Shown: piece after piece, positions 1-64,000 of the stretch
How positions within the stretch are numbered: the stretch's first letter is position 1
Layout: each line of letters opens with the position of its first letter
From: Rhodococcus erythropolis NBRC 15567
GTDB taxonomy: Bacteria; Actinomycetota; Actinomycetes; Mycobacteriales; Mycobacteriaceae
Reading direction: 5' to 3'
DNA: 64,000 nucleotides
NCBI RefSeq assembly: GCF_001552595.1
Contig: NZ_BCRM01000001.1
Location: forward strand, 1-64,000
The notes under the pieces: model-generated
The model's database searches: none
Seen by the model: the letters and a program-made list of their open reading frames with translations, nothing else
What the model was told of the DNA's origin: nothing
Position numbers and translations under genes: made by a program

Positions 1-187
1 TGATCGAGGCCAACAGTGACTCTTTGCTGCCGACGTAATGATAGAGCGTTGCCGAGTTGATGCCGGCTTCTGCTCCGAGTTCACGAATGCCGGTAGCGGC
101 GAACCCTTTCGTCGCGAACAGCGTGACTGCCGCCCGTTGAACGCGCCCCAGGTCCATGATCCTCATTTCGGTTGGTTGCCCAATCAT
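1..187 (-). CDS. TetR-family regulator, N-terminal part only (cut by window edge)
   Basis: The visible residues form a TetR DNA-binding domain: a first helix with RVQRAAVTLFATKGF, then a recognition helix ending in LYHYVGSKESLL. The C-terminal ligand domain lies outside the window. Possible in-frame ATG starts are at 187, 166 and 157; none has a strong ribosome site, so the first is a guess. The gene faces the transporter operon starting at 385, with two perfect palindromes (218-233 and 271-286) between them. It is therefore probably the repressor of that operon and of itself. The ligand is presumably an acid or its CoA ester handled by the operon; this is inference. Confidence 0.85.
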   Translation of the reverse strand, partial: MIGQPTEMRIMDLGRVQRAAVTLFATKGFAATGIRELGAEAGINSATLYHYVGSKESLLASI

Positions 188-217
188 GCTAGCATCGCCG
201 CCGAAATCGACTGACCG

Positions 218-233
218 TCAATCAATTGATTGA
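218..233. promoter_or_regulatory. Operator palindrome 1 of the TetR/MHS divergent region
   Basis: TCAATCAATTGATTGA is a perfect 16-bp palindrome. It shares its outer TCAATC/GATTGA arms with the site at 271-286. Size and symmetry suit a TetR dimer. It lies on the repressor-gene side and probably serves autoregulation. Confidence 0.75.
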
Positions 234-270
234 TAGCTGCCTGTGTACTGGCAAATTACATATCTATTCA

Positions 271-286
271 TCAATCGATCGATTGA
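271..286. promoter_or_regulatory. Operator palindrome 2 of the TetR/MHS divergent region
   Basis: TCAATCGATCGATTGA is a perfect 16-bp palindrome starting 53 bp after the first, about five helical turns, so the two sites share one DNA face. It ends 7 bp before a candidate -35 box, a position suited to repression of the transporter operon. Confidence 0.75.
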
Positions 287-293
287 AAAATGC

Positions 294-321
294 TTGACTG
301 TGCGTTGGGTCACTGCATAGT
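294..321 (+). promoter_or_regulatory. Candidate promoter of the MHS transporter operon
   Basis: TTGACT at 294-299 resembles a -35 box. CATAGT at 316-321, after a 16-bp spacer, is a plausible -10. It sits directly downstream of an operator and 64 bp before the first start codon. Called by eye only. Confidence 0.4.
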
Positions 322-384
322 GTTCTTGTCGAGCCTCCCCTCGGTGCGCGAGCTAACAGGGCACTCCATACAAGGAGCAATGAC

Positions 385-1755
385 ATGAACGACGCGAATC
401 CTCCATCTCCCGCAACTGTCGACAGGCCTGCCCTGCGGCGTGTAGCCGGATCAGTTCTGGTCGGCACCACGATCGAGTGGTACGACTTTCAGATCTACGG
501 CGCCTCCGCCGCTTTGGTCTTTGCGCCGCTGTTCTTTTCGGGCGCAGATCCCGCGCTGGCGACGATTCTCTCCTTCGCTACCTTTGCGGTCGGCTTTCTG
601 GCGCGGCCACTCGGCGGTGTTGTGATGGGCCACTTCGGTGACCGCATCGGACGCAAGAAGGTCTTGGTGCTTGCACTTCTCTTGATGGGAGCTGCAACAT
701 TCCTGGTCGGCGTCCTTCCGACGTCTTCCCAGATCGGTGTGTGGGCCCCGATTCTTCTCGTTGTGTTGAGGCTGATTCAAGGATTCGGCGTCGGCGGCGA
801 GTGGGGCGGTGCAGTTTTGACTGCTGTGGAGTACGCACCCAAGAATCGCCGCGGCTTCTACGGCAGCATGCCGCAGGTGGGTGTGCCCGCCGGCCTTCTG
901 CTGGCGACGGCCGTCATGTTCGGCACCAAGGCGCTCACCGGAGACCAATTCCTGGTGTGGGGATGGCGAATTCCGTTCCTGCTGAGTATCGCTTTGGTTG
1001 CAGTGGGGCTGTACATTCGCACGGCGTTGGAAGAGACTCCGGCATTCGCTCGCGTGAAGCAGCAGAACACCGCGGTCAAGATCCCGATGGTCGACGCGTT
1101 CAAGAACTATCCTCGCCAGATCATTCTTGCCGCAGGTTCGATGATCAGCACCGGCGCCTACTTCTACATCCTGAACACCTACAGCCTGACGTACGCCGAT
1201 CAATTCGATCTGCTGTCCGGAAACCTCATGCTCGGCGCGGTCATGGTGTCCGCGCTCGTTGCCGTCATCTTCATTCCGATCTTCGGTCAACTGTCCGAAA
1301 AGTTCGGCCGACGCCGGATCCTGATGGTCGGGATCACAGGCATGGGTCTGTGGGTCTTCGTTGCATTCGCCGCGATAGATACCGGCAACTTCTGGATCAC
1401 CACCGGCGCATTGGCGGTCGGCGCCTTCATGCTCAGCATCTCGTACGGGCCGCAGGCGACGTTCATCGCCGAATTGTTCGACGCCCGGGTGCGCTACAGC
1501 GCGGCCTCGATCGCTTTCCAGATCGGTGTGCTCTTGGGTGGAGCAATCGCGCCGATGGTCGCGGCCATGTTGGTCCGCGCGACAGGTGGATCGTTCGCGG
1601 TGGCTGTGTATATCGCTGCCCTGTCGGTGATTTCGCTGATCAGCGTCTACTTCGTCCGTGACACCGACCTCGACGAAGGAAGCCGCGACATGTACATCGA
1701 TGACAACGGGGCCTATCTACCGCCGGTCGATCAACGCTCAACGGTTGTCAACTAG
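385..1755 (+). CDS. MFS transporter, metabolite:H+ symporter (MHS) family
   Basis: 456-residue polytopic membrane protein that probably imports an organic acid with protons. The N-terminal IEWYDFQIYG segment is the hallmark of the MHS branch (shikimate, ketoglutarate, proline/betaine and aromatic-acid symporters). The loop after TM2 carries GHFGDRIGRKK, the conserved MFS D-R/K-x-G-R-K/R motif, and a related LSEKFGRRR follows TM8. About twelve hydrophobic segments are present. AAGGAG at 372-377 sets the ATG at 385. It heads an operon with a MaoC hydratase and an acyl-CoA ligase, so substrate uptake is probably followed by CoA activation. The substrate cannot be read from sequence. Confidence 0.9.
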   Translation: MNDANPPSPATVDRPALRRVAGSVLVGTTIEWYDFQIYGASAALVFAPLFFSGADPALATILSFATFAVGFLARPLGGVVMGHFGDRIGRKKVLVLALLLMGAATFLVGVLPTSSQIGVWAPILLVVLRLIQGFGVGGEWGGAVLTAVEYAPKNRRGFYGSMPQVGVPAGLLLATAVMFGTKALTGDQFLVWGWRIPFLLSIALVAVGLYIRTALEETPAFARVKQQNTAVKIPMVDAFKNYPRQIILAAGSMISTGAYFYILNTYSLTYADQFDLLSGNLMLGAVMVSALVAVIFIPIFGQLSEKFGRRRILMVGITGMGLWVFVAFAAIDTGNFWITTGALAVGAFMLSISYGPQATFIAELFDARVRYSAASIAFQIGVLLGGAIAPMVAAMLVRATGGSFAVAVYIAALSVISLISVYFVRDTDLDEGSRDMYIDDNGAYLPPVDQRSTVVN

Positions 1756-1769
1756 TAGAGGAAACTTCA

Positions 1770-2234
1770 ATGATCACAAAGAGTTTCGAAGAGATCTCTG
1801 TCGGAGACATTGCGGTAACGGACCCGCGGGTCGTCACCGAAGACTATGTGCGAAGTTTCGCCGACCTCACCTGGGATCGCCATCCTCTTCACCTCGACCC
1901 CGACTACGCGCAGCAGACGCGCTTCGGTCGCCAGATCGCCCACGGCGCACTCATGCTGTCCACCTTGCTCGGCCTGGTGGAGTTGGATCCCCGTTACCTC
2001 CAGTGCTTTTACGGACTTGATCACGTCAGGTTCCACCGGCCGACCTACCTCGGCGACTCGGTGCATGCGGTGTCGGAAGTGCTGTCGGTGCGCCCTCGCT
2101 CGGACGGTGAGACCGCGATCGTGACGTCGAAAGGCTCACTCGTCAACCAAGACGGAGACCTTGTTTTCTCCGGCGAATTCTCTTTCCTGGTAGGCGAGAC
2201 CCATTCTCTCGACCTCGAAGTGGGTGCTCGGTGA
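1770..2234 (+). CDS. MaoC-like (R)-specific hydratase/dehydratase
   Basis: 154-residue single hot-dog-fold protein of the MaoC dehydratase family, which hydrates enoyl-CoA thioesters or dehydrates hydroxyacyl-CoAs. The segment DRHPLHLDPDYA near residue 40 holds the family's catalytic Asp and His, followed by FGRQIAHGALM. An AGAGGAAA ribosome site precedes the ATG. The gap after the transporter is only 14 bp, and the 3' end overlaps the ligase start as GTGA, so the three genes are one translationally coupled operon. It likely acts on the CoA ester formed by the ligase. Confidence 0.88.
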   Translation: MITKSFEEISVGDIAVTDPRVVTEDYVRSFADLTWDRHPLHLDPDYAQQTRFGRQIAHGALMLSTLLGLVELDPRYLQCFYGLDHVRFHRPTYLGDSVHAVSEVLSVRPRSDGETAIVTSKGSLVNQDGDLVFSGEFSFLVGETHSLDLEVGAR

Positions 2235-3886
2235 GTTCTCGGCCGCATATGTCATGGTGGCAGGATCTCGAAGCGGAAAACTTCGAATGGACTGTGCCAG
2301 AGCAATTCAACATCGCGCACGCCTGTGTCGATGTGCAGAATCCCGATGATCTAGCCCTCGTCGTAGACACCGGTGGACACTGGAGTCGGTACACCTTCGG
2401 TGAAGTCGCCACGACAAGCCGTAAGTTCGCAACCGTGCTTGCGGATCTCGGCCTTGTCTCAGGGGATCGCGTCGGTGTGATGGTCCCACAGGGGATCGAG
2501 GTTCTCGCGACACATCTGGGCGCCTTCCGATCCGGAATGGTGACCGTTCCGCTATCGGTCAAGTTCGGGTCGGATGCGGTCGTTCATCGAATGCGTGACT
2601 CGGGAGCGAAAGTGCTTGTGGTCGACAAGGACTGTTACGAACGAGTTGCCGACGGAATAGGTGAGATCCCCGGCATCGAAGCCGTCATCGTTGTCGGAAA
2701 GACGGATCAGCCCTCCGATTCGACCCCCGTTCGACTTCTCGATTTCCACAGCCTCGTCGACAGTGCCGCAGAAAGCGCGGAATTGGCGGCGACGGGCCCC
2801 GATTCACACGCCATCATCATCTATACCTCGGGAACGACGGGGAATCCGAAAGGCGCCCTCCACGGGCATCGAATTCTCTTGGCGCACATGCCCGGTATGC
2901 GGACGGCATTCGACAATGCGCCGCAGCGGGGAGATGTCTTCTGGACGCCGGCAGACTGGGCCTGGATCGGCGGTCTGTTCGACGTTCTGTTTCCAGCCCT
3001 TGCGTTGGGGTGCCCCGTTGTTGCGACGCCCGACAAATTCACACCGGCGCGTGCGGTCGAGATTCTGAGCCGTCACAAAGTAACGGGTGCCTTCATTCCT
3101 CCGACTGCGCTCAAGCAGATGCGGAGTATCGGCGTCGACGGCACCGCTGCGCGTGGTATTCGGCTGCGAGCATTGGGAACTGGTGGTGAAGCCCTCGGTG
3201 ACGCATTGCAGGCGTGGGTTGCAAACACACTCGGCGTAGCTGTCAACGAGTTCTACGGGCAGACGGAAATGAATCTGACCATCGGCACTTCGCGTTCGAA
3301 GTGGACGCCCGTGAGCGGCTCGATGGGTCGCGCTTTTCCGGGCTTCGACGTCACCCTCCTCGATCCGCTCGGCGAGCCGGTAGCGGTGGGGCAGGTAGGC
3401 GAGATCTGTGTGAAGGCAGGCAACCCCGGACAGTTCCTCGGCTATTGGAACCAACCGTCGAAGACTGATGAAAAGGTCTACGACGGGTGGATTCATACCG
3501 GTGATCTGGGTCGGACCGATGAAGCGGGGAACTTCTGGTACCAGGGGCGTGCCGATGACGTCATTTCGTCCGCGGGGTACCGGATCGGCCCCGGCGAGAT
3601 CGAAGAGTGCCTGCTCTCGCACGACGAGGTAGCTATGGCCGGCGTCATCGGTGTTCCGGATCCGTTGCGTGGGGAAGCCGTTCACGCTTTTGTCGTTCTG
3701 TCCGAAGGAACGAACTCTTCGGAAGAGCTTCGCCAGGAGTTGCAGACCCACGTGAAAAGCCGCCTTGCTTTCTACCAGTACCCCAGGCAGATCACCTTCA
3801 TCGACAGCTTGCCGCTCACCACCACGGGCAAGATCCTACGACGGGAACTCCGAACATTGGCCACTGACGCGAACGGCCTTGGCTAG
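2231..3886 (+). CDS. Acyl-CoA synthetase (AMP-forming, ANL superfamily)
   Basis: 551 residues. Activates a carboxylic acid to its acyl-adenylate and then the CoA thioester. All core motifs are present: the phosphate loop YTSGTTGNPKG near residue 200, FYGQTEMN near 340, GWIHTGDLG and the hinge GRADDVISSAGYRIGPGEIE near 420-460, and the C-terminal catalytic Lys in PLTTTGKILRRE. The GTG start overlaps the MaoC stop as GTGA. The overall layout resembles medium-chain and AcsM-like ligases, so a short, medium or branched acid is more likely than long-chain fatty acid. Exact substrate unknown. Confidence 0.9.
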   Translation: MSSRPHMSWWQDLEAENFEWTVPEQFNIAHACVDVQNPDDLALVVDTGGHWSRYTFGEVATTSRKFATVLADLGLVSGDRVGVMVPQGIEVLATHLGAFRSGMVTVPLSVKFGSDAVVHRMRDSGAKVLVVDKDCYERVADGIGEIPGIEAVIVVGKTDQPSDSTPVRLLDFHSLVDSAAESAELAATGPDSHAIIIYTSGTTGNPKGALHGHRILLAHMPGMRTAFDNAPQRGDVFWTPADWAWIGGLFDVLFPALALGCPVVATPDKFTPARAVEILSRHKVTGAFIPPTALKQMRSIGVDGTAARGIRLRALGTGGEALGDALQAWVANTLGVAVNEFYGQTEMNLTIGTSRSKWTPVSGSMGRAFPGFDVTLLDPLGEPVAVGQVGEICVKAGNPGQFLGYWNQPSKTDEKVYDGWIHTGDLGRTDEAGNFWYQGRADDVISSAGYRIGPGEIEECLLSHDEVAMAGVIGVPDPLRGEAVHAFVVLSEGTNSSEELRQELQTHVKSRLAFYQYPRQITFIDSLPLTTTGKILRRELRTLATDANGLG

Positions 3887-3893
3887 CAGACGC

Positions 3894-4130
3894 CTACATG
3901 TTGGGTAGGACCACGACGAAGAACCAACCGCTCAGGGCAAGACCGATGACGCCGGTGAAGAGGCCGACTATTGCATCCCACGGCAGCTGGCGGGCATTCG
4001 AGAGCAGATGCCCGCCAGACTTCTTCGGGTGACGTCGGAGCGCAAAGATTCCTGTTGTAATCGCGCCCGCACCCAGAAGGATGCCGAAGCCGAAAGCCCA
4101 GAACAGGAGTACCGACAGCGCGCCCAGCAT
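3894..4130 (-). CDS. Small two-helix membrane protein (DUF4190-like)
   Basis: 78 residues from an ATG at 4130, preceded by AGAGG at good spacing; an upstream extension would add an unlikely charged leader. Two hydrophobic segments (about residues 5-27 and 53-75) flank a basic loop with ALRRHPKKSGG. This is the layout of DUF4190-type proteins, where helix 1 ends in a GxxALRR turn. No function is known for the family. The gene is convergent with the acyl-CoA ligase and leaves only 7 bp between stops. Confidence 0.6.
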   Translation of the reverse strand: MLGALSVLLFWAFGFGILLGAGAITTGIFALRRHPKKSGGHLLSNARQLPWDAIVGLFTGVIGLALSGWFFVVVLPNM

Positions 4131-4464
4131 CTCCGACCTCTCACTCCAGCGTGCGACGCGCTGTGTTTCGGTCGGGGGAGGCCACTTGTGTGAAGGCGAC
4201 AGAGCTGCACCGAAACGGCGGGTGTGATGACGAATTGACTGGTCGCTGAGAAACATTGTCCACCACGCCTGGAGTTGAGTCGATGTGCCGCCGGTATCTA
4301 CTCGTCTACCCCTTCTCTGCGGATATATGCCGCTGAATTCGGGGCTAGCTGGTTGCGTCGCGCAGCGGAATCTCGATCAGAAGCTCACCGGAACCCCGTA
4401 CCTCTCGGGTCGATTGATTCTCATAGGCGTGCAACAGCTCTCGCGGTTTCGAATTGCAGGAATG
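4131..4464. other. Non-coding stretch, nothing recognised
   Basis: 334 bp between the end of the TetR gene and the start of the small membrane protein. Reading frames here are short or continue as antisense of the TetR gene. I found no convincing hairpin or RNA. It presumably holds the small gene's promoter. Confidence 0.5.
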
Positions 4465-5190
4465 TCATTCGATGTGAACAAGACCTTCCAGGGCGTCGAG
4501 GACCCGGTCCAGCCCGAATTTCCACGCTGCCTCGGGGCTGTACGGGGTGTTCTTGGCTTCGCCGGCCGCTCCTCCGACTCGCTGCGCCAGCGGGAAGTTG
4601 TCGCCGAGATAGGCAGCCAGACGCTGGTTCCAGGACGACCACACCTCGGCCATGTCGGCCGCTCGGGGGTCGGGGCGCCGTGCTTGCGCCGAGGACCGGG
4701 CGAAGTCGGCGACAAACGTCAGCGCGGAATCCCGCTCGATGTCGCTCAGCCCGGTGCCGTCGAACGCGTGTAGTTCGTGGTCGTACTTCGCGATAGTTCC
4801 CGGACCCAACGCGGAGCGCTGATCGGTGATGTCCAGGAGCCACCAGTGCTCCGAGTAGAGGGCAAGTTCCTCCTCGGCTACCCGGCGCACGCGCTTGCGC
4901 CACGTCATGTTCCCGTACGACAGGCGCGGACTGTTGCTGCGCACGGTGTCGACCATGAGCACCAGGAGATCGTCACGGGACCCGACGTGGGTGTACACCG
5001 CCATGCCCGAGATTCCGAGCTCGGCGGCCAATCGGCGCACCGTCACCGCGTCCAGCCCTTCCACGTCCGCGAGGGCGAGAGCGACGTCGACCGCCTGTGA
5101 GGTGGTGACCTTCGCGCGAGGGCCGCGGGCTCCACCCTTCGGTGCGAGGGGGTGATCGCGCCACAGTAGGTCGATCAGTTCGCGTGCCAT
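4465..5190 (-). CDS. TetR-family regulator with TetR_C-type ligand domain
   Basis: 241 residues. After a basic leader, the HTH spans about residues 30-75 with LAAELGISGMAVYTHVGSRDDLL. The C-terminal half resembles the TetR_C fold of drug-responsive regulators. It is divergent from the VOC-domain gene at 5288, and the intergenic palindrome GTGCATACTGTATGCAC is the obvious operator. Regulation of the VOC gene and of itself is inferred from that arrangement. The inducer is unknown. Confidence 0.85.
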   Translation of the reverse strand: MARELIDLLWRDHPLAPKGGARGPRAKVTTSQAVDVALALADVEGLDAVTVRRLAAELGISGMAVYTHVGSRDDLLVLMVDTVRSNSPRLSYGNMTWRKRVRRVAEEELALYSEHWWLLDITDQRSALGPGTIAKYDHELHAFDGTGLSDIERDSALTFVADFARSSAQARRPDPRAADMAEVWSSWNQRLAAYLGDNFPLAQRVGGAAGEAKNTPYSPEAAWKFGLDRVLDALEGLVHIE

Positions 5191-5240
5191 CAGCCGTCTC
5201 CAGAAATCGGGAATACCTCAACAGTGGTATACCTTATACG

Positions 5241-5257
5241 GTGCATACTGTATGCAC
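5241..5257. promoter_or_regulatory. Operator between TetR and VOC genes
   Basis: GTGCATACTGTATGCAC is symmetric about a central T, with 8-bp perfect arms. A shorter GGTATACC palindrome lies 8 bp upstream at 5226-5233. Both lie in the divergent promoter region, as expected for a TetR operator. Confidence 0.75.
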
Positions 5258-5287
5258 TGCACAAGGTTTATGATCATGGAGGCCACG

Positions 5288-5665
5288 ATGAAAATCACCA
5301 GCACTGCTCTGTCCTTGAACGTTGCCGACACGGACGCGTCGGCCCACTTCGCGAAAACCCATTTCGGCTTCACCGAGGCCATGTCCGACGATGGATTCGT
5401 TTCTCTGAATCATCCGGATGCCGGGGTCAACGTGGTCTTCCTGCGCACCGGTCTCGGTACGTTCAAGCCGGACTTCGTCGCAGGTTCGGCCGGGCAAGGC
5501 ATGCTCATCGCATTCGTGGTCGATGACATCGACGCCGAGTTCGCCCGCATCGCTGCCGAAGGTGCCTCCGTCGTCACAGAGCCGGAGACCGAACCGTGGG
5601 GCGAGCGCTACTGCCAGTTCGTCGATCCCAACGGCATTGTGTGGCAGCTCGTTCAGTGGGTCTGA
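5288..5665 (+). CDS. VOC-family protein (glyoxalase/bleomycin-resistance fold)
   Basis: 125 residues from the ATG at 5288, which has GGAGG five bases upstream; an in-frame ATG at 5252 has no such site. Two beta-alpha-beta-beta-beta modules are visible, beginning STALSLNVADTDASAHF and ending with WGERYCQFVDPNGIVWQLVQW. VOC proteins either bind drugs or catalyse metal-dependent glyoxalase/dioxygenase chemistry; nothing here decides between them. The divergent TetR suggests an inducible resistance or detoxification role. The last 13 bp overlap the convergent AraC-type gene. Confidence 0.82.
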   Translation: MKITSTALSLNVADTDASAHFAKTHFGFTEAMSDDGFVSLNHPDAGVNVVFLRTGLGTFKPDFVAGSAGQGMLIAFVVDDIDAEFARIAAEGASVVTEPETEPWGERYCQFVDPNGIVWQLVQWV

Positions 5666-7266
5666 AGAACCCGAGTGCTCGGCTCGGCGGCGCGCGGCAC
5701 AGAACGTAACCAGAGGGCGCGTTCGACGGACTGAGCTTGGAAGCGCTGCGGTGAGATCCCGTGCGCAGTGCGAAACGCTCGGCTGAATGCGGGCAGGTGC
5801 GCGTAACCCAGGTTCCTCGACACCGTTCCGGGTGCAACCCCGAGTTGGAGTTGGGTGCGTGCCTGGGTCATCCGTGAAAGCGATCGCCATTGCGGATACG
5901 TAGTGCCGGTCTCGATACGGAACTCCCGGCGCAGCCTGGCCGCGTCGGTACCGAACTCTTGCGCCCACTCGTCCAGAGTGCGAGGGTCGGCCGGTCGGGC
6001 GGCGATTGTCGCTGCCAGTCGTGTGGCAATCGAATCGGTGGCAGACCCGTTCGAAACCGATTGTGCGAGAGGGCCGGTGGCGATGATGTCGAATGCTGTG
6101 GCGCTGTCGTGGCCACGCGGGCGCAAGGGTGTGTAGGCGGCGACGAAAGTGTGCAGCAATGCCAATTCGTCATCGGGGGAGAACTGCACGGTCTCGAGGG
6201 CGTCGGCAGATACGGTCGACCCGTTCGAGGAGCGGAAGCCGAGCGGTAGCAGCAGTGAACCCGTCGGAACCGTGACGGTATTGAGGACGCCTGCAGGCAG
6301 AATCATGGCCTCGCCGGTGCGCAGTTCCCAGCTGCGGTCCGCGACGTCCACCCGGGCTTGGCCTCGGTAGACCCACACTGCGACGTGGGTGCCGTTGACG
6401 CGCGGCCACGTCGCGTTGGCCGGTATCGGCGGCGCAGTTTCTCCGGGCTGCCTGGGCTCTGCGAGCATGCGGACCAATGCTTGATCGTTGTCGGTGTCCA
6501 CGCTGCGATCGGTTGGACCGGAGAGGGCCCGTCGACGGTAGTCGCTCGGGCTCTCTCCCATCTGGGCCCGGAACGCGCGGGTGAATCCGCTTCCTGTTTC
6601 GAAGCCGACTTCGTTTGCAATCCAACCGATCTCGCGGTCCTGCTTCAGATACTCCAGCGAGGCGGCGATCCGAGTTCGTAGCCGCCAGCGCGTGAAGGTG
6701 AGGCCGGTTTCTTCCACGAAGTACCGCTGGAGCGTTCGAATGCTGATCCCGGCACGCTTCGCGAATTGTCCCTCGGTGTCGTCGGTGCCAGGCGTTCGCA
6801 ACAGGGCGTGCGCGATCTCGAACGCTTCCCGTGACTGCGGCAATCGCGGCAGCGAGGTGGCCCCGTCGTCAGCCCGGGCGATCATCTCGAACAAGGACGA
6901 CGGGTGTGCAGCGTCGCCGCGCAGATAGCCCAGGTTGTGAACGAACTCGTGGATCAGTCTGTCTTCCCATCCGGGCGGAACGCGCAGGCGCGTCACGGTA
7001 GCCGGCCCGGCGCTGGCGCCGTTCGAAGGCGGAAGCAGGATGGGAAACGCGACGGAATCCGAGTCCGTCTCCATTGCGTATCGCGCACCCGCCGGGATCC
7101 ACAGCGATTCGCCAGCTGGTATCTCGTGGACCGTCGATCCGACTCGGACGCGTCCGCTGCCTGCAAGAACCCAGAACAACAGCGGTGAGCGGGCGGTGCT
7201 GGGCTCGGTGGCGCTCGCGCGGACCGGCCCTAACCCGATCGCGTCCGGTTCTGATAGTGGTAACAC
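5653..7266 (-). CDS. Double AraC-type regulator (two cupin-plus-HTH modules in one chain)
   Basis: 537 residues, twice the usual AraC length. Module 1 has a cupin segment (about residues 25-80) and an AraC HTH pair (166-247, with RTLQRYFVEETG and GFETGSGFTRAFR). Module 2 repeats this with a second cupin (about 275-360) and a more diverged HTH pair (428-510, with LGYAHLPAFSRAFR). GTG at 7266 is chosen because AGGAG lies seven bases upstream; a TTG at 7284 would give six more residues. It is divergent from the siderophore operon, with an IdeR-like box between them, so control of iron uptake is likely, perhaps with the ferric siderophore as effector. Confidence 0.85.
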   Translation of the reverse strand: MLPLSEPDAIGLGPVRASATEPSTARSPLLFWVLAGSGRVRVGSTVHEIPAGESLWIPAGARYAMETDSDSVAFPILLPPSNGASAGPATVTRLRVPPGWEDRLIHEFVHNLGYLRGDAAHPSSLFEMIARADDGATSLPRLPQSREAFEIAHALLRTPGTDDTEGQFAKRAGISIRTLQRYFVEETGLTFTRWRLRTRIAASLEYLKQDREIGWIANEVGFETGSGFTRAFRAQMGESPSDYRRRALSGPTDRSVDTDNDQALVRMLAEPRQPGETAPPIPANATWPRVNGTHVAVWVYRGQARVDVADRSWELRTGEAMILPAGVLNTVTVPTGSLLLPLGFRSSNGSTVSADALETVQFSPDDELALLHTFVAAYTPLRPRGHDSATAFDIIATGPLAQSVSNGSATDSIATRLAATIAARPADPRTLDEWAQEFGTDAARLRREFRIETGTTYPQWRSLSRMTQARTQLQLGVAPGTVSRNLGYAHLPAFSRAFRTAHGISPQRFQAQSVERALWLRSVPRAAEPSTRVLQTH

Positions 7267-7294
7267 GTTGGCGCTCCTGGACAACCCTTGCTAC

Positions 7295-7313
7295 TTAAGT
7301 ATGGCTAACTTTA
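7295..7313. promoter_or_regulatory. IdeR/DtxR-type iron box
   Basis: TTAAGTATGGCTAACTTTA agrees at 14 of 19 positions with the IdeR consensus TTAGGTTAGGCTAACCTAA as I recall it. It lies between the double AraC gene and the siderophore-binding lipoprotein, where Fe-IdeR would repress the uptake operon. Confidence 0.7.
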
Positions 7314-7369
7314 CCTCTGCTGTCTGCGTTCGCAGCGGCGCACTCTCGTACCTTCAGAAAGCCATACTC

Positions 7370-8383
7370 ATGCGCAGATCACTTCGCCCGACGGCGGCAA
7401 TACTCGCCGCGGTCGTCGCCCTCGCTCTTGCCGGCTGCTCCAGCTCGTCAGATAGCGATACCGGAACCGAGGACACCCAGAAAACCTCAGGTTCTGCCGA
7501 GGGATGGCCGCGCACCGTCGATCACGGCGACCGCAGTACCGAGATCACCTCGAAGCCGACCCGAATCGTGTCGACCTCGCCGTCGTTGACCGGCACGCTG
7601 CTTGCAATCGGTGCGCCGGTCGTCGCCAGCGCGGCAACAACGCCGTCGGGAATGACCGATGACCAGGGGTTCTTCTCCCAGTGGTCGGAGGTGGCAGCTG
7701 ATCGTGGAGTCGAGGTTCTCTACCGAAATCTCGAGCTGAACCTCGACGCGATCGAGACGTTCGAACCCGATCTGATCATCGGGTCCGCCAACGGAGGTGA
7801 CTCGACGCTCGACGCCTACGCGCAGCTGAGCGACATCGCACCCACCGTTCTTCTCGACTACGGCGCCAGCTCCTGGGAGGAACTCGCTGATCAGCTGGGG
7901 ACTGTCACGGGACTCGAGAGCGAGGCAGACAAGACCGTCGACGAGTACGACAGCTGGGTGACGACGCAGGCCGGGAAGATCAAACTTCCCGAGCAGCCGG
8001 TGACGGCGCTGGTCTACATGGGTGCCGACGGTGTCTGGACGTTCCGGGCCGACAGCCCACAGGGCAATCTGTTGACCTCGCTCGGCTTTACCTATGCCGA
8101 GCCCGCTGAGCAGTTTGTCGCCCCGGACAAGCGGGGCGCCTCCGGCGTCGCGATCGTCAGCTCCGAGAACATGTCTGCCGCCCTTGACGGCTCGCAGACG
8201 CTGTTTGCCGTCTCGATGGGACCCAAGGATGTGGAGAAGCAACTTGCCGCCGATCCGCTTCTCGCGAATCAACCTGCTGTCAAGGGTGATCGGGTCTACG
8301 CGATGGGAACGGCGGCTTTCCGCCTCGACTACTTCAGTGCCAAGCAGACAGTCGAGTCGCTGGTGTCCACGTTCGGTGGATGA
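7370..8383 (+). CDS. Ferric-siderophore ABC transporter, substrate-binding lipoprotein
   Basis: 337 residues. The N-terminus is a lipoprotein signal ending ALALAGCSS with lipidated Cys23, so the protein is tethered outside the membrane. The rest matches the FecB/FepB helical-backbone fold with TRIVSTSPSLTGTLLAIGAPVVAS near the start. It captures a ferric siderophore and hands it to the two permeases encoded next. ATG at 7370 is set by the signal peptide. It is first in a five-gene operon behind an IdeR-like box. The siderophore is not identifiable; no biosynthetic genes are in view. Confidence 0.9.
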   Translation: MRRSLRPTAAILAAVVALALAGCSSSSDSDTGTEDTQKTSGSAEGWPRTVDHGDRSTEITSKPTRIVSTSPSLTGTLLAIGAPVVASAATTPSGMTDDQGFFSQWSEVAADRGVEVLYRNLELNLDAIETFEPDLIIGSANGGDSTLDAYAQLSDIAPTVLLDYGASSWEELADQLGTVTGLESEADKTVDEYDSWVTTQAGKIKLPEQPVTALVYMGADGVWTFRADSPQGNLLTSLGFTYAEPAEQFVAPDKRGASGVAIVSSENMSAALDGSQTLFAVSMGPKDVEKQLAADPLLANQPAVKGDRVYAMGTAAFRLDYFSAKQTVESLVSTFGG

Positions 8384-8387
8384 CGGC

Positions 8388-9434
8388 GTGAGCGCTTCTT
8401 CACAGTCCCGGACCGAAGCACCGCTGCGGTCCGGGACAGCCGCGCGTGCGGGGTTGTTGGTCGTGGCCTCCGTGGTCGTGATCGTGCTGGCGTCCGTCGG
8501 TGGGCTGGTACTCGGCTCTCGCAATATCCCCGTCACCACCGTGCTCGACGCGATCCTTTCCTACGACGCCGGCAACAACGAACACCTCGTTGTGATCGGA
8601 TCACGCTTGCCCCGAACAATTCTCGGGCTGGTGGTCGGGGCTGCGCTCGGACTGGCCGGCGCGCTGATGCAGTCGATCACCCGCAACCCACTGGCCGATC
8701 CGGGGCTACTGGGTGTGAACGCCGGAGCATCAGCGGCAGTCGTGATTGCGATTGCCCATCTGGGGGTGACTTCGGTCGGCGGTTATCTGTGGTTCGCGCT
8801 CGCCGGCGCGGCCGTTGCCTCGGTGGGTGTGTACATGTTGGGGTCTGCGCATCGCAGCGCCGCGACCCCAGCGCGCATGGCGCTCGCCGGTGCCGCTGTG
8901 GCAACGGCGATCACGGCGCTCACCAGCATGGTTCTCATCAGCAATGAGGCTGCCTTCAATCAGTTCCGATTTTGGGCAGTGGGTTCGTTGCAGGGGCGCG
9001 GCGGAGACGTGATCGTCACCGTTCTTCCCTTCATCGCGATCGGTATCGTGTTGTCGTTGTTGCTGATTCGTCCACTCAATGCGATTGCTCTTGGTGAGGA
9101 CGTCGCCAAAGGGCTCGGCGCCCGCACTGGTCCCGCCCGGGCCGGATCCGCTGTAGCAGTCATCCTGCTCGCGGGGGCGGCCACCGCGGCGGCCGGCCCA
9201 CTCGGATTCGTGGGGCTGGCTGCGCCGCACATCGTGCGCGGCGTGGTCGGACCGGATCTGCGTCTTCTTCTGCCGTGCGTGCTCGTCGTCGCGCCGGCGT
9301 TTCTGCTCTTGGCCGACGTGCTCGGTCGCGTTGTCACCGCGCCGGGAGATCTGCAGACGGGGATCGCGGTGGCTGTGCTCGGCGGACCGTTGTTTGTCGC
9401 GCTCGTTCGCTCACGGCGAGTGGCGTCGCTGTGA
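8388..9434 (+). CDS. FecCD-type iron-siderophore permease 1
   Basis: 348 residues with about nine or ten membrane segments. Family motifs include RLPRTILGLVVGAALGLAGALMQ, NPLADPGLLGVNAGA and GPLGFVGLAAPHIVR, the last being the loop that couples to the ATPase. GTG at 8388 follows the lipoprotein stop by four bases; the next gene starts inside its stop codon. It forms the channel with the second permease. Confidence 0.92.
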   Translation: MSASSQSRTEAPLRSGTAARAGLLVVASVVVIVLASVGGLVLGSRNIPVTTVLDAILSYDAGNNEHLVVIGSRLPRTILGLVVGAALGLAGALMQSITRNPLADPGLLGVNAGASAAVVIAIAHLGVTSVGGYLWFALAGAAVASVGVYMLGSAHRSAATPARMALAGAAVATAITALTSMVLISNEAAFNQFRFWAVGSLQGRGGDVIVTVLPFIAIGIVLSLLLIRPLNAIALGEDVAKGLGARTGPARAGSAVAVILLAGAATAAAGPLGFVGLAAPHIVRGVVGPDLRLLLPCVLVVAPAFLLLADVLGRVVTAPGDLQTGIAVAVLGGPLFVALVRSRRVASL

Positions 9435-10486
9435 ACATGATTGCCGCGCAGCCGGTCCCACCGCTTTTTCGCGGTTGGGTGGTTCGAATCGGGTCGTGGT
9501 CGTGGCGAATAGTCCCGCGGGTGCTGTTCGTAGCCATCTCAATCAGCGCGGCATTGGCGGCGCTCTCGTTTGCCACGCTGATGTACGGAACCTTGGACCT
9601 GTCCTTGGGCGAGGTGTGGCGCGCTCTGAACGGCGAAGGCACCCCAGCGGCGGTTCGGTCCGTCCAGAATCGCCGTCTTCCGCGGCTGATCACGGCGATC
9701 GGTGTGGGCGGAAGCCTCGGTGTGGCCGGCGCGGTTTTCCAGACGCTTTCGCGCAATGTTCTCGGCTCGCCGGACATCATCGGTTTCACCACCGGCGCTG
9801 CGACGGCGGCGGTGGTCCAGATCGTGTTCTTCGGCGGCGGGGTACTCCAGACCGCGGGCGCTGCTGTTCTCGGCGGCATGCTGACTGCATTGTTCGTGTA
9901 CGCGCTGGCACGCAAAGACGGAGTCAGCGGCGGTCTTCGGCTCGTCCTCGTCGGCATCGGAGTTGGGGCGATGCTGAGCGCCGTGATGTCGTTCCTGGTG
10001 GTACGCGCGGATATCGACGACGCCACCGTGGTGCAGCAGTGGACGGCCGGTTCGCTGACCGGGCGCGGTTGGCCACACGCGATCAGCGTTGCGATCGCCG
10101 TCGGTGTTCTCGTTCCTGCTCTCGTCGTGGTGTCCAGGCGCGTCACCATGATGGAAATGGGCGACGACGCAGCGTCTTCGCTCGGAATCTCCGTGGAGCG
10201 ATACCGATTCGCCGGCATCCTGATTGCGGTCGCGCTCACCGGAGCAGCGACTGCAGCTACCGGTCCCATCGCCTTTGTGGCGCTCGCAGCTCCCCAGATC
10301 GCACGACGGTTGGCTCGGCGTAGCGGTGTTCTTGTGGCGACCTCCTTCCTGCTCGGTGCGGTTCTGTTGGCGGGCGCTGACTTGATTGCCCAAGCGGTCG
10401 AGGTCGGTCTCCGAACTCCGGTCGGTCTTGTCACCAGTCTGCTCGGCGGTGCCTATCTGATCTGGCTGCTGGCCCGTCAGGCCTGA
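9431..10486 (+). CDS. FecCD-type iron-siderophore permease 2
   Basis: 351 residues, same family as its neighbour, with RLPRLITAIGVGGSLGVAGAVFQ, NVLGSPDIIGFTTGA and GPIAFVALAAPQIAR. The GTG at 9431 overlaps the previous stop as GTGA; an ATG six bases later is an alternative. The two permeases are heterologous and form a FepD/FepG-like pair. Membrane protein of the ferric-siderophore importer. Confidence 0.92.
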   Translation: MNMIAAQPVPPLFRGWVVRIGSWSWRIVPRVLFVAISISAALAALSFATLMYGTLDLSLGEVWRALNGEGTPAAVRSVQNRRLPRLITAIGVGGSLGVAGAVFQTLSRNVLGSPDIIGFTTGAATAAVVQIVFFGGGVLQTAGAAVLGGMLTALFVYALARKDGVSGGLRLVLVGIGVGAMLSAVMSFLVVRADIDDATVVQQWTAGSLTGRGWPHAISVAIAVGVLVPALVVVSRRVTMMEMGDDAASSLGISVERYRFAGILIAVALTGAATAATGPIAFVALAAPQIARRLARRSGVLVATSFLLGAVLLAGADLIAQAVEVGLRTPVGLVTSLLGGAYLIWLLARQA

Positions 10487-10509
10487 AAACCTTGCTACGA
10501 AAGAGATTC

Positions 10510-11334
10510 ATGACTACTGCTACTCCGGTATCGCGGCTACACGCCGAGAAGATCGAGCTCCGGTACGCCGATCGAACCATCGTGGACGAGTTGAGTCTCG
10601 AGATCCCCGACGGCGGTTTCACCGTGGTCGTCGGGCCGAACGGGTGCGGCAAGTCGACGTTGTTGCGTGCGCTCGGCAGAATGCTCGCGCCGCGATCGGG
10701 TCGGGTTCTGCTCGACGGTAACGACATTCGGTCCTATCGCACCAAGGAAGTGGCTCGGCGCATCGCTCTGCTGCCGCAGTCTCCGCTCTCACCCGGAGCG
10801 ATCACCGTTGCAGACCTCGTGGCTCGCGGCCGATACCCGTACCAGAGCATGCTGCGCCAATGGTCACCCGAAGACGAGCACGTCGTAGCCGAAGCGCTTG
10901 CCGAGGTCGGAATGCGCAATGCAGCAGATCAATTGGTGGACGAACTGAGTGGTGGACAACGGCAGCGGGTATGGATCGCCATGACGCTCGCGCAGCGCAC
11001 CCCGGTGTTGTTGCTCGACGAACCGACCACCTTTCTCGACATCGCCCACCAGATCGAGGTTCTCGACCTCTGTTCCCAACTGCACCAGTCTGGTCGAACG
11101 TTGGTCGCGGTCCTGCACGACCTGAACCTCGCGGCTCGATATGCCACGCACGTAGTTGCCATGCGGTCCGGAAAAATCGTCATGCAGGGCAGTGCCTCGG
11201 ACGTCTTCACCCCTGAGTTACTGCGTGAAGTGTTCGACCTCGAGGCTCTGGTCCTCGAAGATCCCGAAACCGGACGGCCACTTGTTGTTCCGCGTGATCG
11301 AAGACCTGCCAGCCAGCTACCCGTCCACAACTGA
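10510..11334 (+). CDS. Ferric-siderophore ABC transporter ATPase (FecE/FepC type)
   Basis: 274 residues. Walker A GPNGCGKST (near residue 40), Q-loop LLPQSPLSPG, ABC signature ELSGGQRQRVW, Walker B VLLLDEPT and the switch His in AVLHDLNLAARY are all present. It powers import through the two permeases upstream. ATG at 10510 is preferred to a TTG at 10492 because AAAGAGA lies just before it. The 23-bp gap from the permease is compatible with one transcript. Confidence 0.93.
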   Translation: MTTATPVSRLHAEKIELRYADRTIVDELSLEIPDGGFTVVVGPNGCGKSTLLRALGRMLAPRSGRVLLDGNDIRSYRTKEVARRIALLPQSPLSPGAITVADLVARGRYPYQSMLRQWSPEDEHVVAEALAEVGMRNAADQLVDELSGGQRQRVWIAMTLAQRTPVLLLDEPTTFLDIAHQIEVLDLCSQLHQSGRTLVAVLHDLNLAARYATHVVAMRSGKIVMQGSASDVFTPELLREVFDLEALVLEDPETGRPLVVPRDRRPASQLPVHN

Positions 11335-11355
11335 ACCACCGATCAGGAGATATTA

Positions 11356-12198
11356 ATGACTACCGCATCTCGACCTGAAGAAACTGAAACCTCTGCGTCG
11401 GCAAAGGCGCCACGCGGCGAAGATCACGACCGCGGTCTCAACGACGTGGTTGCCGTCGTCGAACGCGTCGAACGTCCGACCGAGAGCATCTTGCGCATCA
11501 CCGCCCAGCTGACCTCGTCGGCGGACGACCCGAATTGGTTGCGTCCCAACGTCGCATTCCGCATCCAGTTGGGCCCGCAGTACGACGACGTCTCTCGTGT
11601 CTACACGGTGCGCACCTTCGATGCGTCGAGCGGTTCGATGACCTTCGACGTAGTGCTGCACGGTCACACCAGCCCGATGATGCGGTGGGCCGACGACCGC
11701 CGTGTGGGTGACACGTTCTCGCTCACCGGCCCTCGCCCGCACTTCCTCGTTCCCGAGATCGCTGGTCGCCGCGTCGCACTGTTTGCCGACGACACCGCGA
11801 TACCTGCCCTCTATTCGATTCTGCTTCAGTGGCCCGAGGGTGTGACCGGTGTCGGTTGGGTCGCCACCGGTGACGCCGAGGCTTTCGCGGAGTTGCCCGT
11901 GATCCCCGGCCTCGAATTGCATCATGTCGAAGATCGCCTCGCCGAATATGCCCTCGAGCTCGCGAACCCAGGAGACTACGCGGTGTGGGGAGCCGGTGAG
12001 CGAGACGAAATGCGCTCCATCCGAGCGCATTTCCGTAAGACAGTCGGCCTGGCGAAGGACGATGTAGTTGTCTTCGGGTACTGGAAGCGCGGGGTCAGCA
12101 CTACCGAGATAGATCAGAACAGACTTCGGAACTACACGAGCATCCTCGAAAACGGCGGCACACTCGCGGATATCGACGATCTCGCCATCGGGATCTGA
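11356..12198 (+). CDS. Siderophore-interacting protein (SIP-type ferric-siderophore reductase)
   Basis: 280 residues. The N-terminal FAD domain carries RVYTVRTFDASSGSMTFDVVLHG (canonical RxYTxR flavin motif) and the C-terminal NAD(P)H domain has LFADDTAIPALYSIL and VWGAGERDEMRSIRAHFR. SIP proteins reduce ferric siderophores in the cytoplasm and release Fe2+, which fits its place as last gene of the importer operon. GGAGAT precedes the ATG. The 26-residue N-terminal extension rich in Glu, Ser and Lys looks disordered. Confidence 0.92.
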   Translation: MTTASRPEETETSASAKAPRGEDHDRGLNDVVAVVERVERPTESILRITAQLTSSADDPNWLRPNVAFRIQLGPQYDDVSRVYTVRTFDASSGSMTFDVVLHGHTSPMMRWADDRRVGDTFSLTGPRPHFLVPEIAGRRVALFADDTAIPALYSILLQWPEGVTGVGWVATGDAEAFAELPVIPGLELHHVEDRLAEYALELANPGDYAVWGAGERDEMRSIRAHFRKTVGLAKDDVVVFGYWKRGVSTTEIDQNRLRNYTSILENGGTLADIDDLAIGI

Positions 12199-12215
12199 CC
12201 CGGCGGTTGGATACT

Positions 12216-13565
12216 TCAACTCGCCGCGTGTTCTTCCGGCGCCAGTGAATTGCCCGGTGCGATGTTCGAGCAGTTGTTCGGCGCCGGATTCCCGTTGAAA
12301 CGGTCGTTGAGCCAGGTGATGGCGCCGGGGAGCCAAAGCGCGCCACCGGGAACGTGACTGATGGTGTCGTACTGGTCGTACTGGATCGACAAACCTGCGT
12401 CGCAATAACGAGTGGCGAGTGTGCGGACGTCCCCGGCAACCATGACTCCGTCGCCAGGGCCGACGCCGGGTCCACCTGGCTGGGTGCCCTCGAGGGCTCC
12501 GTTTGCGGCTTGAGCGATGAACATAGGGATGGTGGGTATCGGCGCGTTGCCCATGTTGATTTTGTTGGCGACGTCGACGTACTCGGGCACCGAGTTGGGG
12601 TTCGCATACTCTGGTTTGGCAAGGTCCTGCCAGGTCACCCCCGGGTACTGCAGGATGACGTTCCCGATCGAGGCATCCTCGATGCGAGGTAGGAGTTCGC
12701 GTCCGCGATCGCCGAGATACGGATCGAAATCTATGTCGTAGGCACGGGCAAGTCCGACGACTGCCATCCCGACAACGCCTGCCCAGCCGATGCTTCCGTT
12801 TGCGTACCGGAGGTTGTTCGCCGGGTTGACCAACAGTCCACCCTGGGCGGCGCCGATCAGGTCCTCGTTGATGTCCGGGGCGTAGTCCGGAGCGAGGATG
12901 GACGCCCAGTTGGTGGCGATTGCTCCGCCCGAGTATCCCATCAGGCCGATCTCGGCTGAGTCGGCAATACCTGCCTCGGGAGTGTTACGGGCGGCGCGAA
13001 GAGAGTCGAGAGTCATCATTCCGTATTCGGGTCCCGCCGCGAAGTCTGCGTTCGGCCCTTCGGTATCGGGAATGACGACGGTGTAGCCCAGTGCCAGTAG
13101 GGGACCGAACATGGCAGCTTCGCCGGAAGCGAGAGTCCCGCCGAAGGCGACGTTCCGTCCGCTGGCGGTCAGGCTGCCGATCGGGGTGTCCCCCGCGACA
13201 GCTCGTGACGGACCGTCTTCCGGGTTCAGCGAATCGTAGGCCGACTGGAACGAGACAACTTTGTCCGGCTGGGCATTGGGTGGTCGAAGAATCGACGTGA
13301 CATTCGCAGACGGCCGGCCGAGAGCGTCGGTCGACCGGTACAACACCTGCACGGCTTGCAACGGGGTAGGAATGTTGACGACGTGATAGGGCAAGGTTCT
13401 CGTTTTGAGAACGGCCCCAGGCTGATACGACGACAGCGGTGCCGAACCGTCGTACTGATAGAAGGAATCCGCCGACGGTTGCGCGGCGACAGTAGGTGCT
13501 GTGATGCCTGTGAGTGCAATGGCTGTCAGCGCCACCACTCCCTGAAAGAGAATCCTCGATGCCAC
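12216..13565 (-). CDS. Secreted lipase, LIP (secretory lipase) family
   Basis: 449 residues. A signal peptide ends near TAPTVAAQPSADS, so the protein is exported. The body matches the LIP-family alpha/beta hydrolases: YRSTDALGRPSANVTSILRPP near the start and the nucleophile elbow GYSGGA near residue 200. GTG at 13565 is chosen for a GAAGGG site six bases upstream. A second family member sits at 27524. It is divergent from the TetR gene at 13860 with a TTACT-N4-AGTAA palindrome between them, suggesting repression lifted by a lipid or fatty acid. Substrate unproven. Confidence 0.85.
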   Translation of the reverse strand: MASRILFQGVVALTAIALTGITAPTVAAQPSADSFYQYDGSAPLSSYQPGAVLKTRTLPYHVVNIPTPLQAVQVLYRSTDALGRPSANVTSILRPPNAQPDKVVSFQSAYDSLNPEDGPSRAVAGDTPIGSLTASGRNVAFGGTLASGEAAMFGPLLALGYTVVIPDTEGPNADFAAGPEYGMMTLDSLRAARNTPEAGIADSAEIGLMGYSGGAIATNWASILAPDYAPDINEDLIGAAQGGLLVNPANNLRYANGSIGWAGVVGMAVVGLARAYDIDFDPYLGDRGRELLPRIEDASIGNVILQYPGVTWQDLAKPEYANPNSVPEYVDVANKINMGNAPIPTIPMFIAQAANGALEGTQPGGPGVGPGDGVMVAGDVRTLATRYCDAGLSIQYDQYDTISHVPGGALWLPGAITWLNDRFNGNPAPNNCSNIAPGNSLAPEEHAAS

Positions 13566-13634
13566 GATCGACCCTTCGGTTTCGTATGTCTCTCGGTACT
13601 TGACGGGCTGGTGTGATGAAGACCACACGCTATC

Positions 13635-13648
13635 TTACTTTTGAGTAA
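13635..13648. promoter_or_regulatory. Operator between lipase and TetR genes
   Basis: TTACTTTTGAGTAA has perfect 5-bp arms around a 4-bp centre. It lies 70 bp upstream of the lipase start and 212 bp upstream of the TetR start. TTACT-N4-AGTAA-like sites are used by several fatty-acid-responsive TetR proteins, which would suit a lipase, but this link is inference. Confidence 0.55.
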
Positions 13649-13859
13649 TAAACGAGAGGCTTGCGCTGGTTGTTTTGAATCATGCGCGGACGCAATCAGA
13701 TTGAGCTCGTTGTTGTAACCAGGCTGATTCGGTCCAGGGCGTCATGTGTACGATACGACTAGTAGCTATCGCGACAAGTTGCTGCCTTGGGCTGTGCCGG
13801 GTCCTCCGATGCCGGGAAATGCTCTGTGCTGCAAGGTCTTGAAGGACTAAGGAGTGGAC

Positions 13860-14501
13860 ATGGGTAAGCGCGCTCCCGATGACGGCGTGTTTCGGGGCTC
13901 GGGTGATGCCGAGACGGGATTGCTGACTCCTCCGAGCGGTGCACGTAGTGAGGCGGCTCACGAGAAGGCCCTTAGATCAGCAGAAGCTCTTCTGAAATCC
14001 GGTGGAATGAAGGCCGCGACCATCGATGCGATCTCCGAACAATCCGGTGTCAGCAAGGTGACTCTGTATCGGCACTGGCCGTCGCGGCAAGCTATCGCTG
14101 CTGAAGCATTCGGCGTGCTCATGGCTCGTCATCTGACATTTCCCGAGACCGATAGTGCGCAAGCCGATTTGAACGACTATCTAGGTGACATCGGAAAGTT
14201 CTACCGAGGTCCACTCGGGTCGATCTTTGCCGAACTTGTCGGCGCGTGTGCCAACGATCCGACGACGGCGGCATACTTCCGCACTTTCTTCCTCGACGAA
14301 CGTCGTCGAGGTTTCGCCGCACTGATTCGGCGATGTGTGGATTCCGGCTACTTTCGCGAAGACATCGACACCGAGGAAGCGATCGATCTGTTCTTCGGGC
14401 CGTTGATCTACCGGATGTTGGTCGGGCACGCGGGTATCGACGACAACACTGTGCGCTCGATCATCGATCACGCAGTTCGTGGACTCCGCAGTGGTGCATA
14501 G
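13860..14501 (+). CDS. TetR-family regulator
   Basis: 213 residues. The HTH spans about residues 45-90 (AISEQSGVSKVTLYRHWPSRQAIAAEAF); the C-terminal domain is of the TetR_C_11-like type with FFLDERRRGFAALIRRCVDSGYF. AAGGAG at 13849-13854 precedes the ATG at 13860. A polar leader of about 40 residues precedes the first helix. It is divergent from a secreted lipase and convergent with the SDR/ALDH operon; either may be its target. Confidence 0.88.
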   Translation: MGKRAPDDGVFRGSGDAETGLLTPPSGARSEAAHEKALRSAEALLKSGGMKAATIDAISEQSGVSKVTLYRHWPSRQAIAAEAFGVLMARHLTFPETDSAQADLNDYLGDIGKFYRGPLGSIFAELVGACANDPTTAAYFRTFFLDERRRGFAALIRRCVDSGYFREDIDTEEAIDLFFGPLIYRMLVGHAGIDDNTVRSIIDHAVRGLRSGA

Positions 14502-14531
14502 ACGGGTTCTCCGTTGAGAATCCGCAGCGCA

Positions 14532-14552
14532 GGGAGGGCGAATTGCCCTCCC
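14532..14552. terminator. Hairpin between convergent TetR and SDR genes
   Basis: GGGAGGGC at 14532-14539 pairs perfectly with GCCCTCCC at 14545-14552 over a 5-nt loop. There is no T-run, which is common for actinobacterial terminators. It sits between two stops and can serve both strands. Confidence 0.65.
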
Positions 14553-14582
14553 CGCACTGCGATGTGCCTCAACACTCGGGTG

Positions 14583-15320
14583 TCAGCTGAGCATCTTCAG
14601 TACTAGCTGGTACTCACCGTTGATCTCGGCGTTGCGAAGCGGCTTGGCGGCGTCGACCACGATTTCCGTGGCGTCGTCGTGCGCCTTCAGTAGGCCGATG
14701 GTCTCGGCAATGTAGTCATCAAGTGGCAGAGCTGATTCCGAGTTCTCCTGACCCATCAGCGTGGTGCGGACTCCTGGCGGGATGAGTTCGATGCACCGGA
14801 TCGAGGTATCGGCGAGTTGTACGCGCATGCTCTCGGTGAAGAGATGAACCGCCGCCTTTGTCGCGTTGTACGTGGGCGTGACGGGCAGCGGGACGAAGCC
14901 GACGGCGGATGAGACGGTGACGATGGTGGCATTGGGCTTCGTCATCAGATGCGGGATGAACTGGCCGGCCAAGCGAATTGTTCCGAGAAGGTTTGTCGTG
15001 ACCGTTCTCTCGGCGATGTCGAGGAAGTCCGGGTTCTTCAAGTCTTCCGGGTACATGATTCCCGACATCGTCACGAGGACGTTCAGATCGGGAAATTCCT
15101 CCGTGACGGATTCATGTGCGGTTCGAATGGATCTCGGGTCGTCCACGTCGATGACGACCGTGCTGATGCCCGGGTACTTGTCCGAGATCTCTTGGAGCAG
15201 AGCGGATCGACGCCCTCCGACGATTACCTTGTTCCCCTCGTTCTGCAATCCCACTGCAAGTGCGAGGCCGATACCGGAGGTTCCGCCGGCAATGAAGATG
15301 GTATTTCCCGAGATTTTCAA
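14583..15320 (-). CDS. Short-chain dehydrogenase/reductase
   Basis: 245 residues, classical SDR of the DltE-like group. The NAD(P)-binding turn IAGGTSGIGLALA is at residues 10-22 and the catalytic S-Y-K set is VSSAVGF and YNATK near 140-160. A TTG start at 15320 is supported by AAGGA upstream and by a 4-bp TTGA overlap with the end of the aldehyde dehydrogenase, so the two are translationally coupled. The pair could oxidise an alcohol to aldehyde and then acid; the substrate is not evident. Confidence 0.85.
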   Translation of the reverse strand: MKISGNTIFIAGGTSGIGLALAVGLQNEGNKVIVGGRRSALLQEISDKYPGISTVVIDVDDPRSIRTAHESVTEEFPDLNVLVTMSGIMYPEDLKNPDFLDIAERTVTTNLLGTIRLAGQFIPHLMTKPNATIVTVSSAVGFVPLPVTPTYNATKAAVHLFTESMRVQLADTSIRCIELIPPGVRTTLMGQENSESALPLDDYIAETIGLLKAHDDATEIVVDAAKPLRNAEINGEYQLVLKMLS

Positions 15321-16792
15321 TTTGTGCTTCCTTGGTTTGTCGTGGGCGTCGACGTGGCGACAGTGATGGATTTGAGTTGGGTGTATTCGTTGAGCGTCTC
15401 GAGGCAGAACTCTCGCCCCAGGCCGCTTTCCTTGAATCCCCCGAAGGGGACACCGCCTCCCAGATTGAAGTACTGATTGATCCAGACACAGCCCGCATCA
15501 AGACGATCCGCGGTTTCCATCGCGTTCTTCAGGTTGGAGGTATAAATCCCAGCAGCGAGACCGTACGGAGTGTCATTGGCTTCTGCGATCACGTGCTCGT
15601 AGTTGTTCCATCTGAGGACGCACAGGACAGGTCCGAATATTTCGTCCTGTGCGATTCGCATCGAGTTGGCGACCTCGAGAATCGTCGGCGCGACGAAGTT
15701 TCCGGCTTCGAATCCCGGCACTTCTACCAGATCACCGCCTGTAAGTAGTTGTGCGCCTTCGTCGATACCGGATCTGATCATGGAGATCACACGTTCGGCG
15801 TGTTCCTGGTGGATCAATCCGCTCAGTTCGGTGTCCTCGTTCAGTGGCGGCCCGACTCGCAACGATCGGAATCCTGCGACGAGTTTTTCCACGAAGGTGT
15901 CATAGATGTCCTCGTGGATGAAGAGACGTGTTCCGGCCAAGCAGGATTGGCCGTTGCACATGAGGACACCTGCGGTGGCATCGGCGACCACTGCATCGAT
16001 GTCCTCGATATCAGGAAACACGATGCTGGGACTTTTGCCTCCGAGTTCGAGCGTGGTCGAGATCAGCCGTGAGGCTGCGGCGTGTGCCACGAGTCGGCCG
16101 ACTTCGGTGCTTCCGGTGAAAGCGAGTTTGCTGACCTTCGGATGGTCTATCAGGGCTGCGCCGGCTTCCTCGCCAAGACCAGGGACAACATTGAAAACGC
16201 CTGCGGGAAACACGTCGGCGGCGATCCTGGTCAGCTCCATGACGGAAACGCAAGCATTTTCATCAGGTTTGAGGACCACTGTGTTTCCCGCAGCCAGAGC
16301 AGGTGCAATCTTGAACGCCGTCATTACCACGGGATCGTTCCAGGGAATGATCTGTCCACATACGCCCAATGGCACTCGCTTCGCGACCAGGTATCCCGAT
16401 GCCAACTCGCGGCCGAAGCCATGGTGGGCCAGCGAGATTGACGCAAAGTATCGCAGGTGTGAGACGGCGGCTCGATAGTCCTCGCGCATCTCACTGATAT
16501 GGCGCCCGGTATCCATACATTCGAGCTGGGCAAGCTCTTCGGCCTGATCCTCCACGAGCGCGGCAAACTGCAAGATTTTGGCGGATCGTTCTTCAGCGGT
16601 CAGGTTCGACCATGCAGGAAATGCCCGCCTGGCGGCTTCGACCGCGTCGTCGATCTCTGTGGGCCCGCACCGAGACAGTGTGGCGAGTAGAGCGCCGGAA
16701 GCGGCGTCACGCGCCTCGAATGTGGATGTGCCCATGGCTCGGAACGCTCCGTTGATGAACGCACCGTATTCACGAACTGCTTGACCCTCCAT
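15317..16792 (-). CDS. NAD(P)+-dependent aldehyde dehydrogenase
   Basis: 491 residues, full-length ALDH superfamily member. The active-site Glu is in LELGGKSP, the catalytic Cys in NGQSCLAGTRLF, and the oxyanion Asn in IPWNDPV. ATG at 16792 has AGGAGG with four bases of spacing, better than a start seven codons upstream. The sequence resembles betaine-aldehyde or gamma-aminobutyraldehyde type ALDHs; the exact substrate is open. It is first gene of an ALDH-SDR operon. A strong inverted repeat at 16827-16852 overlaps the promoter region. Confidence 0.9.
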   Translation of the reverse strand: MEGQAVREYGAFINGAFRAMGTSTFEARDAASGALLATLSRCGPTEIDDAVEAARRAFPAWSNLTAEERSAKILQFAALVEDQAEELAQLECMDTGRHISEMREDYRAAVSHLRYFASISLAHHGFGRELASGYLVAKRVPLGVCGQIIPWNDPVVMTAFKIAPALAAGNTVVLKPDENACVSVMELTRIAADVFPAGVFNVVPGLGEEAGAALIDHPKVSKLAFTGSTEVGRLVAHAAASRLISTTLELGGKSPSIVFPDIEDIDAVVADATAGVLMCNGQSCLAGTRLFIHEDIYDTFVEKLVAGFRSLRVGPPLNEDTELSGLIHQEHAERVISMIRSGIDEGAQLLTGGDLVEVPGFEAGNFVAPTILEVANSMRIAQDEIFGPVLCVLRWNNYEHVIAEANDTPYGLAAGIYTSNLKNAMETADRLDAGCVWINQYFNLGGGVPFGGFKESGLGREFCLETLNEYTQLKSITVATSTPTTNQGSTN

Positions 16793-16826
16793 GGAACCTC
16801 CTAGATCGGTCAATCACTGACTGACA

Positions 16827-16852
16827 AAGTGTACTGTACGTTTCGTACACTT
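16827..16852. promoter_or_regulatory. Operator upstream of the ALDH-SDR operon
   Basis: Outer arms AAGTGTAC and GTACACTT are perfect complements over a 10-bp spacer, and the core TGTACG-TTT-CGTACA is itself a perfect palindrome. It lies 35-60 bp before the ALDH start codon. No regulator gene adjoins it directly; the TetR gene at 13860, beyond the operon, is the nearest candidate. Confidence 0.7.
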
Positions 16853-16925
16853 GTCGATGGTCGCCTTACCGCCCATGGATGGCGTCAGCAGAAAGACCAG
16901 CTAGAACAATGTTCTGGTTACGTCG

Positions 16926-18110
16926 TCAAGGCGTAGCCGCAGCAATTCCAACCGCTTGCTTCATAGCCTGCGAGACATAGCCGGTGCCGATCTTGACGCC
17001 ACCCAGCCACTCGGTCAGACGAACTGCCTCGGCGTCGAGCGCCCGTTGCGCATCCGCGGACACGGATTCGAGTACTCGAACGTGGACCACTCCGGCGGCG
17101 TCTTGGATCCAGCAGCCCACGACACGACCGTCGACCCAAGCTGTGGTGCCGGCATTACCTCGGGTGTCGAAGAGTTGGTTGCGGTGCGGGCCGAGATAGA
17201 AGTCACGGTTCTTCCACCCCATGATCGTCGGGTCGAGCACCGGTAGGAGTGCCGCCCAAGGACCTGGATCACACACCGTGGCGACGTCATCCGGTAGTAA
17301 CCAGCCGGTGTTGCCACCGTCGAGTGAGACTGCAACGGCTTCGAGTTCGGCGAGGGCGGCCCGGACGACCGTCTTGGTCGAGCCCAGCCACCAGACGATG
17401 TCGTCTTCCGTCCCCGGTCCGAAGGAGTGGAGCCAGCGTCGGACTATTTCTCTGTATCCGTCTGCAGATTCGAGATCGATGGGGGCGTCGTCGAGCCAGT
17501 GTCGAGTGAGAGTCCACAGTGGGCGTGAGACGGGGAATCGGGCGGTGTTGGCGCCGCGCATGATGTCTGCGGTCGCCCCGAGGTGCGTGAGAACCCTGGG
17601 TGCCGACCAGATTTCGCCTGCCGAACCCTCGACCTTGACGTCGATCATCGGTACTGCCTGACGGACCTCGAGTGCGGAAAGTCCTTCAGGGGCATCGGTG
17701 AGCAGTGTCAGAACCTCCGCCCGCGCGCGATCGAGCCAGTCGTTGCCGTCGACGGCGATTCCGGCCTTGACGACATCCTTGGCCATTCGTGCGCGCTCGG
17801 TGTTCGCGACGCGGGCGGACGCACTCGACCACGCGGCCGGCAGCAAGTCTCGGGGAAAGGTGAAGAGCGTGCGGCGCATAGCCAATTGCTTCACGAGACT
17901 GCGTTGGTCGTACAAGGCGTTGTCGACGTCAGTGGCGTCCAATGACCGAACCCTCGCCCAGCAAGACAGATAGACAGTCGCTGATTCGGTGGCGTGCAGT
18001 ACCGTCATCGCCCGCGTGGCAGCTTCCGGAGAATCGACGCGGAACGAAGGCGCCAGCGCGTGACGTACTCCTATGCGTGCACGGCGTTCGTCGTCGGAAA
18101 CATGGCGCAT
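16926..18110 (-). CDS. Winged-helix DNA glycosylase, AlkZ/YcaQ-like (HTH_42)
   Basis: 394 residues. The sequence fits the HTH_42 family, whose characterised members (AlkZ, YcaQ) are glycosylases that remove alkylated or crosslinked bases. Visible marks are RVRSLDATDVDNALYDQRSLVKQLAMRRTLF early in the chain, where the family's catalytic Q-rich loop lies, and later winged-helix segments around TALAELEAVAVSLDG. ATG at 18110 overlaps the phosphatase stop as TGATG, so the genes are coupled. Genuine glycosylase activity is not certain for this branch. Confidence 0.72.
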   Translation of the reverse strand: MRHVSDDERRARIGVRHALAPSFRVDSPEAATRAMTVLHATESATVYLSCWARVRSLDATDVDNALYDQRSLVKQLAMRRTLFTFPRDLLPAAWSSASARVANTERARMAKDVVKAGIAVDGNDWLDRARAEVLTLLTDAPEGLSALEVRQAVPMIDVKVEGSAGEIWSAPRVLTHLGATADIMRGANTARFPVSRPLWTLTRHWLDDAPIDLESADGYREIVRRWLHSFGPGTEDDIVWWLGSTKTVVRAALAELEAVAVSLDGGNTGWLLPDDVATVCDPGPWAALLPVLDPTIMGWKNRDFYLGPHRNQLFDTRGNAGTTAWVDGRVVGCWIQDAAGVVHVRVLESVSADAQRALDAEAVRLTEWLGGVKIGTGYVSQAMKQAVGIAAATP

Positions 18111-18751
18111 CAGGCCATCGTGCCACAGGCCAAGTGCGTCGTATCGGCTAGTTGCGCGAGAGTTCGATTGCGCCAGTAGTCGTCGTGTTGGAGATGTGTG
18201 ATGGCCCCGGGCGTGGTCGCGAAGTTCGCAAACCCTGTGGCTTCGACGGGGATCTGCAGCCAGGCGGAGACGACGAATGTGTGTGCAAATCCGTGTGTTA
18301 CGACGATGTGATCGTGATCGAGTTCGGTCATCAGTTCGCGAATGCACTCGCCGACCCTTGATGCGATGTCGCGGCGGGTTTCGGCACCGGCAACGGGGCC
18401 ACGGTGATCGAGGCGGTTGTTGTCAGGAGCCGGAACCTGCCGCTGGGTCAGCCACGAGTTCGGGCGCCCTTCGGCTTCTCCGAAGCTGATTTCGCGCAAT
18501 CGAGAGTCTGTTGTCGCCGGAACATCGAGTGTCCGGGCGATGATCGCGGATGTCTCGGCGCACCGTTCGAGGTCGGAAGAGGTGATGCGGATCGGGCGCG
18601 AAGTTCCTGTGCGTCGACGTTTCAACTCTTCGGCGATCAACTCTGCATCGCGCCTGCCGGCGGGCGTGAGAACCGAATTGTGCCAACCTCCGACGATGTC
18701 CTGTGCTGTGTGTTCGGCACGAGGATGAGTGACGACGTAAAGATCCTGCAC
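18110..18751 (-). CDS. Histidine phosphatase-superfamily protein (variant RHG motif)
   Basis: 213 residues, phosphoglycerate-mutase-like fold. The usual phosphorylated His motif LVRHGE is here VVTHPRAEHT, keeping His but not the flanking Arg and Gly. The second His is kept in VVTHGFAHTF. The middle Glu region SFGEAEGRP and the conserved Arg in SSDLERCAET are present. GTG at 18751 has AGAAGGGG nearby. It overlaps the AlkZ-like gene by one base. It may be a small-molecule phosphatase; the substrate is unknown. Confidence 0.78.
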   Translation of the reverse strand: MQDLYVVTHPRAEHTAQDIVGGWHNSVLTPAGRRDAELIAEELKRRRTGTSRPIRITSSDLERCAETSAIIARTLDVPATTDSRLREISFGEAEGRPNSWLTQRQVPAPDNNRLDHRGPVAGAETRRDIASRVGECIRELMTELDHDHIVVTHGFAHTFVVSAWLQIPVEATGFANFATTPGAITHLQHDDYWRNRTLAQLADTTHLACGTMA

Positions 18752-18764
18752 GAGACCCCTTCTG

Positions 18765-20201
18765 TTACCCGACCGTTTCGGGCAACAGTATTCCAGGATT
18801 GAGGATTCCACGCGGATCCCAGGACGATTTGATCAGCTTCATGGCGGTGATGTCGGTTTCCGTGCGCCCCAGCGCTATCCACGGTGACTTCGCGCGACCG
18901 ATCCCATGCTCGGCGCTGATACTTCCGTGATGGGCGGAGACGAGTTCGAAGACCGTATCGGTCAGTTCGTGGGCGATGCTCGGTTCGGCGTCAAGAAGAT
19001 TCACATGGATATTCCCGTCGGCGAAGTGTCCGAACAACATTGGACGCACATGGACGAATCGTTCGGTGAGTACTTCGCGGAGGCTCTCGATGAACATGCC
19101 CATCACGGACAAGGGGACGGAGATGTCGAGTTTGACCACCGGAGTCGTCGATGAAGCGCTGATGCTTTCGGTATGGCTTTCTCGCAGAGTCCACAGCTTT
19201 CGAGCGGGGCCAGGCTCGACTGTCGCGTCCTCGATGAGATCGGCAGAGGCGGAGAGAACTTCGAGGAGTGACTCTTCCGTCTCGCGCGGCGATGACACCT
19301 CGATCAGGGTGTACATCGGTGACGGTGTTCCGAACGGGCGACGGGCATCGGTGTGTGCGCAGACGAGGGAGATGCCGTCGTCGGTCATGATTTCGGCGGC
19401 TTCGACGGTCAACCCGCTCTGGCGCACTCGATTACACAGCTGCAGCGCTTGATCGACGTCGCGCACACCCGCGAGCACGACCTGGGTGTCGGTCGCCGGG
19501 GTGACCAACTTCATCAGGACCTTGGTGACAATCGCGAGCGTTCCCTCACTGCCCGCAAGAAGCCCTGGGATGTCGTATCCGACATTGTCTTTGACGAGTG
19601 GAGTCCATCTACTCAGTACCGAACCATCGGCAAGTACTGCCTCGATCCCGAGTATCTGTGCCCGTGTATTTCCGTATCGGACCATGCGGGTGCCACCGGC
19701 GTTGGTTGCGACGATGCCGCCGAGGGTCGCGGATTCCTTTGATGCCAAATCGATTCCGAATCGGAGGCCGTGTGCGGAGGCCGCCAGGTCGGCGCGAGCG
19801 ACGGTCACGCCCGCACCGGCCGCGATTGTCCGGCCGATGGGGTCGACGGTCTCGATCGAATCCAAGCGCCTGGTGCTCAGCACCACTGATCCAGCCGACG
19901 GTATTCCGCCACCGACCAGTCCGGTATTTCCACCTTGTGGGGTGATGGGAATCCCGGCCTCGAAGCAGGTCGTGACGACGGCGGACACTTCGGCGGTGTC
20001 GGCCGGACGGACCACAGCTATTGCGTCACCGATCCAACGTCCCGTCCAGTCGCGTGTGTAACCCTCGATCAGCTCTGGATCGGTGAGGACGTGCGCTTCG
20101 CCGACGATCTCTGCGAGGGCGCTGACGATCTCTGCGAGGGTGCCGAGGAACCTCGCGTCCGTTGCAGGTTCGCGTGCTTCGACGAGTGTTCGGGGGCTCA
20201 T
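18765..20201 (-). CDS. FAD-linked 2-hydroxyacid oxidase/dehydrogenase (GlcD / D-2HGDH type)
   Basis: 478 residues. The PCMH-type FAD domain (about residues 50-225) has PQGGNTGLVGGGIP and the C-terminal FAD-oxidase domain ends GSISAEHGIGRAKSPWIALG with the conserved His-Gly-Ile-Gly. Enzymes of this family oxidise D-2-hydroxyglutarate, D-lactate or glycolate. ATG at 20201. An odd 7-residue duplication, LAEIVSA-LAEIVGE, sits just before the FAD domain and is visible as a 17-bp DNA repeat. It is divergent from a LysR gene that probably controls it. Confidence 0.88.
   Translation of the reverse strand: MSPRTLVEAREPATDARFLGTLAEIVSALAEIVGEAHVLTDPELIEGYTRDWTGRWIGDAIAVVRPADTAEVSAVVTTCFEAGIPITPQGGNTGLVGGGIPSAGSVVLSTRRLDSIETVDPIGRTIAAGAGVTVARADLAASAHGLRFGIDLASKESATLGGIVATNAGGTRMVRYGNTRAQILGIEAVLADGSVLSRWTPLVKDNVGYDIPGLLAGSEGTLAIVTKVLMKLVTPATDTQVVLAGVRDVDQALQLCNRVRQSGLTVEAAEIMTDDGISLVCAHTDARRPFGTPSPMYTLIEVSSPRETEESLLEVLSASADLIEDATVEPGPARKLWTLRESHTESISASSTTPVVKLDISVPLSVMGMFIESLREVLTERFVHVRPMLFGHFADGNIHVNLLDAEPSIAHELTDTVFELVSAHHGSISAEHGIGRAKSPWIALGRTETDITAMKLIKSSWDPRGILNPGILLPETVG
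20103..20140. repeat. 21-bp tandem duplication inside the FAD oxidase gene
   Basis: GACGATCTCTGCGAGGG occurs at 20103-20119 and again at 20124-20140. The 21-bp period keeps frame and duplicates seven residues of the N-terminal helix. Confidence 0.85.
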
Positions 20202-20308
20202 GTTCAACCTTGTGATCGTTCGGGGGACAGTTTTTTCGGGAGGCGAGCGGTGGAACAACCTGCACTCGATCCTCCGACCTCAGGTGATGCGCTGTCCAAG
20301 ACCAAGTA

Positions 20309-20337
20309 GTGACACCACCATCTGTTCTTCTTATAAT
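20309..20337 (+). promoter_or_regulatory. Near-consensus promoter giving a probable leaderless LysR mRNA
   Basis: GTGACA at 20309-20314, a 17-bp spacer, then TATAAT at 20332-20337. Six bases later the ATG at 20344 begins, at the expected transcription start. No Shine-Dalgarno sequence precedes the ATG. Confidence 0.7.
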
Positions 20338-20343
20338 CGCCGT

Positions 20344-21243
20344 ATGAACCTGCAGCGCGCACGCTATCTGATTGCTCTGTCGGATCACGGCAGCTTCACT
20401 CGCGCCGCCGCGAACGTCCACGTGGCGCAATCTGCACTCAGTCAGCAGATCAAGGTTCTCGAGCGCGAACTCGGAGTTCCTCTGGTGGACCGCCGAGGTC
20501 CGCAGTTCACTTTCACCGACGCGGGGCGGGTAGCGGTACGAGAGGCACGCTTCTTGCTCGGGTGCGCAGACCGGGCGGTCGAACGAATTCGATTGGCTGC
20601 ACGCGGTGTGGACGGGGAACTGCGCATCGCGTACACCCGGTCGTGGGCGGGTGGCGCCGTCGGGGATCTGGTCAGCACTTATCGCAAGCTCTATCCAGGC
20701 GTCGAAGTTGTCGTGCACCGGGGCACTTCGGCGCAGACTGTCGACCTCGTCCGAACCGGAGCCGTCGACATCGCGGTTGTGCGACCGCCGCTCGATGACG
20801 ACGATCGTGAACTTCCCCTGATCGTCCTCGACACCGAACCTATCCTGGTCGCCGTTCCCGTGGATCATCCGTTCGGGGATCGAACGACACTCGAACTCGG
20901 AGATCTGGTGGACATCCCCGTCGTATTCTGGCCCGAGGCGAATGCGCCCGGGATGTATTCGCGTACGCTCGAACAACTTTGGCCCGACAGCACTCCCAAT
21001 ATCGTTCGATTCGAGGCTGACGACGAGCAGGTTTTGCACGCCGTCTCGGACGGGGTGGGAATTGCGCCGATCCCGCAGGGGCGGGCCCGGATGCTCCGAA
21101 TCCCGGGTATTCATCTGTGTGAGATCGCCGGTATGCAGCCGACTCTCGAAGTTGCCGTGACCTACCGTCCGGACAACCCGAATCCCGCGCTTGCACCCTT
21201 CGTTGCGCTCGCCGAACGCGAAAGATCGTCAACCACTGTGTAG
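20344..21243 (+). CDS. LysR-family transcriptional regulator
   Basis: 299 residues. The N-terminal winged HTH (residues 1-60) reads GSFTRAAANVHVAQSALSQQIKVLERELGVPLVDR; the rest is a type 2 periplasmic-binding fold for a co-inducer. It is divergent from the FAD oxidase, the classical LysR layout, so activation of that gene by its substrate or product is likely. The ATG is six bases from a TATAAT box with no ribosome site, pointing to leaderless translation. Confidence 0.9.
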   Translation: MNLQRARYLIALSDHGSFTRAAANVHVAQSALSQQIKVLERELGVPLVDRRGPQFTFTDAGRVAVREARFLLGCADRAVERIRLAARGVDGELRIAYTRSWAGGAVGDLVSTYRKLYPGVEVVVHRGTSAQTVDLVRTGAVDIAVVRPPLDDDDRELPLIVLDTEPILVAVPVDHPFGDRTTLELGDLVDIPVVFWPEANAPGMYSRTLEQLWPDSTPNIVRFEADDEQVLHAVSDGVGIAPIPQGRARMLRIPGIHLCEIAGMQPTLEVAVTYRPDNPNPALAPFVALAERERSSTTV

Positions 21244-21265
21244 CACAAGTGATGCGCGGTGGGCC

Positions 21266-22345
21266 CTATCCGCCATCGAGGACCAGCATCATGGCCGTTG
21301 CGCGTGCCCGGTTCTCGATGGTGTCGACGTGGAATCCGACGTGCTGGGACAGCTTCGCCAATCGGTGCGCAACGCTGCTGTGATGAAGATGCATGGAATC
21401 GGCTGCGGCCCTCAATGTTCCGGATTGCAGGTATGCCCTCAAGGTTTCGAGTAGTTCTAATCCCTGTTTGGTATCGCCGATCTCTTCGGCAAGAACCAGA
21501 TCCGGTATTCGCGAGTGATCGATGTGTGATCCCGGTGCCAGGAGGTTGAGGGCGCCGAGATCGTCGGCGTTCACGATCGGTGTTGTTGCTGACGCCTGTG
21601 CACGAGCGAATCGTGCAGTGGTGAGTATTGTATTCACTTCGGAAGCGGAAGCAGCCAAAGATATTCCGGCGCGAATGGATGACGACAGTGCTGACTCGGA
21701 CAGCTCGGGTGTCGGTGCGAACGAACCCGCCACGAGATTCAGATACTCGCCATCAGCTTCTATCCCAACGGCTTTGCCAGGTGTGCAATCTTGCGAAATA
21801 ACAAGGTGTGCAGTGCCGCCGGCCGTGTCTGAGACTGCCTTGATTGCCATGACGCGGACTGGGGTTTGGGGTTCGATACCGAGACCGGCGCAGGAGGTGA
21901 GCACCGCGAGTTCATCCATCGGGAACAACAGATTTCGAGTGTGCTCGGCTTCGGTAGGCAAGCGTCGGGGTTGCAGGATTATCGCTGCGGTCAGGGCCAT
22001 TCGGTCGACGAGCATTTCGTCGAGCGGCAAGTGCGCACCAGGACGCTCGATCCATACTTTCCCGAGAACCTCGTCGTCTACAGCGATGTCCCTGGCGATG
22101 CTCGGAGGGAACTGGGGTTCGGGCGACCATCGGCCGCGTGGGTCACAACGGCGCAAATTCTTCTTGCTTCTACCGTGTTCCACGATCTCGATACCTACAA
22201 CGCAGTCCGCCAACTGCGCGCTCGCGCGAAGCAGAGATGCGGTGTCGGAGCCGTGCCGCACGAGCGTGTCGAAGTAATCGATGACACGTACCAGGCCTGC
22301 CGAGTCTGCATCGAGCTCGGCAAGCCGGTACATCAGTCCTTGCAT
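21266..22345 (-). CDS. PucR/CdaR-type transcriptional regulator
   Basis: 359 residues. The C-terminal helix-turn-helix (HTH_30) reads LRAYLQSGTLRAAADSMHLHHSSVAHRLAKL, typical of PucR, CdaR and related regulators of purine, sugar-acid or amine use. The central part resembles a GGDEF-like CdaR domain; the N-terminus has no clear match. An ATG four codons in (22333) is an alternative start with AAGGA before it. It lies just downstream of the esterase at 22355 on the same strand and may regulate it. Confidence 0.82.
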   Translation of the reverse strand: MQGLMYRLAELDADSAGLVRVIDYFDTLVRHGSDTASLLRASAQLADCVVGIEIVEHGRSKKNLRRCDPRGRWSPEPQFPPSIARDIAVDDEVLGKVWIERPGAHLPLDEMLVDRMALTAAIILQPRRLPTEAEHTRNLLFPMDELAVLTSCAGLGIEPQTPVRVMAIKAVSDTAGGTAHLVISQDCTPGKAVGIEADGEYLNLVAGSFAPTPELSESALSSSIRAGISLAASASEVNTILTTARFARAQASATTPIVNADDLGALNLLAPGSHIDHSRIPDLVLAEEIGDTKQGLELLETLRAYLQSGTLRAAADSMHLHHSSVAHRLAKLSQHVGFHVDTIENRARATAMMLVLDGG

Positions 22346-22354
22346 CTCGCAACG

Positions 22355-23326
22355 CTACGAGACAGGCGACAGCGAACGCAACCCTCTCCGGAGCGCAGTG
22401 AGGGCTTCGGCGGCACTTCTTTCGCTGACTGCTGCGGTCGCCACTAGTGCCGACCCGTGAAAGGTTCCGGGGAAGGAGTGCAATTCGACGCTGACTCCCG
22501 CATGCAGCAGTCGAAGGGCGTATTCGATTCCTTCGTCGCGAAGAGGGTCGAGTTCCATGGTGGACAGGTAGGTCGGCGGCAGACCGGTGAGGTCGGTCGC
22601 CCGGGACGGCGCAGCGTAAATGGAGACGTCAGGATCTTCGGGTCCTGAATACGACTCGCCGAGGTAGTACTTCCACGACAGGATGGCGTTGGGGCGGTGC
22701 CACAACGGTGTGTCGACGAAGTTCGTCATCGAGACAGTCGCCAGACGGTCGTCGAGTTCAGGAATTTCGAGGAATTGGAATGCCACGGGCACAACGCCCT
22801 CGTCGCGGGCTTTGAGGACAGTGCCTGCGGCCAATCCGCCGCCTGCACTCTGCCCGCCCACTGCGATGCGGCTGGGATCGACCCCCAGTTCCTCGGCATG
22901 GGCGTGGATGTAGAGGAGTGCGGCGTAGCAGTCGTTGACGGGGCCGGGAAAGGAGGTTTCGGGGGCGAGGCGGTACTCCACGTTTGCAACGGCGAATCCG
23001 AGTTCGCGCGCTACCTCGACACAAAATGGATCGCTGGACTCAGCGGTGCCGATTGCAAATCCGCCGCCATGGATCCAGAGCAGAACGGGGACAGAGCCGG
23101 CGGTGTTGTCCGGGGTGAAGAAACGAATCGTGACCTCCGGATCGCCGTCCAGGCCAGGAGCGGACAGTTCACGAAGCGAGACTCCGTCGAATGGCAGGTC
23201 GGCCAACATGGCGCCGATCAGAGCGTCGTAGGTGGCCCGCGCGTTGGGGAGGTCAGCGAAGTCCACCTTCGGGAGCATGGTGAGTGCTGCGGCGAGTTCG
23301 GGGTCGAGAGTGGGGAATGTTGTCAT
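22355..23326 (-). CDS. Alpha/beta-hydrolase esterase, HSL family
   Basis: 323 residues. The oxyanion motif HGGGFAIG (near residue 85), the nucleophile elbow GGQSAGGG (near 160), and the C-terminal Asp (DPLRDEG) and His (PGTFHGS) give a complete HSL-type triad. No signal peptide, so cytoplasmic. Such enzymes cleave short acyl esters. Gap of 9 bp to the downstream PucR-type gene suggests cotranscription. Confidence 0.88.
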   Translation of the reverse strand: MTTFPTLDPELAAALTMLPKVDFADLPNARATYDALIGAMLADLPFDGVSLRELSAPGLDGDPEVTIRFFTPDNTAGSVPVLLWIHGGGFAIGTAESSDPFCVEVARELGFAVANVEYRLAPETSFPGPVNDCYAALLYIHAHAEELGVDPSRIAVGGQSAGGGLAAGTVLKARDEGVVPVAFQFLEIPELDDRLATVSMTNFVDTPLWHRPNAILSWKYYLGESYSGPEDPDVSIYAAPSRATDLTGLPPTYLSTMELDPLRDEGIEYALRLLHAGVSVELHSFPGTFHGSALVATAAVSERSAAEALTALRRGLRSLSPVS

Positions 23327-23419
23327 GCACTCATCATCGATCCTGAATGTGGCCTACGTCACCAGTGGTTTGTAGGAAATCGGAAAGTCTTCTTCCGACG
23401 CCCGTCGGATCTCCCTAGG

Positions 23420-24013
23420 ATGACGCCGGTGGACAGAGTACATCTCGGGGTGGGTTCGAGCGATTCGGAAGTTGGGTCCAGGATCGGTGGACGCCCGCCG
23501 CAGGTTTTCGCTGGTCAGCCGATTTTGCAGACGCATGAGTATCTCTTGACGCTCGAGGCGCACACGGCTCCGTGGCTCGGTGCGCGAGAGCTTTCCGTCT
23601 TCATCCGTCGGGGATTCTCCATCGGCGACGACGACCTCGAATACCCGGACATCGGGGTCAGGGCAGTCCTGCACCCGCCGTCATCACGAAGTGCGGAATC
23701 GGCCGGCACTCACGAGGGCCTGGGGAGCGCGGCGTTGATCAATCGTCCCGCAGACGACGAAGTGATGCCGTTGGTATTGATCGCGCCGCAACCGGTGCTC
23801 ATACAAAATGAACCGTCCTACGCCGATGCCGTCGAGGCGGACGGGCATCGCTTCCTGTTCCAGATCAATGAAGAGGGATGGCCGGTGGTTGCCGAGCCGC
23901 AACCCGAGTTCGTCGAGGAATACCTGTTTGGCTACGGCTCGGTGTATTTCTACGGGAGCGCTGACGCGGCCGGACTCGCCGATGAAGTCGTGCCAGGATT
24001 TCTCGATTTCTGA
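23420..24013 (+). CDS. YwqG-like (DUF1963) protein
   Basis: About 197 residues from ATG 23420; GTG 23429 is as likely, with TAGGA eight bases before it. The start GSRIGGRPP and the C-terminal block FLFQINEEGWPVVAEPQPEFVEEYLFGYGSVYFYG resemble DUF1963/YwqG proteins, which open with an xxIGGxP motif and end with an FQID...G...G.xYF pattern. Function unknown; no catalytic residues are established. A frame continuing further upstream is only the antisense of the esterase gene. Confidence 0.6.
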   Translation: MTPVDRVHLGVGSSDSEVGSRIGGRPPQVFAGQPILQTHEYLLTLEAHTAPWLGARELSVFIRRGFSIGDDDLEYPDIGVRAVLHPPSSRSAESAGTHEGLGSAALINRPADDEVMPLVLIAPQPVLIQNEPSYADAVEADGHRFLFQINEEGWPVVAEPQPEFVEEYLFGYGSVYFYGSADAAGLADEVVPGFLDF

Positions 24014-24096
24014 GCTGCCAGACGACCTTTCTGCCGATACCGTGGGCAACGTATTCGACCGGCGGATTTGTCCTTCGAAAATTAGTTTCGGAAGTT

Positions 24097-24123
24097 TGTC
24101 GATCGGCGTCTTTGCCGTTCGAC
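24097..24123 (+). promoter_or_regulatory. Candidate ECF42-type promoter of the DGPF gene
   Basis: TGTCGA at 24097-24102, a 17-bp spacer and CGAC at 24120-24123. This matches the TGTCGA/CGA(T)C pattern I recall for ECF42 sigma factors. It lies 50 bp before the DGPF start codon, so the sigma factor encoded next would drive its own operon. Confidence 0.55.
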
Positions 24124-24172
24124 GTGTAGGCAGAGGGACCGAATGAGCGGTCCACAAACGAAGGAGATTCTC

Positions 24173-24601
24173 ATGAAGTACATGCTGATCATGCGTTCCA
24201 CCGACGAAGCCATCGAAGCATCCAAGGACATGGACTTCGACGAGATCATCGCCGCGATGGGGCAGTACAACGAGTCCTTGATCAAGGCCGGTGTGCTGCT
24301 GGCGGGTGAGGGATTGGCGATGGAGGAGGGATTCATCGTCGATTTCGAGTCCGATCCGCCGCTGGTCTCCGACGGCCCGTACGGCGAGACGAAGGAGTTG
24401 TTCTCGGGATTCTGGATCATTCAGACGTCGACCAAAGACGAAGCCTTGGAATGGGCGAAGCGCTGCCCGCTCGGGCCGGGAAGCAAGCTCGAGGTGCGCC
24501 GCGTGAGCGAGATGTCGGACTTCGATCAGGACAACGAGTACATCCAGAAGGAAGCCGGCTGGCGTGAAGAGCTCGGTACCGATCGTCCGGTCGCAGGCTG
24601 A
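24173..24601 (+). CDS. DGPF/YCII-domain protein paired with an ECF42 sigma factor
   Basis: 142 residues. Starts MKYMLIMRSTDEA and carries SDGPYGETKELFSGFWII, a DGPY version of the DGPF signature of YCII-related proteins. AAGGAG seven bases before the ATG at 24173. The family is a ferredoxin-like fold, possibly binding small ligands; in actinobacteria it is commonly encoded next to and controlled by ECF42 sigma factors. The sigma factor gene follows after three bases. Its biochemical role is not known. Confidence 0.85.
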   Translation: MKYMLIMRSTDEAIEASKDMDFDEIIAAMGQYNESLIKAGVLLAGEGLAMEEGFIVDFESDPPLVSDGPYGETKELFSGFWIIQTSTKDEALEWAKRCPLGPGSKLEVRRVSEMSDFDQDNEYIQKEAGWREELGTDRPVAG

Positions 24602-24604
24602 ACC

Positions 24605-25879
24605 ATGACCGACGAGGCGGTGCGAGAAGAAACGAGAAAGGCTGTCGACGCGGTCTGGCGAATCGAATCCGCGAAGATCGTCGCCACGTTGACTCGCACC
24701 GTCGGAGATCTTGATCTCGCCGAAGACCTGGCAGCGCAGGCTCTGCTCGAAGCTGTCGAGCAGTGGCCTGCCACCGGAGTTCCCCGAAATCCCGCTGCCT
24801 GGCTGACTTCCGTTGCGACGCGTCGAGCAATCGACGGGTGGCGACGACGAGAGAGGCTGGACGAGCGCTACGCCCACTTTGCGCGTGAACTCGAGAACGA
24901 CGCTTCGCATTTCGACGACGTCAGCTGGGATCCGGATCGGATCGACGACGACGTCCTCCGGCTGATGTTCATCGCCTGCCACCCGGTGTTGAATCGAAAA
25001 GCGCAGGTGGCCTTGACTCTTCGGGTTGTAGGCGGGTTGACCACCGAAGAAATTGCGAAGGCATTCCTGACGCCGACCGCGACAGTTCAGCAGCGGATAG
25101 TCCGTGCGAAGAAGGCGTTGACCGCATCGAAAGCGGTTTTCGAAGTTCCAGGACGAGAAGAGTTTTCGAGCAGGCTGAGCGCCGTCCTCGGAGTCCTGTA
25201 CCTGGTGTTCAACGAAGGTTATGCAGCCAGCTCGGGGGACGAGTGGATGCGGGCGGACCTGAGTGCTGAAGCTCTGCGGCTCGCGCGAATACTCGCCGAA
25301 TTGGTCCCCGGGGAATCCGAGGTACACGGCCTTGTTGCGTTGATGGAGCTGACAGCCTCGAGATTCGGCGCTCGGACAACCTCGAGAGGTGAGCCCATCC
25401 TGCTGGCGGACCAGGACCGGACTAGGTGGGACCGCCTACAGATCTCGCGTGGGCTTGCGGCGCTGGAACGAGCTGACGCCGTCGGGCGTGGACGTGGCCC
25501 GTACGGTTTGCAGGCAGCGATAGCCGAATGTCATGCGCGAGCAGCAACTTTCGATGACACCGATTGGAAGAAGATAGTCATCCTCTACGAGGCGTTGGCG
25601 CAACTGGCCCCATCGCCCGTGGTCGACCTCAATCATGCGGCGGCGGTATCCATGGCATACGGTCCTGGCCCTGCGCTCGAATTCGTCGACAAGCTTGTCG
25701 CTTCAGGTGAATTGACCGGGTACCACCTGCTTCCCAGTGTTCGGGGGGAGTTGCTCAGTCAGCTCGGCCGATCCGAGGAGGCTAGAACCGAACTCCTCGA
25801 AGCAGCGAGGCTGGCCGGGAACGAGCGTGAGCGTGCAGTATTGGTCGCGAAAGCAGATGCGCTGCTGTCGGATCAGTAG
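24605..25879 (+). CDS. ECF42-type RNA polymerase sigma factor with C-terminal extension
   Basis: 424 residues, more than twice a normal ECF factor. Sigma region 2 (about residues 20-85) has LAEDLAAQALLEAVEQWPATGVPRNPAAWL and region 4 (about 125-175) VGGLTTEEIAKAFLTPTATVQQRIVRAKK. The long C-terminus (residues 185-424) is helical, including LNHAAAVSMAYGPGPALEFVDKL, and is TPR-like, as in ECF42 and related groups that lack an anti-sigma factor. None is encoded nearby. It is coupled to the DGPF gene and probably directs its transcription. Confidence 0.88.
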   Translation: MTDEAVREETRKAVDAVWRIESAKIVATLTRTVGDLDLAEDLAAQALLEAVEQWPATGVPRNPAAWLTSVATRRAIDGWRRRERLDERYAHFARELENDASHFDDVSWDPDRIDDDVLRLMFIACHPVLNRKAQVALTLRVVGGLTTEEIAKAFLTPTATVQQRIVRAKKALTASKAVFEVPGREEFSSRLSAVLGVLYLVFNEGYAASSGDEWMRADLSAEALRLARILAELVPGESEVHGLVALMELTASRFGARTTSRGEPILLADQDRTRWDRLQISRGLAALERADAVGRGRGPYGLQAAIAECHARAATFDDTDWKKIVILYEALAQLAPSPVVDLNHAAAVSMAYGPGPALEFVDKLVASGELTGYHLLPSVRGELLSQLGRSEEARTELLEAARLAGNERERAVLVAKADALLSDQ

Positions 25880-25894
25880 TCACACGATTGGTAG

Positions 25895-26308
25895 TCAGGG
25901 CTGAGTCGGATCATCGTTCGGCACCATGGGCGGCAACCCGACGCCGTACGGATCGAGCATGTCCGATACACGTCGACCCCACCGTTCATGCGCGGACTGA
26001 CGGGTCATTCCGGCAGCGCGGCCGATGGTTGCCCATGTTGCGCCGAATCTTCGCAGGCTCATGACGCTTGCCGTCGAATCGATGCCTGCGGCGAGCTGGA
26101 TCCGGAAACTTGCCAACTGCCAAGCCATCTGACGCTGCGCCGGGATGTCGGTGTCCTGTTCTGCCTCCCATTCGGGGCTACCAGGTAATGGATCCGTTCC
26201 GACAATCTTGTCCGCCTGCGCGCCGGCCTCGGCGATTCCGGCGTTGACCGTCGAAGTTGCGGCGGTCTCGATCTTTGCGGTCAGGGCGGTCTCGATCAGA
26301 TCTTTCAT
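25895..26308 (-). CDS. Hypothetical HTH protein
   Basis: 137 residues, no family recognised. The C-terminal half contains WATIGRAAGMTRQSAHERWGRRV, a clear helix-turn-helix resembling those of small actinobacterial regulators. The N-terminal half is Ala-rich and probably helical. GGAGAA precedes the ATG. It is convergent with the sigma factor gene and preceded by two related 17-bp inverted repeats (26325-26375), which suggests autoregulation. Confidence 0.6.
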   Translation of the reverse strand: MKDLIETALTAKIETAATSTVNAGIAEAGAQADKIVGTDPLPGSPEWEAEQDTDIPAQRQMAWQLASFRIQLAAGIDSTASVMSLRRFGATWATIGRAAGMTRQSAHERWGRRVSDMLDPYGVGLPPMVPNDDPTQP

Positions 26309-26324
26309 GAGAAGTTCTCCATTC

Positions 26325-26375
26325 GTCAGGTTTAGCCTGACAGTTTCAATTGAATGTTGTCAAGAATTTCCTGAC
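26325..26375. promoter_or_regulatory. Two related inverted repeats upstream of the HTH gene
   Basis: GTCAGGTTTAGCCTGAC (26325-26341) has perfect 6-bp arms. GTCAAGAATTTCCTGAC (26359-26375) has the same length and outer bases with a weaker left arm. The spacing is 34 bp. They lie 17 and 51 bp upstream of the start at 26308. Confidence 0.6.
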
Positions 26376-26460
26376 TGATTCCATTTGATTAATGCGCGAT
26401 CTATTTGTGTACTATCTAAATGGCCTTCGGTTCTGTTGGCCGACGTCGAAGGGGTTGCTG

Positions 26461-26631
26461 GTGAAGATCGTGGTTCTGTCATTCCTGATGGCGCTGACCT
26501 TGATGACCGTCGGGATCATCGCGGCGCGCAACTGCAGCACTCGACCTGCCGTGACCGGGGCAGTTACTGCGGCGTCGACGGTTCTTGCTGCCGCCTGGAC
26601 ACTTTTTGCTGTGGCCTTCGTACTGACCTGA
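26461..26631 (+). CDS. Small two-helix membrane protein
   Basis: 56 residues from a GTG at 26461 with GAAGGGG six bases upstream. Two hydrophobic segments (residues 2-22 and 32-55) are joined by ARNCSTRPA. An ATG 23 codons earlier (26392) is open but has no ribosome site. No homologue recognised. It is a stand-alone gene before the TetR at 26708. Confidence 0.5.
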   Translation: MKIVVLSFLMALTLMTVGIIAARNCSTRPAVTGAVTAASTVLAAAWTLFAVAFVLT

Positions 26632-26707
26632 TCGCATTTCGGCGTGAGCGCGCCAGCGTCGGCGACTGAACTGCGCAGCAGGTCAGGTACGTTTTGTCTG
26701 CAGCGCG

Positions 26708-27379
26708 ATGCCGCATACGCTGGCAGGCGTGGCAATTGCTGAAACAGACAGGAACTATGGAGGACGGTCGGTCGCGGCACGCAAGGCCGAGCGCCGTTCC
26801 CTCTTCTTGAATGCTGCTCTCAGTGTGTTTGCCGACAAGGGGTATGCCGGAAGTTCGGTGGCGGATATCTGTGCGTCCGCGAGTTTGGCCAGAAGGCAGT
26901 TCTACGACGAGTTCGGTAGCCGCGAGGATCTACTCCTGGCGCTGTATGACCAGATTCAACTCGACGCCAGAATTGCAATGGTCGACGCACTCGACGCGGA
27001 GCCTTCGGTCAATCTGCGGGACAAGGCAGCAACGGCCATGGCTGCCTTCGTCGAGTCGGTCGGAAGTGACCCGCGACGTGCACACGTTGCCTTCATCGAC
27101 GTCGTGGGTGTCAGTCCTCGGGTGGAAAAGCATCGTGTGGACCAACGTTCGGTTTGGGCAACATTTTTCGAGTCGATCATCAAAGGGATTGTGGGCGACG
27201 ATTACGAACCGCCGGGTGGTTACCGGTGGGCGTCCACTGCCTTCATCGGTGCGCTTACCGCGCTGGTGCACCAGTGGAGCACTACGGAGCCTCGTCCCCC
27301 TGTGTCGGTACTGGTGGATCTGATGACGGTGCTCCTGAACGCGTTGATTGACGACGCGCCCCTTCGTGCCGGCGAATAG
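26708..27379 (+). CDS. TetR-family regulator
   Basis: 223 residues. The HTH region holds GYAGSSVADICASASLARRQFYDEFGSREDLLLALYDQI. The recognition helix sequence LARRQFYDEFGSREDL is of the type next to lipid and secretion genes in mycolata. The start is uncertain (ATG 26708 or GTG 26729); neither has a good ribosome site. The secreted lipase gene follows on the same strand with a GTTAGA-N8-TCTAAC palindrome between them, so lipase control is likely. Confidence 0.85.
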   Translation: MPHTLAGVAIAETDRNYGGRSVAARKAERRSLFLNAALSVFADKGYAGSSVADICASASLARRQFYDEFGSREDLLLALYDQIQLDARIAMVDALDAEPSVNLRDKAATAMAAFVESVGSDPRRAHVAFIDVVGVSPRVEKHRVDQRSVWATFFESIIKGIVGDDYEPPGGYRWASTAFIGALTALVHQWSTTEPRPPVSVLVDLMTVLLNALIDDAPLRAGE

Positions 27380-27437
27380 GTCACGAACACCGGGGATTGT
27401 AATCCAGCCCACAACGCTCTACTCTCGTCCTCAATAT

Positions 27438-27457
27438 GTTAGACACTCGCATCTAAC
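27438..27457. promoter_or_regulatory. Operator upstream of the second secreted lipase
   Basis: GTTAGA at 27438-27443 and TCTAAC at 27452-27457 form perfect 6-bp arms over 8 bp. The site lies 66 bp before the lipase ATG, just downstream of the TetR gene. Confidence 0.55.
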
Positions 27458-27523
27458 TTGTGCGCCCGTGATGAGAACTGCGGCAACACAAGGCAATCTG
27501 TGCTTTTTCGGGGAGGAATTGGT

Positions 27524-28957
27524 ATGGGACGACGCTGGACAACTGACCGACAACGCGGGGGCTTCGCGATTGCCGTGATTGCAGTAATCGGGCAGATCGC
27601 ACTTTCGGCACCTGCCTCAGCGGCACCGGACGGAGGTGTTCCTACCCAAGTTCAGGTCCAGCCTGCCCTGCCGCCTGCGGTTGCGCCGCTATTGCCTGCG
27701 CTGGACCAGGCCTTTTATGAACCGCCCGCCGGGGTCGTCGAATCCAAGGAGCCGGGTGAGATCATTGCCGCGCGTACAGTGAATCTCGGTACTCTCAATC
27801 TGATTCCGACCAATGTTGATGCGTGGCAGATCTCATATCGTTCCAATAACGCTGCGGGTGAGGCGATTCCGGCTGTCACCACAGTGATCAAGCCTCGCGG
27901 CGACACTCGCGACGGCGGGCCGCGTCCGCTGCTGTCCTTTCAGATGGCCGAAGACTCGCTCGGAAGTTACTGCGCACCTTCGTATGTCATGCAGCAGGGC
28001 GCATTGCCGTGGCTGGTGACGGGCGCTGCCACTGGTGGGGCGCAGTTCCTCGAAGTGCAAGCGGCGCTGGCGCAGGGCTGGGCACTATCGGTGCCCGATC
28101 ATCAGGGGCCGAATTCTTCTTTCGCGTCCGGCCCGGTAGCCGCGCGGATCACGCTCGACGGTATTCGTGCCGCCGAGAACTTCGAACCCATGGAGCTGCA
28201 AGGTCGGTCGACTCGAGTAGGGCTGCTCGGGTACTCGGGTGGGTCGATTCCTACTGGTCACGCGGCTGAAATACGGCGCACCTATGCCCCGGAACTGAAT
28301 GTCGTCGGAGTCGCCGAAGGCGGTGTTGCAGCCGATCTCGGTGCTTTGCTCGACAATGCCAACAACGCTCTAGGGGCCGGGATCGTCGCTGCCGGTGTCA
28401 TCGGAGTGAGCCGAGAAGATTCTGAACTCGCAGGCTTCATAGATCAGCACATAAGCCCCGCCGGCCGAGCGCTTTTCGCTGCCAAAGACAACCTGTGCAT
28501 GCTCTGGACGTCGGCTGCCGTGCCCTTCCTCAACATCAAAGGTTTCCTCGATGTACCGGGAGATCCCGTCCAACATCCCACGGTGAGAGCCGCGCTCTCT
28601 CGAGCTGCCATGGGTAAGTCCGTTCCTGACGTGCCGATGTACATCTACCAGTCGAATCCCGACTGGTTGGTGCCTGTGGGCCCGGTGAACAAACTTGTCG
28701 ATACCTATTGCCAAGATCCTTCTGCGAGTGTCGTTTACACAAGAGACCACTTCAGTGAGCATGTCAGCATGGAAGTCGTCGCATTGCCGAGTGCTCTGCT
28801 GTGGCTTCGTGATCGGTTCGCCGGCGTCCCGGCCCAACAGGGGTGCAGCACCTTCGATGCTGGATCGATGGCGCTTGATCAGAGAACGTGGCCGGTCTGG
28901 GAAGACGCAGTGGGCGAACTTGTCGCAGGCCTGTTCGGCAAGCCGATCGGAAACTAG
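27524..28957 (+). CDS. Secreted lipase, LIP (secretory lipase) family
   Basis: 477 residues. Basic start, hydrophobic core and a cleavage-like PASAAPDGG near residue 35 form a signal peptide. The mature part follows the LIP family: ISYRSNNAAGEAIPAVTTVIKP, nucleophile elbow GYSGGSIPTGHAAEI, and a C-terminal DHFSEHVSM with the presumed catalytic His. GGGAGG precedes the ATG at 27524. It is a relative of the lipase at 12216 but clearly diverged, so not a recent duplicate. It likely hydrolyses extracellular lipid esters. Confidence 0.86.
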   Translation: MGRRWTTDRQRGGFAIAVIAVIGQIALSAPASAAPDGGVPTQVQVQPALPPAVAPLLPALDQAFYEPPAGVVESKEPGEIIAARTVNLGTLNLIPTNVDAWQISYRSNNAAGEAIPAVTTVIKPRGDTRDGGPRPLLSFQMAEDSLGSYCAPSYVMQQGALPWLVTGAATGGAQFLEVQAALAQGWALSVPDHQGPNSSFASGPVAARITLDGIRAAENFEPMELQGRSTRVGLLGYSGGSIPTGHAAEIRRTYAPELNVVGVAEGGVAADLGALLDNANNALGAGIVAAGVIGVSREDSELAGFIDQHISPAGRALFAAKDNLCMLWTSAAVPFLNIKGFLDVPGDPVQHPTVRAALSRAAMGKSVPDVPMYIYQSNPDWLVPVGPVNKLVDTYCQDPSASVVYTRDHFSEHVSMEVVALPSALLWLRDRFAGVPAQQGCSTFDAGSMALDQRTWPVWEDAVGELVAGLFGKPIGN

Positions 28958-29050
28958 CGGGGGACGTGATGTTGTGGTGAGGAATTCTCCCAGGGGCAAG
29001 GTGTTGCACTGACTGGACGTTGTTTCACTGATCGGGCCTTGACAATGGAG

Positions 29051-29101
29051 TCTTGTCACAACTGGCTTCTTGTCACAATTGGGTTCCTGTCACCGACGAA
29101 A
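29051..29101. repeat. Three 17-bp direct repeats before the DJ-1/PfpI gene
   Basis: Units start at 29051, 29068 and 29085. The first two, TCTTGTCACAACTGG and TCTTGTCACAATTGG, share the palindromic core TTGT-C-ACAA. The third keeps only TGTCAC. The array ends 9 bp before the start codon, so it overlaps the promoter or leader. Confidence 0.75.
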
Positions 29102-29110
29102 GGTTGCGCG

Positions 29111-29809
29111 ATGACAAAGCTGTTGTTTGCAGTCACTTCTGCAGATCACTGGACGCTGAACGACGGGACAGCCCACCCAACCGGATACTGGGCGGAAGAA
29201 CTGGTCGAGGCGCATCGCGTTTTCGTCGAGGGCGGCTACGACATCGTGATCGCGACGCCTGGCGGTAAAGCCCCCGTTGTGGATGAGGGAAGCCTGGCGC
29301 CTGAGGTCAACGGCGGGCAAGAAGGCGCTGATCGTATGCGCAAGTACATCGCCGATCTGCAGCCGGTGCTGGATTCGCCGGAGATTCTGGAGAACGCCGA
29401 TGCTGCCGACTACGACGTGGTCTTTGTGCCAGGTGGACATGGACCGATGGAAGATCTTGCAGTGTCGGCATCCTTCGGCGAGCTTCTGGTGAAGTTCTTG
29501 GACGCCGACAAGGTGGTTTCGGCGGTCTGTCACGCACCGGCGGCACTTCTGCCTGCCCAGAGATCCGATGGAAGCTGGCTGTTCGACGGCTATCAGCTGA
29601 CGGCGTTCACCAATGAAGAGGAGACGCAGGCTGGTCTGGCGGACAAGGCTCCGTGGCTGCTCGAAACTCGGCTACGCGAGTTGGGCGGCAAATTCTCGAA
29701 GGCTGACGCCTGGTCGCCTTATGTCGTGGTGGACCGGAAGCTGTACACCGGCCAGAATCCGGCTTCGTCGAAGCCGCTCGCCGAGCGGATCGTCGCCGAC
29801 TTGGGCTGA
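29111..29809 (+). CDS. DJ-1/PfpI-family protein, Hsp31-like
   Basis: 232 residues. The nucleophile elbow AVCHAPAALL holds the catalytic Cys, the preceding VFVPGGHGPMEDL is the family strand-turn, and the N-terminal Glu region is EELVEAHRVFVEGG. Length and motifs match the class I glutamine-amidotransferase-like/Hsp31 group: glyoxalase III, deglycase or chaperone activities are known in the family. ATG at 29111 with AAAGG upstream. The direct-repeat array in front suggests specific regulation, perhaps by a stress regulator. Confidence 0.87.
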   Translation: MTKLLFAVTSADHWTLNDGTAHPTGYWAEELVEAHRVFVEGGYDIVIATPGGKAPVVDEGSLAPEVNGGQEGADRMRKYIADLQPVLDSPEILENADAADYDVVFVPGGHGPMEDLAVSASFGELLVKFLDADKVVSAVCHAPAALLPAQRSDGSWLFDGYQLTAFTNEEETQAGLADKAPWLLETRLRELGGKFSKADAWSPYVVVDRKLYTGQNPASSKPLAERIVADLG

Positions 29810-29842
29810 ACGATCACCGGCTAGGCCTGAGCACGGCTTTCG

Positions 29843-29874
29843 GCACCGCATCGAGGACTCCTTCGATGCGGTGC
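29843..29874. terminator. Strong hairpin after the DJ-1/PfpI gene
   Basis: GCACCGCATCGA (29843-29854) pairs over its full 12 bp with TCGATGCGGTGC (29863-29874). It has no T-run. It lies between convergent genes. Confidence 0.65.
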
Positions 29875-29893
29875 TGGGCCGTGTTCTGTTGTG

Positions 29894-29916
29894 CCTGAGG
29901 TTCGTCCTCAGGTTTT
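29894..29916 (+). terminator. Intrinsic terminator of the DJ-1/PfpI gene
   Basis: CCTGAGG-TTCGT-CCTCAGG followed by TTTT. It overlaps the last codons of the convergent DUF222-HNH gene. With the stronger stem just upstream it makes a tandem terminator. Confidence 0.6.
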
Positions 29917-31212
29917 GAAGGTGGTGTTCGCCGGTCGGGGGTGCTGCTGCGGGTCGATCGAGGGTGGTGGGATGAACCACGGTTTGTTGTCGACGCCGAT
30001 GCGGATCACCCACTTCCCGACGAACCCGGCTTTGCGGTGCATCAATCGATGATGTGAACGGCACAGTAGGACAAGGTTGTTCATCACGGTCGGGCCGCCG
30101 TTGGCCCAGTGCCGGATGTGGTGCGCATCGGTCCACGCGGGAACACACGCACAACCAGGGAACGCGCAGCCTTTGTCCCGGGCGATCAACGCCACGCGCT
30201 GCTCCGCAGAGACCAACCGTTTCCCGGGTTTCGCATCCAGAGGCGCGCCGTGACCGTCGAGCAGCACGGTCGAGAGGAAACAATCACACCCGAGAAGCCT
30301 TGTCTGCGACACCGACAGCGGCCCCAGCCAGGGCATGTGCCCGACATCGAGATCCGACACAGCCACAGCAACACCATCGGGCGAGGGGGCGGCGGCGCAG
30401 TCACAATGCTCCGCCAGATCGCGGGCGTTGATGTGCACGTTCACATGCGGACGCTGACCACCATCGACACCGGTCTTCGCGCAGTCGAGGTAGCGGCGAA
30501 TCAGTTCGGTGAACCCATCCGCCGTCCGCTTCGCCGCCGACCGAGAATCCGGAGTTCCATCCGGTGCCGGGGTCGGCATCGTCAGATTCGACAACGCCGA
30601 CAGCAACATTTCCCCGGTGAGAGCATCGAAATCCCCGCGCACCACCACCCGACCATTCAACGTCGACGCGATCCGCAACTCATTCCGATCCACATCTTCG
30701 GCGGGCGGAATCTCATCCGATTCGAAGATTCGCTCCAAGGTCGCGATGACGTTCCGGACTTTCGTGGTCGTCGCTTCCACTCCGGACGCGGCCGCCAACA
30801 GTAGGTCGATACAGCGAGGGAGCGCTTCGTCCGGCATGCCCTTCGGCGGTGATTCGCAGAACGCCACGATCAACACGGCATGCTCGAAGGAGCAATCCTC
30901 ACCATCGAACCGGGCAGCCACCGCCGGAAACGGCCGTAGCGCTGCACCCAGGGCGGCGATCTTCTTCCCGTCCCGAACCTGCAGCATCGTGTTTGCCGCC
31001 AACCAGCAACCCACCCCGCGGCTCGCGATCACCTGATCATCCGGGCGCATCGACAACTCGTCGACCACTGCCACCCGCACAGCCTCGAGGCGAAGAATCT
31101 CCGAACTCGCCTCGATAGCAGCAGCACGCAACTCAGAAGCAGACAACTGCCACAGGCGTCCGCGCAACCCCACCGCAGAACCAGACACCACGTCCGACAA
31201 CAGAACACTCAT
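29908..31212 (-). CDS. DUF222/HNH-endonuclease protein (13E12-repeat type)
   Basis: 434 residues. The N-terminal DUF222 region precedes a C-terminal HNH motif, CAFPGCACVPAWTDAHHIRHWANGGPT then LVLLCRSHHRLMH, with paired Cys and His for zinc and metal. This is the mycobacterial 13E12-repeat family, multi-copy in many mycolata. Function is not established; a nuclease acting on DNA is inferred. ATG at 31212 follows a G-run ribosome site. A perfect SOS box lies 32-47 bp upstream, so induction by DNA damage is predicted. Confidence 0.9.
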   Translation of the reverse strand: MSVLLSDVVSGSAVGLRGRLWQLSASELRAAAIEASSEILRLEAVRVAVVDELSMRPDDQVIASRGVGCWLAANTMLQVRDGKKIAALGAALRPFPAVAARFDGEDCSFEHAVLIVAFCESPPKGMPDEALPRCIDLLLAAASGVEATTTKVRNVIATLERIFESDEIPPAEDVDRNELRIASTLNGRVVVRGDFDALTGEMLLSALSNLTMPTPAPDGTPDSRSAAKRTADGFTELIRRYLDCAKTGVDGGQRPHVNVHINARDLAEHCDCAAAPSPDGVAVAVSDLDVGHMPWLGPLSVSQTRLLGCDCFLSTVLLDGHGAPLDAKPGKRLVSAEQRVALIARDKGCAFPGCACVPAWTDAHHIRHWANGGPTVMNNLVLLCRSHHRLMHRKAGFVGKWVIRIGVDNKPWFIPPPSIDPQQHPRPANTTFKT

Positions 31213-31243
31213 TGAATCCCCCGATCCCCACCCCCAACAATAC

Positions 31244-31259
31244 TCGAACATCAGTTCGA
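31244..31259. promoter_or_regulatory. LexA (SOS) box
   Basis: TCGAACATCAGTTCGA is an exact match to the mycobacterial SOS box TCGAAC-N4-GTTCGA. Flanking bases extend the symmetry to a 20-bp palindrome (31242-31261). It lies 32 bp upstream of the DUF222-HNH start codon and just after the stop of the hydrolase gene. Confidence 0.88.
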
Positions 31260-31268
31260 GTCAAGAGG

Positions 31269-32123
31269 TTATGTGAGGGCGCGAATGAGTGGAGTGGGGT
31301 CTGCGACTACGAACAGATGACCGCCCCCGCTGACCTCTTCGAAGCGAGAGTGGGGGATCATCGAGTGGGCCCAGCGGGCAACTTCGATGGGTACGTTCCT
31401 GTCGTCGGTTCCGTGCAGGAAAACCGTTGGTACCGAGATGGATTGAAACAACCCTGGCATCTCGCGGCGGTACCGAGCCAAATCGACAACCCCTGCGGAT
31501 CCGCCCTGTGCGATCCCTTCGGATGAATCCAATTGGAGAGCAGGGCGATGCGACTCGTCGGTCATGACGGCCTGATCGGCGGCCGGCCAGATCGAGACGG
31601 AGTCGCTGCGCAACTTGGAGAACACTCCGGTTCCCGCAAGCATTGCACCAGCCATGCGGGGAGCCCAGTTGGCGGCAAAGTACAGCGCGGATACCAGTTT
31701 TATCCTGCGCCGCAAAGTATCTCGTGGGGCTCCGGGAATCATGGCGCACGCCAGCACCAATTTCGAGACTCGTTCGGGTACGGCCGCAGCGACTGCGAGC
31801 GCGTAACCGCCGCCTCCGGAGAAACCCATCAGTGTGGCCGAGTCCAACTCGAGATGATCGATCAGAGTGACGTAGTCGTCGTCCCAGGAATGAAATCCCT
31901 TGTCCGTGTGTGGATCTGTGCGACCGAAGCCGGGGCGATCGGGGACGATCAGCCGTAGACCCGCCGTCGCAGCCGCGTTGTCGAGCGAGAGCCCCTCGTA
32001 TCGGCTGCCAGGTGATCCATGAACCACGACTACCGGCCGGCCAGTCGGATCGCCGTACTCGCAGAACGCGATACGGCGCCCCGAGGTGCCACGAATTTGG
32101 GTTGTCGTCACGCTACTTGTCAT
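31269..32123 (-). CDS. Alpha/beta hydrolase
   Basis: 284 residues. Oxyanion motif HGSPGSRYEG near residue 34, nucleophile elbow GFSGGGGYA near 100, late Asp in HGTDDRNVP and His in SGGGHLF. This triad suits an epoxide-hydrolase- or lipase-like alpha/beta hydrolase with no obvious lid insertion. GAGGAAG precedes the ATG. The start overlaps the upstream TetR stop as ATGA, so the pair is one transcript controlled by that TetR. Confidence 0.85.
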   Translation of the reverse strand: MTSSVTTTQIRGTSGRRIAFCEYGDPTGRPVVVVHGSPGSRYEGLSLDNAAATAGLRLIVPDRPGFGRTDPHTDKGFHSWDDDYVTLIDHLELDSATLMGFSGGGGYALAVAAAVPERVSKLVLACAMIPGAPRDTLRRRIKLVSALYFAANWAPRMAGAMLAGTGVFSKLRSDSVSIWPAADQAVMTDESHRPALQLDSSEGIAQGGSAGVVDLARYRREMPGLFQSISVPTVFLHGTDDRNVPIEVARWAHSMIPHSRFEEVSGGGHLFVVADPTPLIRALT

Positions 32124-32752
32124 GTTGTGCTTCCTCGCTGCGCGATCGACGCCACGCCATCCAGAATGAGCGTGACTCCGAATTCGAACCTTCGGGCGGG
32201 ATCGTGATGAAGCGCGAACACCGATGCCTCGCGTCGATCGGCGGGTGCACTGTCGAAAGCTCCGCGTCCCAATTGAATTGCGACGTGTCCGGTCACGAAA
32301 TCATGCACGGCGCCGTACGCGTAAGTGGCCTGTTCGTCATCGAGGCCGGCCTGCGAAAGCGCTCGCACGACTCGGTGGGCGGTATCGTCGGCGCCGGGCG
32401 CTTCCAGTGATGCCTGCCGATGGGCTTCCAGAACGAGAGGATGCTTCATCAGAAGGTCATGTAGACCGTAGGCGAACGTGCGGGCAACCCCGCGCCAGTC
32501 GGTCGGCCAGTCGATCGACGAGACGGCTTCTCCCACGAGGGTGGAAATCAGGTCTCGCCTCAACGCGTCGATGCCGCCGGTAGTGCGGTGGACGGACATC
32601 GGCGATATGCCCAGTCGCTCGGCGAGCACTCGAAATGAGACCGCGTCCAGGCCGTCCGTATCGGCGATCTCGGCCGCAGCATCGAGTATCTGTCTGTGAC
32701 TCAATGCTTTTGGTCGACCGGCCCTTGCGGAGCCGGCGGATTCGGATACCAT
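32120..32752 (-). CDS. TetR-family regulator (TetR_C-type)
   Basis: 210 residues. The leader ESAGSARAGRPKALSHRQILDAA and the HTH LAERLGISPMSVHRTTGGIDALRRDL are of TetR type, with His-Arg replacing the usual Tyr of the recognition helix. The C-terminal half resembles TetR_C domains. ATG 32752 lacks a clear ribosome site. It is divergent from the amidase, with CGATACGCGTATCG between, and coupled to the hydrolase. The three genes may handle one inducing compound. Confidence 0.85.
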   Translation of the reverse strand: MVSESAGSARAGRPKALSHRQILDAAAEIADTDGLDAVSFRVLAERLGISPMSVHRTTGGIDALRRDLISTLVGEAVSSIDWPTDWRGVARTFAYGLHDLLMKHPLVLEAHRQASLEAPGADDTAHRVVRALSQAGLDDEQATYAYGAVHDFVTGHVAIQLGRGAFDSAPADRREASVFALHHDPARRFEFGVTLILDGVASIAQRGSTT

Positions 32753-32766
32753 GCTGACAACAATAG

Positions 32767-32780
32767 CGATACGCGTATCG
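32767..32780. promoter_or_regulatory. Operator between TetR and amidase genes
   Basis: CGATACGCGTATCG is a perfect 14-bp palindrome, 14 bp upstream of the TetR start and 40 bp upstream of the amidase start. One dimer could repress both directions. Confidence 0.75.
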
Positions 32781-32820
32781 AAATTACAAGTGTCGATTGA
32801 CCTACAAGGAGTGCTGCCCG

Positions 32821-34254
32821 ATGACTGATCTCCATCAATTGTCCGCTGTCGAACTCGCCGGTGTGATCGCCGCGAAGCAGGTCTCGATCCCCGAGGTGGC
32901 CCGGTACTTCGTCGATCGTGCGACCACTTCCGATGACGTGGGTGCATTCACGACGATCGCCGGGGAACATGCGATCGAACTCGCCGAGCAGGCCCAGCGA
33001 AGGTTGGACGAGCGGGACGCCGGACCGCTTCCGCGCCTGTTCGGCGTCCCGACGGCCATCAAGGACCTCGACGCGACTCGCGGCATCCGCACGACCTTCG
33101 GATCGGCGCTCTTTCGGGACTTCGTGCCGGACGCCGATGACGAGATCGTCGAGGCGATCCGAGAAGGTGGTCTGATCGATATCGGCAAGACGACGGTGCC
33201 CGAGTTCGGGGCAGCGTGTTACACCGAGCCGGAAGTTGCTCCGCCCGCGCGCAGTCCGTTCGATCGCACACGAAGTGCTGCCGGTAGCAGTGGTGGCGCC
33301 GCGGCCGCCGTTGGCGCTGGTCTGGTGCCGTTTGCTCAGGGAAGTGACACCGCCGGGTCGTTGCGTTCACCGGCAAGTACGTGCGGAGTCGTGGGCCTCA
33401 AGCCGAGTCGCGGTCTGATCACGATGGGGGTGGCAGGTCACGACAACTTCGGTTTTGCGAGCAAGGGGCCGATCGCCCGAACGGTTCGCGATACCGCTGC
33501 ACTGCTGGATGTTCTGGCGACGCGACCTGGCGCCGGGACGATTCACCCGCCCCGGCCGAAGTCGTTCGAAGAGTTTGTCGTCCAGGCAGAAGGATCGCAC
33601 TCTCGCCCCCTGACCGTCGCCCTCGCTCATGGCTCGGTATCCGGCGGCACGGTGGACCCACGAGTCTCCGAGGCGGTATCGAGGGTGGGCGTCGTTCTCG
33701 AGAGCCTGGGACACAACGTGTTCGAACGTCCTCAGGCCCGAGACGACGCCTTCGTCGATGCCTTCACCACGATGTTCTCGTCCTTGGCCGGCACCAAGCC
33801 CATTCCCGAAGAGTACGAACACCTTCTCCGTCCGATAGTGCAGCACTTACGTGTTCGAGCAAACGAAGTGCCGTCGGGCGATCTGGCCGCGGCAATCGGA
33901 GTTGTTCAGGCATGGGCGCGGCGGTGGAGCCTGGATTACGCCGACGCCGATCTTGTTGTCACCCCGACGGTGACAACACCGCCGTTGGCAGTCGGTGAGC
34001 TACGTAATGACGAAGACCCCGCGACTGAACTGATCGACATGGTCGCTTTCACGGGAAACACCATCGTCGCCAACGCAACTGGATTCCCGTCGATCAGCTT
34101 GCCGCTCGGTTGGACGGAAGACGGTGTTCCACTCGGCGTGATGATCTCGGCGAAATGGGGTTGCGACGCAGAATTGCTCTCTGCCGCTGCAATGCTGGAG
34201 AACGCGATGCCGTGGAAGGATCGATACCGATTCGACCGCGCAACCGTGCTCTAA
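32821..34254 (+). CDS. Amidase, amidase-signature family
   Basis: 477 residues with the full Ser-cisSer-Lys set: Lys81 in PTAIKDL, the cis-Ser in GSSGGA (about 157) and the nucleophile Ser180 in GSDTAGSLRSPAS. It hydrolyses a carboxamide to acid and ammonia; substrate choice cannot be read from the sequence. ATG at 32821 has AAGGAG at slightly long spacing. The stop overlaps the convergent DUF5701 gene stop by three bases (CTAA). Probably repressed by the divergent TetR. Confidence 0.9.
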   Translation: MTDLHQLSAVELAGVIAAKQVSIPEVARYFVDRATTSDDVGAFTTIAGEHAIELAEQAQRRLDERDAGPLPRLFGVPTAIKDLDATRGIRTTFGSALFRDFVPDADDEIVEAIREGGLIDIGKTTVPEFGAACYTEPEVAPPARSPFDRTRSAAGSSGGAAAAVGAGLVPFAQGSDTAGSLRSPASTCGVVGLKPSRGLITMGVAGHDNFGFASKGPIARTVRDTAALLDVLATRPGAGTIHPPRPKSFEEFVVQAEGSHSRPLTVALAHGSVSGGTVDPRVSEAVSRVGVVLESLGHNVFERPQARDDAFVDAFTTMFSSLAGTKPIPEEYEHLLRPIVQHLRVRANEVPSGDLAAAIGVVQAWARRWSLDYADADLVVTPTVTTPPLAVGELRNDEDPATELIDMVAFTGNTIVANATGFPSISLPLGWTEDGVPLGVMISAKWGCDAELLSAAAMLENAMPWKDRYRFDRATVL

Positions 34255-34889
34255 CCCGGGAGCGACGTCCGCCCGCCGGCCGATGCAAACCCCAACCATG
34301 TGTGGCGGTTACCCCACCAACACCACCCGACTTTCGGGGCGTTGCGGTTGTCTTTGCCGTCCCGGCCGGTTCCGTTGCTGATCCACACAGCCGGGGTTCT
34401 GGTGTCGAAAGTTCCGTCAGGCTTACGCAATCGGGAGCCGATGGTCATGAAGCACTTTCCGCGTTCGAGGACGTCGGGGCGCTGCAACAGCCAGTGAATG
34501 CCTTCGGTGAGGGTCAGCGGCGTACGGTCGGCATCGACGATCGCGGGAAGCGCTTCGTCCGGGCTCCAATTGGCCAGGTGATCCCCGCGGTCGACTTCGC
34601 CGAGCAGATACATCGCGGTATCAGGCAACGCGGCCGGCTCGGTAGGAGCGAACAGATCGACGTCGGCCATGTCGACGACAATGAAGCCCCGCTTGTTCTT
34701 GTGCTCGAGCAGGGGAGTCAAAATGGAAGCTGGAGCGAGTTTTTCGTGCACGGTAAGCAGTCCAGCCTCACCTTTTCCGGCTGCGGCGGCTGCCCTGACG
34801 TCGCCGGCAGAAAGCCCGGCCATCTCGTGTACCCCGAGTTCGATCAATCGCTCGGACTGCTGATCGATGGGCGGGAGGTCGAAGTGCAT
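34251..34889 (-). CDS. DUF5701-like protein
   Basis: 212 residues from ATG 34889. Actinobacterial protein of unknown function, fitting DUF5701: a start such as QQSERLIELGVHEMAGLSAGDVRA, the middle TEGIHWLLQRPDVL and a C-terminal WWGNRHTWLGFASAGGRTSLPG. Several conserved aromatic residues cluster at the C-terminus. It is the last gene of the four-gene operon that begins at 36226, ten bases after the TetR stop. Confidence 0.65.
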   Translation of the reverse strand: MHFDLPPIDQQSERLIELGVHEMAGLSAGDVRAAAAAGKGEAGLLTVHEKLAPASILTPLLEHKNKRGFIVVDMADVDLFAPTEPAALPDTAMYLLGEVDRGDHLANWSPDEALPAIVDADRTPLTLTEGIHWLLQRPDVLERGKCFMTIGSRLRKPDGTFDTRTPAVWISNGTGRDGKDNRNAPKVGWCWWGNRHTWLGFASAGGRTSLPG

Positions 34890-34899
34890 ACCTGCGATC

Positions 34900-35544
34900 C
34901 TACCGATCGTGAGCAGGCCGAGCGGTGGGATCGGCGGTGAGGGAAGTCGGCCACGAGACGCCCAATGCGCGCATGATGAACGGGACGGTGGTCGCCACGA
35001 CAGTGTCCACTCGGTCGCCGGCCATGAGCATCGGGCGACGGCTTTCCACGCAGGCGAGGATGAGTTGCGCGGACGCGGCAGCATCGGAATCGACAAAGAC
35101 GCCGGCGTCGACACCTTCCTGGACGAGCTGTTCTACCAGAACCGACAGCGGGACAATATGTTCGAGGAAACTTTCGCGATCCTGCGCGGACAGCAATTCG
35201 ACCAACGCGATTCCCGTGAATCGCTGCAGTGAGAACTCGACGAGCGTCAGTTTGACGAGGATTTCGATTCGGTCGACAGGATTCTCGCGATCCGCGAGTT
35301 CACGCTCGGCCAGGAGCAGGAATCTGTCCATCTCCCGGGTGGACCAGGCAAGCAGTAACGCAGATTTGTCGGGGAAGTAGTTGTACACCGCTGTCCGTGA
35401 GACACCGGCTGCCTGGGCCACAGTCTGCAGCTTCACGTTTTGCCAGCCCTGCTCGTGAAGTTCGCGAATGAACGCGTCCAACATGGCTTCTCGGGTCGCG
35501 ATCTTGTGTTCTGCGGTTGTTGCGCCACCGGTCAGCTTCGGCAT
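34900..35544 (-). CDS. TetR-family regulator, third gene of its own operon
   Basis: 214 residues. HTH QTVAQAAGVSRTAVYNYFPDKSALLLAW at about residues 40-68. AGGAGG seven bases before the ATG. The start overlaps the 87-residue gene by 13 bp. Because it sits inside the operon whose promoter holds the 24-bp palindrome at 36240-36263, autorepression of the whole operon is the simplest model. Confidence 0.88.
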   Translation of the reverse strand: MPKLTGGATTAEHKIATREAMLDAFIRELHEQGWQNVKLQTVAQAAGVSRTAVYNYFPDKSALLLAWSTREMDRFLLLAERELADRENPVDRIEILVKLTLVEFSLQRFTGIALVELLSAQDRESFLEHIVPLSVLVEQLVQEGVDAGVFVDSDAAASAQLILACVESRRPMLMAGDRVDTVVATTVPFIMRALGVSWPTSLTADPTARPAHDR

Positions 35545-35795
35545 GGTCGATCCTCCTGTGTCTGATTCATGGTCACGGGGAGGTCGAACAGATCCGCAAC
35601 AAGGCGTGGATCACCCTGCCACATCGAGACGGGTACAAGCATCATCTGCTGCGCGATCGAGCGTACGGATCGGCAGACTTCCTGCGCTTCGGCGGCGGTG
35701 AGCGTCGTGCGTTTGCGCAACCGCTCCATCTCCGCGGCAGTCAGATCGGTGATCCATTCTTCGGCCGCAAGCGAGAGGGGTGAATCCGGTGTCAC
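35532..35795 (-). CDS. Small hypothetical protein in TetR operon
   Basis: 87 residues from a GTG at 35795 overlapping the membrane-protein stop as GTGA. Acidic and probably helical: SLAAEEWITDLTAAEMERLRKRTTLTAAEAQEV then SIAQQMMLVPVSMWQGDPRLVADLF. No family recognised. A longer reading frame extends upstream but only as an out-of-frame shadow of the membrane protein. Overlaps at both ends argue it is truly expressed. Confidence 0.6.
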   Translation of the reverse strand: MTPDSPLSLAAEEWITDLTAAEMERLRKRTTLTAAEAQEVCRSVRSIAQQMMLVPVSMWQGDPRLVADLFDLPVTMNQTQEDRPCRS

Positions 35796-36226
35796 GGCCG
35801 ATCCAACTCGGCACTGGAGAACCTCGAAGTCATCACGGACAGCATGATGACGGCGACGACCGAAACGGCGTGTGCCGCCGCCAGCCAGAGCGACTCGGGT
35901 GCATGTTTGTGGAGGGTCGGCGCCATCAGCATGGCCATGAGGAGGGCGAGACCCGACAACATCGCGGGGCCGTTGGGTCGGCCGACAAGCAGGCTGACCA
36001 GGAGAACGAGCGCGACAACGCTGCAGGCCACGTCTACAGGCGGGTACGTGGTCGGGACGATTCCGTGGACGGTGTCGGTTAGGTTCAGCCCGATCGACAC
36101 CAATTGTGCGAGGCCTGTCGCGCCGGCCAGCCAGGCCGTCCACCGCAGTCCGTGAAGACCGGCTTTCCGCACCACGGTCAGAGGCTCCTCCGAAGATCCC
36201 CATGCTGCGGACGTCGGTGTTGTCAC
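35792..36226 (-). CDS. Four-helix membrane protein, first gene of TetR operon
   Basis: 144 residues from a GTG at 36226 with AGGAGAAGG upstream. Four hydrophobic segments (roughly residues 28-50, 62-82, 88-104, 113-132) around short polar loops; resembles DUF6220-type or DoxX-like small membrane proteins but I cannot assign a family. It heads an operon with the 87-residue protein, TetR and DUF5701 genes. The promoter region holds a 24-bp palindrome. Confidence 0.6.
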   Translation of the reverse strand: MTTPTSAAWGSSEEPLTVVRKAGLHGLRWTAWLAGATGLAQLVSIGLNLTDTVHGIVPTTYPPVDVACSVVALVLLVSLLVGRPNGPAMLSGLALLMAMLMAPTLHKHAPESLWLAAAHAVSVVAVIMLSVMTSRFSSAELDRP

Positions 36227-36239
36227 GGGCCTTCTCCTT

Positions 36240-36263
36240 TTTATGACGAGGTGTCGTCATAAA
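36240..36263. promoter_or_regulatory. Strong operator of the TetR operon
   Basis: TTTATGACGA (36240-36249) and TCGTCATAAA (36254-36263) are perfect 10-bp arms over a 4-bp centre. It lies 14 bp upstream of the first start codon. It is one of the longest perfect palindromes in the window. Confidence 0.8.
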
Positions 36264-36380
36264 GTATCAGCGCTGGAAAAGTGGGTTTCCGAGGGTAGGT
36301 AATTGGCTAGTCCTGAGGAGACAGACACGGCAATATCAACAGTTGAATATCCGACGAGGCGAACTGCGGGAGGTGGCTCG

Positions 36381-37709
36381 ATGACGACCCCTGTCCGCAC
36401 GGATCGGCCCTCGTCGAAACAGAGTTGGTTGGCGCGCGCGGCATTTGCGGCGCTGGTTCTTGCCGTCGTGGTGCTCCTGATTTTCGCCGGACTGAAAACC
36501 TTGACCATGCTGATCCTGGGGATCGGTGGGGTGGTCGTGTGCGTCGTAGCGGTGTACTGGTTTCTGACCACCCGCGGATTCCTCCGCTGGATCTCGTTGG
36601 CTGTGGCGGTTCTGACGCCGATCGTGGTGCTCGCCTTCCTGATCCGAGAACGCCTCTTGTGGGTGGTGCTGCTCTCGATCGGATTGTTCGTCATAGCCGG
36701 TATCTGCGCCCGCGCCGCTTTGGAGGGGGAGGAGAAGGAACTGCCGGTGGTCGAGCGACCGGCGCCGCCGCCCGCCAAACCGTTCTTCGTGATGAATCCG
36801 AACTCCGGCGGTGGCAAGGTCGAGAAGTTCGACTTGAAACGCAAGGCCGAGGAACGAGGGGCCACGGTCGCACTACTCGAGGGGCCGGAGAAGATCGACG
36901 TGACGGCCTTGGCCAGGCAGGCGGTCGCGGACGGCGCCGACCTACTCGGTGTTGCCGGTGGCGACGGAACTCAGGCGTTGGTTGCCGCTGTCGCGGCCGA
37001 ACACGACCTGCCCTTCCTCGTCGTCAGCGCCGGGACGCGCAATCACTTCGCCGCGGATCTGGGTCTCGACCTCGACGATCCGTCACGGTGCCTCGACGCG
37101 CTTGTCGACGGCGTCGAGGTGACGGTGGATCTGGGTAATGTCGGCGGTCGAACCTTCGTCAACAACGCATCGTTCGGGGCATACGCCGAAGTTGTCCAGA
37201 GTCCGGAGTACCGCGACGCCAAGACCAGCACCTTCCTGCAGAAACTCCCGGATCTGCTCGCCGGACGTGCCGGAGCGGTGCTGACCGCGCGCTCCCCGAG
37301 CGTGTCCGCGGTGGGTCCACAGGCGGTTCTGGTCAGCAACGGACCGTACGAGATGAACGACTTGGCGGGGCTCGGTCATCGCCCGCGATTGGACCGGGGC
37401 ACTCTCGGGATCGTGGCGATCTCCGTCGGCAGCGCCCGTCAGGCCGTCGGGTTACTCCATCGGGCGCATCAACGAGGCCTGGCTCAGGGCACCGGATTCG
37501 AGGTGATCATCGACGCCGACACCGACGAGATTCCGGTCGGCGTCGACGGTGAGGCTCTGGTGATGCCGACTCCCGTCAGGTGCACGGTCAGCCCGCAGGC
37601 ACTGAGAGTCAGAGTCCCCCGAGACCGTCCGGGCGTCCGTAGGCCCAGGCATGCCTGGGATCTGGTCCGATTGCGAGAGTTGGCTAAGTTCACGAAATCC
37701 GGCGCATGA
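36381..37709 (+). CDS. Membrane-anchored diacylglycerol-kinase family protein
   Basis: 442 residues. Four membrane helices (residues 20-115) precede a DAGK/LCB-kinase catalytic domain with FVMNPNSGGGK, the nucleotide motif GVAGGDGTQALVA and SAGTRNHFAADLGLD. The family phosphorylates diacylglycerol, sphingosine or related lipids. ATG at 36381 has GGGAGG; a TTG at 36303 has no support. The membrane part is unusual, most homologues being soluble. Substrate unknown. Confidence 0.85.
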   Translation: MTTPVRTDRPSSKQSWLARAAFAALVLAVVVLLIFAGLKTLTMLILGIGGVVVCVVAVYWFLTTRGFLRWISLAVAVLTPIVVLAFLIRERLLWVVLLSIGLFVIAGICARAALEGEEKELPVVERPAPPPAKPFFVMNPNSGGGKVEKFDLKRKAEERGATVALLEGPEKIDVTALARQAVADGADLLGVAGGDGTQALVAAVAAEHDLPFLVVSAGTRNHFAADLGLDLDDPSRCLDALVDGVEVTVDLGNVGGRTFVNNASFGAYAEVVQSPEYRDAKTSTFLQKLPDLLAGRAGAVLTARSPSVSAVGPQAVLVSNGPYEMNDLAGLGHRPRLDRGTLGIVAISVGSARQAVGLLHRAHQRGLAQGTGFEVIIDADTDEIPVGVDGEALVMPTPVRCTVSPQALRVRVPRDRPGVRRPRHAWDLVRLRELAKFTKSGA

Positions 37710-37821
37710 CCTGGCGATAGCCTTGCATGACTGCCAGCAGAGTGAATCCGGCAAACATGTCCGTTTTGCACCGGATGCTGGCAGCATTGAGGGCCGGTAC
37801 GGATCCTCGAGGAGCAATCGA

Positions 37822-39396
37822 ATGACGATCACACCCAGCGAAGCGCCGGTAGTCGAGACAACGTACGGGCCGGTTCGTGGATCCACGGAAGGTGCGGTAT
37901 CGAGTTGGAAGGGGATCCGCTACGCGGCACCTCCGGTCGGGTCGTTGCGTTTCCGCGCACCCGTTCCGCCACAGCCGTGGACCGAGATTCAAGACGCAAC
38001 AGAATTCGGTCCGTGTGAACCGCAAAGTCGACTTGCGATGATCCCGCTCGGTGAGAACGTTCCGATGGATGAAGACTGCCTGTTTCTCAACGTATGGGCG
38101 CCGGGCCCCGTCGGCTCTGATGCGCCGGGTAAACCGGTCATGGTCTGGATTCACGGCGGTGCGTACTTTCGCGGAGCATCCAGCCAACCACTTTTCGACG
38201 CAACCACATTGGCTGAGAACGGTGACGTTGTCGTCGTCTCGATCAACTACCGCATCGGTGTGTTCGGCTTCGTCGATTTCTCGTCCTTCAACTCGGAAGA
38301 ACACACCTTCGAGCCCAATGTCGCTCTCCGCGACATGATTGCAGCGCTGCAATGGGTTCAAGGCAACATCGCGGCCTTCGGTGGTGATCCGAATCGGGTG
38401 ACGTTGTTCGGCGAGTCGGCAGGTGGCGGCGCTGTGACGACGCTGATGACCGTGCCGTCCGCCCGTGGCCTGTTTCATCGCGCTATCGCCGAGAGTTCCC
38501 CCGCCACTTCGGTGTACGGGAGTGAACGTGGCGAGATCGTCGCGAAGCTGTTTCTGGAGATCTTCAGCGGCGGTGGCGATCTGGGTCTATTGCGGTCCAC
38601 GTCTGCCGAAGACATGATCGGGCCGTCAGACGAACTGTTTGCTCGCGTCCCTCAGGAGACGCCCGGCACTTTGGCGTTCGCGCCGATCGTCGACGGTGAT
38701 CTGCTCCCTGATTACCCGGTGCGCGCGTTCCGTCACGGCAGTGCACACCCGATTCCGCTGATCATCGGAACCAACAAAGACGAATCTTCGCTCTTCCGGA
38801 TGATGAAATCGCCGTTGATGCCGATCGATCCCGTCGTGATCACGTCGATGTTCGCGGAGATCGCCGACGAGCACCCTGGGCTCGAGCTACCCGATCATTC
38901 TCAGATCGAAGGTGCGTATTCGGGGCTGTCCAAGCTGGGCGCTGGTCTCGGGCTGACCCGTGACTTCGGATTTCGTTTGCCCACGCTGTGGATTGCCGAG
39001 GCGCACAGCAAGATTGCACCGACCTGGTTGTACCGATTCGACTACGCGCCGCCGATGCTCATGGCGTTGAAAATTGGTGCGACCCACGGGACCGAACTTG
39101 CCTACGTCTTCGGCAACATCAATCACGGAGCGCGGGACATCACCTACAAACTGGGCGGGCTGAGCACGGCGCGTCATGTATCGGAGCGTATGCAGGCGAG
39201 GTGGCTGGATTTCGCCAGAGCTGCAGGTGATTACGGCACCGGGGCCGATCGTGAACTGGGTGCGGACCCGGGATGGCCGACTTACGACACCGATACACGC
39301 TCGACACTGTTGATCGACAAGCACGATACCGTCGTCGCTGATCTGGATTGCGAAATCCGGGAGGCGTGGGGTGACACGGTGATTGCATTCACCTGA
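37822..39396 (+). CDS. Type-B carboxylesterase (COesterase family)
   Basis: 524 residues. Motifs EDCLFLNVWAP, HGGAYFRGAS and nucleophile elbow FGESAGGGAV mark the type-B carboxylesterase fold; a late THGTELAYVFGN supplies the His. No signal peptide seen, so cytosolic. Family members cleave carboxyl esters, including p-nitrobenzyl- and carbamate-type. GAGGAG precedes the ATG. Convergent with the SARP regulator gene, ending 10 bp before it. Confidence 0.9.
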   Translation: MTITPSEAPVVETTYGPVRGSTEGAVSSWKGIRYAAPPVGSLRFRAPVPPQPWTEIQDATEFGPCEPQSRLAMIPLGENVPMDEDCLFLNVWAPGPVGSDAPGKPVMVWIHGGAYFRGASSQPLFDATTLAENGDVVVVSINYRIGVFGFVDFSSFNSEEHTFEPNVALRDMIAALQWVQGNIAAFGGDPNRVTLFGESAGGGAVTTLMTVPSARGLFHRAIAESSPATSVYGSERGEIVAKLFLEIFSGGGDLGLLRSTSAEDMIGPSDELFARVPQETPGTLAFAPIVDGDLLPDYPVRAFRHGSAHPIPLIIGTNKDESSLFRMMKSPLMPIDPVVITSMFAEIADEHPGLELPDHSQIEGAYSGLSKLGAGLGLTRDFGFRLPTLWIAEAHSKIAPTWLYRFDYAPPMLMALKIGATHGTELAYVFGNINHGARDITYKLGGLSTARHVSERMQARWLDFARAAGDYGTGADRELGADPGWPTYDTDTRSTLLIDKHDTVVADLDCEIREAWGDTVIAFT

Positions 39397-39406
39397 TGGT
39401 TCCGGT

Positions 39407-41347
39407 CTACTGCAGTGTGGCGAGATAGTGCGAGACGGGTCCCGCTGTGAGCATTCCGCTTCCGGCGCCGGCAATTTCGGCGGCGGCAGGTAAGAGCGCC
39501 GCTCGAGCACGCTCCTTGACTCGACTGTCGCCGACTGCAGTGGCCGCCGCGGCAGTCAGGCACCACAGTGCTTCGGAGAGTAGGTCTTTGGGCGGGTCCG
39601 GCAATGCCTCGACGGCCTTCGCTGCTTCGTTCGCCTGCCCCTGTGCGATGAGCAGGTGTGGCCGGGCCCAGGGTTCGTACGGGCCCCACTGCGTAGCCGG
39701 GTCGAAAATTGCCGGCAGTCCCCGCCACACGCGGAGGGCGAGAATTGCGAGAGGGAGTATGCCGTCCTCGAGACCCGGCATGCCGGAACCGGAAAGGTTC
39801 ACTGCCGCAGCTTCGTACAGCTTCTCGCAGTGCGCCGCTTCTGCGCCGGTGGTGGCCGTTCGCATAGCGCGAAACCAGGTGGTGAACACCGCTGCCAACG
39901 GCCGTTCGTGACGTCCGGCCAATCGATCAACTGTCTCGGCGTGTAGCTCGGCTGCGTCGAATTGCCCCAGTGCGCCGAGCGCTTGCATACGGATGAGATG
40001 GCCGAGAATCTCGAAGGTGGACAGTCCGTGTCGAGCGGAGAGGTCGACCAGTTCACGGCCGATGCCGTCGCGCTCGGAGGCCAGACCGGTAGTCCAGAAC
40101 GTCTGCATGAACAATCCGTTCAGAGCGAAAGCCAGGAGACCTGGATCGTCGAGAGCGCGACTGATCTGCACTGCAGCGCGGGCACATTCGAGCCCGCGCT
40201 GACCGGACAGTCCGCGCGATTCGAGTGCAATTGTCGCCAACAGTCTGGCCCGAGCGGGTTCGTTGCCGACCGGAAGTCGATCGAGGGTGCGCTGAGCGGC
40301 CGCGACGATCTGTGCAGCCTGCCGAGGATCGTCGGATCGTGTCCAGATTCCGGGCACGTCGTAGTTGCCGATGATCCGTGCGGTGAGTTCGACATCGTCC
40401 AATTGTTCAGCGGCACCGATGATTGTCAGTCGTTGGTTTCGGGCAGTCTCGAGTCCGCTTCCGCCCGTAACTGCCAAACTTCGGAGGAGGCCGACGGTTG
40501 ACTCCAATCTCGATTTCGATCCTGCCGCTACGGTCCGGTCGTACGCTGCCGAAACCTGAGTGAAGATCTGTTCTGCCGCTACAGGATCCAGGTGGTTTTC
40601 GCGGCGGAGAATGTCGGACTCGAGGTCGGTCAGTCGTGGCCCGGGGTCGATGCCCAACTCTTCGGCGAGTAGCTCGCGTGCGCGACGTAGGACTGCCAGA
40701 GCATCGCCTTGACGGTTGGACCGGTACAGCGCGAGAGCGAGTAGTCGCCAACCGTCCTCGCGCCAAGGGTGTTCCGTGACGTGGGCGTCCAGATCGGGAA
40801 TCGCTTCGGCAGTTCGCCCGAGATCGAGTTGCGCGGATGCGAAGCGTTCGACGGCAGTCAGACGCAGTTCCTCGAGGCGTGACCGCTCAGATCGAGCCCA
40901 CGGTTCTTCGGCGAACTCCGCGTAGGCCGGCCCTCTCCACAGTTGGAGCGCGGTTCGGAGCAGTTCGAGTGATTGCGCCGGCGTCGAATCGGCGGCTTCA
41001 CGTACCAGTCTTTCGAATTCCCAAGCGTCGACCGCGTCGGGTGCAGCACGAAAGGCGTAGCCAGGGCCTTCGGTGACAATGACTTTCGGCTTCGTTCGCG
41101 GGGCACGATCCGGTTCGAGCGCGCGCCTCAGTGCGGAAACGAACGTACGTATTGCACTGGTAGCCCCGGCCGGAGGATCGACCCAGAAGTCGTCGACAAT
41201 CACGTCCACCGGAACAACACGTCCTCGGGCAATTAGCAGACGAGCGAGAACCGCTCGGTGTCGCGGACCCTTCAGATCGATCAACCCTGACGAATCGTTC
41301 CACGCGACCACGGGTCCGAGAACTCCGAAAAATGTGTGGTCTCGCAT
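39407..41347 (-). CDS. SARP-type regulator (BTAD) with helical C-terminus
   Basis: 646 residues. An OmpR-like winged HTH (1-90, ARLLIARGRVVPVDVIVDDFW) precedes a BTAD domain (100-245, WREDGWRLLALALYRSNRQGDALAVLRRAR). The remaining 400 residues are TPR-like helices without a recognisable nucleotide-binding site, unlike AfsR-type proteins. SARPs activate secondary-metabolism or stress genes. It is divergent from the dehalogenase-like hydrolase at 41430 across 82 bp and may control it. Confidence 0.85.
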   Translation of the reverse strand: MRDHTFFGVLGPVVAWNDSSGLIDLKGPRHRAVLARLLIARGRVVPVDVIVDDFWVDPPAGATSAIRTFVSALRRALEPDRAPRTKPKVIVTEGPGYAFRAAPDAVDAWEFERLVREAADSTPAQSLELLRTALQLWRGPAYAEFAEEPWARSERSRLEELRLTAVERFASAQLDLGRTAEAIPDLDAHVTEHPWREDGWRLLALALYRSNRQGDALAVLRRARELLAEELGIDPGPRLTDLESDILRRENHLDPVAAEQIFTQVSAAYDRTVAAGSKSRLESTVGLLRSLAVTGGSGLETARNQRLTIIGAAEQLDDVELTARIIGNYDVPGIWTRSDDPRQAAQIVAAAQRTLDRLPVGNEPARARLLATIALESRGLSGQRGLECARAAVQISRALDDPGLLAFALNGLFMQTFWTTGLASERDGIGRELVDLSARHGLSTFEILGHLIRMQALGALGQFDAAELHAETVDRLAGRHERPLAAVFTTWFRAMRTATTGAEAAHCEKLYEAAAVNLSGSGMPGLEDGILPLAILALRVWRGLPAIFDPATQWGPYEPWARPHLLIAQGQANEAAKAVEALPDPPKDLLSEALWCLTAAAATAVGDSRVKERARAALLPAAAEIAGAGSGMLTAGPVSHYLATLQ

Positions 41348-41429
41348 TTCCCCACGCTATCGCGCTCATCGAATGCTCATCGACTGCGGCGAAGCTGATT
41401 GCCATCACCCCGACAAACGAGAGCGACCG

Positions 41430-42308
41430 ATGACGATCACCATTCCAGGCTTCGACTATCAGCAGATTTCCACAACAGACGGGGTGCGGCTCAACGTCGC
41501 GGTCGGCGGAAACGGAACACCACTCGTCCTTCTTCACGGTTTCCCCCAGACACACCTCATGTGGCGTCACGTCGCCACTGCGTTGGCGTCGGATCACACC
41601 GTCATCTGCCCGGATCTCCGCGGATACGGAGCCAGCGACAAACCGGTCGAGGAAAACCCGGACACCTACTCCAAAAGAACAATGGCTGCCGACATTGTCG
41701 AGGTGGCGAAGAAGCTGGGACACGAGAAGTTCGCCCTCGTCGGCCACGATCGTGGTGCGCTGGTTGCCGTCAGAGCTGGGCTGGACCACCCGGATGTGAT
41801 CACACAGCTCGGTTCGCTGGACGTGCTCCCGACCTTGGATATGTGGGACATCCTGCACGGATCGAATGCTGCTGTGGCATTCCATCTCTATCTCATGGCT
41901 CAGCCACCTGGTCTTCCCGAGCAGATGATCAGCGCCAGCGCCGACGTGTTCTTCGAGCACTTTCTCGACGTGTGGACGCAGAACCGCGAAGCGATTCCGG
42001 TAGACGTGCGGGCGGAATACCTGCGCGCCTCACGGGAGGCGGTGCCGTCGATCGTTGCCGATTACCGGGCGTCGGCAGGCATCGACGTCGAACACGATCA
42101 GGCCGATCGCGATGCTGGCAACCAACTGCACATGCCGGTCACGGTCATTCAGCAGGACTGGGGTTCGATGCTCGGCTACGACGCCGAGGCCCTGTGGAAA
42201 GCGTGGGCGCCCGATCTCGAGCACCGCACGCTGTCCGCAGGTCACTTCATGGCGGAAGAGGCGCCTGCCGAAGTGGTCGAGGCGATCCGGACCCTACTCG
42301 AGAGGTAG
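41430..42308 (+). CDS. Haloacid-dehalogenase-like alpha/beta hydrolase (FAcD/DhlA type)
   Basis: 292 residues. HGFPQTHLMW, PDLRGYGASDKP and GHDRGALVA near residue 105 are hallmarks of the fluoroacetate dehalogenase/epoxide hydrolase branch, with Asp107 as nucleophile, Asp131 and a late GHFMAEE His272. The position I would equate with the halide-binding Trp of fluoroacetate dehalogenase appears to be Leu after His152, so defluorination is not assured. ATG at 41430. Its neighbour is a divergent SARP regulator. Confidence 0.82.
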   Translation: MTITIPGFDYQQISTTDGVRLNVAVGGNGTPLVLLHGFPQTHLMWRHVATALASDHTVICPDLRGYGASDKPVEENPDTYSKRTMAADIVEVAKKLGHEKFALVGHDRGALVAVRAGLDHPDVITQLGSLDVLPTLDMWDILHGSNAAVAFHLYLMAQPPGLPEQMISASADVFFEHFLDVWTQNREAIPVDVRAEYLRASREAVPSIVADYRASAGIDVEHDQADRDAGNQLHMPVTVIQQDWGSMLGYDAEALWKAWAPDLEHRTLSAGHFMAEEAPAEVVEAIRTLLER

Positions 42309-42379
42309 TTTTGACGCTTCTCGGCTGTCGAGGTACTGGCGAGCGCATCACGTGCGTCGCGAATGGACGAGGGGGATCG

Positions 42380-42865
42380 ATGGGTTTCTCGCTGCACTTC
42401 ATGCGTATGACGAAGGACGTGCAACTCGATGTTGATCGGGCGGCGGTCGCCGCTTTCCTCGATCAGCACGGGCTGCGCGTGGTCGAGAGCCCGTACGGAG
42501 GCGAGATCGTCGACCGTGACGACAGGGCATTGACGATCGACGGGGCCTTCTCCGACCTTCATCTCGACTCGCTCGAGCAGAGCGATCCACTCAGTGGTGG
42601 AATCTTCCACGCGACGCTGTCGCCTGCCGAGTGCGCGTTCGTCTACGACCTCTGCGCGGCCGCTGGGTTCCTGATCGTCAACCCTCAGGGTGACCCGACG
42701 TTTCTCGTTCCCCAGCGCAATCACGAGCCCGACGACGTTTCCGAGTTGGAGGACGTCGTCTGGGTCGAAAGCGCCGAGGAACTGGCGCGGGCGCTCACCG
42801 GTGGTTTCCAAGCGTTCCGTGAGTTTCGGGACCGCGTGACAGGACGAGCCGCCGGTGCCGAATGA
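42380..42865 (+). CDS. Hypothetical protein, 161 residues
   Basis: ATG at 42380 with GGGGGAT just before it. The chain begins MGFSLHFMRMTKDVQLDVDRAAVAAFLDQHGL and ends with a helical stretch VWVESAEELARALTGGFQAFREFRDRV. No catalytic motif or family recognised; globular and acidic. A frame extending upstream is antisense/out-of-frame of the hydrolase. It follows the hydrolase after 71 bp. Confidence 0.55.
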   Translation: MGFSLHFMRMTKDVQLDVDRAAVAAFLDQHGLRVVESPYGGEIVDRDDRALTIDGAFSDLHLDSLEQSDPLSGGIFHATLSPAECAFVYDLCAAAGFLIVNPQGDPTFLVPQRNHEPDDVSELEDVVWVESAEELARALTGGFQAFREFRDRVTGRAAGAE

Positions 42866-42898
42866 TCGGGGCCCCGTCGGGTTGACGAAGGTCGGGTT

Positions 42899-43876
42899 CT
42901 ACCGCTTGACCCCGGCCGCCAAGTCGTCGACCAGGACCTTGGCGGTCAAGGCGTATCCCGCGGCCTTGTAGTAGTCGAACGGAATCACGCGACCGGCCTG
43001 TGCGGCGGGCAGGCGCTGCCACGTCGGCGAGGTGTACACGCTGCCGGAGGCGCTGCGATCCAAGGCGAAGATGACGTCAGCTTCTTCGAGACGGTTGAAC
43101 TGCTCCGACCCGAGCATCACGCGAAGGTCGGGGCCTTCACGGAGCACCTCGAACCCGAGGTCCTCGGCGACGGCGGTGCGGAAATCGTTCTGGAACCACG
43201 CGATCTGATCCTCGGCGGCGGCAACGAAGGCAACCTTCTTGCCGGCCATCAGCGGTTCGACGGTCGGGCGGACCTGAGCTACATGGGCGTCGTACTCGGC
43301 GAGTACTTCTTCGGCGCGATCGCTGCGCCCGATGCCGGTGAGGAAGTCCGACATGACCTTCCGCCATTCCGGGGTGAAGTCCTTGCCGACGGGCAGGACC
43401 GGTGCAATCTGCTGCATCCGGTCGTTGCCGTACGACCCGGTGTCCCACCAGCCGGCGCTGAGGACGAGAAGGTCCGCGCCGAGGGTCGAGATGTATTCGA
43501 AGTTGGGATCCGAAGCACCTTCGGCGAAAATCTCGACACCGGTGGCATCCGGGACCTCGCGGCGAAGGTGTTCGGCGGCGCCGGTCGGGTAGGCGGTCAC
43601 CGGGTACCCCGCGAGGATCGACAATTCGAGGCCGTCGCGTGGATCGAGGGCAACGACGTTCTGAGGGTCCGTCGGAATGATCAGCTTCTCGTCGCCGCGT
43701 GTGAACTCGAAGGTCTCCGCGTTATCGGGCGTCGAACTTTCCGTGCTGCTGCAGGCGGCGAGAAACGCGGCCGCAGCGACGCCCGCGCCGACGCCGAAGA
43801 AACCGCGCCGCGTCAGGTTGTCCACGATCGCCCAGTAGTCGCGATCGGTCGTGGAGGGAGAAAGAAGTCGAGTCAT
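42899..43876 (-). CDS. Ferric-siderophore binding lipoprotein with Tat-type signal
   Basis: 325 residues. N-terminus NLTRRGFFGVGAGVAAAAFLAACSS combines a twin-arginine motif with a lipobox Cys, so export in folded form and lipid anchoring are likely. The body is a FecB/FepB helical-backbone binding protein (NVVALDPRDGLELSILAGYPVTAY). It is a second, distinct siderophore-binding protein, unlinked to permease genes here; it may feed the transporter at 8388-11334. An IdeR-like half box lies six bases before the ATG. Confidence 0.88.
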   Translation of the reverse strand: MTRLLSPSTTDRDYWAIVDNLTRRGFFGVGAGVAAAAFLAACSSTESSTPDNAETFEFTRGDEKLIIPTDPQNVVALDPRDGLELSILAGYPVTAYPTGAAEHLRREVPDATGVEIFAEGASDPNFEYISTLGADLLVLSAGWWDTGSYGNDRMQQIAPVLPVGKDFTPEWRKVMSDFLTGIGRSDRAEEVLAEYDAHVAQVRPTVEPLMAGKKVAFVAAAEDQIAWFQNDFRTAVAEDLGFEVLREGPDLRVMLGSEQFNRLEEADVIFALDRSASGSVYTSPTWQRLPAAQAGRVIPFDYYKAAGYALTAKVLVDDLAAGVKR

Positions 43877-43881
43877 ATTTG

Positions 43882-43900
43882 TTAGGTTAGCCTTAGGGGC
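43882..43900. promoter_or_regulatory. IdeR/DtxR-type iron box of orphan binding protein
   Basis: TTAGGTTAGCCTTAGGGGC matches 12 of 19 positions of the IdeR consensus, with a perfect first half TTAGGTTAG. On the minus strand it directly precedes the start codon of the binding lipoprotein by five bases, so the message may be leaderless. Confidence 0.7.
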
Positions 43901-44120
43901 TGCCTTCGGGAATGGCGAAACAGCTCCCATGAGCGCCAAGAAATACGGCGAACACGCCAGCGCGCAGAGTGTTGTCGGCGTCACCGGCCCGCCTGAATCA
44001 CAACCCACTTTCGACCTTTGACGTGCATGACGTCACAACCGGCCGCCTCCTCGATCGCGATTTGGCCCTGATGGCGCCGACTATGCTGGGTGCACCAGCA
44101 GTACGATTTCGGAGGTTGCA

Positions 44121-45674
44121 ATGCAGATCACCAGCGTCGGCCACGCAGGATTTCACATCCAGACCGAGGCCGGATCCATCCTGTGTGATCCATGGGTGAC
44201 CCCGACGTATTTCGCGTCCTGGGTGCCGTTCCCCGACAACACCGAGTTGGACTGGGACGCGCTGGGCAATTGCGACTACCTCTACGTCTCGCACCTGCAC
44301 AAGGACCACTTCGATCCGAAGAACCTGATCGCGCACGTCAACAAGGACGCCACCGTCCTGCTCCCCGATTACCCGGTGCCGGACCTCAAGCGTGAGCTCG
44401 AGAAGCTCGGCTTCCACAAGTTCTTCGAGACGGAAGACTCCGTCAAGCACACCGTCAGCGGTCCCAAGGGCGATCTCGACATCATGATCATCGCTTTGCG
44501 CGCTCCCGCGGACGGTCCGATCGGTGACTCAGGCCTGGTCGTCTCGGACGGGGAGACCACCTGTTTCAACATGAACGACGCCAGGCCCGTCGACTTCGAC
44601 CCGCTGACCGACGCCTTCGGGAAGGTCGACATCCATCTGCTGCAGTACTCGGGCGCGATCTGGTACCCGATGGTCTACGACATCCCGAAGGGCACCAAGC
44701 GCAACTTCGGCAAGCAGAAGCGTCAGCGCGGCATGGACCGCTGCCGCAACTACATCTCCCAGGTCGACGCTGCCTGGGTTGTACCGTCGGCCGGCCCGCC
44801 GGTCTTCCTCGACGACGACCTGCGTTACCTCAACGACGATCACGGCGACGAGGGAAACATCTTCCCCGACCAGATCACGTTCCTCGAGCAGATGCGCATC
44901 AACGGCAACGATCGTGGTCTGCTGATGATCCCCGGCTCGGCCGTCGAACTTCGGGGAAGTGAGAAGGTCGCCCTGACGCATCCCATCCCGGACGCGGACG
45001 TCGACAAGATCTTCTCGAACAAGGCCGAGTACATCGAGAAGATGGCGCAGAAGATGGCACCGGTCATCGCCGCGCAGAAGGCTACGTGGGCTCCGGCCGA
45101 AGGCGAGCCGCTGCTCGACGGTCTGAAGGCCAAGTTCGAGCCGATCATGGCGCAGTCCGATCTGATCTGCGACGGAATCGGCTACCCCGTCGGACTCGTG
45201 ATGGGAGAGGAGACGGTCGTCCTCGACTTCCCGAAGCGGATCGTTCGCGAGCCCATCGACGGAGAAGGTAAGTACCGCTACGGCTTCCGCATTGCTCCCG
45301 AACTGGTTCGCACCGTTCTGCGTGACGACGAGCCAGACTGGGTCAACACCATTTTCCTGTCGACACGCTTCACGGCGTGGCGCATCGGTGGGTACAACGA
45401 GTTCCTCTACACGTTCTTCAAGTGCCTCACCGACGAACGCATCGCATACGCCGACGGCTGGTTCGCCGAGGCGCACGACGACAGCGCGTCTATCGAGTTG
45501 GGTGGCTACGAGATTCAGCGTCGTTGCCCTCACCTCAAGGCTGACCTGTCGAAGTTCGGTGTCGTCGACGGCACCAACCTCACCTGTGATCTGCACGGCT
45601 GGCAGTGGGATCTCGAGACCGGCCGCTGCAAGACGTCCAAGGGCCACGAGCTGCGCACCAGCAAGCTGAGCTGA
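44121..45674 (+). CDS. Metallo-beta-lactamase-fold / Rieske [2Fe-2S] fusion protein
   Basis: 517 residues. The N-terminal UlaG-like hydrolase half has the metal motif HLHKDH (His58, His60, Asp62, His63). The C-terminal Rieske half has CPH at 469-471 and CDLH at 489-492, spaced as C-x-H-x17-C-x2-H, so a [2Fe-2S] cluster is expected. The same two folds occur, reversed in order, in CMP-Neu5Ac hydroxylase. A similar-size mycobacterial protein (Rv3818) is probably its orthologue. GGAGG precedes the ATG. Substrate unknown; no ferredoxin or reductase gene adjoins it. Confidence 0.85.
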   Translation: MQITSVGHAGFHIQTEAGSILCDPWVTPTYFASWVPFPDNTELDWDALGNCDYLYVSHLHKDHFDPKNLIAHVNKDATVLLPDYPVPDLKRELEKLGFHKFFETEDSVKHTVSGPKGDLDIMIIALRAPADGPIGDSGLVVSDGETTCFNMNDARPVDFDPLTDAFGKVDIHLLQYSGAIWYPMVYDIPKGTKRNFGKQKRQRGMDRCRNYISQVDAAWVVPSAGPPVFLDDDLRYLNDDHGDEGNIFPDQITFLEQMRINGNDRGLLMIPGSAVELRGSEKVALTHPIPDADVDKIFSNKAEYIEKMAQKMAPVIAAQKATWAPAEGEPLLDGLKAKFEPIMAQSDLICDGIGYPVGLVMGEETVVLDFPKRIVREPIDGEGKYRYGFRIAPELVRTVLRDDEPDWVNTIFLSTRFTAWRIGGYNEFLYTFFKCLTDERIAYADGWFAEAHDDSASIELGGYEIQRRCPHLKADLSKFGVVDGTNLTCDLHGWQWDLETGRCKTSKGHELRTSKLS

Positions 45675-45688
45675 ACCGAGCTCGTCGG

Positions 45689-46354
45689 GTGACGGGATAC
45701 AGCAGGTCGCTGATCGGCCTGGCGACAGCGCTCGCCGGGTTGGCCGGTTACGTCGACGCGCTCGGATTCATCACGCTCGGTGGGCCTTTCGTTTCGTTCA
45801 TGAGCGGCAACATGACGCAGGCGAGCGTCGCATTTGCAGACGGGGTGTGGTCGACCGCGCGGGTGGCAGGCGGCATCATCGTGCTCTTCCTCCTGGGAAT
45901 CGCGCTGGGAACCGTCGTCACCCACTTCACGGAGCGGTACTCCGTCCGGACCCGCAAGGTCACAGTGCTTGCGGTTGTGGCGGGACTGCTGGCCATCGGT
46001 TCGGTGATGAGCAGCCTCGACGTCACCCCAGGCGCGATCTCGGCGATGGCCCTGGCGATGGGAGCCGTCAACTCGGTGTTCCAACGCGACGGTGAGGTGA
46101 CGATCGGTGTCACGTACATGACCGGTGCGCTGGTCAAGATGGGCCAGCGTCTCACCGGAGCCTTTCTGGGCGGCCCGAAGTGGGCGTGGCTGCAGCACTT
46201 CGGGATGTGCGCGGGGTTGATCGCGGGCGCGGTAGTCGGTGCGCTCGTTCATCGGTGGATCGGCCTTCACGCTCTGTGGCCTGCTTCGGCATTCACGGTT
46301 CTTCTGATCGCCGTCGCGTGGCGGGTCTCGCCCCCGGCACCGGCACAGGTGTAA
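45689..46354 (+). CDS. DUF1275 (YoaK-like) membrane protein
   Basis: 221 residues with about six membrane segments. DUF1275 hallmarks are GYVDALGFITLGGPFVSFMSGNMTQ early and GMCAGLIAGAVVGALV later. The GTG at 45689 lies 14 bases after the MBL-Rieske stop, so cotranscription is likely. The family has no proven function; transport is suspected from its fold. Confidence 0.85.
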   Translation: MTGYSRSLIGLATALAGLAGYVDALGFITLGGPFVSFMSGNMTQASVAFADGVWSTARVAGGIIVLFLLGIALGTVVTHFTERYSVRTRKVTVLAVVAGLLAIGSVMSSLDVTPGAISAMALAMGAVNSVFQRDGEVTIGVTYMTGALVKMGQRLTGAFLGGPKWAWLQHFGMCAGLIAGAVVGALVHRWIGLHALWPASAFTVLLIAVAWRVSPPAPAQV

Positions 46355-46391
46355 AAAGAGCGGGGTACACAAGCCGGAGTGCGGGGGAACT

Positions 46392-48020
46392 GTGGATGCT
46401 CTGATCATCGTTGTGCTGGGACTACTCGGAATCGTCGCCGCCTCGACGCTCGGGGCGCGGATCGGAGTCGCGGCGCCGCTGATTCTGGTGATGGCCGGGA
46501 TCGTTGTCAGCCTCCTCCCCTTTGTCCCAGCAGTGGACATCGATCCGGAATGGATTCTCGCGGGTGTGCTTCCGCCGCTGCTGTACTCAGCTTCGGTCTC
46601 GATGCCGTCGATGGAGTTTCGGCGTGAATTCGGTGCTATCGGTGGGCTCTCAGTTCTCCTCGTCGTGGTGAGTGCGCTGGTTCTCGGTGTGTTCTTCTCG
46701 TGGGTGATACCAGGACTCGGCATCTGGTGGGGCATTGCACTCGGCGCGATCGTGAGCCCGACGGATGCCGTCGCGACGTCCATCGTCAAGAAACTCCCGG
46801 TCTCGCCGCGGGTGGTGTCGATCCTCGAAGGCGAAAGCCTGCTCAACGACGCTACCGCTCTGGTCCTGTTGCGTACTGCCATCGCCGGAGCGGCCGCGTC
46901 GGTATCGCTGTGGAGTGTGTTGGGCAAGTTCGCTTTTGCCGTCGTCGTGGCCGCGGTCATCGGTGTTGTCGTCGGCAAGGTCAACCTGATGGTTCGTGCC
47001 CGTGTCACCGACTCGACGGTCAACACGGTCATCTCGTTCACGGTGCCGTTTCTGGCCGCGATCCCCGCCGAAGAGTTGGGTGCATCGGGGTTGGTTGCTG
47101 CCGTCGTGGCCGGGCTCGTCACCGGCTACGACGCTCCTCGGAAGCTTTCGCCGCGTCATCGGTTGTCGGACTCCCAGAACTGGCGCACAGTCGAACTGGT
47201 CCTCGAAGGTGCGATCTTCCTGGTGATGGGCCTCGAACTCTCGTCGATAGTCGACGATGTCCGGGTCGACCACGAGGGAATCACCACCGCAGTCTTCGTC
47301 GCTGCGGGTGCACTGTTCCTCACGATCTTGGTTCGGGCTCTGTACGTCGCGCCGCTACTGCGAGCACTCCAAGCGCGGGCGAACTTTCGCGAACGCATGA
47401 AACCCAGACTCTCCGACATCGCGAATCGTCTCGAAAATCCAGAGGATTACCCACCGGACGAAGGGCGGCGTAGCAGGCGCCGGGCGCCTTCGGCGAATCA
47501 GATGGAACGGTTCAAGATTCGGGTGCGGCGGACGGTTGCCGATATCGATTACTACCTTGCCGCGCCGTTGGGATGGCGTGAAGGGACGATCGTCATCTGG
47601 GCCGGTATGCGCGGAGCGGTCACTCTGGCTGCCGCGCAGACTCTTCCGGAAGACACTCCGAGTCGATCGCTTCTGATCTTGGTGGCGTTCCTGGTCGCAG
47701 CCGGCTCGTTGATCCTTCAGGGTGGGACGTTGAAGCGCGTCGTAGTGGCGGTCGGTCCGGCAGCGCAGGACCTCACCGATTCCGAACTCGACGAACATCG
47801 ACGTTTGCTCGCTCTACTCGAGGATGCTTCTGCGAGTTTCGTTCCACCCGAGGGGCAGTCGAAGAAGAAGACCCGGCTCGACGTGATCGACGCGCAGCGC
47901 CAAGCGCTACTCGACGCGCGGGACGACTGCCTGTTCGACGCACGGATGCTCGGATCGGCACTGGCCGCGCTGGACGCCGATCAGATCAGCCTCGAACTCA
48001 AGGGCGGTCCGGACGGTTGA
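46392..48020 (+). CDS. Na+/H+ antiporter, CPA1/NhaP type
   Basis: 542 residues. About twelve membrane segments (1-400) include GAIVSPTDAVATSIVKKLPVSPRVVSILEGESLLNDATALVLL, with the paired Asp and Ser-Pro residues of the CPA1 cation path. The soluble C-terminus (420-542) with RRRAPSANQMERFKIRVRR and DARDDCLFDARMLGSALAALD is common in actinobacterial members. GTG at 46392 follows GGGGGAAC. The stop codon abuts the stop of the convergent DUF2867 gene with no base between. Confidence 0.9.
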   Translation: MDALIIVVLGLLGIVAASTLGARIGVAAPLILVMAGIVVSLLPFVPAVDIDPEWILAGVLPPLLYSASVSMPSMEFRREFGAIGGLSVLLVVVSALVLGVFFSWVIPGLGIWWGIALGAIVSPTDAVATSIVKKLPVSPRVVSILEGESLLNDATALVLLRTAIAGAAASVSLWSVLGKFAFAVVVAAVIGVVVGKVNLMVRARVTDSTVNTVISFTVPFLAAIPAEELGASGLVAAVVAGLVTGYDAPRKLSPRHRLSDSQNWRTVELVLEGAIFLVMGLELSSIVDDVRVDHEGITTAVFVAAGALFLTILVRALYVAPLLRALQARANFRERMKPRLSDIANRLENPEDYPPDEGRRSRRRAPSANQMERFKIRVRRTVADIDYYLAAPLGWREGTIVIWAGMRGAVTLAAAQTLPEDTPSRSLLILVAFLVAAGSLILQGGTLKRVVVAVGPAAQDLTDSELDEHRRLLALLEDASASFVPPEGQSKKKTRLDVIDAQRQALLDARDDCLFDARMLGSALAALDADQISLELKGGPDG

Positions 48021-48458
48021 TCACGTGCACAGTCTCTTTCGAGCAGACGTCATCATTGCCCGCGTGATCACGCCGTGCAGTACCTGAACTGGTGCGAAGT
48101 AGATTCGGCCCGCGCGGTTCTTCAGCTCCACGGCAGTGACGACGTGCAGGAGACCGGCGTCGTTGTCGGCCTGAACCGAGGCGACGAATCGTAGGTGTTT
48201 CTCGTCCGCCTCGATGAGGGCCTCTCCGTCGGCGATCTTGTCGACGGTAAAGGTGTCCGGGCGTCCCTTGGCGATGCCGAGCAGTCCGACTACCCGCTCC
48301 CTGAGCCAGAACATCGCGAGGACTGGTGCGGGGACATTCCTGACGTCGAAGACGGCCTGCGCCCACTCCTCGGATGTATGGGTCGGAACAGACGGGATGG
48401 TGATCGTGGTGGCTTCTGCCCAGTCCGGTGCAGGCATTGCCTTGAATGCGAGTGTCAT
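48021..48458 (-). CDS. DUF2867-family protein
   Basis: 145 residues from an ATG with GGAGGATGAA upstream. DUF2867 marks are PAPVLAMFWLRERVVGLLGI, DNDAGLLHVVTAVELKNRAGRIYFAPVQVLHGVITRAMM. In other genomes this domain often accompanies SRPBCC or NAD(P)-binding proteins; function unknown. It is divergent from the TetR gene at 48512 and probably repressed by it, because two operators lie in the 53-bp gap. Confidence 0.82.
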   Translation of the reverse strand: MTLAFKAMPAPDWAEATTITIPSVPTHTSEEWAQAVFDVRNVPAPVLAMFWLRERVVGLLGIAKGRPDTFTVDKIADGEALIEADEKHLRFVASVQADNDAGLLHVVTAVELKNRAGRIYFAPVQVLHGVITRAMMTSARKRLCT

Positions 48459-48466
48459 TTCATCCT

Positions 48467-48509
48467 CCGTACGGTGCCGTATGGAACTTACCCATACGGT
48501 ACCGTACGG
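48467..48509. promoter_or_regulatory. Double operator between DUF2867 and TetR genes
   Basis: CCGTACGGTGCCGTATGG (48467-48484) and CCATACGGTACCGTACGG (48492-48509) are inverted copies matching at 17 of 18 bases over a 7-bp spacer. Each arm is also a palindrome around TACGGT(A/G)CCGTA. It is a nested symmetry typical of two TetR dimers. Confidence 0.85.
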
Positions 48510-48511
48510 AG

Positions 48512-49084
48512 GTGACGAATGCCCGCGCCCGACTCTCCCGCGATCAGTGGATCGATGCTGCTTTCGAGGCTCTGACCAGCCACGGGCCAGGTGCCGTCGC
48601 TGTGGAGAAGGTGGCACGCACGCTGGGATCGACCAAGGGTTCCTTCTATTGGCACTTTGCGAACCGTGACGAATTGCTGCAGGCTGCGCTCGATCGATGG
48701 GAAGTTCTGGCAACCGAGCGACTGATCTCTTCCGTCGAGGCCTCCGGCGAACCGGCAGAGGTGAGGTTGCGTCGCCTGGTCGACGCGGTCACAACCGGAC
48801 TGGCCGGTCGCCGTGCGGAGTTGGAACTGCTTGCCGGGATCGACCATCCTGTGGTTTCGGCGGCGGTTCGACGTGTCACCGAGCGTCGAGTCGCCTACAT
48901 CGTGACGTTGTTGGTCGATCTGGGGATGGACAGGCAGAAAGCGGAACATCGTGGCGTACTTGCCTATTCGATGTACCTGGGGCAGATGCAATTGGTGCAC
49001 AGTGCGCCAGATGTGGTTCCTGGCAGCGGTGCGGACGCTCACGCGCTCGCCGACGAGTTCGTGAGCATGGTTCTGGCCGGGTAA
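48512..49084 (+). CDS. TetR-family regulator of the DUF2867 pair
   Basis: 190 residues from GTG 48512. HTH EKVARTLGSTKGSFYWHFANRDELLQAALDRW at about residues 30-62. The start is within two bases of the operator and a GGAG abuts the GTG at poor spacing; either the leader is very short or absent, or an upstream start is used. Tight autorepression is expected from the operator's place over the start. The C-terminal domain is small, and the inducer is unknown. Confidence 0.85.
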   Translation: MTNARARLSRDQWIDAAFEALTSHGPGAVAVEKVARTLGSTKGSFYWHFANRDELLQAALDRWEVLATERLISSVEASGEPAEVRLRRLVDAVTTGLAGRRAELELLAGIDHPVVSAAVRRVTERRVAYIVTLLVDLGMDRQKAEHRGVLAYSMYLGQMQLVHSAPDVVPGSGADAHALADEFVSMVLAG

Positions 49085-49263
49085 GTCCGCCATCGAATGC
49101 AGCGTGATCTGCGCATCACCCTGCGCTTTCAGGTGAGGGACCACACATTGCGCGTAACCCATAGTTACAGATACTTTGAGGTCAGCTGAAGTGGGGTGCC
49201 GGATATGTCGGCATTTCCCGGAGGCGCAAAACCGTTTCACGACAGGAAGAAAGGTGACTCACC

Positions 49264-49392
49264 ATGAGCGTTGTGCTTATTTCGTTGCTGGTCGCCGCTG
49301 GACTCACCGTGCTGGCCACCAGTGACGGTGCCGGTCTGGACTTCGGGAGTCGGCAGCTGAACCGCCAGTTGAAGACCCGCACGCACCGGTAA
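49264..49392 (+). CDS. 42-residue single-helix membrane peptide
   Basis: ATG at 49264 with GAAAGGTGA before it; stop at 49390-49392. Residues 2-20 (SVVLISLLVAAGLTVLATS) are one membrane helix; the rest is polar and basic, ending QLNRQLKTRTHR. A good terminator follows immediately, and a promoter-sized gap precedes it, which argues for a real gene. No function suggested. Confidence 0.6.
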   Translation: MSVVLISLLVAAGLTVLATSDGAGLDFGSRQLNRQLKTRTHR

Positions 49393-49403
49393 CCCCGGAA
49401 ATC

Positions 49404-49441
49404 GGCCGGCTCCACGCGATACTTCGCGGAGCCGGCCTTTT
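49404..49441 (+). terminator. Intrinsic terminator after the small peptide gene
   Basis: GGCCGGCTCC (49404-49413) pairs perfectly with GGAGCCGGCC (49428-49437), followed by TTTT. It lies 11 bp after the stop codon and 12 bp before the end of the convergent NmrA gene. Confidence 0.85.
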
Positions 49442-49452
49442 GCGTTGTCCGG

Positions 49453-50337
49453 TCAGTTCACCCCGAGATCTGCCAGCCAGGCCCGCGTGCTGCGGGCAGT
49501 GATACCCAAGGCAGCAGTAGAACCCGTCGCGGAGTCGAACGCGACGCTGTCGGCAGATTCGAGTCCCGTGTAGAGCTGGGAAACCCCGGCTGCTGCACCC
49601 GCTCCGATGATCGGCGCAATCGATGCACCGAAGGCATCGGGTGTTACGGCTTCGAAAGTTACCGCGCGCGAGAAGTGTTCGGCGAATGCCTCGGCCAATT
49701 CGATACCGGTGATCGCCGGAATCTGTCCGATGTCGACCGCGTCCGGTGCTACGTCGAGAGTCAGGGCCGCGACGGCTGCATCAGCGACGTCGAGATGTGA
49801 ACTCCATGCGACCGCGAGATCGGCACGCAGTGGGTAACGCAGGACGCCTTCGTCTTTCACTCCCGACAGCACAGTGGGCAGAAGAAGATTCTCGAGGAAC
49901 AAACGTGGGGTCAGAACGGTCACCGCGATGCCTTCGGCGCGAAGTCCGTCGACGAGCTCGGAGAGAACGGGTGTGTTGGGACCGGCAAGCGGCGAAGTAG
50001 CGTCGCCGATCACCGTGCCGCTGGTAGAGATCACGAACCGCGAAGGGCGCGCCGCTCTCGCTGCAGCCAGAACATTGTGGGCATAACCAGCTAGCGTCTC
50101 GGTGTCGCCGGCGAGTGGCAGGTGAAAGAACACCCCGTCCGCCCCGCGATAAGCGTCGGCGAGAGAGTCGACTGACGCATTGTCCGCGACGACGGTGTTC
50201 GCACCCTCGAACGTCTGGTCAGGGTTACGGGTAATTGCTCGGACTTCGGCCCCTGCCGATCCGGCGAGAGCCGCGACCAATCCTGCGAGAACGGGAGAGC
50301 CCTGTGCGCCGGTGGCGCCATGCACTGTGTAAGTCAT
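49453..50337 (-). CDS. NmrA-like NAD(P)-binding protein
   Basis: 294 residues. Rossmann start TVHGATGAQGSPVLAGLVAAL with NmrA-type dinucleotide loop, then VRAITRNPDQ and GADGVFFHLPL. The catalytic YxxxK of true SDRs is absent, so an NAD(P)-sensing or quinone-reductase-like role is likely. It is divergent from a HxlR regulator across 56 bp, a pairing often seen for redox- or aldehyde-responsive genes. Confidence 0.85.
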   Translation of the reverse strand: MTYTVHGATGAQGSPVLAGLVAALAGSAGAEVRAITRNPDQTFEGANTVVADNASVDSLADAYRGADGVFFHLPLAGDTETLAGYAHNVLAAARAARPSRFVISTSGTVIGDATSPLAGPNTPVLSELVDGLRAEGIAVTVLTPRLFLENLLLPTVLSGVKDEGVLRYPLRADLAVAWSSHLDVADAAVAALTLDVAPDAVDIGQIPAITGIELAEAFAEHFSRAVTFEAVTPDAFGASIAPIIGAGAAAGVSQLYTGLESADSVAFDSATGSTAALGITARSTRAWLADLGVN

Positions 50338-50345
50338 GACGCCTA

Positions 50346-50382
50346 TAGTTCACATCGGGAACCAGTTACTTCAAGTGAACTA
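50346..50382. promoter_or_regulatory. Operator between NmrA-like and HxlR genes
   Basis: TAGTTCAC (50346-50353) and GTGAACTA (50375-50382) are perfect 8-bp inverted arms 21 bp apart, about three turns centre to centre. It lies 8 bp before one start codon and 11 bp before the other. Confidence 0.65.
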
Positions 50383-50393
50383 ATGGGGAATCG

Positions 50394-50720
50394 ATGAGTG
50401 AATCAGGTCACGTGCTTCCGGAGTGCGGCGTCGCGCGCTTCCTGCTGGTCCTGGACGGGCCGTGGGCAACGCTGATCGTTCGTGAGCTCACGCACGGCCC
50501 CATGCGCTTCACGGAACTACGACGCGCTTTGCCCGGCATCAGTCCAAGGACACTGTCGGCCAGGCTCAAACGTTTCGAGGAGTTCGACCTGGTGACCCGG
50601 ACTGCTTACGCCGAGGTGCCGCCGCGAGTGGAGTACGAACTCACCGCGACGGGGATGGAACTGCGCTCCGTGCTCGAAGCGATGGTCGAGTGGGCGGATC
50701 TGGCACTCCCCGTTTCCTGA
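50394..50720 (+). CDS. HxlR-family transcriptional regulator
   Basis: 108 residues, single winged helix. An early Cys (PECGVARFL) precedes WATLIVRELTHGPMRFTELRRALPGISPRTLSARLKRFEEFDLVTR, the HxlR helix set, with a C-terminal AMVEWADLAL helix. Some family members sense aldehydes or quinones through that Cys; whether this one does is unknown. It is divergent from the NmrA-like gene and probably controls it. Confidence 0.9.
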   Translation: MSESGHVLPECGVARFLLVLDGPWATLIVRELTHGPMRFTELRRALPGISPRTLSARLKRFEEFDLVTRTAYAEVPPRVEYELTATGMELRSVLEAMVEWADLALPVS

Positions 50721-50727
50721 GGTGCCC

Positions 50728-51789
50728 TCAGCGCGGGCCCGAAAGTCCAACTCGCAGAGCGCCACAGGCCTCGAACATCGCGTCTTGTCCGGTGTGGCCG
50801 ACGCCGGTGGTGTTGACGAAGGCATGGATCAAACCGCTGTGACGCCTCAGTGCGACCGGGACTCCGGCCTCTCGCAGCCGGTTCGCATACGCTTCGCCCT
50901 CGTCGCGTAGTGGGTCGAAACCGGCGACCGCAACGTACGCGGGCGGTAGGCCGGCCAGGTCCGGAGTGAGCAGCGGTGAGACTCGCGGGTCGAGAGCCGA
51001 AGTGCCGCCCGACAGGTAATGGGCTGCATACCAGTCGAGTTGGGCGTCGGTGAGAAAGAAGTCGGTGCCGAACATCTTGTGCGACGGGCGCTTCGACGAA
51101 AGGTCCACCCAGGGAAAGAAGAGCAGTTGGAATGCGGGTTTGACGTCGTCTTCGGTCGTGGACTGCGCGACGACGGCAGCCAGGTTCCCGCCGGCGCTGT
51201 CTCCGCCCACTGCAATGGATTTCGGATCGGCGCCCAGTTCCGCGGCATGTTCGACGCAGTACCGGAATGCGGCGACGGCGTCGTCGACCCCGGAGGGAAA
51301 GGGGAACTCCGGTGCCAGCCGGTAGTCCACCGACAGCACACTGACTTCGCCGTGGCGGGCCAGGAAGCGGCACACACTGTCGCCGCTCTCGAGGCTGCCG
51401 AGGACGAACCCGCCGCCGTGGAAGTACACCAAAAGTGGAGCGGGCGTGGAGACCCCGGCGGGGCGATACAGCCGAGCGGAAATCGCGTGGTCCCCGGCCG
51501 GGATCTCGAGGTCGCGAACCGTTTCGATGTCGATGGGCGTACCGCCGAACAGTCGCGATTCGGCGTCGATCTGAGCTCGTCCCTCTTCGACCGGAAGATG
51601 CTCGAAGCTCGTACCTTCCACTGCCGAGAGCAATCGCAGTGCAAGCTGGATCTCGGGGTGCAGAGTCTGTCCGTCGATCTCCTTCGGCTTGCCACCGAGA
51701 ATGCGCTGCGCGCCGGTCGGTAAGGCGCCAACGACATCGAGCACCACCCGCGCAACACGATCTTGGACAGACATCTTCTCCGTGGACAT
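50728..51789 (-). CDS. HSL-family alpha/beta-hydrolase esterase
   Basis: 353 residues. A helical cap (1-90) precedes YFHGGGFVLGS, the nucleophile elbow GGDSAGGNLA, and late FDPLRDEG and GLIHAF for Asp and His. No signal peptide. GAAGGCGAG precedes the ATG at 51789. It is the first of a run of minus-strand lipid-related genes reaching 58568. The substrate may be a short or medium acyl ester. Confidence 0.88.
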   Translation of the reverse strand: MSTEKMSVQDRVARVVLDVVGALPTGAQRILGGKPKEIDGQTLHPEIQLALRLLSAVEGTSFEHLPVEEGRAQIDAESRLFGGTPIDIETVRDLEIPAGDHAISARLYRPAGVSTPAPLLVYFHGGGFVLGSLESGDSVCRFLARHGEVSVLSVDYRLAPEFPFPSGVDDAVAAFRYCVEHAAELGADPKSIAVGGDSAGGNLAAVVAQSTTEDDVKPAFQLLFFPWVDLSSKRPSHKMFGTDFFLTDAQLDWYAAHYLSGGTSALDPRVSPLLTPDLAGLPPAYVAVAGFDPLRDEGEAYANRLREAGVPVALRRHSGLIHAFVNTTGVGHTGQDAMFEACGALRVGLSGPR

Positions 51790-51872
51790 ACTCGCCTTCC
51801 GTCGGCTGATCACCCGTCGCTTGTACGTTACGAAAGAACTGGACAAGTATCCAGGAACTTCGACGCTCGCGA

Positions 51873-53342
51873 TCAGCTTGCCGGCGTCACCGTGACTGTG
51901 ACGGGGCCCGCGTCGTCCGCGGTTTCCACTGTGAGAAGACGGCTTTGGGGGTTCCAGTTCACGATGTCGGCGCCTGCGACGTTGACGCCGCCGGGAAAGC
52001 CGCTCTCGGGTAGGTAGATCTCCGTCGGCGCCGTCACCGCGGGGTTCGGGGTGAACGTCAGCTGAAGGCGGTCGACGCTCGAGGACCATTCGGTGGGTGT
52101 GCCAGCGACGGCACGCGGATACGGCTTGTTCAGGGTGTCGACGAGGAGTGTCTGTGTTCCGTCCGGCAGGTACGGGCCCCAAGGCCCGGGATCACTGGAC
52201 CAGTAGGAGACGCCCGCGCCGAGTTCTCGGGCGGTCGTGTAGACGCGGTCGATGTAGTCGGTTGCGCCGGGCAGTGTTGTGTCGAGCCCGAATTCGCCGA
52301 GAATGACCGGGACACCGCCGAGTACGTTTCCGGCGATGTGTTCGACGCTGTCGCGCCAGGTGTCGATGGTCGCGTCGGTGAGGGTGCGTGAGAGGCCGGA
52401 GTATCCGTCACCGAGGTCGAGGGGCAGTGGGTACAGGTGTGGGCAGTAGGCGATTCGCTGTTCGCCGGCTCGTGGGTCGTTGATCTTCGTCAGTCCGCTG
52501 GGGACACCTTGGTTGACGCCGACGGCCTGCGGGGCCACACACACCCAGCTGTCCTGATCAACTTCCCTGATGGCGTTGGTGGTTCGCTGATACAGGGCAG
52601 CGAGGGGCCCACCTTCGAATGCGGGGCCTTGGAGGGAACCGCCCCACGGCTCGTTCATCAGGTCGTAGGCCACGACGGTGTCATTGCCTGCAAAACGTTC
52701 GGCCACCGCCTGCCATGCGTTCGCGTAGTGCTCGACCAGTTCGGGGTGTTGGCCGGTGGTGTTCCAGAAGTTGTCGAATGCGCGCATCACGCCGGGTTGG
52801 ATGTAGTACAGCTCCCAGCGGTCTTGAGGGCTGACCGGAAGGCCGTCCATGTATGTCGCCCAGGCCGGTGCGCCGTTGCCGATGTTGCCTGCGCCGTTGC
52901 CGCTGTTGCCCTCTGGTGTGATCGCGCCGGAATAGACGTCTTGATGCATGTCGAGCATGACCTTGTAGCCGCGCTCGGCATACCAGCTGACCCGGTCCTC
53001 GACGCGGTCGAGATACTCCTGGTCGTACTGTCCTGGTTCCGGTTCGACCGAACGCCAGGAGATCAGGAACCGCACGAAATTTGTTCCCATGTCTGCATGT
53101 TCGCGCTCGAGGTCGGCTTCGGTGAACTTCGGCATGCCGTCGGGTGCGCTTTTTGCGCTCGACGCCGTGTTGAACCCTCGCAGGATCAAGGAGCGGCCGG
53201 CGTCATCGGTCAGGTACGACGGCGACATCGAAGTGCCACCGGCGCTCCCCGACGTGGGCAGGCTGCCCTGAGCCGCGGCAATGCCGCCGCCCAGTATCAG
53301 TGAGCCCGCGACTATCAATGCTGAGAGCGGGATACGGCGCAC
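51873..53342 (-). CDS. Endoglycoceramidase (GH5, EGCase II-like), secreted
   Basis: 489 residues from a GTG at 53342 with AGGAGGAG five bases upstream. A signal peptide ends near GGGIAAAQGSLP. The GH5 barrel carries the acid/base Glu231 in LMNEPWGG and the nucleophile Glu350 in VILGEFG. Length and both positions fall within two residues of what I recall for Rhodococcus EGCase II (about 490 residues, Glu233 and Glu351). The enzyme releases the whole oligosaccharide from glycosphingolipids. C-terminal 100 residues form the beta-sandwich. Inverting or retaining details are known only for the family. Confidence 0.87.
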   Translation of the reverse strand: MRRIPLSALIVAGSLILGGGIAAAQGSLPTSGSAGGTSMSPSYLTDDAGRSLILRGFNTASSAKSAPDGMPKFTEADLEREHADMGTNFVRFLISWRSVEPEPGQYDQEYLDRVEDRVSWYAERGYKVMLDMHQDVYSGAITPEGNSGNGAGNIGNGAPAWATYMDGLPVSPQDRWELYYIQPGVMRAFDNFWNTTGQHPELVEHYANAWQAVAERFAGNDTVVAYDLMNEPWGGSLQGPAFEGGPLAALYQRTTNAIREVDQDSWVCVAPQAVGVNQGVPSGLTKINDPRAGEQRIAYCPHLYPLPLDLGDGYSGLSRTLTDATIDTWRDSVEHIAGNVLGGVPVILGEFGLDTTLPGATDYIDRVYTTARELGAGVSYWSSDPGPWGPYLPDGTQTLLVDTLNKPYPRAVAGTPTEWSSSVDRLQLTFTPNPAVTAPTEIYLPESGFPGGVNVAGADIVNWNPQSRLLTVETADDAGPVTVTVTPAS

Positions 53343-53422
53343 GGAAACTCCTCCTGGATGTGTGGATGGATTGACTTGTCCGACTGAGGATTCAGCCCTG
53401 GTCTTGATCACTCGGTGTCGAT

Positions 53423-55546
53423 TCACGTCGGTTGGCTTACGCTGGTACGCCCGTTTTCGATGTGTCCGACGAGCACGCGCTTGAATTCAAGATCTTCGTC
53501 GACCGTCACGGTGGCCTGATACCAGCCGTCCGCCGACGCCACCGCCCACCGGCCGCGTGCGCCGGCAGCGAGCTTCCGTCGGTCCCCGTCGACGTCGACG
53601 GAGAGTGCACGACTTCCGGAATTGTTCGCGGTCAGTACAAGCGCGCGCGACCCTGCGTCGATGGTTGTCGAGACGTCGAGCGAGGCTGCCGCACTGTCTG
53701 TAGCTCCACTGAACTCGCGCCTGAAACCATTGGGACCCAACAGGGTCAGGCTGTAGACGCGATCACTGAGCGCAACGGTGTCATCGACCTCGCCCAGGAG
53801 GTCGTAATGCCGTGGCTCGTCGAACTCACCTGCGTACGGGTACAAGTCCAGGTGAGTTGATGCGGCACCGGCATTGACCAGATGGACCGTCAACGAGCCG
53901 GTTTCCGGGTTCACCGTCGTGTAGGCGTCGGGCTGATAGGGAAGGGCCCGTGCTGGTCGAGTGCCGCTTTCCTGCAGGGGCATTCTCTGTTCGGTGGGTG
54001 GGGTCGGTGTCCACCGCGGTTCCAGAGGCGGAGTGGGCTGCGGGCGCGCCAAAGTCGGTCGGCTACGCGGGTTGGCGAAGTCGAACGCCGACGTCAGGTC
54101 GCCACTCACCGTGCGTCGCCACGGGTCGATTTCCGGCTGCGTGATTCCGAACCGCTTCTCCAGGAATTGCGTGACGGACGTGTGGTCGAACACTTGTGAA
54201 CAAACGAAACCGCCAACAGTCCACGGCGAGATGATCGTCATCGGCACCCTCGGGCCGAGGCCGAGCGGCTGATTGCCGACCCATTCGGTTTCGACCGAGC
54301 GCGGCGGTCGAGGTGGCGGTACATGGTCGAAGTACCCGTCGTTCTCGTCGAAGTTGACGATCACGGCCGTCTTCGCCCACAGATCGGGATCGGAGGCGAC
54401 GGCGTCGAGCACTTGATAGAGCAGTGTTGCGCTCGCCGCAGGTGACGATCCCGATGGGTGCTCCGAATCCACTTCGGACGGAACGAGATAACTGACTTGC
54501 GGCAGTCGGCCCGACTCGACGTCCTTCCTGAACTCGGCGGCCAGTGTGCCGGGCCGGGATCGGTACAGTGCGCGATCGTAGAGTTGGCGATCAGCAGGCG
54601 ACAGTTGGTCTGCAGCATTCTCGAGGGCCAGTACCGCTGCGTCCTGGACCGGCGCCGGCATCGACGGCAGGGCGAGATAGAACCCGGCCAAGGTCTGCAG
54701 TTCGTAGGGGAGCAGGCTTGGCCGACCAAGCAGCCCTGCCGCCACTTTCTTGAAGGCAGTGAAGTATTCGAGGTTGTTGTCTCCGAAGTTGTCCCACTCT
54801 TGGTAGGTCTTCCAGGAAATGCCGGCGGACTGCAACCGCTCGGGAACCGTCGTCCATCCGTAGCCGGCGTGCCAGGGGTTGTAGGCAGCATTGGTTACAG
54901 CTCTTCCCTCGGGGCCGGGCGGATCCGAAGGCAGGACCGATTGGGTCGGATTAGGCGAAAGTGGCTCGTATCCGGTGTATCCAGAGACCCAATAATTCCG
55001 GTTGGGGCTCGTCGACGTCGGAACGGAGCAGTGGTAGGCGTCGCAGATCGTGAACGAGTCCGCCAGTTCGTAATGAAAGGGAATGTCTTGCCGGTCGTAG
55101 TACGCCATCGTCGTACCGGTCTTTGCCGCAATCCAACCGTCGTGCCAGCCGTCGGCGAGTGCGGCATGTCCGCCCGCCCAGCTGTGATCCAGCCCGGTGA
55201 CGTTCTGGGTGTCCATGCGTTGTGCTGCAGCGGAATCGCGGATGGGGAAGGGGAGCACAGGACCGGTAGGTCCGGGTTGTTCGAAGACGCTTTGGCCGCT
55301 GCGTAGACGCAACGCATTCGGATCCCCGAAGCCGCGAACACCCCTCAGAGCGCCGTAGTAGTGGTCGAAAGATCTGTTCTCCTGCATGACGAGGACAACA
55401 TGCTCGATCGAATCGAGCCCGCCGGAGTTTGCGGGTGTCGCCAGTGCACGTTGAAGCGACGGCGGCAGAAGGGAAGCGGCGGCGACTGCAGTCGCGCCGA
55501 CCCCGGCGGCGAGAAACGACCGTCGAGAAAAGGAATTCCTGGACAC
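53423..55546 (-). CDS. Phospholipase C, phosphoesterase family (PLC/acid phosphatase type), Tat-exported
   Basis: 707 residues. Tat signal FSRRSFLAAGVGATAVAAASLLPP, then the catalytic domain with VMQENRSFDHYYG and later INFDENDGYFDHVPPP of the bacterial non-haemolytic/haemolytic PLC family. Two C-terminal beta domains (about 520-700) follow, as in Pseudomonas and mycobacterial PLCs. GTG at 55546 is preferred, with GGAG seven bases upstream. It cleaves phosphatidylcholine or sphingomyelin type substrates. It lies 80 bp from the endoglycoceramidase, so host-type membrane lipids are a shared theme. Confidence 0.88.
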   Translation of the reverse strand: MSRNSFSRRSFLAAGVGATAVAAASLLPPSLQRALATPANSGGLDSIEHVVLVMQENRSFDHYYGALRGVRGFGDPNALRLRSGQSVFEQPGPTGPVLPFPIRDSAAAQRMDTQNVTGLDHSWAGGHAALADGWHDGWIAAKTGTTMAYYDRQDIPFHYELADSFTICDAYHCSVPTSTSPNRNYWVSGYTGYEPLSPNPTQSVLPSDPPGPEGRAVTNAAYNPWHAGYGWTTVPERLQSAGISWKTYQEWDNFGDNNLEYFTAFKKVAAGLLGRPSLLPYELQTLAGFYLALPSMPAPVQDAAVLALENAADQLSPADRQLYDRALYRSRPGTLAAEFRKDVESGRLPQVSYLVPSEVDSEHPSGSSPAASATLLYQVLDAVASDPDLWAKTAVIVNFDENDGYFDHVPPPRPPRSVETEWVGNQPLGLGPRVPMTIISPWTVGGFVCSQVFDHTSVTQFLEKRFGITQPEIDPWRRTVSGDLTSAFDFANPRSRPTLARPQPTPPLEPRWTPTPPTEQRMPLQESGTRPARALPYQPDAYTTVNPETGSLTVHLVNAGAASTHLDLYPYAGEFDEPRHYDLLGEVDDTVALSDRVYSLTLLGPNGFRREFSGATDSAAASLDVSTTIDAGSRALVLTANNSGSRALSVDVDGDRRKLAAGARGRWAVASADGWYQATVTVDEDLEFKRVLVGHIENGRTSVSQPT

Positions 55547-55596
55547 TTGTGCTCCATCGATCAATCAATCAGTGCTATGACTACGGCCGCGACATG

Positions 55597-55633
55597 CTGT
55601 TGCCGCTGCTCCGAATCGGTGCAGCGGCAACAG
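55597..55633. terminator. Long hairpin between Ig-repeat and PLC genes
   Basis: CTGTTGCCGCTGC (55597-55609) pairs with GCAGCGGCAACAG (55621-55633) over 13 bp, and the loop itself holds CCGA-A-TCGG. No T-run. It starts 18 bases after the Ig-repeat stop on the minus strand and likely ends that transcript. Confidence 0.7.
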
Positions 55634-55650
55634 TGTCGAGAGAAATGCGA

Positions 55651-57396
55651 TCAGGAACCGAAGAGACCGCCCAGCGAACCGAGGCTGCCCGAGCCGCCGT
55701 TTCCGCCATCATCAGGCGCAGCAGAAACCTTTACGATGGATTCGTCCGACGCAGACTGCGTGAATCCGCTTCGCCCGGCGTATGCCGCCTTGATCGGATG
55801 GTCGCCCGTCGATGCGAAAGTGTGCGTCAGTCGCGCCACACCGTCGACTCCGACGACAACGGGTTGTCCGATGGGTTGGTCACCGTCGAAGAACTGAACC
55901 GAACCCCCGCCCGGATTAGGACTGACCGTTGCGGAAAGTTCTGCCGCGACATTCTGCTTGGCCGTCGCGGGAGCTGCCAGTGAGGTCGAGGTGGTGACAT
56001 CGGACGGCGCGGGATCAGACACGGTGACCGTTTGGGCCGATGCCATCGACGGCATGAATCCTGTTGCGCCGGAGTAGTAGGCCGACACTGCATGAGATCC
56101 GGCCGAGGTGAATGCGTGTTCCAGAGTGGCTTTTCCGTCAGCGCCCACCGGGATCGGGGCACCGATGTTTGCAGCGCCATCCTTGAACTGGAGAGTGCCA
56201 CCAGTGGGGGTCGGCGTGACCTGCGCCCTCAGCGACACCGATACGCCCGTCTTTGCATCGGTAGGAACGTTCACGGCAGTGTCGGTCTGCTTGACGACAG
56301 GTGCGGCAGTCACCGTGACCATCGTCTCTGTCGAGTTGGAACTCTGGAATCCGTTGACTCCCTGGAACGTTGCGGAGACCCGCGCGGTTCCGGCGGTGAA
56401 GAAGGTATGCGGTAGCCGGGCAGTGCCGTCGGCACCGGGCGTGACAGGTGTACCGACGTCAGCGCCGTCCACCCTGAACTGCACGTTTCCGTTGACCGGA
56501 GCCGGATCCACCTTTGCGACAAGCTCTGTCGGTGTGCTGGCTTGGATCGAGTCGGGCATCTGGATTGTGGTGGTTGTCGGTTGGCTGACGTAGATGGTGG
56601 TCAGGGCCTGCCCACCGGCGTTGAGGCCGGAGTTCCTGTTGTCCCGCGGGGAGCAGTTGTAGCGCTCCCAGTAGTTGACTGTGAAGACATCCTTCTCGCG
56701 CTGGACGAATGTGAGCGCATTTCGGTCGTCGTCGTAGTTGGCGGAGCCGGGATCGGAAACTCGCAGCGAAGGCTTGATCTCGCTACCAGCCGCACCGGCT
56801 TTGACTGTGACGTCGACTGCGGGGAGTCGGAACTTGGTGTTGGCACCGACGATGATGCCGTCACTCGATCGAACCGCGGAGGACGGACCGTTTCCGATGG
56901 TCCGATTCGATCCGGAGATACGCAGGTGCGTACCGGATGCCGATGGATTACCGCCGTCGTCGATCTGTGTGACTGTTGGAGTGGCACTGTCGGATCCGAG
57001 GCCGTACGCACTGTCCGCCACAAGCTGCGAACTCACGAATTCGACGCCCGACGGGATGTCGAAGTCGTACTTGATCCGGGCCCAATGCACGACTCCACGG
57101 CTGGCATGGCCGCCGCCGTTTGCCTTCATCTCGTTCGGCTGCACGCGGTAGGTGACGGTCTCACCTGGTGCCGCGGTGGTCGGCGCGGTGATGGTGACCC
57201 CCGAGCCGAGCGTCTCGTTGAACGTGATCGGGCTTGCCGCACCGTCCATCTCGCGCACATGGCATGCAGTTGTGAAGGCCACGCTCTTGGTCTCGGGGGC
57301 AGCAGAGGCGGTCCCGCCGCCGGCGATCGCGAACAACCCGCCGGCCAGTACCGAGACGGTTGCAATCGCAGAGCCGCGTAACAGTTTCGAGTTCAT
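55651..57396 (-). CDS. Secreted Ig-like repeat protein, large paralogue
   Basis: 581 residues. Signal peptide ends TASAAPETK. The N-terminal 270 residues form a domain shared with the next gene: CHVREMDGAASPITFNETLGSGVTITAP, NYWERYNCSPRDNRNSGLNAGGQ. Three Ig-like (BIG3-type) repeats follow, each about 90 residues with GGTLQFKDGAANIG-type strands. The tail GGSGSLGSLGGLFGS has no membrane anchor or sortase motif. Probably an exported surface or adhesion/binding protein; no enzymatic motif. Confidence 0.8.
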   Translation of the reverse strand: MNSKLLRGSAIATVSVLAGGLFAIAGGGTASAAPETKSVAFTTACHVREMDGAASPITFNETLGSGVTITAPTTAAPGETVTYRVQPNEMKANGGGHASRGVVHWARIKYDFDIPSGVEFVSSQLVADSAYGLGSDSATPTVTQIDDGGNPSASGTHLRISGSNRTIGNGPSSAVRSSDGIIVGANTKFRLPAVDVTVKAGAAGSEIKPSLRVSDPGSANYDDDRNALTFVQREKDVFTVNYWERYNCSPRDNRNSGLNAGGQALTTIYVSQPTTTTIQMPDSIQASTPTELVAKVDPAPVNGNVQFRVDGADVGTPVTPGADGTARLPHTFFTAGTARVSATFQGVNGFQSSNSTETMVTVTAAPVVKQTDTAVNVPTDAKTGVSVSLRAQVTPTPTGGTLQFKDGAANIGAPIPVGADGKATLEHAFTSAGSHAVSAYYSGATGFMPSMASAQTVTVSDPAPSDVTTSTSLAAPATAKQNVAAELSATVSPNPGGGSVQFFDGDQPIGQPVVVGVDGVARLTHTFASTGDHPIKAAYAGRSGFTQSASDESIVKVSAAPDDGGNGGSGSLGSLGGLFGS

Positions 57397-57425
57397 CGAC
57401 GAATCCTGGTTTCTGTTCACAGTTT

Positions 57426-58568
57426 TCACGACCCGAATCCCGGGGTACCAAGGCTGCCGAGGCTACCGGTGCCCGGCTCGGGCTCGGACGGTTCGACGAC
57501 GTTGATCGTCACGGCGCCCGACATCGACTCCATGAAGCCTGCAGATCCCGTGTAGTACGCCGTGATGTTGTGGTCGCCCACTGTTGTCATCGTGCGGTTG
57601 GCCTTCGCGACGCCGTTGACGACGGCCACCGGAGCGCCGAGGTCGACCCCTCCGTCACGGAACTGCACTGTTCCTCCCGACGGCCACGGAGTGACCGTCG
57701 CCGTCAGTTCCACGGAGTCACCGACGACAGCTTTACCGGGTGCGTCGATTCGCGTCTGTGTCTGAGCGAGGCTGGAGTCGACATTGATCACGGCGAGCGG
57801 CTGGCCGCCTGCGTTCAATCCGGCCGAACGATTGTCGCGTGGTGAGCAATTGGTGGTCAGCCAGTATTTGACGCCGCCGAGCAGGGTTTCCTGTTGCAGG
57901 AAGGTCAGGTAGTTGGCGGCACTGTCGTAGGAACCGGAGTTGGTGTCGGAAACGCGGAGCATGGGCTTGATCTGGGTTCCCACAGCCCCTGACGTGACGG
58001 TGACGTCGACTGCCGGGAGCTGGAACGTCTTTCCTCCACCGACCTCGATTCCGCCGCCGCCGTTGTCGTCGGTGTTGGGTCCGTTGCCTGCCGTGATGTT
58101 GTTGCCGGAGATACGAAGATGCGTCCCATTCGGATCGGGTGAACCGGCATCGTTCACCCGCGTGATCGTCGGGGCGACCCCACCCAGATTCGAGCTGGTG
58201 CCGGCCACGATCTGCGCCCCCACGTAAGAGGTGCCTGCAGGGATGTCGAAATCGAACTTGAGACGTGTCCAGTTCACGACGGACCTGAGGTCGTAGCCGT
58301 CATTGGGGACCGTCATCGGCTTGGGGGCGAGTCGGTAGGTGAAGGTCGAGTTCGGCGGAACCACGGTCGGGGCACTGATCGTGACGCCGGAATCACGCGT
58401 CTCGTTGTGTGTGATCGGACCGGGGAACTGCCACCCGTGACACGATGCCGTGAACGGAAGGTTCACATCAGCGGCGGATGAAACTCCCGCTCCGCCGACG
58501 ACCAGGGCAACGCATCCGGTCAAGGATGCGGCCACCCCTACTCCTCGGCGCATCAACGTCGACACCAT
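57426..58568 (-). CDS. Secreted Ig-like protein, small paralogue
   Basis: 380 residues. Signal peptide ends GVSSAADVN. The N-terminal domain aligns with the larger neighbour (CHGWQFPGPITHNETRDSGVTISAP; TTNCSPRDNRSAGLNAGGQPL), followed by one Ig-like repeat and the tail EPGTGSLGSLGTPGFGS. AAGGAG precedes the ATG. The two genes are a tandem duplication in which the repeat number differs (one versus three). Both lie upstream of the PLC and endoglycoceramidase genes on the same strand. Confidence 0.8.
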   Translation of the reverse strand: MVSTLMRRGVGVAASLTGCVALVVGGAGVSSAADVNLPFTASCHGWQFPGPITHNETRDSGVTISAPTVVPPNSTFTYRLAPKPMTVPNDGYDLRSVVNWTRLKFDFDIPAGTSYVGAQIVAGTSSNLGGVAPTITRVNDAGSPDPNGTHLRISGNNITAGNGPNTDDNGGGGIEVGGGKTFQLPAVDVTVTSGAVGTQIKPMLRVSDTNSGSYDSAANYLTFLQQETLLGGVKYWLTTNCSPRDNRSAGLNAGGQPLAVINVDSSLAQTQTRIDAPGKAVVGDSVELTATVTPWPSGGTVQFRDGGVDLGAPVAVVNGVAKANRTMTTVGDHNITAYYTGSAGFMESMSGAVTINVVEPSEPEPGTGSLGSLGTPGFGS

Positions 58569-58748
58569 TCACATTCTCCTTGAGTAGCGCTCGAAAAGAT
58601 CGAGCTCTCGGCTTGAAGCCGGGTCCGGGAACCGGCCTCGAGCTGACAGAGAAGCGAATACGTCTTCGTCGTTTGCTCACCACCAGCTCAAACCCTGGAG
58701 AGGAGTAGAACACAGAGCGAGCCGCGAAATATGCGATTCGGACAAATT

Positions 58749-58766
58749 GTTGGACAAACGTCCAAC
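58749..58766. promoter_or_regulatory. Palindrome upstream of the Ig-repeat genes
   Basis: GTTGGAC-AAAC-GTCCAAC, perfect 7-bp arms around 4 bp. It lies 181 bp before the small Ig-paralogue start and 73 bp beyond the stop of the triple-fusion gene. This is a typical TetR-type site; the cognate regulator is not obvious. Confidence 0.6.
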
Positions 58767-58838
58767 CGGCGAAATTTCTCCACTTGTCTGACCGCTCTGC
58801 ACTGCTTTAACGTGGCGTGAAGTGGGCCCGGTAAACGG

Positions 58839-60761
58839 TCAGGCGATCGCGCGGCGCATCAGTTCTGCCGTCTCCTTGTTGAATGCGACCAGTGTGACCG
58901 TCTCGACCTCGGTCTTCGCCGTGCGAATCGCTGAAACGGCCTGTCGGACCGCATCTTCCTTCGGCCAGCCGTAAACCCCTGCCGAGATCAACGGAAAGGC
59001 GACGGTTCGTGCGCCGATCGAGTCGGCAACGGCGAGACTGCGGGTGTACGCCGACCGAAGCAATCCGGATCGGTCCTCGGAGCGCGAATACCTCGGGCCG
59101 ACGGTGTGAATCACGGCCTTGGCGTGGAGCTTTCCCGCGGTGGTGGCCACGGCCGCACCCACCGGGAGGCCGTCGGGAAGGCTGGTGTTGCGCAATACCT
59201 CGCAGGCCTTCAGGATCTCCGGTCCTCCGGCTCGGTGGATCGCGCCGTCGACACCGCCACCGCCGAGGAGCCTGGAGTTGGCCGCATTGACGATGGCGTC
59301 GACGGTCAGCGTCGTGATGTCACCTTCGACGACTGTAATAGCGGGCATGGATCCTCCTGTGTTTCCGACGGCTGTGTTTCCGACTGCCGTGTTCCAGAGT
59401 TCACGCTTCGGGCGAGCCCACGGCATAGCCGAGCGTACGTCGTAGGGGTCACGTCCGATCAACATCGAGTATCGCGCCGCAACCGACGGTGTGCGACTGT
59501 GCGCCTGAACGCAATGAAGGAGTACGCGCTTTCCCTCGGCCCGCAACGCCTGGACGGTGCGCGCTGCGTCGTCGAGAACGAACTCGAGGTTGGCGTTGGA
59601 ATCGTGACCGTCGTCGACCAACCAGAACTCGACGTGATCGGAGCTGACCTGCCGTGTTCCCATGCGGCACAGGCTGACCACGGCGTCGTAGTCTGCAGTG
59701 GACACCGCATCGACGCCGCCGAGCATGACGCCGTCGTCGTGCGGATGTGTGGTCAGGTGGTGGGTCCCGCGGAATTTCGAGTAATCGAGTTCTGCCGTCG
59801 ACGGCCATCCGTTCTTGTCGTCGGTACCGCCGCGAGCAGTCTTGATCGCCAGGCGAACCAGATCGGAGGAACGGTATCCCGGCCAGCCGTGCATGATTCG
59901 GCGCCAGCGGGCGGGAACCGCCGACGCTCCCCAGCGGGCGCCGAGGAGGCCACCCGCGATGGCCGCAGTCGTGTCGGTGTCCCCGCCGGCTCGTACGGCT
60001 GCTTCCAATGCGTACTGGAGGTGGCGAGCGTCGGCATTGTCCGTGGAAGTGATGGCCCACCAAGCAGTCTGAAGTGCATGCACCACCCAACCGTTCTTGG
60101 AGAAGTCCTGCGGGTTCCCGGTTTCGGCCTGATGGAGCAGCGGGCCCCAGTATTCGGCGACGTCCTGATCGGCAACGGAGAGGAAGCCGCGAACACCGTC
60201 GAAGTTGCCGGCGACAACGGCATGGCGGATGGCATGGGTCCACAACTCGCACGCCTGTCCGGCACGCGGGTCGTCGTGCGTGAGTGAACTGATCCGGTGC
60301 GCTGCCGACCTGGCACCTTCTGCATCGTCCAAGTAGGAGAGGGCGACGGGAGCAGTCCGCATGAGCGAGCCGTTGCCGGCCTTGCGGCCGCTGATCGCCC
60401 GCGCACGATCCGCCATCGCCGCTGCGCTTTCGGAGCGGGCAGACAACACTGCTCGCGTCTGGTTGCCGATGTCCGCGGGCGTCGAGTCGTACCACCGGAT
60501 GAACTGTGCTGCAATGGCATCAAGACCGCCAGAGCTTACGATGTCGATTCCGGTAGCGGCCACCTCGGCGATCGCAACTGCCATCGAGGTGTCGTCGGTC
60601 CATTCTCCCGGTGCCCAGTTGAACGGGCCGCCACCGATCATGTCGATGTCGATCTCGGCCTTCGGATAGGTGAATTCGTAGCCGGCGCCGAGTGCGTCTC
60701 CTGCTGCGGTGCCGAGCAGAACGCCGGCCGCTCGATCGGACTGCTGTGCGGTGAGTTTCAT
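58839..60761 (-). CDS. ADP-ribosylglycohydrolase / Cys-phosphatase / macrodomain triple fusion
   Basis: 640 residues with three domains. Residues 5-310 are a DraG-type ADP-ribosylglycohydrolase, with metal motifs WTDDT (54-58) and AGGDTDTTAA. Residues 335-450 form a dual-specificity-phosphatase-like domain with HCVQAHSRTP (Cys417, Arg423) after a general-acid DD. A linker with an NTAVG repeat (457-470) leads to a macrodomain (472-640) with VEGDITTLTVDAIVNAANSRLLGGGGVDGAIH, which binds ADP-ribose. GAGG precedes the ATG at 60761. ADP-ribose removal from proteins or O-acetyl-ADP-ribose is the likely theme. It is divergent from an NrtR-like regulator. Confidence 0.9.
   Translation of the reverse strand: MKLTAQQSDRAAGVLLGTAAGDALGAGYEFTYPKAEIDIDMIGGGPFNWAPGEWTDDTSMAVAIAEVAATGIDIVSSGGLDAIAAQFIRWYDSTPADIGNQTRAVLSARSESAAAMADRARAISGRKAGNGSLMRTAPVALSYLDDAEGARSAAHRISSLTHDDPRAGQACELWTHAIRHAVVAGNFDGVRGFLSVADQDVAEYWGPLLHQAETGNPQDFSKNGWVVHALQTAWWAITSTDNADARHLQYALEAAVRAGGDTDTTAAIAGGLLGARWGASAVPARWRRIMHGWPGYRSSDLVRLAIKTARGGTDDKNGWPSTAELDYSKFRGTHHLTTHPHDDGVMLGGVDAVSTADYDAVVSLCRMGTRQVSSDHVEFWLVDDGHDSNANLEFVLDDAARTVQALRAEGKRVLLHCVQAHSRTPSVAARYSMLIGRDPYDVRSAMPWARPKRELWNTAVGNTAVGNTGGSMPAITVVEGDITTLTVDAIVNAANSRLLGGGGVDGAIHRAGGPEILKACEVLRNTSLPDGLPVGAAVATTAGKLHAKAVIHTVGPRYSRSEDRSGLLRSAYTRSLAVADSIGARTVAFPLISAGVYGWPKEDAVRQAVSAIRTAKTEVETVTLVAFNKETAELMRRAIA
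59346..59358 (-). promoter_or_regulatory. Internal Shine-Dalgarno and ATG before the macrodomain
   Basis: On the coding strand AGGAGG (complement of 59353-59358), four bases, then ATG at 59348. Translation from here gives a 169-residue macrodomain ending at 58839, the usual size for stand-alone macrodomains. The site lies at the exact domain border. Confidence 0.6.
59352..59393. repeat. 15-bp coding repeat in the fusion linker
   Basis: On the coding strand the units are AACACGGCAGTCGGA, AACACAGCCGTCGGA and a partial AACACAGGAGGA, encoding NTAVG, NTAVG, NTGG. The third unit creates the internal Shine-Dalgarno sequence. Confidence 0.85.
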
Positions 60762-60839
60762 AGCCACCTCTTCGGTTCGCGATGATCGTTTGATCAACTT
60801 TGCGCTAACCATAGATCATATTTGAGATAACATGCAAGG

Positions 60840-61520
60840 GTGAATAAATGGACAGACACGAGCGGCAAGCGATTGACGGACTATCCGCGTCCGTCTGTGG
60901 CAGTGGACGTCGCGGTGCTGACGTACAGCGGTGGATCTCTGAAAGTTCTGGTGGTTCGGCACCGTCTCGGTGCGCTGGCGCTACCGGGAACATTTCTGCA
61001 CGAACGCGAATTGCTCACGGCCGCAGCCGATCGTGCCCTGTCGGTCAAGGCAGAGTTGGCCCAGACGAGCTTTCACCAGTTGGCGATCTTCGACCGACCG
61101 GACCGCGACGACCGTGGATGGGTTTTGTCGGTCGCACACACGGCTTGCCTACCGGAATCGGCACTGCCCGATTCGGCGCTTCTCGTCGATGTGTACGACG
61201 ACGAGGCAGTGAGCGGACTCGCATTCGATCACGCCGACATGGTGCGACTCGCGGTCACGGACCTACGCACGAGGTATGCGTCGTACGTGGATCCGGACGG
61301 ATTGTCGGGCGGGACGTTCACCGTCGCCGAACTTCGGGGACTGTACGAGGTGATCTTCGATCGTCCGTTCCAGAAGGACAGCTTCCGCCGGCAGGTGTTC
61401 GACGCGCTCGAAAGTACCGGCGAGATGAGCAGGCCAGGTAACGGCCGACCCGCCGAGACGTACCGGAGGCGGGGTGACGGTGCACTGACTGCGCAGGCAA
61501 TGGCATTTTTGACCGGATGA
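60840..61520 (+). CDS. NrtR-like regulator (Nudix domain plus winged helix)
   Basis: 226 residues. The Nudix domain (1-140) keeps the fold (ALPGTFLHERELLTAAADRALSVKAEL at the Nudix-box position) but lacks the catalytic REUXEE glutamates, so it should bind rather than hydrolyse. The C-terminal winged helix has FTVAELRGLYEVIFDRPFQKDSFRRQVFDALESTGEM. NrtR proteins repress NAD genes and release DNA on binding ADP-ribose or NAD intermediates. GTG at 60840 is not well supported by a ribosome site. It is divergent from the ADP-ribose hydrolase fusion, its likely target. Confidence 0.85.
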   Translation: MNKWTDTSGKRLTDYPRPSVAVDVAVLTYSGGSLKVLVVRHRLGALALPGTFLHERELLTAAADRALSVKAELAQTSFHQLAIFDRPDRDDRGWVLSVAHTACLPESALPDSALLVDVYDDEAVSGLAFDHADMVRLAVTDLRTRYASYVDPDGLSGGTFTVAELRGLYEVIFDRPFQKDSFRRQVFDALESTGEMSRPGNGRPAETYRRRGDGALTAQAMAFLTG

Positions 61521-61581
61521 AGTGAAACGAATTCTTGCAGTTCTGCTGACCTGACGCGCTGAGCTGGGTAATGTCCGATTG

Positions 61582-62706
61582 ATGGGTGCAGTTTCGAATG
61601 AAGCCGAGTCCAAGATTCCGACTGTCGTGTGGGGTACCGGCAACGTCGGGCGTGCATCGATTCGCGCTGTGACAGCCAATCCGGCCCTCGAACTTGTCGG
61701 CGTCATCGTTGCCAACCCTGCAAAGGTCGGGCGAGACGCCGGTGACCTCGCGGATCTGGGAGTGCACCTGGGCGTCGCGGCTACCGACGACGCCGATGCC
61801 GTGCTCGCAGCGTCCCCCGGCGCGGTGGTCTACGCGGCGTCCGGCGACATTCGGCCCGATGACGCTGTTGCCGACATCACGCGGGCGCTGGCCGCTGGAG
61901 CTGTAGTGGTCACGCCGTCGGTATATGCGCTGTACGACCCGAAATCTGCGCCTCCCGAACTTCGTGATCCCGTTGAAGCTGCAGCCAAGGCGGGCGGCGG
62001 CGCTCTGTTCGTCTCCGGTATCGACCCAGGCTGGGGCAACGACATCCTGCCGATTCTCGTCAGCGGGCTCGCGGGGACAATCGACCAGATCCGGTGTCAG
62101 GAAATCTTCGACTACACGACCTACGAACAGCCGGATTCTGTCCGCTACCTGATCGGGATGGGTCAGCCGATGGACTACGAACCTCCGATGGTCGCGCCCA
62201 GTGTTCCCACCATGGTCTGGGGCGGGCAGATTCGGCTCATCGCCCGAGCGCTCGGGGTGGAACTCGACGAGATCCGCGAGACCTTGCTGCGCCGCCCGCT
62301 CGAGGAAACCGTGTCGACCGAACATATGGGGGAGTTCGCGGCCGGCACCCAAGGCGCACTGCGATTCGAGGTTCAGGGAATCGTCGGCGGGGAACCCCTG
62401 ATCGTGATCGAACACGTCACGCGTATTCATCCGTCCTGTGCCCGCGACTGGCCGCTCCCGCCAGACGGAGGCGACGGCGCGCACAAGGTGATCGTCGAAG
62501 GACGACCACGAATCGAGATCAACGTCGAAGCCACCGATGAAGGTGGAAACCGCGCGGCCGGTGGAAATGCCACGGCCGTAGGACGTCTCGTCAACGCAAT
62601 TCCGTGGCTACGTAAGGCTGAACCCGGCCTCTACGACGCGCTGGACGTTCCGCTCACACCCGGCGTCGGCAAGCTCGGTGCCCGAAACTCGGAGGTACTC
62701 ACATGA
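61582..62706 (+). CDS. NAD(P)H-dependent amine-dehydrogenase-family protein (DapB-like Rossmann)
   Basis: 374 residues. The start VVWGTGNVGRASIRAV is a Rossmann nucleotide loop. The rest resembles the 2,4-diaminopentanoate dehydrogenase/dihydrodipicolinate-reductase-like group common in actinobacteria next to cholesterol, steroid and aromatic degradation genes, with SGIDPGWGNDILPILVSG. ATG at 61582; no clear ribosome site, possibly a very short leader. It is coupled to the CMD-family gene by an ATGA overlap. Substrate unknown. Confidence 0.8.
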   Translation: MGAVSNEAESKIPTVVWGTGNVGRASIRAVTANPALELVGVIVANPAKVGRDAGDLADLGVHLGVAATDDADAVLAASPGAVVYAASGDIRPDDAVADITRALAAGAVVVTPSVYALYDPKSAPPELRDPVEAAAKAGGGALFVSGIDPGWGNDILPILVSGLAGTIDQIRCQEIFDYTTYEQPDSVRYLIGMGQPMDYEPPMVAPSVPTMVWGGQIRLIARALGVELDEIRETLLRRPLEETVSTEHMGEFAAGTQGALRFEVQGIVGGEPLIVIEHVTRIHPSCARDWPLPPDGGDGAHKVIVEGRPRIEINVEATDEGGNRAAGGNATAVGRLVNAIPWLRKAEPGLYDALDVPLTPGVGKLGARNSEVLT

Positions 62707-63182
62707 ATATCGACATACCCGAAGGCAAGAACCCGATCGGCTACGTGTGGGGCGAGATGGTTCCCGGCATCGGGCCCGCGGCCGCCGGGTTCTCCCAAAA
62801 GGTCTACACGGACGGCACTCTCGGACTCCGCGAGTTCGAGGCGGCCAGGCTTCGGATCGCTCAGATCAACGGGTGCATCTTCTGTCAGGACTGGCGCACC
62901 GAGCGTGACGGCGAGACTGTGGAGTCGACATTCGATCAGGCTGTCACCGACTGGCGCACCACAGATGCCTTCGACGTCAGGACGCGCCTCGCTGCCGAAT
63001 ACGCCGAGAGGTACGCCCTCGACCACCACGGGCTCGACGACGAGTTCTGGGAACGTATGACAGCTCACTACTCCCAGCGAGAAATCGTCGAGTTGAGTAT
63101 GTGCCTCGGATCGTGGTTGGCCTTCGGCCGGCTCAACCACGTCCTCGGCCTCGATACTCAATGTGTGTTGCCCGGCAACTGA
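62703..63182 (+). CDS. Carboxymuconolactone decarboxylase (CMD)/AhpD-like protein
   Basis: 159 residues. The CMD core holds NGCIFCQDWRT, a CxxC pair with following Asp-Trp, typical of AhpD-like members with peroxidase/disulfide activity rather than of true gamma-CMD. The ATG overlaps the previous stop as ATGA. It may detoxify peroxides formed by or near its partner oxidoreductase. Convergent with the SDR gene, with 2 bp between stops. Confidence 0.85.
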   Translation: MNIDIPEGKNPIGYVWGEMVPGIGPAAAGFSQKVYTDGTLGLREFEAARLRIAQINGCIFCQDWRTERDGETVESTFDQAVTDWRTTDAFDVRTRLAAEYAERYALDHHGLDDEFWERMTAHYSQREIVELSMCLGSWLAFGRLNHVLGLDTQCVLPGN

Positions 63183-63184
63183 AC

Positions 63185-63973
63185 CTAGTTGCCCAGCGTC
63201 GTCAGATCCGGGTAGTTCGAGACCTCCCAGCCGCCGTCGACGACCAGACTGGTTCCGGTGATGTACGAGGCGTCGTCGCTGGCGAGATAGAGGCAGGGGC
63301 CCGCGATCTCGTCGGGAGTTGCCGCTCGGGACATGGGGATTCGGCTGAGAAACATGTCGCGGGCGGGTTCGTAGTTCATGACCGGCGCGACCAGTGGCGT
63401 GTCGACCAGGCCGGGTAGAACGGCATTGACCCGGATCCCCGACGCAGCGAGTTCGATCGCGGCATTCTTGCTGAACATCTCGACCCCGGCTTTGCCTGTC
63501 GCGTACGCGCTCCCATAGGGGCTCGGCACGTGCGCGTTCAATGAGGACACGTTGACTATCGCACCACCGCGACCATGCTCTCGGATATGCCGCGCTTCAT
63601 GTTTGGTGCAGAGGAAGACGCCCTTCTGCACCAGGTCGATGGTGAAGTCCCAGTCGGCCTCGTCGAGGTCGACGATCTGCCCAACCCGCGACGCCCCGGC
63701 AACGTTGAAAGCCAGATCGATACCGCCGAATTCCGCTGCCGCAGCGGCAATAGCCTCGGCAACATCGGACTCCTTGGTGACGTCAGCGGGAACGGCGAGG
63801 AAAGACGCGCTGTGCTGGGAGGCTATCTCCTTCAAACCCTCTGCATCGATGTCTATTCCGGCTACCTGTGCGCCTTCGCCGATAAGTCGTAGTGCGATGG
63901 CTGCACCGATACCTGATGCTGCGCCGGTGACAACCGCGGTTTTGCCGGCAAATCTGGACGTGTTAATGGGCAC
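63185..63973 (-). CDS. Short-chain dehydrogenase/reductase
   Basis: 262 residues. Nucleotide motif TGAASGIGAAIA, catalytic VSSLNAH, YATGK and the GTSLVVDGGWEV C-terminus of classical SDRs. GTG at 63973 with GAAAGCAG upstream. Converges on the amine-dehydrogenase/CMD operon and may act on the same compounds. Substrate unknown. Confidence 0.88.
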   Translation of the reverse strand: MPINTSRFAGKTAVVTGAASGIGAAIALRLIGEGAQVAGIDIDAEGLKEIASQHSASFLAVPADVTKESDVAEAIAAAAAEFGGIDLAFNVAGASRVGQIVDLDEADWDFTIDLVQKGVFLCTKHEARHIREHGRGGAIVNVSSLNAHVPSPYGSAYATGKAGVEMFSKNAAIELAASGIRVNAVLPGLVDTPLVAPVMNYEPARDMFLSRIPMSRAATPDEIAGPCLYLASDDASYITGTSLVVDGGWEVSNYPDLTTLGN

Positions 63974-64000
63974 CTGCTTTCAAGAACTTTCCGGTTCGGC

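Follow-up and report, generated by a model that had tools for sequence, protein, structure and literature searches.

A rare ADP-ribosylglycohydrolase-phosphatase-macrodomain fusion in Rhodococcus erythropolis faces a dedicated NrtR-type regulator across a candidate operator

Introduction

A previous report predicted host systems centred on ADP-ribosylglycohydrolase (ARG) that undo ADP-ribosylation, including that made by phages (PMC9503650, section 3.8). More than 42% of these systems have a Nudix or WYL regulator, and just over 55% have a phosphatase. Macro or NADAR domains, chaperones, endonucleases and ARPP are variable and do not occur in every locus. The same section proposed that the systems are induced by their own product. 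The regulators of NAD metabolism known as NrtR (MsNrtR, SoNrtR) combine a Nudix domain lacking catalytic glutamates with a winged helix, and a palindrome lies within their divergent promoter. According to passages of PMC6800001, the MsNrtR palindrome is GTTTTCGA-N7-TCGAAAAC, and MsNrtR is released from DNA by ADP-ribose at the very high dose of 50 mM.

In this study, we analyzed a stretch of 64,000 nucleotides from Rhodococcus erythropolis NBRC 15567 (the window; positions 1 to 64,000 of NZ_BCRM01000001.1). A sequence-only reading had noticed a triple-domain chain with a divergent regulator in this stretch, and we confirmed both, with the ARG, phosphatase and macrodomain sites intact. The locus is a compact variant of the ARG-centred system already predicted in PMC9503650. 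It shares with those systems an ARG core with no linked transferase or sirtuin among the five neighbouring genes scanned, a Nudix-HTH regulator (here with NrtR_WHD and 3gz5 matches), a coupled phosphatase of the rhodanese/DSP superfamily, which is fused here, and the optional Macro. It differs from them in that three enzymes lie in a single chain. The self-inducing circuit put forward in the earlier reading is not new, since section 3.8 proposes the same model. What is new here is the rare triple fusion, the candidate operator and a regulator distinct from the NrtR of the NAD operon. The text of section 3.8 does not name the triple fusion, which its Figure 7 may depict. The words 'Rhodococcus', 'palindrom' and 'operator' do not occur in the running text of PMC9503650. 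Among the other literature titles and abstract openings surveyed, none concerned ARG-phosphatase-Macro combined with a Nudix regulator.

Results

Domain Composition of the Fusion Gene

The fusion gene and its parts are as follows.
58839..60761, minus strand: ARG-phosphatase-Macro fusion gene, 640 aa, ATG at 60761
59907..60725, minus strand: ADP-ribosylglycohydrolase (DraG-type, ARG) domain, residues 13-285, with TDD, TH and GGDTDT motifs
59382..59810, minus strand: dual-specificity-type phosphatase domain, residues about 318-460, P-loop H416-C417-x5-R423
59349..59378, minus strand: variable linker, about residues 462-471, NTAVG-type repeat
58842..59345, minus strand: MacroD-type macrodomain, residues 473-640

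The 640-residue chain thus begins with ARG, continues with the phosphatase (Cys417/Arg423) and ends with the macrodomain. Structure prediction had been suggested earlier as a check, and the AlphaFold2 model of the chain had a mean pLDDT of 90.5 and a pTM of 0.72. The pLDDT fell below 50 at residues 462-470 of the linker, the length of which varies among strains and relatives. The ARG domain belongs to Pfam PF03747 (E 2.7e-57; 195 bits against a cut-off of 26.2). Its binuclear metal motifs TDD, TH and GGDTDT were identical in all eight triple-fusion rows aligned, which bears out the DraG metal site reported before. The HC-x5-R loop was also found as described, together with a DUSP fold, and D383 is a candidate general acid. 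The Pfam DSPc model gave 26.7 bits for the whole chain and 30.1 bits for the domain alone, below its gathering score of 33.5, and the phosphatase of the Antrihabitans fusion reached 33.8 bits against the same score. The macrodomain is complete, as the earlier reading had it: it matched Pfam PF01661 (E 2.6e-38) and scored 239.7 bits with the NCBIfam model NF001664 for O-acetyl-ADP-ribose deacetylase, above the cut-off of 200. The fusion thus carries a full macrodomain with glycine-rich loops, as do the YmdB/MacroD-type O-acetyl-ADP-ribose deacetylases; those proteins are stand-alone elsewhere, whereas the macrodomain here is a C-terminal module. The dN/dS ratio was 0.10-0.11 in each of the three domains (window versus L006) and 0.05-0.24 across the five pairs computed for them. 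All three domains are under purifying selection.

Distribution and Evolution of the Fusion

The genome containing the window is 6.59 Mb in size, and its closest named relatives are Rhodococcus sp. P-2, R. qingshengii IEGM 1359 and Rhodococcus sp. IEGM 1409 (95-96%, protein). A search by domain architecture showed that relatives do not all keep the three activities in separate genes, as the triple fusion occurs in 8 of 28 genomes of the genus. An ARG-Macro fusion was found in two genomes (G002, G017), ARG adjoining a separate Macro gene in one (G018), ARG-phosphatase followed by Macro genes in one (G014), and ARG alone within 1.5 kb in five (G005, G008, G010, G020, G026); the other 11 had no ARG match. 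Of 44 named loci, that of Antrihabitans stalactiti (L036) also carries the triple fusion, and those of R. globerulus (L038) and R. triatomae (L039) carry ARG-Macro. When 296 genomes were sampled evenly across the class, the only match over the full residues 1-640, among the matches listed, was that of the genome itself, and ARG-phosphatase (a match running unbroken from the beginning of ARG as far as residue 431 or further) was present in at least 20 others. The triple fusion is therefore rare. The two-domain ARG-phosphatase proteins of actinobacteria have the same order and 40-63% identity over residues 1 to about 460; they differ from the fusion in having no fused macrodomain.

The ARG tree places both ARG-Macro genomes within the triple clade (support 100/99 for the nine rows and 98/90 for the inner group). 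The simplest reading of this position is an apparent loss of the phosphatase inside the Rhodococcus clade. Because these two Rhodococcus genomes have ARG-Macro inside the triple clade, the phosphatase is dispensable. In the macrodomain tree, the Antrihabitans macrodomain clusters with separate-gene macrodomains (90/88, unstarred), and a constraint uniting all triple fusions was not rejected (p-AU 0.315). The ARG tree excludes L002, L031-L035 and L038 (near-identical or same genomes) and L074 (a fragment); L026 and L027 are duplicates of other loci. The macrodomain tree excludes the same loci, L009, L076-L078 and matches shorter than about 140 residues, and for this tree and the topology test, stop signs in the tblastn strings were changed to X.

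A Regulator Distinct from the NAD-Operon NrtR

The regulator gene is divergent from the fusion gene.
60840..61520, plus strand: NrtR-type regulator, 226 aa, GTG start, with a degenerate Nudix sensor and a winged-helix DNA-binding domain

The protein matched NrtR_WHD (PF21906; E 1.8e-12) and, across both domains, PDB 3gz5 (E 3.2e-17), an entry named MutT/nudix family protein. We take 3gz5 to be the Shewanella NrtR (SoNrtR), in agreement with the residue numbers Arg41 and Arg98. These two arginines of SoNrtR are cited in a passage of PMC4666351, and our numbering of 3gz5, with a three-residue offset, fits both of them. The Nudix signature is degenerate, with RALSVK in the window where REUXEE is expected. 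In an alignment of 15 rows, the Glu after the Arg was replaced by Ala or Ser throughout; the first of the paired Glu residues was retained only in L037, and the second was Lys70 in every row. With the catalytic Glu positions lost and both family matches found, the claim of an NrtR-like regulator with a degenerate Nudix box held.

The genome holds another NrtR_WHD gene (L099, 4619-5347), which lies divergent from nadA-nadB-nadC (gene names read from translations). It is preceded by GTTTTCGATCCTAAGTCGAAAAC, an instance of the MsNrtR palindrome. Since this nad-linked NrtR with a nad-type palindrome is another gene, the window regulator is a dedicated paralogue. It scored 75.2 bits with NF050029, the equivalog model for the NrtR of NAD metabolism, against a cut-off of 400. 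Its locus also differs from those of NAD metabolism in that ADP-ribose erasers rather than nad genes face the regulator, and in that the boxes are tandem 20-bp TTAGMKCANNNNTGMKCTAA sites.

The regulator may sense a ligand other than ADP-ribose, such as an unrelated sugar or a derivative carrying a phosphate or acetyl group, a reading that we consider possible but short of an even chance. It has precedents in the NrtR family, as passages of PMC4666351 describe AraR, which responds to arabinose, and NdnR of Corynebacterium, which responds to NAD. The phosphate-contacting Arg41 of SoNrtR corresponds to H41, a position that varies across the 15 rows, a difference from SoNrtR. The GG of the LPGGF stretch in 3gz5 is also altered, giving LPGTF in 14 of the 15 rows and LPGKF in the remaining one. 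However, the equivalent of the ADP-ribose-contacting Arg98, R92, is invariant in all 15. Position 15, matched to SoNrtR Phe15 by gapless extension of the 3gz5 alignment, is Tyr in 14 rows and Phe in one, and the targets are ADP-ribose enzymes; these points count against another ligand.

A Candidate Operator in the Shared Promoter

The intergenic DNA between the two genes contains tandem 20-bp palindromes.
60789..60808, no strand: candidate operator box A, on the fusion-gene side, with 1 mismatch to TTAGMKCANNNNTGMKCTAA
60811..60830, no strand: candidate operator box B, on the regulator-gene side, with 2 mismatches to TTAGMKCANNNNTGMKCTAA

The boxes were spotted by eye and through the Williamsia locus L048, after which the consensus was kept fixed for testing. 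As the motif came from linked loci, four genomes with an unlinked regulator, together with the regulator promoters, served as the held-out set. A blind palindrome search of intergenic DNA was not selective: in 14 of 22 distinct sequences, at least 31% of shuffles scored equally well. With the fixed consensus at two or fewer mismatches, the window had 2 matches against 0.04 expected from shuffles. The best pair was that of Williamsia L048, with two perfect palindromes 23 bp apart, and the box repeats every 22-23 bp in Nocardiaceae loci. Among Microbacteriaceae with an adjacent regulator, 5 of 7 loci have a related pair, TTTACGC...GCG(T/C)(A/G)AA, at a distance of 43 bp; a pair of this type is missing from both Cryobacterium loci (L041, L049). 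The only promoter-like match in 60700-60900, a match to the consensus, is oriented toward the fusion gene and overlaps box B.

The Boxes Follow the Second NrtR-Type Gene

We searched whole genomes of the genus at two or fewer mismatches (nine genomes), three or fewer for paired boxes (28 genomes) and one or fewer for single boxes. In all nine genomes, the paired boxes at the ARG promoter were the only paired sites. The twin pattern occurred in 14 of the 28 genomes, in a single place each and always directly upstream of ARG. G014 and G018 have box pairs at 23-bp spacing, bringing the total to 16 of 17 ARG genomes. The exception, G020, has only one NrtR_WHD gene.

In four genomes (G005, G008, G010, G026), twin boxes precede ARG with no regulator within 1.5 kb, and a VOC-like ORF, identified by eye, lies upstream of ARG instead. 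In 6 of 6 genomes (these four, G004 and G007), the second NrtR-type gene has a single box in front of it, about 480-500 bp from the winged-helix part of the gene. Three regulator orthologues away from ARG were read (L100, L102, L103) and showed 61-65% identity to the window regulator; those of G004, G005 and G008 were inferred from family match and box. Other single matches, one or two per genome at two or fewer mismatches and one each in G007 and G026 at one or fewer, were taken as chance.

All 10 genomes with one NrtR_WHD gene had neither a single box (one or fewer mismatches) nor a pair (three or fewer). At these thresholds, all genomes that have a second NrtR-type gene carried boxes (18 of 18) and none of those lacking it did (0 of 10), counts over related genomes that ignore kinship. 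A reversed control pattern outnumbered the real one at two or fewer mismatches (5-16 versus 3-4 sites per genome) and gave 1-3 matches in 11 of 16 genomes at one or fewer; in paired form, the control gave a single match across the 28 genomes. A lone weak box therefore carries no meaning, and it is pairing and position that count. Chance or plain promoter conservation is unlikely to explain the co-distribution, since the boxes persist where regulator and ARG are unlinked. The paired boxes, with a distribution that tracks the regulator gene, support the predicted local control by the Nudix regulator.

Partners, Neighbours and Other Roles

Among the 28 genomes, DarT was found in none, KptA in one (G025) and Arr in three (G003, G008, G027), none of them a bearer of the triple fusion; the KptA search also matched in 3 of 14 control genomes. 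The genome containing the window gave no match to any of these three transferases, and the five neighbouring genes scanned included no ADP-ribosyltransferase, sirtuin, chaperone, endonuclease or ARPP. PADLOC returned no model match at the locus. The fusion could be an antitoxin or immunity protein against an ADP-ribosyltransferase of the same cell, in a pair like DraT/DraG or DarT/DarG, since ARG and macrodomains act as antitoxins in known pairs described in parts of PMC9503650. With none of DarT, KptA and Arr found in any triple-fusion bearer and no transferase among the scanned neighbours, we consider this highly unlikely. Even less probable is that the phosphatase acts on ADP-ribose-1''-phosphate from RNA repair by KptA. 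This compound is a known phosphorylated ADP-ribose species, according to parts of PMC9503650, but none of the eight triple-fusion bearers has a KptA match.

The chain could instead serve housekeeping salvage, clearing O-acetyl-ADP-ribose and free ADP-ribose derivatives from sirtuin and NAD turnover with no role in conflict. SIR2 is present in 27 of the 28 genomes, the macrodomain scores highest as an O-acetyl-ADP-ribose deacetylase, and the genome has no further match to the chain, macrodomain included, at E of 0.001 or less, a threshold that diverged macrodomains could escape. However, SIR2 is near-universal whereas ARG is patchy (17 of 28). Accessory genes absent from the five neighbours here are present at relatives' loci: Salinibacterium L042 has ARPP-1 (E 6.5e-49) and an HD match too weak to reach its cut-off, L075 has a TY-Chap C-domain joined to Macro, and Aldersonia L037 has a NERD-helicase gene. 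ARPP-1, TY-Chap and NERD are accessory types named in section 3.8 of PMC9503650, and beside ARG they suit conflict better, making salvage rather unlikely.

A Proposed Circuit

The locus probably encodes a one-gene ADP-ribose eraser that is repressed by a dedicated NrtR-type regulator, induced by ADP-ribose or a derivative, and self-terminating. We infer the binding, repression, ligand, substrates and purpose of this circuit, and any antiphage role, as follows. The second NrtR-type regulator would bind both tandem palindromes of the shared promoter, repressing the fusion gene as well as itself. When a phage, a competitor or an unknown transferase ADP-ribosylates macromolecules, the level of ADP-ribose or of a close derivative would rise, and this ligand would bind the dead Nudix domain and cause the repressor to leave the DNA. 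ARG enzymes act on N/O-glycosides such as ADP-ribosyl-Arg or -Ser, and Macro enzymes on esters such as ADP-ribosyl-Asp/Glu and O-acetyl-ADP-ribose. The fusion could thus strip ADP-ribose from both kinds of linkage, and the phosphatase may take a phosphate off the substrate or product. Once the inducer is consumed, the system would switch off.

A more specific version, which we regard as unlikely and as a speculation, is that the pocket of the second NrtR paralogue has been altered to sense an ADP-ribose derivative specific to ADP-ribosylation attack, and that the three-headed enzyme removes this signal along with the modification. If true, two NrtR paralogues would split an 'NAD state' channel (free ADP-ribose) from an 'attack' channel through separate operators.

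The locus makes the published prediction directly testable in a soil bacterium, since it consists of a single enzyme, a single regulator and a pair of mapped 20-bp candidate boxes. The four genomes that have regulator and ARG apart, with boxes at both promoters, are natural test material. Similarly, the phosphatase loss in two genomes is a natural deletion, and two NrtR paralogues in one cell offer a natural comparison.

Parts of the chain also occur on mobile elements. Among plasmids, 213 records matched and none covered 80% of the query; the 20 matches listed include two Rhodococcus plasmids with ARG alone (74.5%) and Streptomyces plasmids with ARG-phosphatase. Among phages, 35 records matched, again with none covering 80% of the query, and 11 Streptomyces phages among the 20 matches listed aligned over ARG only.

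Macrodomain copies across the genus

Macrodomain matches in 28 genomes of the genus were compared with the layout of the ADP-ribosylglycohydrolase (ARG) locus. A second-site macrodomain match was found in all five genomes in which ARG stands alone. In the eight genomes with the ARG-phosphatase-Macro fusion, the two with an ARG-Macro fusion, and the one with ARG next to a Macro gene, the search (E cut-off 0.001) gave no macrodomain besides the one at that locus. These results suggest that a fused or adjacent macrodomain may substitute for a free copy. Both situations occur in genome G014, which has a macrodomain at the ARG locus as well as another macrodomain match. At this locus (L075), two Macro genes follow the ARG-phosphatase gene in tandem:

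L075 4051-4992, Macro gene 1, with a TY-Chap C-domain
L075 5260-6258, Macro gene 2

Since the glycine-loop residues of the first protein are changed (GGDGVAG), it may bind rather than cleave.

Variation in the other components

The catalytic Arg of the phosphatase loop is replaced by Gly in L050 (Cryobacterium algoritolerans), uniquely among 13 aligned rows. Among the matches listed, an ARG-only relative with 74.5% identity to residues 1-314 of the fusion protein was found on Rhodococcus plasmids NZ_CP133327.1 and NZ_CP017300.1 (H1, H2), whose gene tables have no entry where it matches. The dedicated NrtR-type regulator and its own box, a candidate operator, are kept in G004 and G007 (locus L103), neither of which has any ARG match; we infer the G004 regulator from a family match and the box.

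Genes neighboring the fusion gene

The following neighbors were identified in the window:

53423-55564, (-), phosphoesterase of the phospholipase C type that carries PLipase_C_C and begins with a twin-arginine-like sequence
55651-57429, (-), Big_3_5 repeat gene 1, secreted-looking product with bacterial Ig-like repeats
57426-58568, (-), Big_3_5 repeat gene 2, likewise secreted-looking with bacterial Ig-like repeats

The two Big_3_5 genes are adjacent on the same strand with a small overlap, and their products share 44% identity. This pair (55651-58568) is a tandem duplication in which repeat number is unequal between the copies.
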